A DNA stretch of 39,916 nt from contig DATKAB010000025.1 of assembly GCA_035498555.1 (NCBI GenBank), positions 1 to 39,916 on the forward strand, written 5' to 3'. The notes under the pieces are model-generated. The model saw nothing but the letters and a program-made list of their open reading frames with translations, searched no databases and was not told where the DNA came from. The position numbers and the translations under genes are program-made. How positions within the stretch are numbered: position 1 is the first letter of the stretch; every line of letters starts with the position of its first letter. This DNA comes from Candidatus Sulfotelmatobacter sp. (GTDB taxonomy: Bacteria > Eisenbacteria > RBG-16-71-46). Of this stretch, positions 1 to 39,916 are shown one piece after another.

Positions 1-138
1 GTCGGCGAGATCCTGAAGTGGAGGCTGTTCCCGCAGCGAGTGGGGCTGCCCCAGCCCTGGCAGGAGTACTACCGAAGAGCGGTGCCCACCAGCCCGATCC
101 TCAATCCCCGCCAGCACTCGCTCAAGTTGGCGGTCTAG
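1..138 (+). CDS. C-terminal fragment of an unidentified protein
   Basis: Reading frame 1 is open from the window edge to a TAG at 136-138 and encodes 45 residues, starting VGEILKWRLF and ending HSLKLAV. The 5' part lies outside the window. The composition (several W, Y, Q and N residues among basic ones) looks like real protein rather than GC-rich shadow sequence, and a strong hairpin begins 12 nt after the stop, as expected at a gene end. I do not recognise the family. Confidence 0.6.
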   Translation, partial: VGEILKWRLFPQRVGLPQPWQEYYRRAVPTSPILNPRQHSLKLAV

Positions 139-150
139 CCGAAACGAACT

Positions 151-179
151 GGCCGGATCGGCACACTCCCGATCCGGCC
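151..179 (+). terminator. Hairpin after the leading partial gene
   Basis: A perfect 11-bp stem (151-161 with 169-179, arms GGCCGGATCGG and CCGATCCGGCC) closes a 7-nt loop 12 nt after the stop of the partial gene. The following bases (TCAACATTCTT) are only moderately T-rich, so it is a plausible but not classical intrinsic terminator. Confidence 0.6.
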
Positions 180-210
180 GTCAACATTCTTCGCCGCACA
201 ACCAACAGGA

Positions 211-233
211 AGGGCGGCGCATGGCGCCGCCCT
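211..233. terminator. Second GC hairpin with 3-nt loop
   Basis: A perfect 10-bp stem, AGGGCGGCGC (211-220) with GCGCCGCCCT (224-233), closes on an ATG triloop. It is symmetric, lies 31 nt after the first hairpin and has no T-tract. It may be a bidirectional terminator or a small repeat element; only its structure is visible. Confidence 0.4.
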
Positions 234-567
234 CCCGAGAAAGTTGCGCTGCTTCCCGTGTCGAGCGCTGGAGTCCCCCGATCCCGCACACGCCCGAACG
301 TTCCGCAGCGCAACACCTGGTGGCCGGGCGCGCTTACGCTCACCTTGCGGCCACGCAAAGCGTGTACTGAGGTGGCGGCTGGCCTCGATGCTGGGGGAAC
401 GCGAGAGCGAGGGGATCTCGGGCAAGACGCCGGTTCGGCTTCAACTGTCGCGGAGGAGGGGGATCGCGACCAACAGAGCATAGGAACGCACGCGTCCCCA
501 TGCAATGAAAATCTGCCGGTCGGCGCCGATTGATGCCCTCCCGGCCGCGGGCTATTCTGGCAAGGCC

Positions 568-1962
568 ATGCGCTTTCCTGCAGAACCCTTTCGAATCAAG
601 GTGGTCGAACCTCTCCGTCGCGTGTCGCGCGAGGAGCGCGAGCGCCTGATTCGCGCCGCCGGGCTCAACATCTTCGCGGTTCCAGCCGACAGCATCTATG
701 TCGACCTTCTCACCGACAGCGGGACCTCGGCGATGAGCGACAACCAGTGGGCCGGCCTGATGGTGGGAGACGAGTCCTACGCCGGCAGCAAGAACTTCTT
801 CCGCTTCGCGGAGGCGGTTCGTCGCATCTTCGGCTACCGAAACGTGATTCCGACGCACCAGGGCCGCATGGCCGAAAACCTGCTCTTTTCGACCATGCTC
901 AAGCCCGGCGACATCGTGCCGAACAACATTCACTTCGACACCACGCGGGCGAACGTCGAACACCAGCGGGCGGAAGCCCTGGATCTGGTCATCGACGAGG
1001 GTCTCGACCCGCAGGCCCTTCACCCGTTCAAGGGCAACCTCGACCCCGACAAGCTCGAGCGGTTGCTTGCCGAAAAGCGCGACCGGATTCCGATGGTGAT
1101 GGTCACGGTCACCAACAACTCGGGCGGAGGCCAGCCGGTCTCGATCGGCAACGTTCGCGAGGTGCGCGAGGTATGCAATCGGCACGGCGTGCCGCTGATC
1201 TTCGACGCCTGCCGATTCGCCGAGAACTGCTGGTTCATCAAGCAACGCGAGGCTGGCTACTCCGATCGCAGCATTGCCGAAATCGCGCGCGAACTCTTCT
1301 CGTACGGCGACGGCTGCACCATGAGCGCCAAGAAGGACGGACTCGTCAACATCGGCGGGTTCCTCGCGCTCAACAACGGCGACTGGGCCGAGCGCATCAC
1401 CAACCTGCTCATCCTGGTCGAGGGCTTCCCGACCTACGGAGGTCTGGCGGGCCGGGATCTCGAGGCCATGGCGCGCGGCCTCGACGAGGTTCTGGACGAG
1501 GACTACCTGGCTTTCCGAATCGGCCAGGTGGCACAGCTCGGCGACCAGCTCGATCGCGCCGGCGTGCCGATCGTGAAGCCGGTCGGCGGGCACGCGGTCT
1601 ACATCGACGCGCGGCGCATGCTGCCGCACATTCCGCAGTCGCAGTTCCCGGGGCAGGCGCTGGTGGTGGCGCTCTACCGCGAGTTCGGCATCCGCGCCGT
1701 CGAGGTGGGCAGTCTGATGTTCGGCCACCGCGATGAATCGGGAGAAATGGTGTATCCCAGGCTCGAGCTGGTGCGACTGGCGATCCCGCGGCGCGTCTAC
1801 ACCACCGAGCACATGCGCTACGTCGCCGAATCGGTGATCCAGCTCTACCGTGAGGCCGACCGCATGAAAGGCCTGAAGCTCACCTACGAGGCACCGGTGC
1901 TCCGCCACTTCACCGCGCGCCTGGAAGAGGCCACCGAACCCGTACCCGCGGCCGCTCGCTGA
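568..1962 (+). CDS. tnaA: Tryptophanase-family PLP-dependent lyase
   Basis: A 464-residue member of the tryptophanase / tyrosine phenol-lyase family, PLP enzymes that cleave the side chain of an aromatic amino acid to indole or phenol, pyruvate and ammonia. Visible family blocks are PAEPFRIKVVEP at the start, DLLTDSGT, IPTHQGR, GGQPVS, SAKKDG (the second Lys, about residue 256, should bind PLP), FPTYGGLAGRD, GGHAVYIDAR and LRHFTARLEE at the end. HFDTTR (Asp124) has Asp where tyrosine phenol-lyase has Thr, which favours tryptophan as substrate by comparison with the known enzymes. ATG 568 gives MRFPAEPF, matching family N-termini; an in-frame ATG at 505 would add 21 unlikely residues. A metallohydrolase gene follows after 22 nt, probably co-transcribed. 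Confidence 0.9.
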   Translation: MRFPAEPFRIKVVEPLRRVSREERERLIRAAGLNIFAVPADSIYVDLLTDSGTSAMSDNQWAGLMVGDESYAGSKNFFRFAEAVRRIFGYRNVIPTHQGRMAENLLFSTMLKPGDIVPNNIHFDTTRANVEHQRAEALDLVIDEGLDPQALHPFKGNLDPDKLERLLAEKRDRIPMVMVTVTNNSGGGQPVSIGNVREVREVCNRHGVPLIFDACRFAENCWFIKQREAGYSDRSIAEIARELFSYGDGCTMSAKKDGLVNIGGFLALNNGDWAERITNLLILVEGFPTYGGLAGRDLEAMARGLDEVLDEDYLAFRIGQVAQLGDQLDRAGVPIVKPVGGHAVYIDARRMLPHIPQSQFPGQALVVALYREFGIRAVEVGSLMFGHRDESGEMVYPRLELVRLAIPRRVYTTEHMRYVAESVIQLYREADRMKGLKLTYEAPVLRHFTARLEEATEPVPAAAR

Positions 1963-1984
1963 CTCTCGCCCCCACGGAGAAACC

Positions 1985-2704
1985 ATGCCGCAGCTCAATC
2001 GCGGTTTCACGCTGACCTGGCTGGGCCACGGTACCTTCAAGCTGCGCACGCGCGGCGCGAAAACCGTGCTCGTCGATCCCTGGGTCGAGGGCAATCCCGC
2101 CTGCCCGCGCGACCAGAAAACGCTCGACGGGATCGACGTGATGGCGATCACTCATGGCCACGGCGATCATATGAGCGATGCCGTGACGCTGGCCAAGAAA
2201 TTCAAGCCTTCGATCGTCTGCAACTTCGAGATCCATCTCTATCTGCAGAAGAAGGGCGTGTCGCAGTCGCTGCCGATGAATAAGGGCGGCACCCTGGAGG
2301 TCGAGGGCATCAAGTTCACCATGGTGCACGCGGCCCACTCGAGCGGCATCGAAGACGGTGGCCAGGTGATCTATGGCGGCGAAGCCTGCGGCTACGTCAT
2401 CACGCTCGAAGACGGCACTCGCATTCTGTTTTGCGGCGACACCGGGCCGCACGCGGACATGCCGATGATCGCCGAGCTCTACCAGCCCGAGATCGCGATC
2501 GTGCCGATCGGTGACCTTTACACCATGGGGCCGCGCGAGGCGGCGTGGGCAGTGCGCGCGCTCGGCGCGAGATACGTGGTGCCCGCCCATCACAGCACCT
2601 TTCCGGCGCTGACCGGAACTCCCGAGATGTTGCGCGAGGAGCTGAAGAAGCTCGGGGTCAAGGCCGAAGTCGTGTCCATGAGGCCGGGGGAGAGCCTGAG
2701 CTAG
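1985..2704 (+). CDS. UPF0173-type metal-dependent hydrolase (metallo-beta-lactamase fold)
   Basis: A 239-residue cytoplasmic protein with a compact metallo-beta-lactamase fold. It opens with LTWLGHGTFKLRT, followed by the metal-binding THGHGDHMSD (HxHxDH), a second histidine site in VHAAHSSG, FCGDTGPHADM carrying the bridging Asp, and a late VPAHHSTFP histidine. The architecture and length match UPF0173 / YtkL-like hydrolases, whose substrates are mostly unknown. GGAG at 1976-1979 precedes ATG 1985 by 5 nt. It follows the tryptophanase-family gene closely and probably shares its transcript; a role in processing products of that lyase is only a guess. Confidence 0.88.
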   Translation: MPQLNRGFTLTWLGHGTFKLRTRGAKTVLVDPWVEGNPACPRDQKTLDGIDVMAITHGHGDHMSDAVTLAKKFKPSIVCNFEIHLYLQKKGVSQSLPMNKGGTLEVEGIKFTMVHAAHSSGIEDGGQVIYGGEACGYVITLEDGTRILFCGDTGPHADMPMIAELYQPEIAIVPIGDLYTMGPREAAWAVRALGARYVVPAHHSTFPALTGTPEMLREELKKLGVKAEVVSMRPGESLS

Positions 2705-2730
2705 GGCGCCTGCCCGGTTCAGTGTCGAGC

Positions 2731-3438
2731 ATGAAAAATCGAACGCGTTGGAAACACGGGCTGCGCGTGGGACTGGCCGCGGTCCTGATGCTGCTGGCCG
2801 TCGAGGGCTGCGCCGGCAGCTCGCAGTCCACGCCGGTCCGCACTTCGAGCGGCGCAGTCGATCCCTACGCTCGCAAGGCACTGGAACTGACTCGCAACGT
2901 CCCGGGCAGCTCGATGGAGATCTCGCTGCGCGACAGCACCACCGTGGTCGGCCGATTCCAGGGCGTCGACCGGATGTCGAACGAGGACTACCAACGCCGC
3001 TGCGACCAATTTCGCGCCGCGAGCGACGATTCCGTGCCGTTCCCGGCGCCCGGTCACGACGTGCTGGTCTACTTCAGCGATTCCAAGTCGGGGACTTTTC
3101 ACCTCGAGGGCTTCGGGATGCGTAGCCTCGAAGTGCGCGGCCCGAACGGCCGCGACATCGTGCCGATCGAGTTCGAGACGTTCCGCGACCTGAGCGACAT
3201 GCGCGCGACGTTGTGGCCCAGCCGGCTGCTTGCCGAGATGGCCGACCACGGGCAGCTGCCGACCGCGTCGCAGGTCGAAATCGACACCAAGTCAGGCCGG
3301 CGCTCGATTCCGCTCGACCGCATCCAGAGCACGGAAGCGCGCCGCTCGGTCGGCGGTCGGCTGATCGGCACGCTGCTGGCGCTCGCGACCGCAGGTGTGA
3401 TCGTGGTCGCGGCCTACCTCACCAACACGCGAAAATAG
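2731..3438 (+). CDS. Lipoprotein with C-terminal membrane segment, paralogue 1
   Basis: A 235-residue protein of no family I recognise. The N-terminus (MKNRTRWKHGLRVG, then a hydrophobic stretch ending LLAVEGC) looks like a lipoprotein signal with Cys27 as the lipidation site, although Glu at -2 is unusual. The body has a SLRDSTTVVGRF strand-like segment, a charged DYQRRCDQFRAASDD helix and VEIDTKSGRRSIPLDRIQ. Near the C-terminus GTLLALATAGVIVVAAYL is a probable transmembrane helix, with a short basic tail. The next gene has the same plan and aligns along its length, so the two form a tandem duplication. ATG 2731 is preferred because it sits just before the signal peptide; upstream in-frame codons run through the preceding gene. 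Confidence 0.75.
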   Translation: MKNRTRWKHGLRVGLAAVLMLLAVEGCAGSSQSTPVRTSSGAVDPYARKALELTRNVPGSSMEISLRDSTTVVGRFQGVDRMSNEDYQRRCDQFRAASDDSVPFPAPGHDVLVYFSDSKSGTFHLEGFGMRSLEVRGPNGRDIVPIEFETFRDLSDMRATLWPSRLLAEMADHGQLPTASQVEIDTKSGRRSIPLDRIQSTEARRSVGGRLIGTLLALATAGVIVVAAYLTNTRK

Positions 3439-3456
3439 ATCGAGAAGGGACCGACG

Positions 3457-4272
3457 GTGGCCGCCATGCATGCCGACGCGGGTTGGATCCGGTGGGTTCG
3501 CGTCGGCGCGGCGGCGCTGCTGCTCGGCGTTCAGCTCGACGGTTGCGCAGGCATGGGCGAGCCGCGCTCGATCAGCACGCCCAACAACACCGACTCGAAG
3601 ACGCCGATGGCCTACCAGCTCAGTCGCGCGACCGGCGGGGAGACGATCCTGGTCACCCTGCGCGACGCCGTACCGATTTCGGGCAAGTTCCGGGAGATCC
3701 GACGCATGGGATCTGACGAGTACGCGCGGCACGTCGAGGAGTTCCGTCAAGCGCTCGGCGACACGCTGGCGTGGCCGAGTCCCGGCGCCCCGGTGATCCT
3801 GATCCGGCCGCGCGCCAACGAGAAGGTCGCCTGGCTCGAAGGCTACGGCGTCGGGTGTCTCGAGCTGCGGTCGAAGCCGGGCGCGGAGCTCCAGACCGAG
3901 GCATTCGAACGGTTCGAATCGGTCCGAGACTCGGCGGGTCGTGTCTGGGGCAGCGATTCACTGGCGGCGCTCTGGAACCGCGGCCGGCTTCCCATTTCCT
4001 CCGCTCTGGTGGTCGAGACCCCGCAGGGCAGCGACTCGATCGCGATCGATCGGATTCAGAACGTTCAGGTGCTGTCCTCGGGCGGGCAGTGGGTCACGGC
4101 CGTGCTGGTCTCGGTAGGAATCGCGGTGGCGGTGATCCTGGTGGTCGCCAGCAACTCGCATCCCCACGACGACTGCCCGTCCGGCCCCGCGCCGGCCTAC
4201 ATGGAGCGGCAGGTGGCCGCCCAGCATCCGGAGCTGCTCCGGCGCGAGCCGCGTCGCCCGGCGACACGCTAG
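3457..4272 (+). CDS. Lipoprotein with C-terminal membrane segment, paralogue 2
   Basis: A 271-residue paralogue of the preceding gene, 18 nt downstream. GTG 3457 is supported by GAAGGGA at 3443-3449; ATG 3466 is an alternative. The signal ends LLLGVQLDGC with Cys30 as the likely lipidation site. Blocks shared with paralogue 1 include LVTLRDAVPISGKFREIRRM, a DEYARHVEEFRQALGD helix, WLEGYGVGCLELR and SIAIDRIQNV. The C-terminal hydrophobic stretch WVTAVLVSVGIAVAVILVVA is followed by a 40-residue polar tail absent from paralogue 1. Its TAG overlaps the TAG of the convergent protease gene: both stops lie in the CTAG at 4269-4272. Function unknown. Confidence 0.75.
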   Translation: MAAMHADAGWIRWVRVGAAALLLGVQLDGCAGMGEPRSISTPNNTDSKTPMAYQLSRATGGETILVTLRDAVPISGKFREIRRMGSDEYARHVEEFRQALGDTLAWPSPGAPVILIRPRANEKVAWLEGYGVGCLELRSKPGAELQTEAFERFESVRDSAGRVWGSDSLAALWNRGRLPISSALVVETPQGSDSIAIDRIQNVQVLSSGGQWVTAVLVSVGIAVAVILVVASNSHPHDDCPSGPAPAYMERQVAAQHPELLRREPRRPATR

Positions 4273-5390
4273 GGCATCAGCGCCGCCAGCATGTCGTAAA
4301 CGCCGTGCGCGATCATTGCGGCGGTGGTGCTGGTGCGCTTGCGGACCACGCCGAGCAGGATGCCGAGAGCGAAGATCACGATCATTCCGAACCACGAGTA
4401 CTGGACGTGCAGCGCCGCGAAGCAGGCCGCGGTCAACACGATGCCGAGCTTCGGCTGAAGCGCGCCGCGCATGGTGATCTCTTCGCCGATCCCGGCGCTG
4501 AAACCGAGCAGAACGATGGTCCACGGCCTCATCCCCGAGGCCATCGCCTCGGTCATGCGGTGATCGAGCTTCCAGCTATCGGGGAAGTAACGTTGCTGGA
4601 ACCACTCGCTCCCCACGTTGAGCGCGGAGAGCATGCCGACCGCGATCGCCGCCGCGACGATGTCGGCGGCCCGCGGCCAGCGAAGCCCGAGTCGCGCCGC
4701 CGACTCGCGCAGATCGCGGCGCACCAGCCAGCCGACCCCGGCGAACGCCAGCAGTACGTAGCCGATCAGTCCCCCGCCGAGACCGGCGCGCTCGAGCAAC
4801 GGGGTCGGATCGCGCAGCAGCTCCTCCAGCACGGTCTGCGACGCGAACCACCCCGGAATCGAAAGAGCGAAGGTGAGCACCACGATGCGCGCCGACAGCC
4901 GCAGCAGGTGTCCGGGACGATCGGCGCCGAGCAGTACCTTCGCCATGCGATTCGCGGCCGGCGTGGCCACGCTCAGCACCGAGAGGCCGGCCGCGCAGGC
5001 GCACAGCAGCACGAGGGCCGCGCGAGCCGTCAGAGGCAACCCGCTCCTCCATAGATCCACCCCCAGCAGGATGCCGCCGGCGAAGCCAAGGCCGGGAATC
5101 ACCCAACCGAGCGCGTAGTAGAGCTCGCGCCACTGCGGATCCACGTCGGCGACGTTCGCGGCCACGAACACGCCGGCCAGCGCCGCGAGCAGCGCCAGCT
5201 CCTGCTGGCCCAGGAGCAAGCCGCCGGCCCCGAACACCACCAGGATACCGAGCCAGGAAAGCAGCGCGACGCGCGTGCTGGGGACGTGGGCGTGAAGTGG
5301 CGGCGTGAACGGGTCGGGCCAGGTACCGGGTTCCGTCCCCGGCGCCGCCTCGGGCGGCGTTTGATTCGGCTCGTCCATTCGCGGCAGCAT
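4269..5390 (-). CDS. CPBP-family intramembrane metalloprotease
   Basis: A 373-residue polytopic membrane protein of the CPBP (CaaX protease / bacteriocin-processing, Abi) family. The catalytic region is C-terminal: EEITMRG (Glu303-Glu304, Arg308), FAALH (His328) and a late MIAHGVYDM (His362), the usual three motifs of this glutamate/histidine metalloprotease. Several hydrophobic helices precede it, starting with VALLSWLGILVVFGAGGLLL. The first 40 residues are proline-rich and cytoplasmic. ATG at 5390 or at 5378 (MDEPNQTPP) could start it, and neither has a clear ribosome site. Typical substrates are prenylated or bacteriocin-type peptides; nothing nearby identifies one. It is divergent from moaD with only about 35 nt between them, so their promoters must be compact or overlapping. 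Confidence 0.85.
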   Translation of the reverse strand: MLPRMDEPNQTPPEAAPGTEPGTWPDPFTPPLHAHVPSTRVALLSWLGILVVFGAGGLLLGQQELALLAALAGVFVAANVADVDPQWRELYYALGWVIPGLGFAGGILLGVDLWRSGLPLTARAALVLLCACAAGLSVLSVATPAANRMAKVLLGADRPGHLLRLSARIVVLTFALSIPGWFASQTVLEELLRDPTPLLERAGLGGGLIGYVLLAFAGVGWLVRRDLRESAARLGLRWPRAADIVAAAIAVGMLSALNVGSEWFQQRYFPDSWKLDHRMTEAMASGMRPWTIVLLGFSAGIGEEITMRGALQPKLGIVLTAACFAALHVQYSWFGMIVIFALGILLGVVRKRTSTTAAMIAHGVYDMLAALMP

Positions 5391-5425
5391 AGCGACGAGG
5401 CCCGTTCAACGTCCATGGAGTGCGC

Positions 5426-5671
5426 GTGATCGTGACCATTCTCTATTTCGCGCAGGCGCGCGAGCGCTCGGGAGTTCCGAGCGAATCGCTCGAGCTGCGC
5501 GACGGCAGCGCGCTCTCCGCGGCGATCGCGGCGATACGCGCGCGGCATCCTGGCCTCGACGCCCTGTGGGACCACTTGGCGGTGGCGGTGGATGGCGTGC
5601 TCGCGCCCGCCGACGCGCCGCTCCGCGACGGCGCGGAGATCGCGCTGCTGCCGCCGGTGAGCGGAGGGTGA
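5426..5671 (+). CDS. moaD: Molybdopterin synthase sulfur-carrier subunit (MoaD)
   Basis: A small ubiquitin-fold protein (81 residues from GTG 5426). It opens VTILYFAQARERSG, typical of MoaD, and ends LLPPVSGG with the C-terminal Gly-Gly that is thiocarboxylated to donate sulfur to precursor Z (cPMP) during molybdopterin synthesis. GTG 5426 has GGAG (5417-5420) 5 nt upstream; GTG 5420 and GTG 5432 are in frame and possible. The moaE partner lies two genes downstream. Its TGA overlaps the first candidate start of the intervening acetyltransferase gene, implying translational coupling. Confidence 0.88.
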   Translation: MIVTILYFAQARERSGVPSESLELRDGSALSAAIAAIRARHPGLDALWDHLAVAVDGVLAPADAPLRDGAEIALLPPVSGG

Positions 5672-5673
5672 TC

Positions 5674-6264
5674 GTGCCGGGGATCAAGCTGCGCTGCGAG
5701 CCTCTCACTCCCGATCGCTGGGACGATCTCGTCGAGCTGTTCGGGCCGCGGGGCGCGTGCGCGGGTTGCTGGTGCATGTGGCCGCGGCGCACGACCGGCG
5801 AGGGCAAGACCTCCGGCGAGCCCAATCGACGAGCATTTCGGAAGCTCGTCATGGATGGGCCGCCGCCCGGATTGCTCGGCTACCGGGACGGCGAGCCGAT
5901 CGGCTGGGTGGCGATCGCGCCGCGGCGCGAGTACAAGCGCTTCGAGCGCTCGCGCATCCTCCAGCCGGTGGACGATCAGGAAGTGTGGGCGGTGCCCTGC
6001 TTCTTCGTGGCGCGTGGGGCTCGCAAGCAGGGCGTGACCAAGGCGCTGCTGGCCGCGGCCTGCGAGTGGGCGAAGCGGCGGGGCGCGCGCCTCATCGAGG
6101 GCTACCCGGTGGACGCGCGCGGCAAGGAGTACGCGCCCGCCTTCGCATGGCACGGATTGGTGGGCACCTTCGAAGCCGCTGGCTTTCGCGAGGTCGCGCG
6201 CCGCTCGAAGCGCCGGCCGATCATGCGGCGCGCGGTGCGCGGAGGGCGCTCGGGCCGTGGCTGA
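5674..6264 (+). CDS. GNAT-family N-acetyltransferase in the molybdopterin synthase cluster
   Basis: A 196-residue protein of a GNAT subfamily recognisable by an early Cys/Trp motif, here GACAGCWCMWPRR. The acetyl-CoA motif region is VPCFFVARGARKQGVTKALL, followed by the helix EWAKRRGARLIEGYP and a GFREVARRSKRRPIMRR tail. GTG 5674 is preferred because GGAGG at 5663-5667 is 6 nt upstream; GTG 5668 overlaps the moaD stop (GTGA) but lies right against that site. The 3' end overlaps the moaE start by 8 nt. The substrate is unknown. Position between moaD and moaE suggests co-expression with molybdenum cofactor synthesis, but GNAT genes of this type also occur alone, so a cofactor role is unproven. 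Confidence 0.85.
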   Translation: MPGIKLRCEPLTPDRWDDLVELFGPRGACAGCWCMWPRRTTGEGKTSGEPNRRAFRKLVMDGPPPGLLGYRDGEPIGWVAIAPRREYKRFERSRILQPVDDQEVWAVPCFFVARGARKQGVTKALLAAACEWAKRRGARLIEGYPVDARGKEYAPAFAWHGLVGTFEAAGFREVARRSKRRPIMRRAVRGGRSGRG

Positions 6265-6682
6265 GCTGGTGACGGCCCCGATCGGTCTCGACGCGGTGTT
6301 GAGCCGCGCGAGGCGTCCCGATTGCGGGGCGGTGGCGCTCTTCCTCGGCACCACGCGCGATCACCATCAGGGACGGCGCGTGCTGCGGCTCGCCTACGAA
6401 GCCTACGAGGCCATGGCGCTGCGCGCGCTCGAGGAGCTCGAGCGGCAGACTCTGGCGCGCCACGAGGTCGCCACCTGCGTGATCGTCCATCGCCTCGGCG
6501 AGGTGCCGCTCGGCGAGGCGAGCGTGGCGGTGGCGGTGGGCGCCGCGCACCGTGGGCCAGCGTTTGAAGCCTGCCGCTGGGCGATGGACGAGCTGAAGCG
6601 CACGGTGCCGATCTGGAAGAAGGAGTTCTACGCCGGGGGCGGCGAAGGCTGGGTCGAGGGAACCCGGCTTCACCGGGACTAG
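6257..6682 (+). CDS. moaE: Molybdopterin synthase catalytic subunit (MoaE)
   Basis: A 141-residue MoaE. With MoaD it forms the heterotetramer that inserts the dithiolene sulfurs into cPMP to make molybdopterin. Recognisable blocks are GAVALFLGTTRDHHQGR, LAYEAYEAMA, VIVHRLGEVPLGEASV, a central HRGPAFEACRWAMDELK and the catalytic KRTVPIWKKE (Lys114 and Lys121 match in spacing the two active-site lysines of the E. coli enzyme). GTG 6257 overlaps the end of the acetyltransferase gene by 8 nt. It ends the three-gene unit; a weak hairpin follows. Confidence 0.9.
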   Translation: MAELVTAPIGLDAVLSRARRPDCGAVALFLGTTRDHHQGRRVLRLAYEAYEAMALRALEELERQTLARHEVATCVIVHRLGEVPLGEASVAVAVGAAHRGPAFEACRWAMDELKRTVPIWKKEFYAGGGEGWVEGTRLHRD

Positions 6683-6713
6683 GTACGGTCACGTCCTCGC
6701 GGCCGGCTTTCCG

Positions 6714-6728
6714 CCCGGTATCGCCGGG
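6714..6728 (+). terminator. Weak hairpin after moaE
   Basis: CCCGG (6714-6718) and CCGGG (6724-6728) form a 5-bp stem with a 5-nt loop, followed by TTT, 32 nt after the moaE stop. Flanking GGCCG and CGGCC could lengthen it with bulges. It is short for a terminator, so confidence is low. The remaining bases to 6856 show no clear promoter motif for the receptor gene. Confidence 0.35.
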
Positions 6729-6856
6729 TTTCGGCCACGCTAACTCCAGCGGTTTCAGCCCGCTCCCGGCGATCCTTCGAGCGATGAACTTTCTTCCATC
6801 ACAGTGTAAGCTGCGGCCGACCTTTCGTGCCCTGCCCTCCTCACTTCCCGGACCTC

Positions 6857-9634
6857 ATGCCCCTTCGCCTGCGTGGCTTCCTCCTCACGTTGCTGCTCGT
6901 GGGCGTCTGCCTGAGCTCACCCGGCCTGGCTCAGGAGAAGAGCACGATCTCGGGGAAGGTCACGGACAAGAAGACCGGGCACGCCCTGCCCTTCGCGACC
7001 ATCACGGTGGTGGGCGCCCAGCGGGGAGCGCTCTCCGACGCCGAAGGCCAATTCGTAGTGTCGGGAGTTCCGGTCGGCACCTGGGAAGTGCGCGTCCAGT
7101 ACCTGGGTTATGGCCCGCAGTCGCGTCCCGGCGTCGTGGTCGCCGCCGGAAAGCCGACTCCGGTGGATTTCCAGCTCGAGGAAATCGTCGTCCACCAGGA
7201 AAAGGTCGTCGAGGTGACGGCCGAGCGGCAGTTGGTCGAGGTGAAGCAGGCGGCCACGGTTCGCAGCGTCTCCGCCAAGGAGATTCGCAACCTCCCCGTG
7301 ACCACCGTCGGCGACGTGCTCCAGCAGCAGGCCGGCATCAGCACCGATGCCGAACAGATTCACGTGCGTGGGGGCAGAGCCGACGAGACCATTTTCATGG
7401 TCAACGGGGTCGCGAACCGCGACCTGGTGACCGGGCAATCCACCGCCGGGCAGATGAACGCTCGATCGGTCTCGGAGGTCAACGTTTCGACCGGCGCGTA
7501 CGACGTCAAGTACGGGAACGCGCTCTCGGGCGTGGTCGACATCAAGCTCAAGGAAGGCACCGACAAATTCGAGGGCGGCCTGACCATGGGCGGTGGCAGC
7601 TACGGCCAGCGCAACTGGCAGTTGATCGCGGGTGGACCCGATCCGCTCTGGGCGCGCCTGCTCGACATGCTGCACATGAGGCCCCCCGGCAGCATGGCCG
7701 CGATTCTCGACCTGTCGGGCTCGACCTACGACACGCGCTACGTCGCCTACATCCCCGGCAGCATCCCGCGCCTCAAGTCGAGCTACGAGGATTCGTTCTT
7801 CGGCATTCCCTTTCACTACTCGGACATGTGGGCACCGACGGAAGACAACCGCTGGGCGGCCCGCTACGGCCTCAACTGGAAGCCCAACAGCAGCGACAAG
7901 CTCAGCTTCAACTTCTCCAAGCGCATCGCCATCGATCAGGGGTTCAGCCGCACGATCCTGACCGCCAACGGTGATCTCGGCGATCCGGCCTTCCCCTGGC
8001 TCTGGGCGCACCGAATCGATCACGCCTCGACCTTTTTCGAGGACAACGTCCAGTCGTCGCTGCTGTGGCGCAGAACCCTGTCGGTCAGCGGCTATACCGA
8101 GTTGCAGGTCGCGCACTACTTCTTCGCCCAGCGCCAGGACGTCGGCGGCAAGATGTGGGCCGACGCCAATGGCAACCTGCAGTACGTCGCGCCCGACGAC
8201 GAAAGCTACTTCCCCAAGGGCGATCCGCGCCGCGACGATGCGTTCTACGACAGCGGCGACAACTACCAGTGGTCCGATCGGCGTACCTCGAGCTGGGGAC
8301 TGACGTGGGGCTATACCCAGCGTCTGCACCACAACGAGCTCGAAGCCGGGCTCGAGCACCAGTTCCAGACCGTCCAGTACGTCGACATCGAATACCCGTG
8401 GGTTTACGACCCCAGTGGACTCGGACAATCCCACGATCTGTGGTCGGTGCACCCCTGGGTGGGCGACGCCTATCTGCGCGACCGTCTCGAGTACGAGGGA
8501 TTCGTGGCCAACATCGGGGCGCGACTCGACTACTGGATGGTGGGCCGCGAAGCGGAAAGCGCCATGGCCGACACCACCCGGCACAACATTCCAATCAGCG
8601 AGCGCAACAGCTTCTACACCGACACCTATTCATTCTACGGCCGCCGCACCAAGGTGCACGTCTCGCCGCGCATCATGGTGGCGCATCCGATCACCGAGAA
8701 CAGCAGCTTCTTCTTCAACTACGGCGAATTCACGCAAATCCCGTCCTACCGGTACGTCTATTCGAAGCTCGGATCGATCTCGAGCGAGTCGTTCCCGTTG
8801 CAAGGCAACCCCAATCTCAACCCGCAGGTCTCGGTGAATCACGAGATCGGAGCCAAGGACCAGTTCCTGCCCAACGCGGCGGCCAATCTGACCTTCTTCG
8901 TTCGTGATGTTTACGACTATCCGAGCGCCAATCTGGTGACCCCGCTCACCGGTACCAACCTGCAGGCCTACTTCGTCTACCTGAACGGACATTTTTCGCG
9001 TTCCAAAGGGGTCGAGGTCGAGGTCGAGAAACGGCCTTCGAACAACTGGTCGGCGAAGCTCAGCTATTCCTACCAGCAGACCAAGGGAAAGAGTGGCGAT
9101 CCGAACCAGGACACGGCCCTGCAGGAAATCGGCGGGGCCGCGCTCACCCGGCTCTCGCAGGTGTTCGTGGCCTGGAATCGACCGCACAAGCTGACGGCGA
9201 ACCTCGACCTTCGATTCAACGACACGCCTCCCAAGGATTTCGAGTTCCTGCGCCGGACCGGCTTCAACGTCTACGTGCAGGGCACCTCGGGACGCGCCTA
9301 TACGCCCTACGACATCAACGATCAGAACCCGATCGGCCTGCCCTACTCGCAGAACGCCCCATTTCAGATCACGACCGACGTCAAGCTCGATCGCTGGTTC
9401 CGGGTGTTTGGAACGCGATGCGATATCAGCCTTCAGGGACTCAACATCTTCAACAACTATCTGATCTACCGCGTCGATCCGGTCACCGGGCGCGGCTACG
9501 TCTGGGGGCAGGGCGCGTTCGATCCCAACTACGTGCACGGACTCAACGAGACCGTGCGCACCGCGACCGTGGACGACCCTTCGAACTACGGGCCGGGCGC
9601 CGAGTGGAGATTGCAGATTGATTTCGATCTCTGA
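6857..9634 (+). CDS. TonB-dependent outer-membrane receptor with carboxypeptidase-like N-domain
   Basis: A 925-residue outer-membrane protein. ATG 6857 gives MPLRLRGFLLTLLLVGV and a signal peptide ending SPGLAQ; earlier starts (GTG 6827) only extend the signal. Next comes a carboxypeptidase-regulatory-like beta-sandwich (ISGKVTDKKTGHALPFATI, YLGYGPQS), then a TonB plug (LPVTTVGDVLQQQAGI, IHVRGGRADETIFMVNGV, YDVKYGNALSGVVDIKLK). From about residue 250 on it is a 22-strand-type barrel rich in Tyr, Trp and Asn, with NPNLNPQVSVNHEIGA, typical of the receptor barrel. No SusD partner follows. It is the first gene of a five-gene operon; the next start lies inside its 3' end. The ligand is unknown. 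Confidence 0.92.
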   Translation: MPLRLRGFLLTLLLVGVCLSSPGLAQEKSTISGKVTDKKTGHALPFATITVVGAQRGALSDAEGQFVVSGVPVGTWEVRVQYLGYGPQSRPGVVVAAGKPTPVDFQLEEIVVHQEKVVEVTAERQLVEVKQAATVRSVSAKEIRNLPVTTVGDVLQQQAGISTDAEQIHVRGGRADETIFMVNGVANRDLVTGQSTAGQMNARSVSEVNVSTGAYDVKYGNALSGVVDIKLKEGTDKFEGGLTMGGGSYGQRNWQLIAGGPDPLWARLLDMLHMRPPGSMAAILDLSGSTYDTRYVAYIPGSIPRLKSSYEDSFFGIPFHYSDMWAPTEDNRWAARYGLNWKPNSSDKLSFNFSKRIAIDQGFSRTILTANGDLGDPAFPWLWAHRIDHASTFFEDNVQSSLLWRRTLSVSGYTELQVAHYFFAQRQDVGGKMWADANGNLQYVAPDDESYFPKGDPRRDDAFYDSGDNYQWSDRRTSSWGLTWGYTQRLHHNELEAGLEHQFQTVQYVDIEYPWVYDPSGLGQSHDLWSVHPWVGDAYLRDRLEYEGFVANIGARLDYWMVGREAESAMADTTRHNIPISERNSFYTDTYSFYGRRTKVHVSPRIMVAHPITENSSFFFNYGEFTQIPSYRYVYSKLGSISSESFPLQGNPNLNPQVSVNHEIGAKDQFLPNAAANLTFFVRDVYDYPSANLVTPLTGTNLQAYFVYLNGHFSRSKGVEVEVEKRPSNNWSAKLSYSYQQTKGKSGDPNQDTALQEIGGAALTRLSQVFVAWNRPHKLTANLDLRFNDTPPKDFEFLRRTGFNVYVQGTSGRAYTPYDINDQNPIGLPYSQNAPFQITTDVKLDRWFRVFGTRCDISLQGLNIFNNYLIYRVDPVTGRGYVWGQGAFDPNYVHGLNETVRTATVDDPSNYGPGAEWRLQIDFDL

Positions 9635-10640
9635 TCCTTCGCGGCGCCGCGCGCGGTGGTCAGGGGTGGCGCTCGCGGTCGCGCTGCTGCCGGCCGGCTG
9701 GTCGTCCGCGAACGCGCAGGCGCTGGGGAGCCAGCGCGAGGGAACCGCGTCGGGAAGCTTCCTCCGCATCGGCGTCGGCGCGCGCGCGGTGGGCATGGGG
9801 GAGACGTTCGTGGCGGTCGCGAACGACCCCAGCGCGGTCTACTGGAATCCGGCCGGGCTCGCTTCGCTTCAGCGCCAGGAAATCCAGGCCTCTCACGTCG
9901 ACTGGCCGGCGGACGTTCACTATGACCATCTCACGCTGGTCATTCCCAGCCGGCGGCTCGGCGGCTCGATCGGCATCCAGCTCGGCGTACTGGGCACGCG
10001 CATCGACGAAACCACCGAGCTCGCGCCGTTCGGGACCGGCCGCGAATTCTCCTACAGCGATCTGGTCACCGGCATTGCCTACGCCCGCCGCTGGACCGAC
10101 AAGCTGCTGGTCGGCGCCGGTCTCAAGTACGTCCGGGAGGACCTGGGCTCGCAGGTGGGAGGCGCCGTGACCAACGCGGTCCTCTACGACGTGGGCTCGA
10201 TCTTCTATCTCGGGCTCGGAAGCATTCGGATCGCGACCGCGCTCACCAACTTCGGGTCCGAGTTGAAGCCGTCCGGCACCTACACTTCGCCCTACAGCGG
10301 CGAGGTGCGCTCCTATGATGGCTTCGATCCGCCGATGACGTTCCGCTACGGGCTGGCGTTCGAGCCGCTCGAGAACTCGAGCCAGCGAGTGACGACGTCG
10401 TTCGAGGTCACCCAGCCGGCCGACAACCAGCAGGAGATCAAGTTCGGACTCGAATGGGGCTACCGGAAGTTCTTCGCGCTGCGTACCGGATACAACGCCA
10501 ACGCCGATCTCATGAAGTTCAGCGCCGGCGCCGGATTCGACGCGGACTTCGCTTCGATGAAGGGCTCGCTCGACTACGCCTACACGGATGCCGGCATCCT
10601 CGGCGCCGTGCAGAGGTTGTCGCTGGGGCTCCGGTTCTGA
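9618..10640 (+). CDS. PorV/PorQ-family outer-membrane beta-barrel protein
   Basis: A 340-residue FadL-like barrel of the PorV/PorQ (UPF0164) family. After a signal ending SANAQA comes the diagnostic GSFLRIGVGARAVGMGETFV and VANDPSAVYWNPAGLA, then alternating amphipathic strands to the C-terminal QRLSLGLRF with terminal Phe, as for barrel proteins. In Bacteroidetes PorV is the shuttle of the type IX secretion system; more distant members have unknown roles. TTG 9618 is chosen because GGAGA at 9606-9610 lies 7 nt upstream, inside the receptor gene, giving a 17-nt overlap; GTG 9666 is an alternative. Its TGA overlaps the ATG of the next gene, implying translational coupling. Confidence 0.88.
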   Translation: MISISDPSRRRARWSGVALAVALLPAGWSSANAQALGSQREGTASGSFLRIGVGARAVGMGETFVAVANDPSAVYWNPAGLASLQRQEIQASHVDWPADVHYDHLTLVIPSRRLGGSIGIQLGVLGTRIDETTELAPFGTGREFSYSDLVTGIAYARRWTDKLLVGAGLKYVREDLGSQVGGAVTNAVLYDVGSIFYLGLGSIRIATALTNFGSELKPSGTYTSPYSGEVRSYDGFDPPMTFRYGLAFEPLENSSQRVTTSFEVTQPADNQQEIKFGLEWGYRKFFALRTGYNANADLMKFSAGAGFDADFASMKGSLDYAYTDAGILGAVQRLSLGLRF

Positions 10641-11821
10641 TGCGTCGCGCGTTCGCCATCCTGCTGATGCTCGGAGTCTGGGCGGCCATGGGCTGTGGGG
10701 GCAACTACAAGCTCCCCACCGAGACGCATGCGGCCCGCGTGATCCCGACCGACAAGAGCTACCAGATGCTCGCGACCTGGAAGAACCTGAACGGCATCCG
10801 CGACATCCTGCTGATCCCGCCGCCGGGCGTCGAGATGTTCTTCCTGTTCAACTACGGGGGCACCGGAAGCCCCTCGGTTCCGCGCGGCGAGGTCAGGCGC
10901 TACCCGCTCACTCAGCCCAATCCCATCGGCGCCCCGGCGTTTCAGCCGCCGCGGACCCTGTTCAACCCGGTCGCGCTGACTTCCGCGGTGAATCTGATCT
11001 TCGTGCTCGACGAGGGAGATTCGTGCCAGGCCAAGTTCGATCCCAGTCGCGGGACCTGCGAGGCCGACACGCTGCGCCACGGACAACAGAGCATCATCTT
11101 CGACTACACCGCGACCTGGCGGGTCCGCGAGTACCCGCTCACCGGCGGCGATACGCTCTCCACGTTCACCGACACGACCTTCGCCTACGTGAATGGAATC
11201 GCGGCCGACATCTTCGGCAACGTCTACGTGTCGGGAATCGCGGTGATTCTCGATACGCTGACGACCGATCAGCGCATCCGCACCCGGAAGTTCATCTCCC
11301 GGATCTATCGCTACGCTCGCGGGCCGCGCTACCCAGGGGTGGTGCCGGACGACATCAACATGCCGGGCGCCAGTTGGCACCGCGACACCACCTGGCTGGC
11401 GCACGATGGCACCGGAAGCTCGTCGGTGATCGACCCGCGCGGCATCGACTGGTCGCCGCTCTATGGCGGCTCCCTGTTCATCGCGGATCGTGGGAACAAC
11501 AAGGCCAAGCTGATCGGCACCGGGATGCCGAATTACGGCATCACCTCGATGGACGGCAGCGAGACCCCGACCGGCACCAGCTTCAGCGGGCCGCAGGGGG
11601 TGGCGGTGGATAACGGCGGGTCCCTGTTCGTCGTGGACCGGTTCAACCAGCGCGTGCTGCGTTACGACGCGTCGGGCCAGTACCTCCAGGTCGTCAACGT
11701 CGAGAGGAATTCCGACGACCTCCCCCTGCTGGATCCGATCGCGATCGGTGTGCTCGACTCTCTTGCCTATGTCGCTGATGCGGGTCGCGGCCAGGTCATT
11801 CGATACCAGAGGCGTCCATGA
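10640..11821 (+). CDS. NHL-repeat / beta-propeller lipoprotein
   Basis: A 393-residue lipoprotein. The signal MRRAFAILLMLGVWAAMGC gives Cys19 as the lipidation site. The body reads like a six-bladed propeller of the NHL / SMP-30 type: WSPLYGGSLFIADRGNNKAK, GPQGVAVDNGGSLFVVDRFN and LDSLAYVADAGRGQVIRYQ are successive blades, and NGIAADIFGNVYVSG is an earlier one. The start overlaps the preceding TGA (ATGA-like TGATG), and the end overlaps the next ATG in the same way. This kind of propeller usually binds proteins or ligands without catalysis. As part of the receptor/barrel operon it is probably an outer-membrane-attached partner; the side of the membrane is not shown by the sequence. Confidence 0.82.
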   Translation: MRRAFAILLMLGVWAAMGCGGNYKLPTETHAARVIPTDKSYQMLATWKNLNGIRDILLIPPPGVEMFFLFNYGGTGSPSVPRGEVRRYPLTQPNPIGAPAFQPPRTLFNPVALTSAVNLIFVLDEGDSCQAKFDPSRGTCEADTLRHGQQSIIFDYTATWRVREYPLTGGDTLSTFTDTTFAYVNGIAADIFGNVYVSGIAVILDTLTTDQRIRTRKFISRIYRYARGPRYPGVVPDDINMPGASWHRDTTWLAHDGTGSSSVIDPRGIDWSPLYGGSLFIADRGNNKAKLIGTGMPNYGITSMDGSETPTGTSFSGPQGVAVDNGGSLFVVDRFNQRVLRYDASGQYLQVVNVERNSDDLPLLDPIAIGVLDSLAYVADAGRGQVIRYQRRP

Positions 11822-13821
11822 AGCGCTTGCGCATCCTGCTGGGACTGGCGCTGACCGCCTCGCTGATCGCGGCGCGGTCCCGGGCCGACGAGGATCACAC
11901 CCCGCCGCGGGGATTCGTCGCGCCGTCGGCGGCGACACAGACCGCCCAGTCCGATTCGATTCTGTACGCGGTTCGTGTCCAGAACGGGAACAAGCTCGGC
12001 CTGACCCTCACCAACTATGGGTTCATCGGCACGAATTTCAGCTCGTTCGCGCCCTCGTTCGAATATCCGCTCGGGTCCGGTCACATGCACATGGTGCGGG
12101 GCGGTCCCTGGATCGGCGCGGTGTCGGCCGACGAGAACGGCGCGTTCATCGGGGTGTCCACCGCGGCCGAGGACGGCTTCGCGGGGGGCACGCATCCGCC
12201 CTCGCAGGAGTTCACCCCGGCCGGCACCTATGTCGCGGCGCGCTCGACGCTGCCGAACAGTTTCTACTTCGACTCTGGCGCGGTGAGCGAGCTGGATTGC
12301 ATTTCGTCCTACAGCGATCTGCCGGCCAACGTCCTCATCCAGCACCGGCCGCTCAACGTGGTCGTCAACCAGTACACCTACGAGTGGTCGTTCTCCGACT
12401 ACGCGCATTTCGTGATCTTCCACTACGTGGTGCACAACAATGGGCCGCCGCTGCAGGACGTGTGGTTCGGGATGTACGACGAGCTGGCCAGCGGCAACAT
12501 GAAGCTGCAGAACTCGTACCCGCCGACCGGCTGGTTCTCGAAGAAGTACATCACCTGGGTGGACTCGGTGAGCATGGTGACCGAGCGCTACTGCCAGGGC
12601 CGTCCGTTCCCGGCGCAATGCCGCTTCGATCTGGTTCCGGAGATTGCGGCGGTGAGCCTGCTGGGAGTGCGGCCGGGCAACTTCCGCGATACCACCGACA
12701 AGAAGATCACGTTCGCGGCATGGAACTTCGCGCCCACCGGCACGCCGGGCGCGGTGGCGCGAGGCGACGACAGTCTGAAATACGGCCTGATGTCGACCGG
12801 CGTCCGGCAGTCGATCGATCCGCTGCCCGACTCGCTGGCCCCGGTGAGCGGTGACCCGGTCGAGCTGCTCGCGGTCGGACCGTTCCGGACCATCAATCCC
12901 GGCGACAGCATCTCGATCGACTACGCCTACATTGGCGGACTCACCTACGCCGATCTCTCGCGGCGAGCGGTGGTCGCCAAACGCGCCTACGACCTGCACT
13001 ACAAGGTCCCGGTGCCGCCGCCGTCCCCAAGTCTGCGGCTCGTACCGCGCGCCAATGGACTCGATCTGTACTGGAACCGCGCGCCCGAGGACTTCATCGA
13101 TCCGACGTCGGCGATCGGCAAGGATTTCGAGGGCTACCGCGTTTACGTGGGCGAGAATCGGGACACACTCAACCTGGCCGCGCAGTACGACCTGGCGACG
13201 TCCCCGCACGACACCACCGGATACAACACCGGATTCGGCCGGGTGGCCTTCGATACCACGTTCGCGGATGGCCAGCACTTCGACTACCGATTCCAGATTT
13301 CGAATCTGCGCGACGGCTTCAAGTACTTTGCCGCCGTCACCGCCTACGATCTGGGCAATCCCGACATCGAGTCATTGGAGAGCGGCACTTCGCAGAACGA
13401 GCAGATGGCGATACCCGGACCCGCACCGAGCGAGGCCTCGGGCGGCGTCTCGGTGTTCCCCAACCCCTACAAGGTGGAAGCGGCCTGGGATCGCGGCCAG
13501 CAGGCGCGTGATCACTACGTGTTCTTCACGCGTCTGCCGACCAAGTGCACGATTCAGATCTTCACGCTCTCGGGAGATCTCGTGTATTCGACCGACTTCG
13601 ATGGCTCGAGCTACAACGGCACCAACGCGAGCGGAATCGTCCGCACCGGGACCGATCTCCCGGCGGTCATGTCGGGGACGACCTTTGGCTGGGACATGAT
13701 CACCCGCTGGGGGCAGGCGGTCGCCAGCGGGCTCTACATCTGGGCGGTGAAGGACAAGCAGAACGGGAACCGTCAGACCGGCAAGCTGCTGATTCTCAAG
13801 TCGGATCGAGAGAGCTTCTGA
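11818..13821 (+). CDS. Large secreted protein with Fn3-like and FlgD-like/CTD domains
   Basis: A 667-residue exported protein with a signal peptide (MKRLRILLGLALTASLIAA). Residues 40-390 form a beta-rich domain with WIGAVSADENGAFIG and VIFHYVVHNNGPPLQDVWFG, found in FCB-group secreted proteins of unknown role. About residues 400-530 resemble a fibronectin type III unit (RANGLDLYWNRAPEDF, FEGYRVYVGEN, DGFKYFAAVTAYD). The last 130 residues begin GGVSVFPNPYKVEAAWD and end QTGKLLILKSD, with TIQIFTLSGDLVYSTDFDG and ASGLYIWAVKDKQNGN between. This is the FlgD-like / sorting-domain pattern also seen at 17660, 17716 and 27880. ATG overlaps the preceding TGA. Probably surface-exposed or released. Confidence 0.82.
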   Translation: MKRLRILLGLALTASLIAARSRADEDHTPPRGFVAPSAATQTAQSDSILYAVRVQNGNKLGLTLTNYGFIGTNFSSFAPSFEYPLGSGHMHMVRGGPWIGAVSADENGAFIGVSTAAEDGFAGGTHPPSQEFTPAGTYVAARSTLPNSFYFDSGAVSELDCISSYSDLPANVLIQHRPLNVVVNQYTYEWSFSDYAHFVIFHYVVHNNGPPLQDVWFGMYDELASGNMKLQNSYPPTGWFSKKYITWVDSVSMVTERYCQGRPFPAQCRFDLVPEIAAVSLLGVRPGNFRDTTDKKITFAAWNFAPTGTPGAVARGDDSLKYGLMSTGVRQSIDPLPDSLAPVSGDPVELLAVGPFRTINPGDSISIDYAYIGGLTYADLSRRAVVAKRAYDLHYKVPVPPPSPSLRLVPRANGLDLYWNRAPEDFIDPTSAIGKDFEGYRVYVGENRDTLNLAAQYDLATSPHDTTGYNTGFGRVAFDTTFADGQHFDYRFQISNLRDGFKYFAAVTAYDLGNPDIESLESGTSQNEQMAIPGPAPSEASGGVSVFPNPYKVEAAWDRGQQARDHYVFFTRLPTKCTIQIFTLSGDLVYSTDFDGSSYNGTNASGIVRTGTDLPAVMSGTTFGWDMITRWGQAVASGLYIWAVKDKQNGNRQTGKLLILKSDRESF

Positions 13822-13822
13822 G

Positions 13823-15298
13823 ATGCGACGCTTCCTGCCGATCGGAATCCTGCTCGCCGGCGCGATCGCCGTGCTGGTCGGCTGCGGGCTGAAGGGTGTC
13901 GTTCAACCCACCAGTCTTCCGGACACGATCTTGTTCGTGCAGGGGCCGGTCGACACGGTCAATCACGTCGTCCATCTATTCTGGTTTGGAAGTGACGCCG
14001 GCGGCTACATCAGCGGTTACGAGGTCCGGCTCCTGAATCCGCTGGCGCCGGCCGACTCCCTGTGGCGGTTCACCACGCATACCGACACCCTGCTCACGGT
14101 CTACACGCCGACCCGCGGCACTTCGGCGGTATTCGAGGCGCGCGCCATCAACGACCACGGGGTGCGCGATCCGAGCCCCGCGATCGAGCAATTCGAGTTC
14201 CGCAACCGCCCGCCAATTGTGAAGTTCGTGGGCAAACCGAATCCCGGCGACCATTCCGACACCACGTTTGCGTCGGTCACCGTGGACTGGTCGGTGCTCG
14301 ATCCGGACGGGGACCCGACCCGCGTGGTTTACATGTTGTGGCTCGACGGCCAGTCGGCCAGTCCTCAGATCACCCAATCGACCGGGATGACGCTGCCGAG
14401 CTCGCTCTTCCTGCAGGGCGGAAGCTATCGGTCCGGATTCCGCACCCTCTACATCGAGGGTGTGGACGATGGCGGGCTCGCCGGACCGATCGACAACGTG
14501 ACCTGGTACGTGCGAGCGCCGGTCACCGGCACGCGTGCGCGGCTGCTCCTGATCGAGGACGTGGACGACGTTCCCGTCGCCAACAAGCAGCCGGCGCCCG
14601 CGCGATTCCGCTGCGACACGCTCTACGCCAACGCCGTGGCGCGGAGCGCAGTCGCGCCGGACCAGTGGTCGATGCTCCGGCTGGATACGAGCCATCCGTT
14701 CCGCTCGGCCAAGGATCTCGAGCAAACCTTCGAGCAGTTCGAGACCGTCGTCTGGTATCGGGGCGAGCAGTCGCTGTTTTCGAACACGCTCGCGAACTAC
14801 GGCGACGGGATCGGCCCCTACCTCGACAACGGCGGCCGCGTCTACATCGAGTCGCTGAACCTGACGACGGCTCAGAGCACCGCGGGCGGGCTTTCGGCCG
14901 ACTTCACCAACAAGTACCTGCGTTGCTCGGGAGTTTCGCAATACCCGCAGCCGCCCGACTCTTCGGCCGCCTGGGGGCTCACCTCGTCGGTGCCGGCCGT
15001 GCTCCACAGCGCCCAGCTCGACGACAGCCTGCTGAACCTGCGCAACGTGATCGGCTTGCGCGGATTCCGGAACTACAATTCGTCGCAGATCCTGTTCTTG
15101 CTCTCCGCCGGTGCCGCTTCACAGGGCAATACCATCGACATGCCCGTGGGCCTGGATGTGCCCCAGCTTCGCGGCGGGCGCTTCATCGTCCAGACCTACC
15201 CGCTGGTCTCGGGAACGATTTCTCAGGGCACTTTCTCTCAGCGCGCCACCTTCGTCCTCATGAAAATCTTTGCCCGCCTTGGACTTACGACGCCATAG
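13823..15298 (+). CDS. Lipoprotein with fibronectin type III-like domains
   Basis: A 491-residue lipoprotein; the signal ends AIAVLVGC, making Cys21 the lipidated residue. Two Ig/Fn3-like segments follow: HLFWFGSDAGGYISGYEVRL with FEARAINDHGVRDPSP, and VTVDWSVLDPDGDPTRVVYM with LYIEGVDDGGLAG. The C-terminal half (from about residue 235, RLLLIEDVDDVP) looks like a separate alpha/beta domain containing FETVVWYRGEQSLFS and YLDNGGRVYIESLN, possibly of the flavodoxin / class I glutamine-amidotransferase-like fold seen in other surface proteins; that is a guess. The gene starts 1 nt after the preceding TGA and ends the five-gene run. Confidence 0.8.
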   Translation: MRRFLPIGILLAGAIAVLVGCGLKGVVQPTSLPDTILFVQGPVDTVNHVVHLFWFGSDAGGYISGYEVRLLNPLAPADSLWRFTTHTDTLLTVYTPTRGTSAVFEARAINDHGVRDPSPAIEQFEFRNRPPIVKFVGKPNPGDHSDTTFASVTVDWSVLDPDGDPTRVVYMLWLDGQSASPQITQSTGMTLPSSLFLQGGSYRSGFRTLYIEGVDDGGLAGPIDNVTWYVRAPVTGTRARLLLIEDVDDVPVANKQPAPARFRCDTLYANAVARSAVAPDQWSMLRLDTSHPFRSAKDLEQTFEQFETVVWYRGEQSLFSNTLANYGDGIGPYLDNGGRVYIESLNLTTAQSTAGGLSADFTNKYLRCSGVSQYPQPPDSSAAWGLTSSVPAVLHSAQLDDSLLNLRNVIGLRGFRNYNSSQILFLLSAGAASQGNTIDMPVGLDVPQLRGGRFIVQTYPLVSGTISQGTFSQRATFVLMKIFARLGLTTP

Positions 15299-15312
15299 CG
15301 AGATTGAGAGCA

Positions 15313-15327
15313 TCGGCCGGCGGCCGA
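15313..15327 (+). terminator. Hairpin at the end of the five-gene envelope operon
   Basis: TCGGCC (15313-15318) and GGCCGA (15322-15327) form a 6-bp stem with a GGC loop, 14 nt after the stop at 15298. The tail is C-rich (GTTCTCCCCCC), so it is terminator-like without a U-tract. The rest of the gap to 15548 has AT-richer stretches near 15350-15385, where the promoter of the next gene could lie, but no clear -35/-10 pair. Confidence 0.4.
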
Positions 15328-15548
15328 GTTCTCCCCCCACCACGGCGATACGTTCTGTTAACATCCCGCAAATGCCGTTTTTGTTCGGCTTCTGTCAGCC
15401 GCTCGGTTAGGTTCTGGGCTGTACCCGGTCACCCGGTTCAGGGAGTAGTCGTTTCACTGCAGTCTCTTGCCGCCCTGCCTAGCGGCAACTCAAGCGCTGC
15501 AACCCCATCCACCGGTTTTCGCTGCTTTTCACCTCAGAGGGGTGCGAC

Positions 15549-17660
15549 ATGAAGAAATGGACGATCGCTGCTCTCGTCACCGCCACGCTTTGTTTGGCAG
15601 TCAACTCCGCCCTCGCCCTCAACAAGTTCCCGCCGGGCCCGGGGGGTACCTGCACCGACACAATGACCATCGTCGGGCTGAAGACACTGCTCAACACCCT
15701 CGACCCGTGCGCTCCGACGACGCCCAACACCACCGGCTCGCCGGGTGACACCGTGCTCGGCGTCGGCGGAATCATCACCGGCTTCGATGAAAACCCGACC
15801 GGCTTCGATATCTACGTCGAGATGTCGGGCGGCGGACCGACCGGAAAGCTCGCCGGCATCGATGTGTTCACGCACGGCACCAACTTCCGCGCACCCTACG
15901 GCTTCAATCGTGGCGACTCGATCGTGGTCGAGTACGCGGTCGTCGCGAACTATTTCGGCGACGTCGAGCTCGAATCACCAAACAACAATTTCTCGTCGCC
16001 CAACATCATCCTGAGCAAGCGCAGCTCGGGCAATCCGATGCCTCCGTTCTTCCACGGAAACACGACCGACTTCGTTGAGACGCCGACCAACACTGTGATC
16101 GCGCCGTACATGAGCAGCCTGGTGACCCTGGATGGCCCGGTTCGTGTGGCGCGGACTGTGGGGCTCGCGACCGGTGGCATGCTGGTGGTGCGTGACGCGG
16201 CGCCCAGCGACTCGGTGTTCATCGACTACGCCAAATTGACTAGCATCGTCCCGCCGGCCGTAGGAACCGTCCTCACCTCGATCTCCGGCATCGTGAACAG
16301 CGCCGCTCGTGGCTGGCGCATCATGCCGCGCGACGCCAACGACGTGGTCGACGTGGTGGCGCCGGGCGTCGCGGATGCCTATGCGATCGCCGACAACCAG
16401 TATCGGGTCGTGTTCGATCGCCCTGTGGTTCCCTCGTCGGCGGACAGCATTCCCAACTACTCGCTGGGTTCGTTCGGTACCGTGACCAGTGCGGTGATGG
16501 ACGGCCCCACTGCCGTCATCCTGACCGTGACCGGAACCGGCCTCAGCCATGGGCAGTCCGAGACCGTGACGGTGAGCAATGTTCGCGGCAGCGCGAACCT
16601 GGTCTCGATGACCACGCCGGTGCCGATTTCGTTCCTCGCCGGCGTGCTCTCGTGCAACGAGATCTCGTCACCCGATCCCGATTCGCTGGCGGCCAGTCCG
16701 TGCCAGGACCGGTCCAAGTACTGCGGGCCGCTGGGGCAGTTCACCAACGGCCAGTTCGGGCCGCGCTCCTCGATCAGCGGCATCGTGTGCGGTGTCTTCG
16801 GAAACCTCTACTACCTCGAGGATGACAATCCCTCCAATGCCCGCGGCGTGACGGTGTTCGCCCCGCCGCAGGCGCTCACCCTCGGCCATCGCTACCTGCT
16901 GGCGGGCGCCGCCGAGCTGTACTACATGGAGAAGGAGTTCGCGGCGATCACGTACGTCCAGGAGCAGGGCAACCCGGGCGTGCCCTCGCCGCCGTCGATG
17001 CTGGTCCACACGGTCGCGCGCGACACCTGCGACGCGAACCAGAACCTCAACGACGGCTACGACTACATGTCGGATCTGGTCCGGCTTCAGAACGTGACCG
17101 TGGTGACCCCGCGGACCGGAACCGACGCGATGCGCGGGTTCGACGTGGTGGGGCAGTCGCCCGCCAATGGCGACACGATCATGGTCGAGAGCCAGAACAA
17201 CGCGCTGGGCGCCTATTCGCTCTCGAACCCGAACTACCCGGCGGTCGGCTCGCAGATCAACGTGACCGGCGTGATGCACTACACCACCTCGGGGTTCGGC
17301 CGCAGCCAGGCGTGTTTCCGCATCTGCCCGCGCTCGGCCGCAGACATCACCAATCCGTCGACGGCGGTGGGCCCGCAGAGCTTCGGCGAGCTGTCGTTCG
17401 CGGTATTCCCCAATCCGGCACACACCCAGCACCTGAACTTCTCGCTGCCCACGGCGGCGCACGTCGACCTGGCGGTGTTCGATCTGCTGGGCCGTCGCGT
17501 GGCGACGATCGTGAATGGCCAGATGCCGGCCGGCACCTACGAGAAGTCGTGGGCCGGAACGGATGACAGCGGCAACCGGGTGCGTGCGGGCGTCTACTTC
17601 TATCGGCTGCGGGCCGGAAACGATCAGCGCAAGCTGACCTCGATCCTGCTCGGTAACTAA
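15549..17660 (+). CDS. Secreted multidomain protein with FlgD-like / sorting-type C-terminal domain
   Basis: A 703-residue exported protein with a clear signal (MKKWTIAALVTATLCLAVNS, then ALA). AGAGGGG at 15535-15541 precedes ATG by 7 nt. The N-terminal part repeats OB-fold-like segments (GVGGIITGFDENPTGFDIYV, GTVLTSISGIVNSAARGWRI, ISGIVCGVFGNLYYLEDD, GSQINVTGVMHYTTSGFGR), a pattern seen in secreted nuclease-associated and adhesion proteins. A bacterial Ig-like unit lies near residues 275-365 (YRVVFDRPV, VILTVTGTGLSHGQSETVTV). The last 85 residues are a FlgD-like / T9SS type A-like domain: LSFAVFPNPAHTQHLNFSL, VDLAVFDLLGRRVATI, GNRVRAGVYFYRLRAG. It lies 250 nt after the operon and has its own hairpin terminator, so it is likely a separate unit. 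Confidence 0.82.
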   Translation: MKKWTIAALVTATLCLAVNSALALNKFPPGPGGTCTDTMTIVGLKTLLNTLDPCAPTTPNTTGSPGDTVLGVGGIITGFDENPTGFDIYVEMSGGGPTGKLAGIDVFTHGTNFRAPYGFNRGDSIVVEYAVVANYFGDVELESPNNNFSSPNIILSKRSSGNPMPPFFHGNTTDFVETPTNTVIAPYMSSLVTLDGPVRVARTVGLATGGMLVVRDAAPSDSVFIDYAKLTSIVPPAVGTVLTSISGIVNSAARGWRIMPRDANDVVDVVAPGVADAYAIADNQYRVVFDRPVVPSSADSIPNYSLGSFGTVTSAVMDGPTAVILTVTGTGLSHGQSETVTVSNVRGSANLVSMTTPVPISFLAGVLSCNEISSPDPDSLAASPCQDRSKYCGPLGQFTNGQFGPRSSISGIVCGVFGNLYYLEDDNPSNARGVTVFAPPQALTLGHRYLLAGAAELYYMEKEFAAITYVQEQGNPGVPSPPSMLVHTVARDTCDANQNLNDGYDYMSDLVRLQNVTVVTPRTGTDAMRGFDVVGQSPANGDTIMVESQNNALGAYSLSNPNYPAVGSQINVTGVMHYTTSGFGRSQACFRICPRSAADITNPSTAVGPQSFGELSFAVFPNPAHTQHLNFSLPTAAHVDLAVFDLLGRRVATIVNGQMPAGTYEKSWAGTDDSGNRVRAGVYFYRLRAGNDQRKLTSILLGN

Positions 17661-17680
17661 CGCGATTTCCGAAGGTCGAA

Positions 17681-17710
17681 CGGCCGGCCGCCCGCGAGGG
17701 CGACCGGCCG
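17681..17710. terminator. Bidirectional hairpin between convergent genes
   Basis: Arms 17681-17693 and 17698-17710 form a 13-bp stem with one mismatch closing a GCGA (GNRA) tetraloop; outer CGAAG (17670-17674) and CTTCG (17711-17715) can extend it around a bulge. It lies 20 nt after the plus-strand stop and 6 nt beyond the minus-strand stop at 17716, so one structure can serve both transcripts. There is no long T-tract on either side. Confidence 0.7.
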
Positions 17711-17715
17711 CTTCG

Positions 17716-19722
17716 TTAGCGGACGATGCACACCCTGCGCGTCGCGGCGATCGCGCCGCCCATCACCGCGCGCACGGTGTAGACTCCGGGCGACAACGGC
17801 CGTCCATCGCCGAACGGCATCGCGTTCTCGCCCACCGCCGCCTCGATCGCGCTCGCGGCCACGCGCCGACCGGCCACGTCGAGGAGCTCGACGCGGAGCG
17901 GCGCCGCCACCGGTGAGGCGATCGCGAGCGTGAAGCGGCCCGGGCTGGGATTGGGCTCGACGCGCGTGATCGCGAAGGGTTCGAGCGCCGGCACCCGGAC
18001 CTGAGTCTCGATCGTGGGCGCCGCGCTTCCCACCAGCTCGAGCCGATAGCGGAGGCGCTCGCCCGGCGACACGTCGCGATCTTGGTAGCGGATCGAGCCG
18101 GTGCCGTCGGCGAGGGGCTGCGCGATCAAGGCCCAGGCTTCGCTGTCGCGCGCACGCCACAGCTCCGCTGGAGCGCCGGCCGGTGCCCCGGACCACGACA
18201 GGCTGACGGCGTGCGGCGTCTCCGACAAGTTCGACAGCGCCAGCAACGCGGGCACCAGAGCGTCCTGGGTCACGTGGCTGGCGAACAACTCGGGGGTCGG
18301 GCCATCGCGATCGTCCGAGAAGACGACCAACGCGCCTCGCTGCAGGTCGCTGGCGAGCGCGGGCGTGAATTGCGCGTGATCGGCGCACAGCGTCGTCCCG
18401 GACGCGGCCCAGCCGAAGGACGGCGAGCCGCCCGGAGCGAGTCGCTGCGCCACGACCGCGTCCGACGCCTCGGTCCACGCCACCAGCGCGCCGCCCACGC
18501 CATCGGCGATCAAGTCGGTCTCACTCTGCTCGACGGGATCGCTTCCCGCCGCGTTGCCGTTCGCGTTCCAACCGGGGGCGATGGTGCCGTCCGGCTGAAC
18601 GTGCTGGACGAAACTGCGCGAGGCGCCGGATCGAAAGTCGTCCCAGCTCACGTAGGCGCCGCCGGCTCCGTCGCTGGCGATCCGGTGATTGACCTGGGCG
18701 CCGCTCGCGGAGCAGGCGCCGACGCCGCTCCCCGGCCAGCCCGCGACCGGAGCCCCGGTGTCGTCGATACGCTGCGTCACCACGTCCACGCTGTTGAAAT
18801 CGCCGATCATCCATTCCTGGACCGCGATCAGCATGCCGCCCGCACCATCGGCAACCGCGCGTGGCGTGACCTGAGAGCGGGCGCTGCCGCAGGCCTGCAG
18901 GCCGTTGGCGATCCATTGCGCCGAGCCATCCGCCGCGACGCGCTGAGCGAAGATCGCGCTGTTGCCGCCCCGCGTGTCGTACCAGGCGACCAGCGCCCCG
19001 CCGGCGCCATCGCTCACGACTGTCGGCGAGCCGCGCTGCCCGGACCCTCCGGCGATCGCCATGCCGCTGTCGGGCCAGCCGGGAGCGATCACGCCGCCCG
19101 CCAGAACGTGCTGCAGCACGATCTCGACGTCCGCGGGATTCGCTGCGGGCTGCTCCCAGGCCACGAACGCCCCGGACGCACCATCGGTCGCGATCGCCGG
19201 ATGCGCCTGCGCGCGCGACGAGACGGTGAGCGGAGTGCCGCCCGCGGTCCAGCCGGCGACCACGGACCCGCTCGCGTCCACCCGCAGCGCGAAGATGTCG
19301 GGATTGCCGAGCCCCGAGGAGTCGGCGCGGTTGTCGGCCCATGCGACGATGAAACCGCCGGCACCGTCGGGAATCGCGACCGGGTCGGTCTGGTCGCCGA
19401 CCGCCGTGCACAGCGCCAGGCCGCTGGGACCCCAGCCCGCGACCTGCGCGCCGCTCGAATCGAGGTGTTGCGCCCAGAGATCGGTGTGAGCGCTGACCGG
19501 ATTGACTCGCTGCCAGACGGCGAACAGTCCGCCGCCGTCATCGCTCAGCGCGATCGCGTTGGTCCGCTCGCCGGGACCCACCGAGACCGGCGCGCCGCAC
19601 CGAGTCCACGCGCTGTCCGCGACGACCGGCCGCGGTGCCGCGGCGCGGGCGGACGGCGCGATGGCCGGCGCAAGGACCGCGACGAACAAGGTGAGCGCGG
19701 CCAGTCGGTGGGAGCGCGTCAT
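17716..19722 (-). CDS. Secreted eight-repeat (propeller-like) protein with Fn3 and CTD
   Basis: A 668-residue exported protein, signal MTRSHRLAALTLFVAVLAPA. Eight repeats of about 45-55 residues follow, each with a DGxGGxxVAWxDxR-like core: SDDGGGLFAVWQRV, PDGAGGFIVAWADNR, TDGASGAFVAWEQP, SDGAGGALVAWYDTR, ADGAGGMLIAVQEW, SDGAGGAYVSWDDFR, ADGVGGALVAWTEA and SDLQRGALVVFSDDR. This suggests a beta-propeller. Next is one Fn3-like unit (HAVSLSWSGAPAGAPAELWR), then a FlgD-like C-terminal domain (VEPNPSPGRFTLAI, VELLDVAGRRVAA, SPGVYTVRAV). ATG 19722 overlaps the queG TGA (ATGA), so translation is coupled to queG, an odd pairing of a secreted protein with a tRNA-modification enzyme. Confidence 0.82.
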   Translation of the reverse strand: MTRSHRLAALTLFVAVLAPAIAPSARAAAPRPVVADSAWTRCGAPVSVGPGERTNAIALSDDGGGLFAVWQRVNPVSAHTDLWAQHLDSSGAQVAGWGPSGLALCTAVGDQTDPVAIPDGAGGFIVAWADNRADSSGLGNPDIFALRVDASGSVVAGWTAGGTPLTVSSRAQAHPAIATDGASGAFVAWEQPAANPADVEIVLQHVLAGGVIAPGWPDSGMAIAGGSGQRGSPTVVSDGAGGALVAWYDTRGGNSAIFAQRVAADGSAQWIANGLQACGSARSQVTPRAVADGAGGMLIAVQEWMIGDFNSVDVVTQRIDDTGAPVAGWPGSGVGACSASGAQVNHRIASDGAGGAYVSWDDFRSGASRSFVQHVQPDGTIAPGWNANGNAAGSDPVEQSETDLIADGVGGALVAWTEASDAVVAQRLAPGGSPSFGWAASGTTLCADHAQFTPALASDLQRGALVVFSDDRDGPTPELFASHVTQDALVPALLALSNLSETPHAVSLSWSGAPAGAPAELWRARDSEAWALIAQPLADGTGSIRYQDRDVSPGERLRYRLELVGSAAPTIETQVRVPALEPFAITRVEPNPSPGRFTLAIASPVAAPLRVELLDVAGRRVAASAIEAAVGENAMPFGDGRPLSPGVYTVRAVMGGAIAATRRVCIVR

Positions 19723-20885
19723 ACCCGCGAGGTATCGGTGCTTCGGCCGACGCGCTTCAGCGCTTGATCGGCTTCCTCGCGCACCGTCTCCGACACGTCG
19801 AAAGCCCGTGCCTCGAGCAGTACCGGAGAGCTTTCCGGAGGTTCGACCGGGAGGATCTCGCCCAGCGCCCAGGCGGCATGCGCCCGCACCAGCCACGAGG
19901 GGTCCGCGCGCAGCGCGCGCTCGAGCGCCGGGCGCGAGGCGCGCTCGCCCCGGTTCCCGAGCGCCACGCACACGTTGCGCAGGAACCCGTCACGTCCGGC
20001 GCGGCGGATCGGGCTGCCGGCGAACAGGCGGTCGAAGGCGTCCGCATCGAGCGTTAGGAAACGCTCGAGGGTCCAGCCATCGAGCGCCCGTCCCTGAAGT
20101 CGCGCGTCGCGGGCTTCCGGCGCGAAGCGGTTCCAGGGGCAGGCTTCCTGACAGAGATCGCAGCCGAAGACCCAGTCGCCGATCGCGCTTCGCAGCTCGC
20201 GCGGGATCACGCCTCGATGTTCGATGGTGAGATAGGAGATGCAGCGGCGCGCGTCCACCCGGTAGGGCGCGACGATCGCCCGTGTCGGACAGATGTCGAG
20301 GCAGCGGGTGCAGGCGCCGCAGCGCTCGCGCGCGAGCGGGAGATCGGCCTCGAGCGGACGATCCACGAGCAGCTCGCCGAGCAGGAACCATGAGCCGAGG
20401 GTTTGGGAGAGCAGCCCGCTGTGCTTGCCGATCCAGCCGAGGCCGGCGCGCTCGGCCCAGCCGCGCTCGAGGATCGCGCCGGTGTCCGAGTACCAGAGTG
20501 CGCGCGATCCCGGCAGCGCTTCGTGTTCGACGAAGTCCGCGAGCGACCCGAGCTTCTCTTTCATCAACGCGTGATAGTCGTCGCCGGCGGCGTAGCGGGC
20601 GATGCGCCCAAGGCGCAGATCGCGCGACTCGTCGCGTCTCGGCGAGTGGCAGAGCGCCACGCACACCACGCTCCGCACGTCGCGCAGGAGGCGGGTCGGG
20701 TCGGCGCGGCGCTCGCGGGCTTCGGCGGTGGCGAGCCAGTCCATGCCGCCGTGCATCCCGGCCGCGAGCCAGGCTTCGTAGCGCTCCGCCCCCTCGAGGG
20801 GAGAAACGGTCGCCCATCGAGCGTCCTCGAAGCCGAGCGCAACCGCACGCTGGCGAATTCGCGCGGCGGCGGTGAGCGCGACCAT
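19719..20885 (-). CDS. queG: Epoxyqueuosine reductase (QueG)
   Basis: A 388-residue cobalamin- and iron-sulfur-dependent enzyme that reduces epoxyqueuosine to queuosine at the wobble position of GUN-anticodon tRNAs. Two [4Fe-4S] motifs are visible: CGACTRCLDICP (Cys189, 192, 195, 199) and CDLCQEACPWN (Cys242, 245, 249), with Cys215 in RRCISYLTIEHRG. WYSDTGAILERGWAERAGLGW carries the conserved Asp of the active site. The last 80 residues form a HEAT-like repeat segment (FLRNVCVALGNRG, WLVRAHAAWALGEIL), usual for this family. ATG 20885 lies 11 nt after the upstream gene. No other queuosine gene is in the window. Confidence 0.93.
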   Translation of the reverse strand: MVALTAAARIRQRAVALGFEDARWATVSPLEGAERYEAWLAAGMHGGMDWLATAEARERRADPTRLLRDVRSVVCVALCHSPRRDESRDLRLGRIARYAAGDDYHALMKEKLGSLADFVEHEALPGSRALWYSDTGAILERGWAERAGLGWIGKHSGLLSQTLGSWFLLGELLVDRPLEADLPLARERCGACTRCLDICPTRAIVAPYRVDARRCISYLTIEHRGVIPRELRSAIGDWVFGCDLCQEACPWNRFAPEARDARLQGRALDGWTLERFLTLDADAFDRLFAGSPIRRAGRDGFLRNVCVALGNRGERASRPALERALRADPSWLVRAHAAWALGEILPVEPPESSPVLLEARAFDVSETVREEADQALKRVGRSTDTSRV

Positions 20886-20896
20886 GCAGCGCGCGT

Positions 20897-21913
20897 TCAG
20901 TGAGTCGAGTCGGCTGCGGCCGGGAGGCTCTTGGGCCCCGCGGCATGCGGCGCCGACTTGGCCGCGCCGGACGCCGGCTTCGGTCCGTAGAGCGGGCGCA
21001 CCAGAGACAACGTCCCCGGCACGATTCCCGGCGAGTTGGAGATCCTGCGCGCTTCATCGGCGGCCTGCACCGCGGCGCGCCGCGTGATCTCGGCGGGATC
21101 GTCGGGCGCCAGCGGCTCGCCGGCCGGCTTGATCGTGGGCGGGGGCGCAGCGGAAGCGCCGCCCGTTCCTGCGGCCGGCTTCGGCGCGGGCCGCCGCGCA
21201 AGATCGTTCGGCACCAGGTCCTCGACGCGAACGCGCGGCAGCGGCCCGGTCTGTCGCTCGACGGCTTCGATCGGCGGCCCGAGATTGATGGTCACGCCGT
21301 CACGTTCGGCGAGATTGCGGATCGGCTTCACCTCGCTCGCGGCCGATCCCAGTTTTTGCGCCGAGACCACGTGCTGCGACAGATCGGTCGAACCGAGCGC
21401 GGACACCGGCGCGAAATGGACCGCGCTGGGCGGAGAGGCACCCAGGGTGCTGCCGTTCAGGTCGTAGCCGGAAGGAGGAGGCAGCGGCGCCCAGCCCACG
21501 AACTGTCCGGTCGTCTCCCATCGCACCCAGCCCGGCCCCCAGTCGCTGCCCGGGGCCCACACCCAGCCCTGGAACTGGTCGAAGAACCAGTTGCCGTAGT
21601 GATAGGTCGCCCAGCCGAACGGCTCGGACGAGATCCACACCCAGCCGTAGAGGTCGGTCGGAGCCCAGAAGCCGTCGGCGAATGGCTCCCATTGATTCCA
21701 GACCACGTTGGGCCGGAACACGAAGCCGGCCGGCTCGATCAGCACCCATTCGCCGTAGTCCTTCAGCGCGTCGTAGAAGACCCGGTACTCGGGCTTCAAG
21801 AGCTGGCGCGCCACCGGCTGCGTGGGGGTGACCGGTGTGAGTCCGACCGAGGCGCAACCGCCGAGAGAGATCAGCGTCAGCGCGGCGAAGCAGAGGGCGC
21901 AGAACCTGCGCAT
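20897..21913 (-). CDS. DUF6600-like tryptophan-rich lipoprotein
   Basis: A 338-residue lipoprotein: MRRFCALCFAALTLISLGGC gives Cys20. Residues 40-150 carry the Trp/Tyr-rich repeated pattern of DUF6600 proteins: YGEWVLIEPAGFVFRP, LYGWVWISSEPFGWATYHYG, FQGWVWAPGSDWGPGWVRW and FVGWAPLPPP. The family is often found with FecR-like proteins or in envelope loci; its function is unknown. The C-terminal half is proline/alanine-rich and probably unstructured. It lies 11 nt upstream of queG on the same strand. ATG 21913 starts directly at the signal peptide; the frame is open further upstream but without signal character. Confidence 0.8.
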   Translation of the reverse strand: MRRFCALCFAALTLISLGGCASVGLTPVTPTQPVARQLLKPEYRVFYDALKDYGEWVLIEPAGFVFRPNVVWNQWEPFADGFWAPTDLYGWVWISSEPFGWATYHYGNWFFDQFQGWVWAPGSDWGPGWVRWETTGQFVGWAPLPPPSGYDLNGSTLGASPPSAVHFAPVSALGSTDLSQHVVSAQKLGSAASEVKPIRNLAERDGVTINLGPPIEAVERQTGPLPRVRVEDLVPNDLARRPAPKPAAGTGGASAAPPPTIKPAGEPLAPDDPAEITRRAAVQAADEARRISNSPGIVPGTLSLVRPLYGPKPASGAAKSAPHAAGPKSLPAAADSTH

Positions 21914-21990
21914 GTTTCGAATCCCCGGGGCTCGAGAGGTGGCTCGCGTCAAGAGTGCGACCCACGAGCGCTCGGGTCAAGAAGCGGAGG

Positions 21991-22794
21991 TCAGGGATTC
22001 GTCGGGCGCCGGGCGGTCATCAGCAGGCGCCACGAGACCGAATCGAGAAGCGGACGGATCCGCCGGGATCGATCCAGGCCCGATTCGATCGCCCACAGCA
22101 CGCGGAACGGCAGGCGCCAGCCGCTCCAGGGCAGCGGCATGTACATCCCGGTCAGCGGATAGGCGAGGAAGTCGAAGAAGCGCGTGCGAAAGTCGGTGAA
22201 GCCAGCGCGCAGGAGCGTCTCCTCGACGAGACCACGAGTGAACTCGTGCTTGTGCGCGAGGTCGGCCGGAGACTCGAACCGGCTGTTGCGGAACCAGCCG
22301 CGCCGCACCGCGTCGGCGACACGAGTCGCGACCGGCTCGAACAGAATGACGCGAGCCCCGGGCTTGAGAAGCCGGTAGACCTCGCGCATCGCGGCGTCGA
22401 GATCGAGGAAGTGATGCGCGGCACCGTTGCAGACCACGGCGTCGAACGACGAACCACGCAGCGGCAGGCGCTCCGCATCCCCCGAGCACAGGAGGAGCGC
22501 CGGGTTTCGCTCGCCGGCGCGCCGGAGCGCCGAACGCGACAGATCGACCCCGGTCCATCGGCCCGGCAGTCGACGCGCCAGCCAGTCGAGCAGGCAGCCG
22601 GTGCCACAGCCGAGATCGAGCACCGCGCTGCCGTCAGCGAGGTCGAGGAACCGCGCGAGCCGTTCGAACTGCCGTTCGAGGACGTAGCGCGTGCCCGCGC
22701 GAGAGTGGGCTCGCTCCTGAAACGACCAGCCGGTTTCGTCCTGCCAGGCGCGCTCGTCACGACGGATGTCGTGATCAAACGGTGTAGCGGCCAT
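21991..22794 (-). CDS. Class I SAM-dependent methyltransferase
   Basis: A 267-residue Methyltransf_11 / UbiE-like enzyme. Motif I is VLDLGCGTGCLLDWLARRLPG, with WTGVDLSRSALRRA as motif II, LCSGDAERLPLRGSSFDAVVC as the adenine/acidic region, and LDAAMREVYRLLKPGARVIL as the post-core helix and strand. The C-terminal 80 residues contain hydrophobic stretches (FFDFLAYPLTGMYMPLPW) compatible with a membrane-associated substrate such as a lipid or quinone; that is inference. GGAAGG lies about 5 nt before the ATG, just after the hairpin at 22806-22835. Confidence 0.87.
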   Translation of the reverse strand: MAATPFDHDIRRDERAWQDETGWSFQERAHSRAGTRYVLERQFERLARFLDLADGSAVLDLGCGTGCLLDWLARRLPGRWTGVDLSRSALRRAGERNPALLLCSGDAERLPLRGSSFDAVVCNGAAHHFLDLDAAMREVYRLLKPGARVILFEPVATRVADAVRRGWFRNSRFESPADLAHKHEFTRGLVEETLLRAGFTDFRTRFFDFLAYPLTGMYMPLPWSGWRLPFRVLWAIESGLDRSRRIRPLLDSVSWRLLMTARRPTNP

Positions 22795-22805
22795 ACGCCT
22801 TCCGA

Positions 22806-22835
22806 GCCGAGCGGCGAAAGGTTTCCCCGCTCGGC
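22806..22835 (-). terminator. Hairpin between the ETF-QO and methyltransferase genes
   Basis: A perfect 9-bp stem, GCCGAGCGG (22806-22814) with CCGCTCGGC (22827-22835), starts 1 nt after the minus-strand stop of the ETF-QO gene and ends 11 nt before the methyltransferase start. There is no T-tract, so it may act as a partial terminator, an RNA 3'-end stabiliser or a translation-modulating hairpin. Confidence 0.5.
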
Positions 22836-22836
22836 A

Positions 22837-24531
22837 CTACAGGTTCTTGTAGTCGGGGCCTCCGCCCCCTTCGGGGGTCACCCAGGTGATGATCTGGTAG
22901 GGATCAGCAATATCACAGGTCTTGCAGTGTACGCAGTTCGAAGCATTGATGTGCAGCTTGATCGAACCGGGCGGCCTGGATTCGTCGGGCACCATCTCGT
23001 AGACGCTGGCGGGGCAGAAGTGCTGGCAGGGGTTGCCGAACTCCTCGCGGCAACGAGTCGCGCAGACGCTGGTGTCGGCCACCACCAGATGCACCGGCTG
23101 GTCCTCGTCGTGCCGGGTGCCCGAAAGATAGACATCGGCCAGCTTGTCGAAGGTGAGAACGCCGTCGAACTTCTGCGGAGCCGGCTTTCCCTGGGGCCAG
23201 GCGTCCCTCAGCTTCCGCATGCGCTCGTGGCCGGCATGCCCCGGGACGCGATCGCGCAGCATCCAGTCGCGGCCCCCGGTCACCATCGCGATTCCGGTAT
23301 TGAGCATGCCGGCGTAAAGGCCGCCGTCGAAGCCCTGATGGAAATTGCGCACTGCGCGCAGTTCCTCGCACGCCCACGAGGATTGGAATCGCTGCTCGTA
23401 TCCGGCGAGCCGCTCCTTCGAAAAATCGCCCGCCAGCAGGCACTCGAATAGCGTCTCGGCGGCGAGCATGCCCGACTTGATCGCGAGATGGATACCCTTC
23501 AGACGCGCGCCGTTCAGGAATCCGCCGGTGTCGCCGCACAACAACACGCCGTCGGTCGAGAGCTTCGGCATCGCCCACAGGCCGCCCTCGGGAATTGCCT
23601 TCGCTCCGTAGGCGACCGGCTTTCCTCCTTCGAGCAGGCGGCGCACGAACGGGTGGGTCTTGAAGCGCTGGAGATTGCCGTGCGGATCGTTGGTCGGATC
23701 GGTGGAGTCGAGACCGGTCACGAATCCCACCGACCAGTGCGTGTCATCGAGGCCGTAGATGAACGCGCCGCCGAAGGTCTGCTCGGGGAGCGGCCAGCCC
23801 ATGGTATGGATGACACGCCCCTTCTGCACGCGCCCCGGCGGCATCTCCCACAGCTCCTTCACGCCGGTGGAATAGACCTGCGGGTTGCGGCCGACGGTGA
23901 GTCCGAGCGTCTGCTCGAGCGCCTTGGCCAGCGTTCCGCGCGGGCCTTCGCAGAGCACCGTCGCCTTCGCGCGGCACTCGGCGCCCGGCTGGTAGTTGGG
24001 CTTCCTCTCGCCGCTGCGCGAAACGCCCTTGTCGCCAATGCGCACGCCCTCGACGCGGCCGTTCTCGACCAGCGGCGCCGCCGCCGGCATCTCGGTCGCG
24101 ACCAGCACGCCCTTTTCCTCGGCCTTCTGCGCGAGCCAGGCCACCAGATTGCCGAGCGAGAGCACGTGATGGCCGTGATTGTCGAGCATCGGCGGCACCA
24201 GCGGCAGGCGGAACTCTCCACCCTCCGTGAAGAAATAGACGTCGTCGCTCGCGACGTCGGAGGAGATCGGGCAGCCCTGCTCGCGATAGTCGGGCATCAG
24301 CTCGCGGATCGCGCGCGGGTCCATGACCGCGCCCGAGATGCCGTGGGCGCCGACGGTCGCGGACTTCTCGAGCACGGCGATCGTGATCTCGCCGAGCTTG
24401 TTTCCCGGGGCTCCCGCGTTCACGGAAGCGTCGTGCTTCGCGATCAGGTTGGCGAGATGGATCGCGCCGGCGAGCCCGGCGGGGCCGGCGCCGATGAACT
24501 GCACGTCGAATTCGAGGACTTCGCGGTCCAT
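22837..24531 (-). CDS. Electron-transfer flavoprotein-ubiquinone oxidoreductase
   Basis: A 564-residue inner-membrane-associated flavoprotein that passes electrons from ETF to the quinone pool. It opens MDREVLEFDVQFIGAGPAGLAGAIHLANL (FAD-binding GxGxxG), with GAHGISGAVMDPRAI and the substrate/quinone region GGAFIYGLDDTHWSVGFVTG. LLCGDTGGFLNGARLKGIH is the second FAD contact. The C-terminal ferredoxin-like domain has a [4Fe-4S] site: Cys in NPCQHFCPASVYEM and the cluster ligands in NASNCVHCKTCDIADPYQ. Length and motif order are as in full-size ETF-QO. ATG 24531 is chosen because upstream frame residues are shadow sequence. It follows trxB by 20 nt. No ETF subunit genes are in the window. Confidence 0.93.
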   Translation of the reverse strand: MDREVLEFDVQFIGAGPAGLAGAIHLANLIAKHDASVNAGAPGNKLGEITIAVLEKSATVGAHGISGAVMDPRAIRELMPDYREQGCPISSDVASDDVYFFTEGGEFRLPLVPPMLDNHGHHVLSLGNLVAWLAQKAEEKGVLVATEMPAAAPLVENGRVEGVRIGDKGVSRSGERKPNYQPGAECRAKATVLCEGPRGTLAKALEQTLGLTVGRNPQVYSTGVKELWEMPPGRVQKGRVIHTMGWPLPEQTFGGAFIYGLDDTHWSVGFVTGLDSTDPTNDPHGNLQRFKTHPFVRRLLEGGKPVAYGAKAIPEGGLWAMPKLSTDGVLLCGDTGGFLNGARLKGIHLAIKSGMLAAETLFECLLAGDFSKERLAGYEQRFQSSWACEELRAVRNFHQGFDGGLYAGMLNTGIAMVTGGRDWMLRDRVPGHAGHERMRKLRDAWPQGKPAPQKFDGVLTFDKLADVYLSGTRHDEDQPVHLVVADTSVCATRCREEFGNPCQHFCPASVYEMVPDESRPPGSIKLHINASNCVHCKTCDIADPYQIITWVTPEGGGGPDYKNL

Positions 24532-24551
24532 GCTCGACCTGGCGGGCTCGC

Positions 24552-25520
24552 TCAGGCCCGCGCCGCCGAGGCGTGGGCTTCCGCGTGCGCCTGCTCCTCG
24601 AGCCAGCGCTGGGCGTCGATCGCCGCCATGCAGCCACTGCCGGCCGCGGTCACCGCCTGACGATAGGTGGGATCGGCGACGTCGCCGGCGGCGAAGACGC
24701 CGGGGACTCGCGTGCGCGAGGTGCCGGCCTCGACCAGCAGATAGCCACGCGAATCCATCGGCAGCTGGCCGGTGAGGAACTGCGTATTGGGCTGGTGGCC
24801 GATGGCGATGAACAGTCCGTCCACCGGGTGCTCGGTGACCTCGCCGGTCTTCAGGTTGCGAATCTTGACGCCGCGCAGCTTGTTCTGATCCACGCCCAGC
24901 GCCTCGATCACTTCGCTGTCCCACAGGAAGTCGATCTTGGGATTCGAGAGCGCCCGCTCCTGCATGATCTTCGAGGCGCGCAGCGTATCCCGACGATGCA
25001 CGACCGTGACGTGGCAGAAGAGCCGCGCCAGGTAGGTGGCCTCCTCCATGGCGGTATCGCCGCCGCCCACCACCATCACGCGCTTCCCCTTGAAGAAGGG
25101 ACCGTCGCAGGTCGCGCAGGCCGAGACGCCGAAGCCCATCAATTTCGATTCGCTCTCGATCCCGAGCAGCTTGGCCGAAGCGCCGGTCGCGATGATCAAT
25201 GCCCGGCCCTGATAGCTCTTGCCCTCGTCGGTCCACACCGTGAACGGACGCCGAGTCACATCCACGCGGTCGGCCGCGCCGCTCACGATCTCGGTGCCGA
25301 AGCGTTCGACCTGCTTGCGCATCACTTCCATCAGCTCAGGACCCATGATGCCGGTCTCGAAGCCGGGATAGTTCTCGACCTCGGTGGTGATGGTGAGCTG
25401 TCCGCCGGGCTGCCAGCCCGCGATCAGCAGGGGCTTCAAGCCCCCGCGGGCGGCGTAGAGGGCGGCGGTGTAGCCCGCCGGGCCGGCGCCGAGGATAATG
25501 AGGTCATGGACTTCGGACAC
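24552..25520 (-). CDS. trxB: Thioredoxin-disulfide reductase
   Basis: A 322-residue FAD/NADPH enzyme that reduces thioredoxin. Features in order are the FAD motif LIILGAGPAGYTAALYAARGG, the QPGGQLTITTEVENYPGF block, the redox-active CATC (Cys135 and Cys138 in SACATCDGPFF), the NADPH motif VMVVGGGDTAMEEATYLAR and GVFAAGDVADPTYRQAVTAAG_GCMAAIDA near the end. GTG 25520 is the start, with GGGAG 7 nt upstream on the minus strand. It probably leads an operon with the ETF-QO gene. The C-terminus (EEQAHAEAHASAARA) is a slightly longer, alanine-rich tail. Confidence 0.95.
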   Translation of the reverse strand: MSEVHDLIILGAGPAGYTAALYAARGGLKPLLIAGWQPGGQLTITTEVENYPGFETGIMGPELMEVMRKQVERFGTEIVSGAADRVDVTRRPFTVWTDEGKSYQGRALIIATGASAKLLGIESESKLMGFGVSACATCDGPFFKGKRVMVVGGGDTAMEEATYLARLFCHVTVVHRRDTLRASKIMQERALSNPKIDFLWDSEVIEALGVDQNKLRGVKIRNLKTGEVTEHPVDGLFIAIGHQPNTQFLTGQLPMDSRGYLLVEAGTSRTRVPGVFAAGDVADPTYRQAVTAAGSGCMAAIDAQRWLEEQAHAEAHASAARA

Positions 25521-25560
25521 GGACGCGCTCCCGCGTGATGAGGCGATCGAATTCCGGCGA

Positions 25561-25566
25561 ATTCTA
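25561..25566 (-). promoter_or_regulatory. Possible -10 element of the trxB promoter
   Basis: On the minus strand TAGAAT (five of six bases of TATAAT) lies 40 nt before the trxB start. The best -35 candidate (TTCGAC) is weak and spaced 19 nt, so only the -10 is suggestive. Confidence 0.3.
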
Positions 25567-25575
25567 GTGCAACGG

Positions 25576-25606
25576 GGGCGGGCGCGTCGAAGCCGCGCGC
25601 CCGCCC
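25576..25606 (-). terminator. Hairpin downstream of the cytochrome c gene
   Basis: A perfect 11-bp stem (25576-25586 with 25596-25606; arms GGGCGGGCGCG and CGCGCCCGCCC) lies 43 nt beyond the cytochrome stop on the minus strand. It is very stable but followed by CCGTTGCAC rather than T residues. It separates the cytochrome gene from trxB, suggesting they are independent transcripts. Confidence 0.55.
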
Positions 25607-25649
25607 GCACTGATTTTGATGCAGCAGGGATTCAACGTCAGGGATTCGT

Positions 25650-26138
25650 TCAGTTCGCCGGCTTGTCCATGGACTTGATGTATTCGATTAGCGCTTTGGC
25701 CTCGTCGGGCTTCACGTTCTGATTGGTCATCGGCAACTTGTAGTGCGTGCGCAGCTCCATGGTGATCGGGTCTTCTTTCACCATCACGTCCGGGTGGAGG
25801 ATCTGCTGCGTCATCCACTCGGCGCTGCGCTGGTGCGGCACCCCGACGAGATCGGGACAGGTGAGCACCTTGCCGAAGGCATGGCAGGCGACGCAGCCTC
25901 GCGCGGTGAACAGGATCTTGCCCTTGGCGGCCAGCCCCTGATCCACCGGGTGCTCCGACGCGCGCGGTCCCGAGTCGTATTTCGACACTGCCGGGACGGC
26001 GGCCGTGGATTCGGGGTGGGCCGGCGCGGCCGAGGTCGCCGAGGGCGTGGCCGGCTCCGAGCTGCCGGAATTCTGCGACTTGCCGCACGACGTGAGTGCC
26101 AGAGCGATCACGACCACTGCGAGCCAGCGTTCCTTCAT
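25650..26138 (-). CDS. Monohaem cytochrome c lipoprotein
   Basis: A 162-residue lipoprotein: MKERWLAVVVIALALTSC gives lipidated Cys18. A Ser/Pro/Ala-rich linker to about residue 65 is followed by a class I cytochrome c domain with the haem site CVACH (82-86), ending DEAKALIEYIKSM as the C-terminal helix. Met137 in KLPMTN is the probable distal iron ligand. GAGGAGG (26147-26153 on the opposite strand) is an unusually strong ribosome site 8 nt before the ATG. It is divergent from a PQQ-dehydrogenase-like gene, which makes it a candidate electron acceptor for that enzyme, but this is inference from position. Confidence 0.9.
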   Translation of the reverse strand: MKERWLAVVVIALALTSCGKSQNSGSSEPATPSATSAAPAHPESTAAVPAVSKYDSGPRASEHPVDQGLAAKGKILFTARGCVACHAFGKVLTCPDLVGVPHQRSAEWMTQQILHPDVMVKEDPITMELRTHYKLPMTNQNVKPDEAKALIEYIKSMDKPAN

Positions 26139-26218
26139 GGGGGTTTCCTCCTCTTTCGGCGACGAGCACGGAACCTACTCCCAATCGACGGGGCTGGCGA
26201 ATCGGGTCGGGATTTCGC

Positions 26219-26224
26219 TACACT
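26219..26224 (+). promoter_or_regulatory. Possible -10 element for the PQQ-dehydrogenase-like gene
   Basis: TACACT (four of six bases of TATAAT) lies in the divergent cytochrome/dehydrogenase gap. A matching -35 is poor (TGGCGA at 18-nt spacing), so this is a weak call. Confidence 0.25.
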
Positions 26225-26302
26225 GCTCCGCGCGAGTGCCCCGGTGGCCGAGCGCCGCGCGCATCCCGAGGATGATCCCGCTTGTTCCAGCGCCACGCCC
26301 TG

Positions 26303-27880
26303 ATGGTCCGCCGCCAGCAGTTCGTCTTCCTGCTGCTGTCCACCCTGAGCGCGCCGATCGCGAGCCGTCCGGCCGCCGCGGTGGTTCAGGTTCCAGCCAA
26401 CTTCGTGAACGAAACGCTGGCCACGGGTCTCAATGAACCGAACAGCTTCGCGTTCCTTCCCGATGGCCGACTGCTGTTCACCGAGCAGCGGACCGGCAAT
26501 GTGCGCCTGTTCGCGAACGGCCACGTCAGCGCGACGATCCTGGTCACGGTGCCGTCGCTCGAATCGGCGGCCTACGAGCGCGGGCTGCAAGGGGTGGCGG
26601 TGGATCCCGCCTGGCCCGCCCGGCCCTACGTCTATCTCTACTACTCGCGCACCAACGGATTCATACGCCTGGTGCGCTACACGGCGAGCGGGGATCTGAG
26701 CGTGGCGACCGGAGAGAATCTGTTGCTCTCCGCGCCGCTCCTGCTGATCGACGATCTTCCCGACCTCACGGTCTATCACCAGTCCGGATGCCTGCGGTTC
26801 GGCCCGGATGGAATGCTCTACGTGAGCGTCGGCGACGACGATTCCGGCTACTGCCTGGCCTACGATCCGACCACGCTGCACGGCGACATCCTGCGACTCC
26901 GGGTCTCGACGCTGCCGGCCGGCGGCGGCCCGCAGGTATCGCGAGCGCTGCTGGCGGCGCCCGGCAACTTCTTCGCCGCGAGCCCCGACAGCAACGCGCG
27001 TCTGGTCTACGCCTACGGCATGCGCAATCCGTGGCGCATCCAGGTCGATCGTGTGACCGGGATCGTCTACGGCTGCGACGTGGGCGAGTCCGATTTCGAG
27101 GAGGAGAACGAGATCCGCCCCGGCGACTGGCTGGGATGGCCGTACCGCGAGGGCTACAAGATCATGATCCGGCCCTCGTGCCCCGAGCCGGGTGGCCCGG
27201 GAACGCTGGCCTTCAAAGCGCCGATCGCCGTGTTCGGGCGCGACACCAATCTCCACGCGGTGGTGTCGGGCGGCCCGTACGAGCCCGCGGTCGGCGGCAG
27301 CAACAACTGGCCGCCGGCCTACTACGCCCAGCGCGGCGACGTGTTCTACGGCGACTACTTCATGGGCTACCTGCGCCGTCTGTCGTACATCGGCGGCGCC
27401 TGGCAGCGCGCGGCGCCGGTGCCCGGCCAGCCCGACGACAGCACCTGGGCGAGCGGGCTCATCTCGTCGGTGGATTTCCTGGTCGGTCCCGACGGCAGCC
27501 TGTGGTGGATGTCGCAATTCGACTCGACGCTGTTCGGGCAGACCGGGACGCTCAATCGTATTCGCTACGTCGGCCCGACCGCGGTGCCGCCGTCTGCGCC
27601 GGTCGCGATGACGCTCCACGTCGCGCCCAATCCGTTTCACGACATCACCCGGCTCTCCTTCGCGCTCGCTTCGCGCGCTCGTGCCAGGCTCTCGATCTAC
27701 GACGTCGCCGGCCGGCTGGTGCGCACGCTGTGGAACGGCGAGGCGCCGGCCGGAGAGACGCGGGCGGCTTGGGATGGCGAGGACGCGCGCGGCGTGCGCG
27801 TGCCCCCCGGCGCGTATCTCGCGCGGCTCGAGCTCGAAGGCGAAGAGCCCGTCACCGCGCGGGTGATGCGAGTGCGCTAG
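26303..27880 (+). CDS. PQQ-dependent sugar dehydrogenase-like secreted protein with CTD
   Basis: A 525-residue exported protein of the glucose/sorbosone dehydrogenase (PQQ, six-bladed propeller) family. Signal FVFLLLSTLSAPIA is followed by LNEPNSFAFLPDGRLLFTEQ, GLQGVAVDPAWPARPYVYLY, YHQSGCLRFGPDGMLYVSVG (family histidine and Gly-Asp turn), YAYGMRNPWRIQVDRVTG and DVGESDFEEENEIRPGDWLG with WPYREG. From about residue 430 a FlgD-like C-terminal domain follows: VAPNPFHDITRLSFAL, ARLSIYDVAGRLVRTLW, PGAYLARLEL. ATG 26303 starts near the signal; TTG 26282 with GAGGA 9 nt upstream is an alternative. Whether PQQ is really bound cannot be read from sequence alone. No PQQ-synthesis genes are in the window. 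Confidence 0.87.
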   Translation: MVRRQQFVFLLLSTLSAPIASRPAAAVVQVPANFVNETLATGLNEPNSFAFLPDGRLLFTEQRTGNVRLFANGHVSATILVTVPSLESAAYERGLQGVAVDPAWPARPYVYLYYSRTNGFIRLVRYTASGDLSVATGENLLLSAPLLLIDDLPDLTVYHQSGCLRFGPDGMLYVSVGDDDSGYCLAYDPTTLHGDILRLRVSTLPAGGGPQVSRALLAAPGNFFAASPDSNARLVYAYGMRNPWRIQVDRVTGIVYGCDVGESDFEEENEIRPGDWLGWPYREGYKIMIRPSCPEPGGPGTLAFKAPIAVFGRDTNLHAVVSGGPYEPAVGGSNNWPPAYYAQRGDVFYGDYFMGYLRRLSYIGGAWQRAAPVPGQPDDSTWASGLISSVDFLVGPDGSLWWMSQFDSTLFGQTGTLNRIRYVGPTAVPPSAPVAMTLHVAPNPFHDITRLSFALASRARARLSIYDVAGRLVRTLWNGEAPAGETRAAWDGEDARGVRVPPGAYLARLELEGEEPVTARVMRVR

Positions 27881-27882
27881 GC

Positions 27883-29055
27883 TCAGCCGCCGCGCAGCGC
27901 GGTCGCCGGCACCTGCCGGGCCGCCCGCAGCGCTGGAAAGAAGCCGCCGAACAGCCCCATCAGCACCGAGAAGATCAGGCCGGCGAGCAGCGCCGGCGGT
28001 GTGACCGCGAAGGCGAATCCGACCTCGCTGAACGACTGGAAGTTGGTGGTGCTGGTGGCGATGCCGTTGATGGGCAGCGCGATCAGGCAGCCGATCACCC
28101 CGCCGAGCAGACAGATCAGCACCGACTCGACCAGGAACGAAACCATGATCGCGCCCGGCCGGAAGCCGAGCACCAACAGCGTCGCGATCTCGCGGGTGCG
28201 CGCACCGATCGCGGCGTACATGGTGTTGGCCGCCCCGAATACCGCGCCGATCGCCATGATCAGCGTGATGAAGACCCCGACGCCGGTGATGAGATTCGTG
28301 AAGAACTCCGACTGCTCGGCGTAGAAATCCTTTTCGCGCTTGGCCTGAACCTGCAGCCGCGGATCGCGTTCGATCTCGGCCTTGAGCGCGTCGAAGCGCG
28401 ACGGGTCCTTCATGCGGAAAGTCACGGTCTGGAAAGTGTTCTCGCGCCCGAGCGCCGGCCCGAGCACCGACGCGTCGCCCCAGATCTCGGACTCGAACGC
28501 CGAGCCCTCGGCGGTGAAGTGGCCCACCACCTCGAACGAGCGCTGCTGAAAAACGATTCGATCCCCGATCGCGCAGTTCGCGAATCGTTTCGCCACGCGT
28601 GTCCCCACGATCACCTCGTCGGTTCCGGGCGTGAACATGCGGCCGCCGGGTTGAATCACGAGATGCGTGCGCACGCCTACGCCGGCCGGATCCACTCCGC
28701 GCACGGTGACGTTGGAGGAGCCCTTCATGCCGAGACGGTCCTTGTTGGTGACCACCACCAGATCGGCGGTGACGAGGGGCCTGCCATCAGGGCCGGCTTT
28801 CACGTCGGAGTAGGCGCGCAGGATGTTGACCGCGTCGCGCGAGATCCCGCTCGAAATCTCGCTGTCGGCGCCCTTGCGCAGCAGGATGACGTTGTCGGGC
28901 GAGCCGGTGCTGATGAGCGCGGCCCGGAACCCGGCGGCGAGCGCCAGCGCGCCGATGAAGATGGAGACCGTGAGTCCAACGCCGACCGCGGTCGTGAGCG
29001 TGGCGACCGGCCGCTGCTGGACGTTGCGCAGGTTGTAGACGAACGGAATCGCCAT
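27883..29055 (-). CDS. MacB/FtsX-type ABC transporter permease, second subunit
   Basis: A 390-residue FtsX-family permease: N-terminal helix (ATLTTAVGVGLTVSIFIGAL), a large periplasmic domain (residues 45-260), then three C-terminal helices (TGVGVFITLIMAIGAVFGAA, VSFLVESVLICLLGGVIGC, LLAGLIFSVLMGLFGG) and the closing FPALRAARQVPATALRGG. It is the last gene of a four-gene minus-strand export operon and differs in sequence from the adjacent permease, so the transporter may be a heterodimer as in LolCE. ATG 29055 has an AAAGGA site upstream. The stop is only 2 nt from the convergent dehydrogenase stop. Confidence 0.9.
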   Translation of the reverse strand: MAIPFVYNLRNVQQRPVATLTTAVGVGLTVSIFIGALALAAGFRAALISTGSPDNVILLRKGADSEISSGISRDAVNILRAYSDVKAGPDGRPLVTADLVVVTNKDRLGMKGSSNVTVRGVDPAGVGVRTHLVIQPGGRMFTPGTDEVIVGTRVAKRFANCAIGDRIVFQQRSFEVVGHFTAEGSAFESEIWGDASVLGPALGRENTFQTVTFRMKDPSRFDALKAEIERDPRLQVQAKREKDFYAEQSEFFTNLITGVGVFITLIMAIGAVFGAANTMYAAIGARTREIATLLVLGFRPGAIMVSFLVESVLICLLGGVIGCLIALPINGIATSTTNFQSFSEVGFAFAVTPPALLAGLIFSVLMGLFGGFFPALRAARQVPATALRGG

Positions 29056-29065
29056 GGCTGTCCTT

Positions 29066-30259
29066 TCAGTCCACGCGCCGCAGCGCGTCGACGATCCGGA
29101 GATTCGCCGCGCGCCAGGCCGGAATCAGCCCGCTCACCGCGCCCATCAGCACCGCGATGCCGACGCCGACGAGCACCGTGCTCCAGTAGACGCTCATCGG
29201 GGGCAGGAAGCCGTTCATGCTGAAGCCGCTCCCTTCGATCAGGAGTTTGGCGAGTAGCGCCCCGGCGATTCCGCCCCCCAGGGTGATGAGCGCGGCCTCG
29301 GCGAGCACGATGCCGAATACGGTCGAGTCGGCGAAGCCGAGGGTCTTGAGGACGCCGAATTCGGAAGTGCGCTCGCGAAAGGTGGTCATCATGGTGTTCG
29401 CGGCGACCAGCAGGATCGCGAACACGATCGCGAGGCCGATGACCCGCAGGACGAATGGTACGTTGCCGTACATGCTGATGAAGCCCGCCTGGAACGCCTG
29501 CTCGCTCTCGGTCAGCGTCGCGGCCGATGAATTGACGAACATCGCATCCACGGTCTTCGCGATCGTGGCTGCCTGGTCGGGATTGGCGAGATCCAGCACG
29601 TAAATGCCGATCGACTTCGAGCCGCCCATGCCTTTCTCGTCGAGATACTTGAAATGGAAGAACACGGTCTGCTCGCCGAAGTTCTTCCGTTTGGCGACGT
29701 AGACCGCGCGGATCGTCATCGGCCAGTCGCCCGGATAGATGGTGCCGCTCACGGTGATGGTCTGGCCGAGCTTCCAGCCGTTCTTCACCATCAACTGCTT
29801 CCCGACGATGCAGGCGGTCTGTTCCTGGAAGAATGAGGCCAGTCGCGGATCGTTGCCTTCCGGCACGCCGGTCTCGACCTGCGGTGTGCTGTACTCGACG
29901 AGATCCACGTCCGGCCGGTAGATGGCGAGGAAGTTGTCGTCCACCGCGAATTGGGCGAAGAAGTTGTGCGGGTCCTTGGGATCCACGCCGCCGAACCAGT
30001 TCTGAATGCCGACGCGGCGGATGCCGGGCACCGCCGCGAGCCGATCGCGGTAGGAGTACGGCATCGGGAAGACCAGCGAGATCTTGTTGCGCGTCACCAG
30101 ACGCGTGAGGCTGCCGAGCTGGATCGAGCGATTCATGGTGTCGAGCACGCCGCCGAGTGCGCAGAACAGGAACACGCCGACCATCACGCTGAGCGTGGTG
30201 AGAATGGTGCGGCGCTTGTTGCGGCCGAGATTCACCAGCACCAGGCTGAGGATGCTCAC
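29066..30259 (-). CDS. MacB/FtsX-type ABC transporter permease, first subunit
   Basis: A 397-residue FtsX-family permease with the same plan as its neighbour: TILTTLSVMVGVFLFCALGG as helix 1, a periplasmic domain with NWFGGVDPKDPHNFFAQF, then VLRVIGLAIVFAILLVAANT, VLAEAALITLGGGIAGALL and STVLVGVGIAVLMGAVSGLI, ending PAWRAANLRIVDALRRVD. GTG 30259 has GAGGAGG 5 nt upstream, overlapping the end region of the ATPase gene. MacB-like and LolCE-like systems move peptides, lipoproteins or antibiotics from the periplasmic side; the cargo here is unknown. Confidence 0.9.
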   Translation of the reverse strand: MSILSLVLVNLGRNKRRTILTTLSVMVGVFLFCALGGVLDTMNRSIQLGSLTRLVTRNKISLVFPMPYSYRDRLAAVPGIRRVGIQNWFGGVDPKDPHNFFAQFAVDDNFLAIYRPDVDLVEYSTPQVETGVPEGNDPRLASFFQEQTACIVGKQLMVKNGWKLGQTITVSGTIYPGDWPMTIRAVYVAKRKNFGEQTVFFHFKYLDEKGMGGSKSIGIYVLDLANPDQAATIAKTVDAMFVNSSAATLTESEQAFQAGFISMYGNVPFVLRVIGLAIVFAILLVAANTMMTTFRERTSEFGVLKTLGFADSTVFGIVLAEAALITLGGGIAGALLAKLLIEGSGFSMNGFLPPMSVYWSTVLVGVGIAVLMGAVSGLIPAWRAANLRIVDALRRVD

Positions 30260-30269
30260 CGCGGCCTCC

Positions 30270-30944
30270 TCAGTTCGAAAGCACGCCTTTGTCGAGATGC
30301 ACCATACGATCGGCGCGCTCGGCGGCGTGCGGGTCGTGAGTCACCATCACGATGGTCTTCTTGAACTCCTTGTTGAGACGCGAGAGCAGATCCAGGATCT
30401 CGCCGCCCGACTTGCGATCGAGATCGCCGGTCGGCTCGTCGGCCAGCAGCAGCTCGGGATCGCTCACCAGCGCGCGCGCGATCGCGACCCGTTGCTCCTG
30501 CCCGCCCGACAGCTGCCGGGGGAAATGGCCGAGACGATCGCCCAGGCCGACCAGCTCGAGCGCCGTGGTCGCTCGTTTCTTCCGCTCGGCGCCGCTCATC
30601 TTCACCAGCAGCAGCGGCAGCTCGACGTTCTGGATCGCCGACAGCACCGGGATCAGGTTGTAGAGCTGAAAGATGAAGCCGATGTTCCGCGAGCGCCATT
30701 TCGCCAGCGCCGCGCCCCTGAGCTTCGCGATGTCGGTGCCCGAGACCTCGATGCTGCCGCGAGTCGGCTGATCGATGCCGCCGATCAGGTTGAGCAACGT
30801 GGTCTTGCCCGAGCCCGAGGGCCCCATCAGGGCGACGTACTCGCCCTTCTGGATCTGCAGCGAGAGACCCGAGAGCACCGGTACTTCCTGGGTGTCGCGG
30901 CGGTACACCTTGTGAACGTCTCGCACTTCGATTTCCACCGGCAT
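30270..30944 (-). CDS. ABC transporter ATP-binding protein (MacB/LolD type)
   Basis: A 224-residue cytoplasmic ATPase that powers the two downstream permeases. Walker A is [17 protein letters not shown]-loop region [20 protein letters not shown], signature [16 protein letters not shown], Walker [17 protein letters not shown], and the H-loop His in [15 protein letters not shown]. Length and motifs are those of the LolD/MacB nucleotide-binding class. ATG 30944 starts [16 protein letters not shown]; the long open frame upstream is shadow sequence of the adaptor gene. It follows the adaptor stop by 8 nt. Confidence 0.94.
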
Positions 30945-30952
30945 GGGGCTCC

Positions 30953-32143
30953 TCACTGACCCGCGGCGGCCCGGACGCGGGCGCCGTCCTTGAGATCCGG
31001 CGGCGGTGACAGCACGATGCTCTCGCCGCCCTGCAAACCGTTTCGAATTTCCGTCACGCCCTCGTGTTCCGGGCCGAGCTCGACCGTCGTCGCGCGCGCG
31101 ACACCGTCGGTCACCACCCAGACCACGCTGCGCCCGTCGCGCTGAGCGACCGCCTCCTTGGGCACCGTCACGCGGCGCGGCGCCACCGCCGCTGGAGCGC
31201 CGCCCCCCCGAAGGAACACCACCTTGGCGCCCATTTCGGGCAGGATGCGTGGATCGCGATCGAGGATCGAGACCTTCACCAGCACCGTGGCCTTCTGGCG
31301 ATCGGCGGTGGGAACTACCTGACGCACCGCGCCGCGGAACGAGGTGTCGGGATAGGCGTCGAGCGTCATGCGCGCCGGCTGGCCGTTTCGCACCTGCGCG
31401 ATGTAGGCCTCGTTGACGTCCACTTCGACCTCGAGCGTGCTGAGATCGGCCATGGTGACGATCGCGGTGCGCGTGAGTCCGCCGCCCGCCGACGAGGGCG
31501 CGACGATCTCGCCGACCTCGGCGTCCTTGCGCAGCACGGTGCCATCGAACGGCGCTCGGACGCGCGTGTTCTCGAGATTGACCTCGGCCAGTCTCTCCTG
31601 CGCCTGTGCGGACTTGAGCTGGGCCTCGAGCACCTCGACGTTGGTCTCGGCGGTCTCGAGATCGAGGGTGGAATTGAGGTCGTCGCGGCGCAGTTCCTGG
31701 GCGCGCTTGAGCTCGCGCCGCGACTGGGCGAGCTGAGCTTCCACCTGGGCCACCTGGGCACTCGCTGCGGCGAGCTGGGCCGCGTAATCGCCCGATTCGA
31801 GGCGAGCGATCACCTCGTCGCGCTTGACGTGCGAACCCTCGGCGACCCCGAGATATTCCAGGCGTCCCGAGATCTTGGCCGACACCGAGGCCTTGGTGCG
31901 CGCCACCACGTAGCCATTGGCGCTGATCCCTTCCGCCGAGACCGTGCCGCCGCCGGTGGCCGTCGCGCTGCCGAGGCTGACCGGCCGCGCCCGATCGGCG
32001 GCCAGACGCAACGCGAGGAAGGCCGCGACGGCGAAAAGCAGCCCGATGATCAGCGCACGAACCCACGTTCCACCGCGCGGTCGAGGCGGAGGATCGTCCC
32101 GGTTGATGCGGAGACTCGAGAGATTGGGGGTTGCGGATGACAC
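30953..32143 (-). CDS. HlyD/MacA-family periplasmic adaptor
   Basis: A 396-residue membrane-fusion protein. One N-terminal helix (VRALIIGLLFAVAAFLAL) anchors it in the inner membrane. A lipoyl-like half (GYVVARTKASVSAKISGRLE, GSHVKRDEVIARLESGDY) leads into an alpha-hairpin (AAASAQVAQVEAQLAQSRRE to EAQLKSAQAQERLAEVNLEN), then TRVRAPFDGTVLRKDAEVGE and beta-barrel strands (YPDTSFRGAVRQVVPTADRQ). GTG 32143 has GGAG 7 nt upstream. It heads the operon adaptor-ATPase-permease-permease. No outer-membrane TolC-like channel gene is in the window. Confidence 0.92.
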   Translation of the reverse strand: MSSATPNLSSLRINRDDPPPRPRGGTWVRALIIGLLFAVAAFLALRLAADRARPVSLGSATATGGGTVSAEGISANGYVVARTKASVSAKISGRLEYLGVAEGSHVKRDEVIARLESGDYAAQLAAASAQVAQVEAQLAQSRRELKRAQELRRDDLNSTLDLETAETNVEVLEAQLKSAQAQERLAEVNLENTRVRAPFDGTVLRKDAEVGEIVAPSSAGGGLTRTAIVTMADLSTLEVEVDVNEAYIAQVRNGQPARMTLDAYPDTSFRGAVRQVVPTADRQKATVLVKVSILDRDPRILPEMGAKVVFLRGGGAPAAVAPRRVTVPKEAVAQRDGRSVVWVVTDGVARATTVELGPEHEGVTEIRNGLQGGESIVLSPPPDLKDGARVRAAAGQ

Positions 32144-32212
32144 GCCGTCGCTCCAAGGGGAAAGGGCGGAGCGCGAGAGTCTAGGGAGCGGTCGCGCGGC
32201 GGGTCAACTCGC

Positions 32213-32241
32213 TTTACAAGCGAACGGCGCCTTCATAGACT
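32213..32241 (+). promoter_or_regulatory. Sigma-70-like promoter of the ferredoxin gene
   Basis: TTTACA (32213-32218, five of six matches to TTGACA) and TAGACT (32236-32241, four of six to TATAAT) are separated by 17 nt, placing the start site near 32248, about 50 nt before the ferredoxin ATG. The -35 lies in a small palindrome, TCGCTT-TAC-AAGCGA (32209-32223), a possible operator. Confidence 0.55.
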
Positions 32242-32296
32242 GCGTCGGCTCCATCGCTGGTGCCGCGTCCGCGATCACCGCCGTGTCGGAGGCATC

Positions 32297-32536
32297 ATGC
32301 CGTTCATCATCGCCGAACCCTGTATCGGCGTGAAAGACAAGTCGTGCGTCGAGGTCTGCCCCGTCAACTGCATCTACGAGGGGGAGGATCAGTACTACAT
32401 CCATCCCGACGAGTGCATCGACTGCCAGGCCTGCGAGGCCGCCTGTCCGGTGCAGGCGATCTTTCCGGACAATGGTATCCCGGAGAAGTGGCAGAGCTTC
32501 ATTGGGAAGAACCGCCAGTTCTTCGAGAAGAAGTAA
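32297..32536 (+). CDS. fdxA: 7Fe-type ferredoxin (FdxA-like)
   Basis: A 79-residue soluble electron carrier resembling mycobacterial/actinobacterial FdxA. MPFIIAEPCIGVKDKSCVEV has the wider Cys9-x7-Cys17-x3-Cys21 spacing of a [3Fe-4S] site, followed by CPVNCIYEGEDQYYIHPDEC and IDCQACEAACPVQAIF for the [4Fe-4S] cluster. The C-terminal WQSFIGKNRQFFEKK tail is also family-typical. GGAGG at 32288-32292 precedes the ATG by 4 nt and a good promoter lies upstream. It is divergent from the export operon; its redox partner is unknown. Confidence 0.93.
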   Translation: MPFIIAEPCIGVKDKSCVEVCPVNCIYEGEDQYYIHPDECIDCQACEAACPVQAIFPDNGIPEKWQSFIGKNRQFFEKK

Positions 32537-32570
32537 CTCCTCGCCGCCCGTCCCTTGAGGAGCAGCCCCG

Positions 32571-33140
32571 GTGGCCACTGAAACCCTGCCGACGCGCGAC
32601 CAGGCTCTGGCGCTGGTTCACGAGTGGATCGCCAACGTCAACCTGCGCAAGCACTGCTACGCGGTCGAGGCGGCGATGCGCGCCTACGCGCGCAAGCTGG
32701 GCGGCGACGAAGAGCGCTGGGGCATCGCCGGGCTGGTGCACGATTTCGACTGGGAGCGGCATCCGGATCTCGAGCGCCATCCGATGAAAGGCGTCGAGGT
32801 GTTGCGCTCGCTCGGCTGGCCCGAGGACATCTGCCGAGCGGTGCTCGGCCACGCCGTGCACAGCGGCGTGCCGCGCGACACCGACATGGCCCGCGCGCTC
32901 TACGCCTGCGACGAGCTGAGCGGCTTCCTGGTCGCCTGCGCGCTGGTGACGCCCGAGCGCAAGCTCGATCAGGTCGAAGTCTCGTCGGTGCGCAAGAAGA
33001 TGAAGCGCGCGGATTTCGCCCGCAACGTCAACCGTGACGACATCGTGCAGGGCGCGGCCGAGCTGGGCGTGGATCTCGACGAGCACATCGCGTTCGTGCG
33101 CGAAGCGATGCTCGGCGTTCGCGGCGAGCTGGGGCTCTAA
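32571..33140 (+). CDS. HD-domain phosphohydrolase-like protein
   Basis: A 189-residue HD-superfamily protein. Metal ligands expected for the fold are His28 (LRKHCYAVE), His57-Asp58 (GLVHDFDWE), His94 and His97 (VLGHAVHSG) and Asp114 (YACDELSG). The C-terminal third is helical and charged (VRKKMKRADFARNVNRDDIV). Similar stand-alone proteins are annotated as HDIG-type hydrolases; the substrate is not known. GTG 32571 is backed by GAGGAG at 32557-32562. It is 34 nt after the ferredoxin gene and may be co-transcribed with it. Confidence 0.85.
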   Translation: MATETLPTRDQALALVHEWIANVNLRKHCYAVEAAMRAYARKLGGDEERWGIAGLVHDFDWERHPDLERHPMKGVEVLRSLGWPEDICRAVLGHAVHSGVPRDTDMARALYACDELSGFLVACALVTPERKLDQVEVSSVRKKMKRADFARNVNRDDIVQGAAELGVDLDEHIAFVREAMLGVRGELGL

Positions 33141-33160
33141 CCGCCGCACCGGCGCAAGTC

Positions 33161-33724
33161 ATGCCGCCGACACCTGTCGCGATGAGTTGGCCGGAGTACT
33201 ACGTCAGCTGGCACGAGTTCTATCTCATGGCGGGAACCGCGGCGGTCACGCTGGCCGGCCTGCTGTTCGTTTCGCTCTCGCTTCACATCGAGGCGTTGAT
33301 CCACGAAACGCACGAGCACCTGCTGCAGCTGGCGCGCATCGTCCTGTTCTCGTTCCTGGCCGTGCTGCTGCTCTCGCTGGTGATGCTGGTCCCGGCCGAG
33401 ACCATGCGTATCACCTCGGTGGAGATGATCATCCTGGGCGGCGGCTTCCTGCTGCTGACGCGCGCCCAGCTGCGCTGGAGGCCGAAGGTCCAGCACTCCG
33501 GTTTCACCCTCCAGCAGGTGCGCCGGCGCACGATTCTGCCGATGCTCGGCTACAGCCTGATGGCGCTCACCGGCGCGCTGACGCTGGCGACGAAAGACCA
33601 GCTGATGATGAATCTCGCCATCAGCTCGGTCGGCATGCTGCTGGGGAACGCGCTGGGCGCTTCGTGGGACCTGCTGGTGCGGGTGGCGCGCATCAAGCGC
33701 GAGGACGCCCGACAGGAATCGTAG
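33161..33724 (+). CDS. Four-helix membrane protein of unknown function
   Basis: A 187-residue integral membrane protein with four likely helices: FYLMAGTAAVTLAGLLFVSL, LARIVLFSFLAVLLLSLVML, SVEMIILGGGFLLLTRAQL (marginal) and MLGYSLMALTGALTLAT, followed by a further hydrophobic stretch MNLAISSVGMLLGNALGASW and a basic tail. I do not recognise the family. ATG 33161 or ATG 33182 (MSWPEYYVSW) could be the start; the latter is attractive because it begins just at the conserved-looking part. It lies 20 nt after the HD-domain gene. Confidence 0.7.
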   Translation: MPPTPVAMSWPEYYVSWHEFYLMAGTAAVTLAGLLFVSLSLHIEALIHETHEHLLQLARIVLFSFLAVLLLSLVMLVPAETMRITSVEMIILGGGFLLLTRAQLRWRPKVQHSGFTLQQVRRRTILPMLGYSLMALTGALTLATKDQLMMNLAISSVGMLLGNALGASWDLLVRVARIKREDARQES

Positions 33725-33994
33725 GCACCGCGCCACAAAAAGCCGACGCCGCAAGAAGCAGTCGGCAGCGCGGGAGGGTCAGTCCCGGCCGGCCGTTCCT
33801 TCGGCGTCGACGCTCAACTTCCGGCCGGCGGTTCCCCTCAGAGGTTCCGCATCAGCCGCGCCCACTGTAGCAGTGGACGTTTCTTATCGCGGGTCGGGTC
33901 TTCACTGCACCCTCGCCGCTGCGCAAATCAGACACCCGGCAATCGCGCGGGTCAAGAGCGAACTTCAGGGCACAGACCTCGCGACGCGATCCAG
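33725..33994. other. Gap between convergent membrane-protein and polymerase genes
   Basis: 270 nt with no credible gene. It contains short inverted repeats: GCCGAC (33742-33747) with GTCGGC (33761-33766), and CCACTG (33862-33867) with CAGTGG (33871-33876) followed by ACGTTTCTT. The latter is the better terminator candidate for the plus-strand unit. Nothing else is recognisable. Confidence 0.45.
33862..33876 (+). terminator. Possible terminator after the membrane-protein gene
   Basis: A 6-bp stem with a TAG loop is followed within 3 nt by TTTCTT. It lies 138 nt after the stop at 33724, rather far, but is the only hairpin in the gap with a T-rich tail. Confidence 0.35.
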
Positions 33995-36900
33995 TCAAGT
34001 CTTGACCTCCGGATGCCGCGCTCGGGCCCGCACCGCGGCGCGATGAGCGCTGATGCCGTTGGGCGCGCGCGGCGTTTCGCGTGGGGAGAGGCCGGCCGCG
34101 CCTTCGGCGGATCTTCCGGCAACCTGCTCGCGCCGCCACGCGTGCGGCGCCGGCGACGGCGCTGAGCCATCGAGCGCGATCACGCGCTCGACGTTGAGCG
34201 TGACGGCGTCGAGCGCCTCTTCGACGCGCCCCTCGAGCCGCACCACGCTGGCTCGGGCCGCCGGCCCCCATGCGCGATAGGCCGAGGTGAACAGGGTGCC
34301 CTCGGCGAGCCCGCTCGCGTCGGCGATGGTCGCGAACAGCATCGGCTCGCCGCGCCTGGTCTCGACCCGGCGATAGGCGCAGGTGAGCCCGACCAGCGCC
34401 ACGCGCTCGCCGACGCGCCGCGGCAGCTCGGCGCACGCGACCGCGCCGCGCCGCGCCGCTTCGAGCTCGGGTGAATCGAGCGGATGGGCGCTGAACCACA
34501 GTCCGGTCGCGCGCGCCTCGCCGCGCGCCCGCTCGAAGCGATCGAATTCCGGCAGCGACGGCACCGGCGCCGGCGCGACCGGGGGCGGCGCCAGCTCGTC
34601 GCCGCCGGGCACCACGAGCACCGGCGTGCGTGGCGCGAGACGCGCCACGGCCGGCGCGCTCACGCGGGCTTCGAGCAGCAACGTCGGCCGCGAACGCCCG
34701 AGCGCATCGAGCGCTCCGGCCAGGATCAACGACTCGACTTCGGGCGGCGTGGGCCGCACGCGTTCGAGGAAGTCGGCGAGGTTCGAGAAGCGCCGCTCTG
34801 CCCGCGCGTGCAGGATCCGCGCTCCGGTGGTCTCGGCGAGCCCGAACACGCGCGACAGTCCGACGCGCACGGCGCGAGCCGAGACGCGAGCGGCGGCGGG
34901 CCTCGCGTCCAGAGACTCCGCCGCCGCGCCCTCCGGTGCGGGGTCCGCGGCATCCTCCAGGGTCGCGTCCCACTGCGAGCGCTCGACGCACGGGGCGAGG
35001 AAGCCCACGCCGGCGCGGCGCAGGTCCTCGACGTGCACCCAGGTCGGATACATGCCGGCGTGGTGATTGAGGATCCCGACCGCGTATTCGACCGGGAAGT
35101 GCGTCTTGAGATACGCGCTCTGCCACCCGAGCACGCCGTAGCCGGCCGCGTGCGCCTTGCAGAACGCGTAGGCCGCGAAGCGGGTCAGCTCGCACCACAC
35201 CGCGCGCGCGGTCGCGCCGTCGACGCCGGCGCGCGCCGCCTGCGCCACGAAGCCGCGCTCGAGTGCCCGGAACTCCTCGTCGCCGCGCGCCGCGGCAATC
35301 GCGCGACGCAGCTCGTCGCCGGCGGCCAGCGGCAACCCGGTGAGCGCGGCGGCGACGCGCATCACGTCCTCTTCGTAGAGCATCACGCCGAGCGTGTCGG
35401 ACAGCACCGGCTCGAGCCGCGGGTGGAGACATGACACGGCTTCGAGCCCGCGCCGGCGACGGCAGTAGGCGGTCTTCATGCCGGACTCGGCCGGCCCGGG
35501 ACGCACGAGCGCCACCGCCGCGATGGTGTCGTCGAGCGTTCGGCAGCCGAGCATGCGCAGCAGATGGCGCATGGCCGGCGACTCGAGCTGGAAGCAGTTG
35601 AGCGTGTCGCCGGCGGCGAGCCGCGCGGCGGTGGCGGGATCGTCTTCGGGGATCGTGTCGAGCGAGAGCAGTGTCGGCGGGACGGCGGAGCCGGAGGCCG
35701 ACCGGGAGGTACGGTTGCCGGCTCCATCCGGTCGCCGGCTGCCCTCGCCGCGCCCAGCGCCGGACATCCCTGTCCGGCTTCTCCTCGGCGCGGAGCCCTC
35801 CCGGTCGGCCTCCCGCTCCGCCGCCCCGGCCGCCCGCCGGGTCACCAGCTCGACGCACTCGCCGAGGGTGCTCAGGCAGCGGTTGCCGAGCAGATCCATC
35901 TTCACCAGCCCGAGCGCTTCGATCGCGCGCATCTCGAACTGCGTCACCACCAGGTTCTTGGCGGCGCGCTCGAGCGGCACGTAGTAGGTGAGCTCGCGGT
36001 CGGCGATCACCAGGCCGCCCGAATGCACCGAGAGATGCCGGGGCGCGCCCGACAGGCGCTCGGCGAGCTTCAGCGCCTCGGGCAGCGGCGCTTCGCGCCA
36101 GTCGACGAAGCGCGCGTCGGGTGTCGCCAGCAGCTGATCGAGGTACGGCGGCTCCATCTCGCGCGGCACGCGGCGCGCGAGGGCGTTGACGCGCGGGTTG
36201 GAGAGCCCCAGCGCCTTGGCGGTCTCGCGGAACGCCGAGCGGGCACCGAGCGTCGAGTGCGTGCAGATCATCGCCACGCGGTCGTGGCCGTAGGTGTCGT
36301 AGACGTGCTCGATCACCTCGTCGCGCCGCTTCCAGCACAGATCGATGTCGAGATCGGGGCAGTCGCGCCGCGCCGGGTGCAGGAAGCGCTCGAAGTAGAG
36401 CCCGTAGCGCATCGGGTCGACGTTGGTGATGCCGAGTGCGTAGGCGACGAGCGAGCTGGCGCCCGACCCGCGCCCGACGGTCGGAATGTTCTTCGACCGC
36501 GCGTACCCGACGATCTCGGCGACCAGCAGGAAATAGTCGGTGAAGCCCATCCGTTCGATGATCTCGAGCTCTTCGCCGAGGCGCGGTCGCGCGTCGTGAT
36601 AGCGGCGGCGTGAGCCGGCGTCGGCGCCGGTCGCCCGCACGCCGTAGCGGCGGCGCAGTCCCTCGGTGACGAGGCGCTCGAGATGGGCTGTTCCTGTCAT
36701 GCCGTCCGGCAGCGGCGCCCGCGGGAGGATCGGCGTGCCGAGCTCGAGCTCGAGCCGGCAGCGTGCGACCAGCGCCACGTTGTTCGCGAGCGCGGCGGTG
36801 GCGGCTTCGGGTCGCCCGGCCGCCCCGCACACCGCGCGCACGCGGCGCGTCCACTCGAGCGGCGAAGCCAGCCACGCTTCACGCGCCGCGAACGCCGCCG

Positions 36901-37585
36901 GCGGCATGCGCTCGCGCAGCTCGCCGGCCGCGGCGGTCACAGCGATCGCGTGCAGCTCGTGATCGCGCGGCTCGATCGCCACCACGTCGCCGGTCGCCAC
37001 CAGCGGAATGCCGAGCGCGATCGCGGCATCGAGCCGCTCGGCGAGCCGCGTGCGTTCCGCCGGCAGGCCGCGGATGCCGAGCCACAGCCCGCCGTCGCGC
37101 GGGCGCGGGCCCGACCCGGGCCCGGCGGGCGCCGCGCCGAACGCCGCCGGCACGCCCGCCGCCTGAAGCGAGGCGGCGAGCCCCGGCGATTCGACGATCA
37201 GGTGGAGCCCGGCGTGGAATTGCGCGAGCCCGGCGACCAGGTCGAATTCCGGATCGAGCATGCGCGCGGTGATCAGCGCGCACAGGTTGGCGTAGCCGCG
37301 CCGATCGATGGCGAGCAGCAGCGCGCCCGGGCCCGTGCCGGCGGCCGCGCCACCGCGGGCGCCCTGGGCGGCGCGCGCCGAGAGCTCGACGCCGAGCAGC
37401 GGTTTCAGTCCCTCGGTGTGCGCCGCGCGCCAGAAGCGGATCGCGAGGTAGAGATTGTCGCGGTCGGTGAGCGCGAGCGAGTCGTAGCCCTGCTCGAGCG
37501 CCCGGGCGATCAGCGCCTCGGGCGCCGCGGTGCCATACAGCAGCGAGCCGTGCGAGCGGACGCGCAGCGGAACGAAGGCGCTCAC
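33995..37585 (-). CDS. DnaE-type DNA polymerase III alpha subunit, probably error-prone
   Basis: A 1196-residue C-family polymerase. The catalytic aspartates are present: PDLDIDLCWKRRDEV (Asp413, Asp415) and LVKMDLLGN (Asp564). Other family blocks are FQLESPAMRHLL, ALVRPGPAESGMK, MLYEEDVMRVAAALTG and FAAYAFCKAHAAGYG. The C-terminal OB region is VALVGLTCAYRRVETRRG. The N-terminal PHP domain is degenerate: LRVRSHGSLLYGT replaces the usual HxH and LTDRDNLY replaces TDHGN. This suggests a second, translesion-type DnaE rather than the replicative one, in line with the Y-family polymerase gene upstream on the same strand. About residues 587-636 are a low-complexity insert encoded by an inverted-repeat element (35678-35828). 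GTG 37585 has GGAG 6 nt upstream. Confidence 0.9.
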   Translation of the reverse strand: MSAFVPLRVRSHGSLLYGTAAPEALIARALEQGYDSLALTDRDNLYLAIRFWRAAHTEGLKPLLGVELSARAAQGARGGAAAGTGPGALLLAIDRRGYANLCALITARMLDPEFDLVAGLAQFHAGLHLIVESPGLAASLQAAGVPAAFGAAPAGPGSGPRPRDGGLWLGIRGLPAERTRLAERLDAAIALGIPLVATGDVVAIEPRDHELHAIAVTAAAGELRERMPPAAFAAREAWLASPLEWTRRVRAVCGAAGRPEAATAALANNVALVARCRLELELGTPILPRAPLPDGMTGTAHLERLVTEGLRRRYGVRATGADAGSRRRYHDARPRLGEELEIIERMGFTDYFLLVAEIVGYARSKNIPTVGRGSGASSLVAYALGITNVDPMRYGLYFERFLHPARRDCPDLDIDLCWKRRDEVIEHVYDTYGHDRVAMICTHSTLGARSAFRETAKALGLSNPRVNALARRVPREMEPPYLDQLLATPDARFVDWREAPLPEALKLAERLSGAPRHLSVHSGGLVIADRELTYYVPLERAAKNLVVTQFEMRAIEALGLVKMDLLGNRCLSTLGECVELVTRRAAGAAEREADREGSAPRRSRTGMSGAGRGEGSRRPDGAGNRTSRSASGSAVPPTLLSLDTIPEDDPATAARLAAGDTLNCFQLESPAMRHLLRMLGCRTLDDTIAAVALVRPGPAESGMKTAYCRRRRGLEAVSCLHPRLEPVLSDTLGVMLYEEDVMRVAAALTGLPLAAGDELRRAIAAARGDEEFRALERGFVAQAARAGVDGATARAVWCELTRFAAYAFCKAHAAGYGVLGWQSAYLKTHFPVEYAVGILNHHAGMYPTWVHVEDLRRAGVGFLAPCVERSQWDATLEDAADPAPEGAAAESLDARPAAARVSARAVRVGLSRVFGLAETTGARILHARAERRFSNLADFLERVRPTPPEVESLILAGALDALGRSRPTLLLEARVSAPAVARLAPRTPVLVVPGGDELAPPPVAPAPVPSLPEFDRFERARGEARATGLWFSAHPLDSPELEAARRGAVACAELPRRVGERVALVGLTCAYRRVETRRGEPMLFATIADASGLAEGTLFTSAYRAWGPAARASVVRLEGRVEEALDAVTLNVERVIALDGSAPSPAPHAWRREQVAGRSAEGAAGLSPRETPRAPNGISAHRAAVRARARHPEVKT
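35678..35828. repeat. Palindromic insertion-like element inside the DnaE gene
   Basis: Inverted repeats 35684-35709 and 35797-35822 match over 26 nt with one mismatch (35692/35814). Pairing continues outward through 35678/35828 with one more mismatch. An internal perfect 8-bp hairpin, GCCGGACA-TCCC-TGTCCGGC, lies at 35759-35778. The sequence between the repeats is unlike the family consensus when translated (arginine, serine, glycine-rich). The unit 35683-35823 is 141 nt, so it adds 47 codons without shifting the frame. No second copy was seen in the window. It resembles palindromic elements tolerated in proteins elsewhere (for example Rickettsia RPEs), but no relationship is claimed. Confidence 0.75.
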
Positions 37586-37610
37586 GCGGCGCTCCGCGGC
37601 GCGCGCGACG

Positions 37611-38309
37611 TCAGCCGGCGGGGTGGGGGCCGAAGCTCGGCAGCGACTCGCGGCCGCTGGAGCGCAGCATCACGTGCGGCAGCACGCCGGCCTCGAAGTA
37701 CTCGGGGCGCAGGATGCGATCGAGCAGGCGCTGGCCCCACAGTTCCTGATCGGGCGTCAGCTCGGGATCGTCGCCGGCGAAACGGAAGGTGCAGACCGCG
37801 AGATCCGCGCCCTCCATCCAGCCCACCACCAGGCACTGGTTGGTGCCGTCGCTGTCGGCGATGCGCACCCACAGGATCGCCAGATCGAAATCGCCGAGAT
37901 GGCGGTGCGATTCGCGCGACACCTGTGGATCGTCGAAGCCCATCGCCTGGCGCAGCGCCAGCTCGGGCGGCGTGCTGGGCGGGAAGCGGTTGCTCACCAT
38001 CGCCGCGTTCGGCACGACGAGCATCGGCGGCGCGAACGCGGGCTCCTGCGCGAGCGCGAAGCACAGCGCTTCGGCGCGATGCCGCGGCTGAAGCAACGGC
38101 GCTCGCCGCCCGAGCAGATCGAGGCCGAGCAGCACGATCAGCACGGCGAACACGAACGGCGCCGCCACCAGCGCCACCTGCAGCGCCGGCCCGAACGAGC
38201 GCTGCACGCGCCGCTCGACGGCTCCGGCGGTGACCGGCGAGGTGAACAGCCGCACCAGCAACGGCGGGCGCCGCGGCGGGGAGGGCGCGGGCGAGACCGG
38301 CGGACTCAT
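37611..38309 (-). CDS. Single-helix membrane protein of unknown function
   Basis: A 232-residue protein with a proline-rich cytoplasmic N-terminus (MSPPVSPAPSPPRRPP), one strong helix (PALQVALVAAPFVFAVLIVLLGLDLLG) and a C-terminal soluble domain containing FDLAILWVRIADSDGTNQCL and VVGWMEGADLAVCTFRFAGD. I recognise no family. It is 25 nt upstream of the DnaE gene and presumably co-transcribed. An alternative, overlapping open frame on the same strand is arginine/alanine-rich and looks like shadow. The call rests on amino-acid composition and position. Confidence 0.65.
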   Translation of the reverse strand: MSPPVSPAPSPPRRPPLLVRLFTSPVTAGAVERRVQRSFGPALQVALVAAPFVFAVLIVLLGLDLLGRRAPLLQPRHRAEALCFALAQEPAFAPPMLVVPNAAMVSNRFPPSTPPELALRQAMGFDDPQVSRESHRHLGDFDLAILWVRIADSDGTNQCLVVGWMEGADLAVCTFRFAGDDPELTPDQELWGQRLLDRILRPEYFEAGVLPHVMLRSSGRESLPSFGPHPAG

Positions 38310-38369
38310 GGTCTTCCGTTATCGGCAGGATGCGCACGGGCCGTGAGAGCTGCTCGTTCGAGCCCCGTG

Positions 38370-38387
38370 GCGGGCGCCCACGCCCGC
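38370..38387 (-). terminator. Hairpin downstream of the VOC gene
   Basis: A 7-bp stem, GCGGGCG (38370-38376) with CGCCCGC (38381-38387), loop CCCA, lies 15 nt past the VOC stop on the minus strand, without a T-tract. It may limit read-through into the membrane-protein and DnaE genes. Confidence 0.35.
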
Positions 38388-38402
38388 TCACCCGCCGCAT
38401 GC

Positions 38403-38759
38403 TCACTTCTCCTCGATCAGGCCGATCGTGTTGCCGGACGGGTCGAGCACCTCGGCCACCCGCGTGCCCTCGCCAACCCCCATCGGCGCCTGCTTCGGCT
38501 TCGCGCCGATCGAGAGCATCCGCGACCACTCGGCGTCGAGATCGGCGACTTTCCAGTACGACACGCCGCCCTTGTCTCCCACACGATGCTTGTCATCCTC
38601 GGGATGGATGCCGAGCTCGAAGCCGTCGACGTCGAAGCCGACGTAGAACGGCTCGTCGAAGTAGGGCTGGATCCCGAGCCACTCGGAATACCAGCGCCTG
38701 GCGCTCGCGAGGTCGCTGACCGGATAGATCGCGCTGCGAAGTCGAAGGCGATGGGGCAT
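38403..38759 (-). CDS. VOC-superfamily (glyoxalase/dioxygenase-like) protein
   Basis: A 118-residue protein of the vicinal-oxygen-chelate fold: RLRSAIYPVSDLASARRWYS and the WLGIQPYFDEPFYVGFDVDG first half, then GVSYWKVADLDAEWSRMLSI, VAEVLDPSGNTIGLIEEK as the second beta-alpha-beta-beta-beta unit. Single-domain VOC proteins act as dimers in glyoxalase, antibiotic-resistance or dioxygenase reactions; which applies here is unknown. AGGAG lies 6 nt before ATG 38759. It lies between the Y-family polymerase and the DnaE genes, an unusual location for a small metabolic enzyme. Confidence 0.87.
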   Translation of the reverse strand: MPHRLRLRSAIYPVSDLASARRWYSEWLGIQPYFDEPFYVGFDVDGFELGIHPEDDKHRVGDKGGVSYWKVADLDAEWSRMLSIGAKPKQAPMGVGEGTRVAEVLDPSGNTIGLIEEK

Positions 38760-38821
38760 GACGAGCTCCTTTCGATGGTGAACGCGGCCGGTGCCGCGGA
38801 TCGAACGCCGCTTCCGCGGCG

Positions 38822-39916
38822 CTACTTGGTCAACGACGGGGTGCGCAGCACGAAACCATGGCGATCCTCGGTGAGCCTGCCCTTGAGATGGAGCGCGCGG
38901 CCCGAGACCAGCACGCCGTGGCCGTAGGCGCCACGCACGCGATCGAAGGCGCGGTAGAGCGCGGCGCGGCGGCCGGCCTCGCGCTCGTCGAAGAGTGCCC
39001 CCTGCTCGCCCGACGCCGGCACGAAGTTGGAGAGCGTGATGCCCAGCGCATGCAGCGCCACGCGCCGCGTGAACAGCTTGCGCATCAGCGCGAGCGCCGT
39101 CTCGAGCACCACCGGATCGGCTTCCGACGGCGAGCGCAGCGAGCGTTCCTGCTCGGCGCCCTCGCCGTCCTGGTAGCGCAGCCGCACGCCGATGGTGCGC
39201 GCCTTGAGGCCGAGCTCGCGCGCGGCGTGGCAGGCGCGACCGACCAGGTACTCGATCATGCCGTCGAGCACCGTGGCTTCGGCGGTGTCGCGGTGGAACG
39301 AGGTCTCGCGCGAGATCGAGAGCGGAATCTCGCGCACCGTGACCGGCGCCGTGTCGCGCCCGCGGCAGCGCTCGTAGAGCAGGCGGCCGGCCACGCCGAA
39401 CAGCGCCTCGAGCGTTTCGACCGGCAGGGCGCGCAGCGCGCCGATGGTGAGCAGGTTCATCGAGCGCAGCGTCTTCGCGTGCGCGTGGCCGACGCCGGCG
39501 AGCTGCTCGATCGGCCGCTCGCACAGGAAGGCGTCGGCGTCTTCGGCCGCGATCCGCGCGAGGCCGGCGGGCTTCACGGTCTTGCCGATCAGCTTCGCCA
39601 GCATGCGATTCGGGCCGATGCCGCAGGTCACGGTGAGCCCGGTCTCTTCGCGGATCGCTTCTTTCAGCGCGCGCGCCGCCGCCATCACGTCGCCGTGCAG
39701 GCGCTCGGTGCCCGAGAGATCGCAATAGGCTTCGTCGAGATAGGTCTCTACCGCCGGCGAAAGATCGCGGCAGTGCGCGAAAATCACCTCGGCAAAGCAA
39801 CGATAGATCTGTGCGTGGCCATCGAGGATCACGGCCTGAGGGCAGCGGCGCTTCGCTTCGGTGAGCGTCATGCCGGCCTTGAGCCCGAAGCGGCGCGCCT
39901 CGTACGAACACGACGC
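38822..39916 (-). CDS. dinB: Y-family DNA polymerase (DinB / Pol IV-like), 5' end cut by window
   Basis: A translesion polymerase reading from the window edge: SCSYEARRFGLKAGMTLTEA is the normal continuation of the missing fingers/palm start, so the true N-terminus (with the first catalytic Asp) lies beyond 39916. Present are YLDEAYCDLSG with the Asp-Glu catalytic pair, CGIGPNRMLAKLIGKTVKPAG, LAGVGHAHAKTLRSM (helix-hairpin-helix) and the little-finger region starting REIPLSISRETSFHRD. Near the C-terminus QGALFDE fits a beta-clamp-binding pentapeptide (QxxLF). About 364 residues are visible. It precedes the VOC, membrane-protein and DnaE genes on the same strand. Confidence 0.92.
   Translation of the reverse strand, partial: ASCSYEARRFGLKAGMTLTEAKRRCPQAVILDGHAQIYRCFAEVIFAHCRDLSPAVETYLDEAYCDLSGTERLHGDVMAAARALKEAIREETGLTVTCGIGPNRMLAKLIGKTVKPAGLARIAAEDADAFLCERPIEQLAGVGHAHAKTLRSMNLLTIGALRALPVETLEALFGVAGRLLYERCRGRDTAPVTVREIPLSISRETSFHRDTAEATVLDGMIEYLVGRACHAARELGLKARTIGVRLRYQDGEGAEQERSLRSPSEADPVVLETALALMRKLFTRRVALHALGITLSNFVPASGEQGALFDEREAGRRAALYRAFDRVRGAYGHGVLVSGRALHLKGRLTEDRHGFVLRTPSLTK

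Follow-up and report, generated by a model that had tools for sequence, protein, structure and literature searches.

An in-frame palindrome in a dnaE gene and a dispersed repeat family with CsrA-type hairpin loops

A palindromic element is inserted in frame in the second dnaE gene of Candidatus Sulfotelmatobacter sp. (Eisenbacteria; assembly GCA_035498555.1), and it is absent from most DnaE homologues of the same family. The best explanation, to which we give about an even chance of being correct, is that the element is one copy of a dispersed, mobile, RPE-like palindrome that would be transcribed into a structured RNA, most likely a ligand of CsrA. The window analyzed here is the whole 39,916-nt stretch of contig DATKAB010000025.1, and its features are as follows.

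33998–37585, minus strand: host gene, a DnaE-type DNA polymerase III alpha subunit (Pfam, TIGR00594), the second dnaE of the genome.
35678–35828, minus strand: whole element, in frame, in the palm-finger linker (residues 586–636); its RNA-like strand is probably the dnaE sense strand.
35797–35828, minus strand: arm 1 (5′ on the gene strand), copy-specific, pairing with arm 2.
35678–35709, minus strand: arm 2 (3′ on the gene strand), with 30 of its 32 positions complementary to arm 1.
35710–35796, minus strand: core, the part that recurs between copies, with homology to the copy on contig C46 of the same genome (78% over query positions 32–135).
35759–35778, minus strand: hairpin h2, GCCGGAC-AGGGAU-GUCCGGC, an exact C-ANGGAX-G hexaloop.
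35717–35739, minus strand: hairpin h1, GCCGGCGACCGGAUGGAGCCGGC, whose loop holds GGA in a degenerate motif.

The host protein has PHP, DNA_pol3_alpha, DNA_pol3_finger, and HHH_6 domains in Pfam and matches TIGR00594 above the cut-off; the other dnaE of the genome, on contig C81, is more ordinary. The reading of the host gene (P0001, 1196 aa, minus strand) is open throughout the element, with LVKMDLLGN just before it and SLDTIPEDDP after it. The initial annotation had described 26-nt inverted repeats with one mismatch, pairing outward to 35678/35828, and an internal 8-bp hairpin. All three were recovered, the repeats at 35684–35709 and 35797–35822 with 87 nt between the arms, the outward pairing as arms of 32 nt each (94% complementary), and the hairpin at 35759–35766/35771–35778. 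Its frame-preserving unit of 141 nt was right as to the open frame but not as to the length, the palindrome being 151 nt. The RNA fold of these 151 nt on the gene strand, which had been suggested as a check, gave −128.3 kcal/mol compared with −83.8 ± 4.5 for shuffled sequences (z = −9.99), and none of 200 dinucleotide shuffles folded as well. The palindrome is genuine, and chance falls far short of explaining it. Among the neighboring ORFs, that at 38403–39911 shows a weak match to a Glyoxalase-superfamily domain in its C-terminal part, and that at 37582–38529 had no match in Pfam or NCBIfam.

The insertion was recognized by comparison with homologues (genomes are numbered, G000 being that of the window). 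As initially placed, it lies before SLDTIPEDDP and adds about 50 residues, which are missing from most same-family DnaE homologues; the linker of the family is usually 12–20 residues long (G003, G004, G007, G008, G010, G012, G013, and G014). After subtraction of the extra residues, the linker has 13–14 residues, compared with 12–13 in the homologues without an insertion. DnaE thus tolerates about 50 extra residues next to the palm domain. Two other genomes, G017 and G019, have their own insertions in the same linker, that of G019 consisting of two copies in opposite orientation. A second DnaE linker (about residues 880–905 of P0001) holds copies in G006, G007, G010, G014, and G008, the last of which was identified by reading, with a covariance-model match at G093:C165 (the G093 contig coordinates are those of G008). 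Copies were also found at the interdomain linker, or the equivalent place, of an ArgH-acetyltransferase fusion in three genera (G000, G007, and G008; L084 1496–1617 (G000:C71), L120, and L181). The copies in these two kinds of protein indicate that linkers are repeated landing places. As is characteristic of RPE-type insertions, the element stands in frame and is absent from homologues.

A BLAST search using the window element as the query found one other clear copy in the same genome, which is intergenic and has different arms (C46:21754–21855), and no comparable second copy of the window arms in that genome. The 26-nt repeat had been suggested as the query for finding other copies, but no other copy has these arms, and the core between them is the common part. 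A genome search with the 26-nt repeat would therefore fail despite a real element. With the DnaE insertion of G017 as the query, 11 more copies were found, not counting a match of the query to its own arm. When 12 copies were aligned, they showed a three-way junction in which every helix covaries strongly; both sides had changed in 13 of the 18 pairs of the outer helix, and the covariation over the whole structure was 0.392, against 0.127 ± 0.016 for shuffled and at most 0.127 for slid alignments. The covariance model R2, whose calibration is rough and which was applied to assemblies that are MAGs, detected about 119 copies, spread over 16 of the 20 family genomes, and gave no match in 27 genomes from elsewhere in the class. 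It does not detect the window copy, because the h2 of this copy is longer, and it detects the C46 copy weakly (E 0.001). The window copy probably belongs to the family, as judged from its 78% identity to the C46 copy and an orientation-consistent local similarity. The variable length of the linker among homologues would agree with a native, lineage-specific DnaE loop whose palindromic coding is accidental, but the core is repeated elsewhere in the genome, the fold has a z of about −10, and the family-wide model finds matches. Such a loop is hardly credible, being refuted by the family and by the other copy, that on C46. The initial idea of a small, non-autonomous, RPE-like element accepted as a loop agrees with the homologues lacking the insertion and with the copies elsewhere in this genome and its relatives.

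Beyond the Eisenbacteria, a pattern derived from the core matched sequences of many Marinobacter, of Planctomycetes, and of one Krumholzibacteriota MAG, as confirmed with R2. Four Planctomycete MAGs have 46, 57, 129, and 16 copies. The counts in Marinobacter, about 1–13 significant R2 matches per genome, are too low because the model is distant. No match up to an E of 1 was found in Rfam with the 12 loci searched, and a search of the open-access literature for the core sequence returned unrelated papers only; the repeat family is apparently undescribed, in the sense of being absent from Rfam and the open-access literature searched. By a simple ORF test with a GC3 rule, 79 of 120 copies were intergenic, and many copies lie between convergent genes. 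Orientation relative to tandem genes displayed no clear bias under a longest-ORF rule (24 sense and 17 antisense). Inverted pairs, in which an R2 plus match is followed by a minus match with starts about 170–240 nt apart, are frequent (G017 C124 and C285; G013 C61 and C73; G001 C17; G016 C394 and C607; G019 C113). At two loci of G001, L090 (G001:C23) and L177 (G001:C7), an arm, together with part of the core, is tandemly repeated beside the element, the repeats being a 71-nt unit present three times and an array of about 41-nt units around the 3′ arm.

Each copy consists of a conserved three-way-junction core of 55–90 nt flanked by two arms. In the R2 orientation, the order is arm, ACG(C/T)TC, h1 (loop CATCC), CTCnCTnnnCG, long h2 (loop (C)ATCC(N)TGG), CGACTCC, and arm. 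The arms of Eisenbacteria and Marinobacter are copy-specific yet near-perfectly complementary: those of Eisenbacteria match at a median of 29 positions, and those of Marinobacter are mostly 25–31 nt long and perfect in 49 of 109 copies. At arm positions 20–24 in Marinobacter, the identity between copies is 0.33 and the pairing within a copy 0.89, and in the subfamilies of G007 and G019 the between-copy arm identity drops to chance while pairing continues. Marinobacter cores that differ by less than 2% and stand at different sites have a median arm difference of 0.47; for orthologous copies at one site, the core divergence is 2.2% and the arms differ by 5%. The arms are therefore off the clock of the core. 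Either the arms are renewed at transposition or later, or the cores are homogenized between old sites. In Planctomycetes the outer arms are largely common to the copies, and private arms are thus not universal. In the literature searched, we found no element family with both a conserved core and arms that are private to each copy and perfectly paired.

The private arms bear on the alternative of a selfish MITE-like palindrome, lacking RNA function, whose arms are ordinary terminal inverted repeats and whose in-frame copies are merely tolerated. The terminal inverted repeats of a MITE family are common to its copies. The element is small, dispersed, non-coding, mostly intergenic, and tolerated in linkers, as a MITE would be; however, no terminal inverted repeats conserved between copies were found in Eisenbacteria or Marinobacter, the Marinobacter arms are unrelated between copies even at the small core divergence given above, and the asymmetry of the arm mismatches described below indicates strand-specific folding. 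We consider this alternative improbable.

Gain and loss were followed at one 5′ leader site in 39 Marinobacter genomes, for which 30 loci were read. The site is plainly empty in six of them (G051, G061, G062, G063, G066, and G075), and further loci, including that of G074, have different short sequences and no element. One element, type A, is present at eight loci; its arms show paired changes (A-T to T-A and A-T to G-C), and seven of the eight stems are perfect. Seven loci have another element with other arms at a neighboring position, and one locus has both elements. In G068 and G084 the arms are those of type A and the core is inverted, which implies recombination or strand switching between the arms. 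The presence of both core orientations in the same 5′ leader counts against the best explanation, as does the lack of a clear orientation bias relative to tandem genes. A target-site duplication was looked for, and a possible CCAG repeat was seen at one Marinobacter site only. In G069 (L344), the followed site has a small hairpin, GCAAGGTAAGC/GCTTACTTGC, without the core, which is perhaps a relic or a precursor. In the second element at the site in G085 (L341), the h2 stem has changed from GCC/GGC to GCAGC/GCTGC, a change of several paired bases with the CATCCATG loop unchanged.

Arms and core alike are absent from the empty alleles, and the arms are therefore not native sequence at this site. 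This speaks against both forms of a model in which the arms are target sequence, that is, insertion of the core into pre-existing palindromes such as terminators and inverted duplication of the target. The model would account for common inner arms that end sharply while the complementarity runs on, and for the many copies between convergent genes, but the arm length is uniform (25–31 nt in most of the 109 copies) and the arms are common to orthologous copies. We regard it as very improbable.

The mismatches in the arms indicate which strand folds. In RNA, as in a folded strand of DNA, G.U pairs well and A.C does not; on the other strand the roles are swapped. In the model orientation, A.C exceeded G.T in Eisenbacteria (138 vs 45, as per-genome sums), Marinobacter (52 vs 4), and Planctomycetes (22 vs 7). 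The excess of A.C means that G.U is tolerated only opposite to the R2 orientation, and hence that the opposite strand folds. For the window copy, the mismatch asymmetry and the loop motif point to the dnaE sense strand. A folded single DNA strand would give the same asymmetry, and a mutational strand bias could contribute to it.

The h1 loops on the folding strand are CAGGAUG (60 copies), CAGGAAG (9), CAGGACG (7), CAGGAGG (5), and CAGGGAUG (8), and GGA is present in h1 of 112 and in h2 of 107 of 116 copies. In Marinobacter, h1, which was not fixed by the search, reads CANGGANG in 107 of 109 copies, with both N positions free; h2 was set by the search pattern there and is not independent evidence. 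The window h2 has the exact motif, C-AGGGAU-G closed by a 7-bp stem, and the h2 of Planctomycetes is often without GGA. The repeat of CsrB is CAGGA(U/A/C)G (PMC7652899), and the RsmZ/RsmE site is an A(N)GGAX loop on a C-G closing pair, in which N is optional and N and X vary (PMC4005645). The loops of the element, CAGGAXG or CANGGAXG, match this CsrA/RsmE site, more weakly in the h2 of Planctomycetes, and may bind CsrA. The two loop matches are not independent if one of the hairpins h1 and h2 derives from the other. CsrA is encoded in 18 of the 20 family genomes, with two genes in G000. It is also encoded in every member of a second set of 13 genomes, among which 11 gave significant matches to the model. 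CsrA was not found in two element-bearing genomes, G005 (82% complete) and G010 (96% complete). Element-free relatives (G003, G004, G012, and G018) have CsrA too, so that CsrA in the host is necessary but not sufficient, and with CsrA in nearly all family genomes, correlating its presence with that of the element is not informative. The Planctomycete MAGs with 16–129 copies (G087–G090) have three to four csrA genes each.

The element could instead be a REP/REPIN-like non-autonomous unit that a Y1 (TnpA_REP-like) or another hairpin-recognizing transposase moves in single-stranded DNA form, with the loops serving as transposase contacts unrelated to CsrA. Such a unit would share the hairpin architecture, the strand-specific folding signal, the dispersal, the presence and absence at sites, and the convergent pairs like those of BIMEs, and 19 of the 20 family genomes have a Y1_Tnp gene. 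However, genomes without the element also have Y1_Tnp, and near 12 Y1_Tnp genes there was one weak element match only (E 0.012), leaving a RAYT link unsupported. Moreover, no GTAG/CGTC foot was recognized at the element ends, and the loop consensus is that of a characterized RNA–protein site in both length variants. We judge movement as single-stranded DNA to be rather unlikely; it fits nearly as well as the RNA reading, which is ranked above it because the loops match the RsmE site precisely in each of its two length variants.

Known systems resemble the element in part. REP/REPIN units with RAYT share the intergenic hairpins, inverted pairs, and high copy number, but REP units are 20–40 bp, which the element is not, and the element has no transposase beside its copies and arms that vary by copy. 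RPEs are palindromic, about 150 bp long, dispersed, and in frame inside unrelated protein genes (PMC10969869). By this description the element is likewise about 150 bp, palindromic, dispersed, and in frame in protein genes, but it occurs in different phyla, its copies are mostly intergenic with copy-specific arms and a conserved core, and it has strand-specific RNA-like folding and CsrA-type loops. The CsrB and RsmZ sRNAs have the same CAGGAXG or CANGGAXG loops on a C-G closing pair (PMC7652899, PMC4005645), but they are single-locus RNAs with many sites, whereas the element has dispersed copies with two predicted sites each and a long variable stem. Correia/NEMIS and ERIC MITEs are also long hairpins, which occur in transcripts and affect them, and Correia can invert (PMC10969869); unlike in the element, their terminal repeats are conserved between copies, and no sequence relation was found in Rfam. 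Template switching can keep perfect RNA hairpin stems through paired changes (PMC8794818), but it is a mutation mechanism, not an element, and is only suggested for the element here.

Taken as a whole, the interpretation in the initial annotation is partly supported; what it did not foresee is that the folding signal is strand-specific and RNA-like, that the loops are of the CsrA type, and that copies occur in several phyla. We propose that the unit of spread, moved by a putative mobilizing enzyme, would be two long complementary arms around the conserved three-way-junction core; one copy has inserted in frame into the flexible DnaE linker. One strand, here the dnaE sense strand, would fold as an RNA with a long stem and two short hairpins, with the CsrA/RsmE docking sequence C-A(N)GGAX-G displayed in the loops of both. 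Most likely, transcripts with the element would bind CsrA and thereby either titrate it or link the host transcript with the Csr network, and in dnaE the ribosome would translate through the element to give a surface loop. The arms would need complementarity alone and could diverge freely, their pairing being kept by selection, by template switching in the hairpin, or by both.

The element is a natural experiment on the upkeep of perfect stems by selection versus template switching. If its loops bind CsrA, it would be a direct link between a repeat element and a global post-transcriptional regulator in many bacteria, and culturable Marinobacter among the hosts make this directly testable. More tentatively, we suggest a cross-phylum class of mobile structured RNAs that are dispersed CsrA sponges on private stems, even inside ORFs. 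If this is true, a genome would contain from tens to more than 100 CsrA sponges, and the element load would tune the Csr network.

Follow-up and report, generated by a model that had tools for sequence, protein, structure and literature searches.

At the end of a Candidatus Eisenbacteria contig lies what is in all likelihood an error-prone polymerase operon under LexA control, imuB-C - polY - (VOC, membrane protein) - dnaE2B, represented here by its downstream genes; its products would act as a DnaE2B-PolY-ImuB-C-RecA mutasome. The window, i.e. the whole stretch of DNA that was analysed, is one complete contig (C25, 39,916 bases) of a Candidatus Sulfotelmatobacter sp. assembly, and its end, which cuts polY, is the contig end; the imuB-C gene and the LexA box with which the window operon would start are both expected to lie off the contig. 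Our reading draws on sequence comparison: in the window, a gene order that is conserved, the retained polymerase residues and degenerate PHP site of DnaE and its place in trees, and the RecA-NT-like and clamp-like motifs of PolY; in relatives, the apparent ImuB-C relationship of a small upstream gene, and a palindrome and its association with lexA. The module type is already known, and we found no report of it from Candidatus Eisenbacteria.

Gene layout of the locus

Four genes lie on one strand with intergenic gaps of 62, 93 and 25 bases (Table 1). The first-pass annotation had read them as a damage-tolerance polymerase pair following imuB-dnaE2 logic, and this is now supported by the presence of another DnaE on contig C81, by the trees and by the LexA-box palindrome and ImuB-C-like gene of relatives. 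Its description of a Y-family polymerase with a clamp-binding-like QGALF on the same strand as DnaE holds as well (IMS, 100.6 bits; IMS_C, 65.6 bits), as does that of a VOC protein and a one-helix membrane protein separating the two polymerases: the former matches the Pfam VOC/glyoxalase fold, and the latter, for which there was no match in Pfam or NCBIfam, has one hydrophobic stretch as judged by eye. A PADLOC search for anti-phage defence with three proteins of the locus gave no match. Viral origin was considered and rejected, with seven stretches matching short polY patterns and none of the seven encoding a relative.

Table 1. Features of the locus (positions in the window)
Feature	Position	Strand	Evidence
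dnaE2B-like gene for a second C-family polymerase (1196 aa, GTG start)	33995..37585	-	ORF, domain matches, alignment, trees
Pfam PHP match in DnaE, residues 7-114	37244..37567	-	Pfam
232-aa protein, one hydrophobic stretch, family unassigned by match	37611..38309	-	Pfam/NCBIfam, by eye
VOC/glyoxalase-fold protein	38403..38759	-	Pfam
polY, Y-family DNA polymerase, N-terminus lost at contig end	38822..39916	-	IMS + IMS_C matches
QGALF, clamp-binding-like pentapeptide in polY	38990..39004	-	QxxLF-type motif (PMC12926913)
RecA-NT-like motif in polY (EAGRRAALYRAFDRVRGAYGHGVLVS)	38903..38980	-	profile-profile match to 21 RecA N-termini

The window DnaE has lost most of its PHP ligands and branches apart from DnaE1 and DnaE2A

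The window DnaE has the Pfam domains PHP, DNA_pol3_alpha, finger and HHH_6, and among solved structures it matches nine at E up to 1e-10, every one a Pol III alpha subunit. An alignment with 36 further C-family proteins gives P R Y R E G S D V at its nine PHP ligand positions, so that two of nine ligands (Glu and Asp) are retained, and all four polymerase aspartates are kept, as they are in 37/37 aligned DnaEs. The retained aspartates had been noted in the first-pass annotation, along with a TDH to TDR change that the alignment bears out; its further claim that the PHP HxH is replaced by R-V-R is correct in that both histidines are lost, but the residues aligned there are Pro and Arg (P-L-R), and R-V-R is shifted. 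A search of the same genome for a second, intact DnaE found one at C81, where the same nine positions read H H D H E H C D H, a perfect signature. The window DnaE is therefore not the only DnaE of its genome, which is the case that the first-pass annotation had named as refuting its reading.

The proposed DnaE phylogeny placed the window protein in a DnaE2B-like group. In three trees it grouped with the DnaEs of Bacteroidota dinB-dnaE pairs, among them the plasmid DnaEs of Emticicia, Adhaeribacter, Chryseobacterium and Persicobacter, and with DnaEs adjoining an inactive polY (SH-aLRT 99, 100 and 99). Joining this group to DnaE1 was rejected (p-AU 0.000106), as was joining it to the ImuB-linked DnaE2A (p-AU 0.000131). 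Note that the DnaE2B label follows the description of the partner proteins in PMC12926913, the paper's own sequences standing outside our trees. In one tree, the Streptomyces plasmid DnaEs, one of which adjoins a Y-family gene, formed a long branch on the side of DnaE2A, a placement that does not fit a single, simple DnaE2B clade.

polY stands upstream of dnaE in relatives

The relatives are mostly draft assemblies, and the counts leave out modules in which the contig stops within a gene or shortly before one; family counts rest on the genome set alone, as some separately retrieved loci were duplicate contigs. Eighteen genomes of the family carry a window-type DnaE, and polY lies upstream on the same strand in 16/16 testable ones, an adjacency that exceeds chance. 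Outside the family, within the sub-clade of the window, polY is upstream in five of six testable genomes. One relative, G005, has a window-type DnaE without polY. Homologues of the VOC or membrane protein stand between the two polymerase genes in 9/16 family modules, the VOC/glyoxalase protein in eight and the 232-aa protein in five, the window being included in both counts.

PolY retains catalytic residues and carries a RecA-NT-like tail

The Asp-Glu of the LDEAYCD motif is present in the window polY, and the N-terminal catalytic Asp lies beyond the contig end. Since the catalytic residues (DD/DE) are kept in 12/12 full-length family copies, the polymerase is probably active, unlike ImuB; outside the family, two of five polYs (G007 and G009) have DD/DD rather than DD/DE. 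The genome has three IMS genes, two of them DD/DE and the window copy DE with the remainder off the contig. Downstream of QGALF, the PolY tail matched 21 RecA N-termini in hhalign comparisons at 88-91%, with 22 other blocks reaching at most 2.1%; with a plain HMM of RecA N-termini, polY tails did not score above shuffled copies. The first-pass annotation had described the pair as lacking imuA; a single ImuA query matched nothing in the genome, but it was also blank at two DnaE2A loci that served as its control. RecA probably replaces ImuA as the partner.

An ImuB-C-like gene and a putative LexA box precede polY in relatives

HMM searching showed that polY is preceded by an 84-aa gene in 10/12 testable family modules and in 5/5 outside the family. 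In the remaining two family modules (G019 and G026) it was missing from the approximately 1.4 and 2.2 kb searched, and may therefore be dispensable. The 84-aa protein matches Pfam DUF6504 at 24.8 bits (cut-off 24.2), and of three ImuBs tried, the same model matches one, at residues 430-501 (27.3 bits). When profiles of the small proteins were compared directly with two ImuBs, the C-terminal block ranked first, at 3.8% and E 0.011. Because this comparison is weak, the ImuB-C link of the small gene rests on intermediates, namely five of the eight strongest DUF6504 proteins of the phylum (three were dropped): in hhalign these matched the 84-aa protein at 77.9% (E 1.8e-5) and the two ImuB C-termini at 92.0% (E 6.7e-7). 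A structural model of the ImuB-C-like protein, built with five sequences and of modest quality (mean pLDDT 71.5, pTM 0.64), has six strands. Searched against the PDB with E up to 0.001 it gave no match, which is in line with the remark in PMC12926913 that no close structure was found, and proves nothing.

The first-pass annotation had suggested looking upstream of 39916 for a LexA box and an imuA-like gene; carried out in relatives, as the window contig ends there, this check yielded the palindrome or lexA itself, along with the small ImuB-C-like gene. Of the family modules, 11 have their upstream sequence in full; TGCACN4GTGCA precedes 10 of these and its core, GCACN4GTGC, all 11. The full palindrome is also found near the lexA start in 19/19 family genomes in which lexA was found, and in four genomes lexA itself lies directly upstream; the core was not present in the 300 bases preceding any of 21 recA genes. 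We take the palindrome to be a putative LexA box of the module promoters, as judged from relatives, the window promoter itself being off the contig. Contig C181 of the window genome carries a further imuB-C - polY pair, which shares this palindrome and beside which no dnaE was seen.

Alternative explanations

The two polymerases could both be damage-induced and yet work independently, their adjacency serving co-expression only and the ImuB-C-like protein serving polY alone. The C181 pair speaks for this, as it implies that the small protein and polY need no DnaE2B, and so does the failure to find the small gene in two of the 12 testable dnaE2B modules. We nevertheless consider independence unlikely, given that polY precedes dnaE2B in every testable family module, that the arrangement recurs in Bacteroidota plasmids, and that AlphaFold models described in PMC12926913 have ImuB-C bound to the PHP domain of DnaE2.

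It is highly improbable that the window DnaE is a replicative polymerase, or the DnaE3-like partner of one, that has lost PHP proofreading. The NCBIfam replicative model does outscore the error-prone one (676 bits, cut-off 1002, versus 595, cut-off 939), and some replicative DnaE1s (E. coli, Rhodobacter) likewise align without an intact PHP site; however, the C81 DnaE has the perfect PHP signature and a QSSLF, whereas no clamp-binding motif was recognised in the window DnaE by pattern or alignment, its union with DnaE1 is rejected, and the modules of relatives carry the LexA-box-like palindrome. On the C81 protein, the PHP alignment and the p-AU test, the window DnaE is rejected as the sole or replicative DnaE. 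Least credible of all is a decaying locus in which a truncated polY adjoins a drifting DnaE. The cut polY and degenerate PHP site could be read this way, as could a dnaE split over two frames in G020 and G007 and an internal stop in the G030 polY, which in draft assemblies may be errors; but the cut is where the assembly ends, and the polymerase aspartates, the polY active-site residues and the gene order are kept throughout the copies counted above.

Comparison with known systems and a proposed mechanism

The closest described system is DnaE2B-PolY-[ImuB-C]-RecA, which is the fourth of the DnaE2B groups in Timinskas et al. 2026 and is exemplified by Tessaracoccus lapidicaptus (PMC12926913); the description there confines the DnaE2-[ImuB-C]-PolY-RecA composition to Actinobacteria. 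Compared with that description, the window module shares a DnaE2B-like DnaE, an apparently active polY, a RecA-NT motif and, in relatives, a standalone ImuB-C; it differs in coming from Candidatus Eisenbacteria and class-level relatives, and in often having the VOC and membrane proteins between the polymerases. With the Bacteroidetes DnaE2B-PolY-RecA system, as described for Cellulophaga algicola (PMC6511836, PMC12926913), it has in common an apparently active polY adjoining a second DnaE, but the HMM used for the family search detected no ImuB-C-like gene at five Bacteroidota plasmid loci, some of which have an SOS-response-associated peptidase or LexA-family gene adjoining. Like ImuA-ImuB-DnaE2 (DnaE2A), it combines a DnaE2, an ImuB-C domain and a Y-family protein that bears clamp-binding and RecA-type-binding motifs, apparently under LexA. 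However, ImuB appears here split into an apparently active polY and the separate 84-aa protein, and the window DnaE falls outside the DnaE2A group. The polY active-site residues in relatives, the separate small gene and the rejected DnaE2A union together rule out the canonical system. With DnaE1, the replicative alpha subunit, the window DnaE shares polymerase family, domains and active-site aspartates, in contrast to its lost PHP ligands, unrecognised clamp motif, separate branch and operon context.

In the mutasome that we propose, RecA filaments would cleave LexA and thereby turn the operon on. PolY would hold the sliding clamp via QGALF and a RecA subunit via its RecA-NT tail, and the standalone ImuB-C barrel would link it to DnaE2B, the probable docking site being the PHP domain, whose metal site, and with it proofreading, is lost. 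PolY, DnaE2B, ImuB-C and RecA may in this way form one complex in which the two polymerases would divide insertion and extension across lesions, the outcome presumably being mutagenic lesion bypass. A more specific version is possible, if doubtful: a two-active-polymerase mutasome outside Actinobacteria, in which split ImuB-C clamps the metal-less DnaE2B PHP domain to RecA-bound PolY and the VOC protein is an added working subunit, not a passenger.

That DnaE2-[ImuB-C]-PolY-RecA occurs in a candidate phylum, and with lexA or a LexA box attached, suggests a wider distribution of split-ImuB mutasomes and their control by the SOS response. The palindrome also gives the lineage a LexA box that can be tested. 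Finally, one genome holds both the dnaE-free imuB-C - polY pair and the dnaE2B-linked polY, and versions with an inactive polY occur in another family of the same class; the steps from a PolY-RecA enzyme to the ImuA-ImuB-DnaE2 mutasome can therefore be compared among relatives.

The window DnaE stands apart from DnaE1 and DnaE2A

A DnaE match was present in all 47 genomes of the phylum that we examined. The window covers the entire 39916-base contig C25; the draft genome to which it belongs comprises 3.82 Mb in 219 contigs and is estimated to be 100% complete. The relatives of the window DnaE (12 loci, 53-70% identity) come from Candidatus Eisenbacteria MAGs. The protein has Pfam PHP, polymerase, finger and HHH_6 domains; it passes the cut-off of the superfamily model TIGR00594 and falls below those of the replicative (676 bits, cut-off 1002) and error-prone (595 bits, cut-off 939) NCBIfam models. 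When 37 C-family proteins are aligned, the residues at its nine PHP ligand positions are P R Y R E G S D V, versus H H D H E H C D H in the other DnaE of the same genome (contig C81), the consensus taken as an active PHP site in the accessible text of PMC12926913. In the accessible part of PMC3919608, these positions are described as poorly conserved in DnaE2. The polymerase aspartates are present in all 37 rows. The first-pass annotation had described just such a degenerate metal site with the aspartates retained, and had suggested looking for a second, intact DnaE, which C81 supplies. Since the C81 DnaE combines the intact PHP signature with a clamp motif, QSSLF, and the window DnaE has no recognised clamp motif, the former is, judging by sequence, the likely replicase of the genome.

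Phylogeny, proposed as a check in the first pass, sets the window DnaE apart from both established groups. In three maximum-likelihood trees (37, 68 and 24 rows; built by a quick method with SH-aLRT support, without bootstrap or PolC outgroup), DnaE1 and ImuB-linked DnaE2A form two separate groups, and Bacteroidota plasmid dnaEs located after dinB cluster with the window group (SH-aLRT 99, 100 and 99). The same cluster includes Desulfosarcina dnaEs that follow an inactive Y-family gene and, in the 68- and 24-row trees, similarly placed dnaEs of family f11 of the same class. Membership in DnaE1 or in DnaE2A is rejected: in the 24-row tree either constraint costs 52.5 log-likelihood units (p-AU 0.000106 and 0.000131, respectively). 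We equate the window group with the DnaE2B of PMC12926913, as its members have the partners set out in the accessible text of that paper; this is a match by partners, the paper's sequences lying outside our trees. Counting against this equation, Streptomyces plasmid DnaEs, one with an adjacent Y-family gene, fall on the DnaE2A side of the 68-row tree, on a long branch at an unresolved fork.

In three genomes of family f8 (G013-G015; loci L129, L130 and L131) there is a second DnaE, placed beside DnaE1 in the tree; it is neither DnaE2A nor of the window type and has no polY detected nearby. Among the Bacteroidota plasmids (L051, L052, L062), the Emticicia and Adhaeribacter dinB-dnaE pairs lie near an SOS-response-associated peptidase gene, and a LexA-family gene runs divergently from the Chryseobacterium pair.

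The polY-dnaE pair is conserved

As the first-pass annotation had reported, a Y-family polymerase gene (polY, cut by the contig end) shares the strand of dnaE, with genes for a VOC protein and a protein with one hydrophobic stretch in between; from dnaE to polY the gaps are 25, 93 and 62 bases.

Coordinates of the features discussed
Feature	Position	Strand
DnaE	33995-37585	minus
Protein with one hydrophobic stretch	37611-38309	minus
VOC protein	38403-38759	minus
polY	38822 to contig end	minus
187-aa protein	33161-33724	plus
Second imuB-C - polY pair (L047)	C181:2700-4281	
recA with insert (L152, L171)	G000:C55:28567-30330	
L113 (G005:C11)	frames 5749-6888 and 8309-11533	

Window-type DnaE occurs in 18 of the 20 genomes of the window's family, its own included, and was not listed for G027 and G029, although a contig end of the latter carries an imuB-C - polY fragment. 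Leaving out G024 and G035, where the contig begins at or inside dnaE, polY lies upstream on the same strand in 16/16 modules, one of which (G023) has about 3.5 kb, with a VOC homologue, between the frames. In the window's sub-clade outside the family, polY is upstream in five of six testable genomes (G018, G017, G004, G007, G009) and was not found upstream of the window-type dnaE in G005; in G008 a polY tail is traceable only below threshold, at a contig edge, and G010 was untestable and left out. dnaE is split over two frames in G020 and G007, and polY contains an internal stop in G030.

By tblastn, a VOC homologue lies between polY and dnaE in 8/16 family modules and a homologue of the hydrophobic-stretch protein in 5/16 (window included in both), with neither in 7/16. 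Being recurrent and not constant, these genes are hence accessory or passenger.

The catalytic positions are DD and DE in all 12 full-length family polYs; the window polY shows DE, the other positions being off the contig. Outside the family, three of five have DD/DE and two (G007, G009) DD/DD, and the f11 polYs have a broken active site (AD/GR) in 5/5 testable genomes. The clamp-binding-like QGALF noted in the first pass recurs, in similar form, in most family tails. A profile built from 19 polYs was divided into blocks and compared with the N-termini of 21 RecA proteins of related genomes: the tail matched at 88-91% probability, against a maximum of 2.1% among the 22 other blocks. A simple HMM search using a RecA profile did not separate polY tails from shuffled copies. 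Such a RecA-NT motif and its proposed RecA binding are described in the accessible parts of PMC6511836 and PMC12926913.

A small imuB-C-like gene and a LexA-like palindrome precede polY in relatives

Upstream of polY, relatives carry a gene for an 84-aa protein that matches Pfam DUF6504 (24.8 bits, cut-off 24.2), as do residues 430-501 of a Geminicoccaceae ImuB (27.3 bits); Sphingobium and Streptomyces ImuBs gave no match (E up to 0.1). Direct profile comparison of 15 small proteins with two ImuBs ranked the C-terminal block first of 15, at only 3.8% (E 0.011). Five stronger DUF6504 proteins of the phylum match both the small proteins (77.9%, E 1.8e-5) and the two ImuB C-termini (92.0%, E 6.7e-7), bridging the gap between them. 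We found no mention of DUF6504 in the literature searched.

An HMM built from six small proteins detected imuB-C in 10 of 12 testable family modules (G020, G021, G022, G025, G028, G030, G031, G034, G036, G037; not in G019 and G026) and in 5/5 modules outside the family; the window's own module, G023, G032 and G033 were untestable and left out. The window's genome has a second imuB-C - polY pair on contig C181 (DUF6504 24.0 bits, just below cut-off), bearing the same LexA-like palindrome; the 12 kb inspected there showed no dnaE. At L113, a window-type dnaE is preceded by the gene for a DUF6504 protein (67.6 bits), with no polY between them, resembling the ImuB-C-only DnaE2B group of Arthrobacter alpinus in the accessible text of PMC12926913.

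The upstream LexA box suggested in the first pass was sought in relatives, where palindromes resembling TACTGCACN4GTGCAGTA lie upstream of imuB-C. TGCACN4GTGCA precedes the first gene in 10 of 11 family modules with full upstream sequence (in G019, before polY), the eleventh (G026) having GGCACN4GTGCC; it also precedes the G029 fragment, and G022 has a half box at a contig edge. Totals over 20 family genomes are 103 occurrences of the pattern versus 31 of the reversed control, which exceeds the pattern in G024 only (7 vs 5). The palindrome precedes lexA in all 19 of the family genomes with an identified lexA (shown by sequence in 9, by coordinates in 10), G035 having yielded no clear lexA. Searching the 300 bases upstream of 21 recA genes did not reveal the palindrome core. 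In G004, G007, G009 and G017, lexA ends directly upstream of imuB-C and encodes Peptidase_S24 and LexA_DNA_bind domains in 4/4. Fibrobacter LexA binds a TGCNCN4GTGCA motif. We found no paper stating this motif, the accessible parts of PMC3091678 and PMC8565304 included.

A putative damage-tolerance module

In the proposed mechanism, LexA cleavage would open the operon, polY would reach the clamp via QGALF and RecA via its tail, and ImuB-C would join polY to DnaE2B, the two polymerases possibly sharing lesion bypass. The ImuB-C barrel has been modelled on the DnaE2 PHP domain (PMC12926913, accessible text); such docking would account for a PHP fold kept after loss of its metal site.

According to the accessible text of PMC12926913, the DnaE2-[ImuB-C]-PolY-RecA composition is restricted to Actinobacteria, and Eisenbacteria are not named in the paper's main text; this is therefore a known kind of module in a phylum for which we found no report in the literature searched, which likewise yielded no paper combining Eisenbacteria and LexA.

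An in-frame intein-like insert of ~350 aa, beginning CFHYDTRVELADG and ending VDGVAVHN before S, interrupts recA in the window's genome. recA is split near the same place in G025, G028 and G034, perhaps also in G033 and G035, and an unbroken recA domain is present in 17 of 27 genomes with a match. Convergent with dnaE2B, the window encodes a 187-aa protein without Pfam or NCBIfam match, with homologues at four other searched loci (L097, L099, L103, L107).
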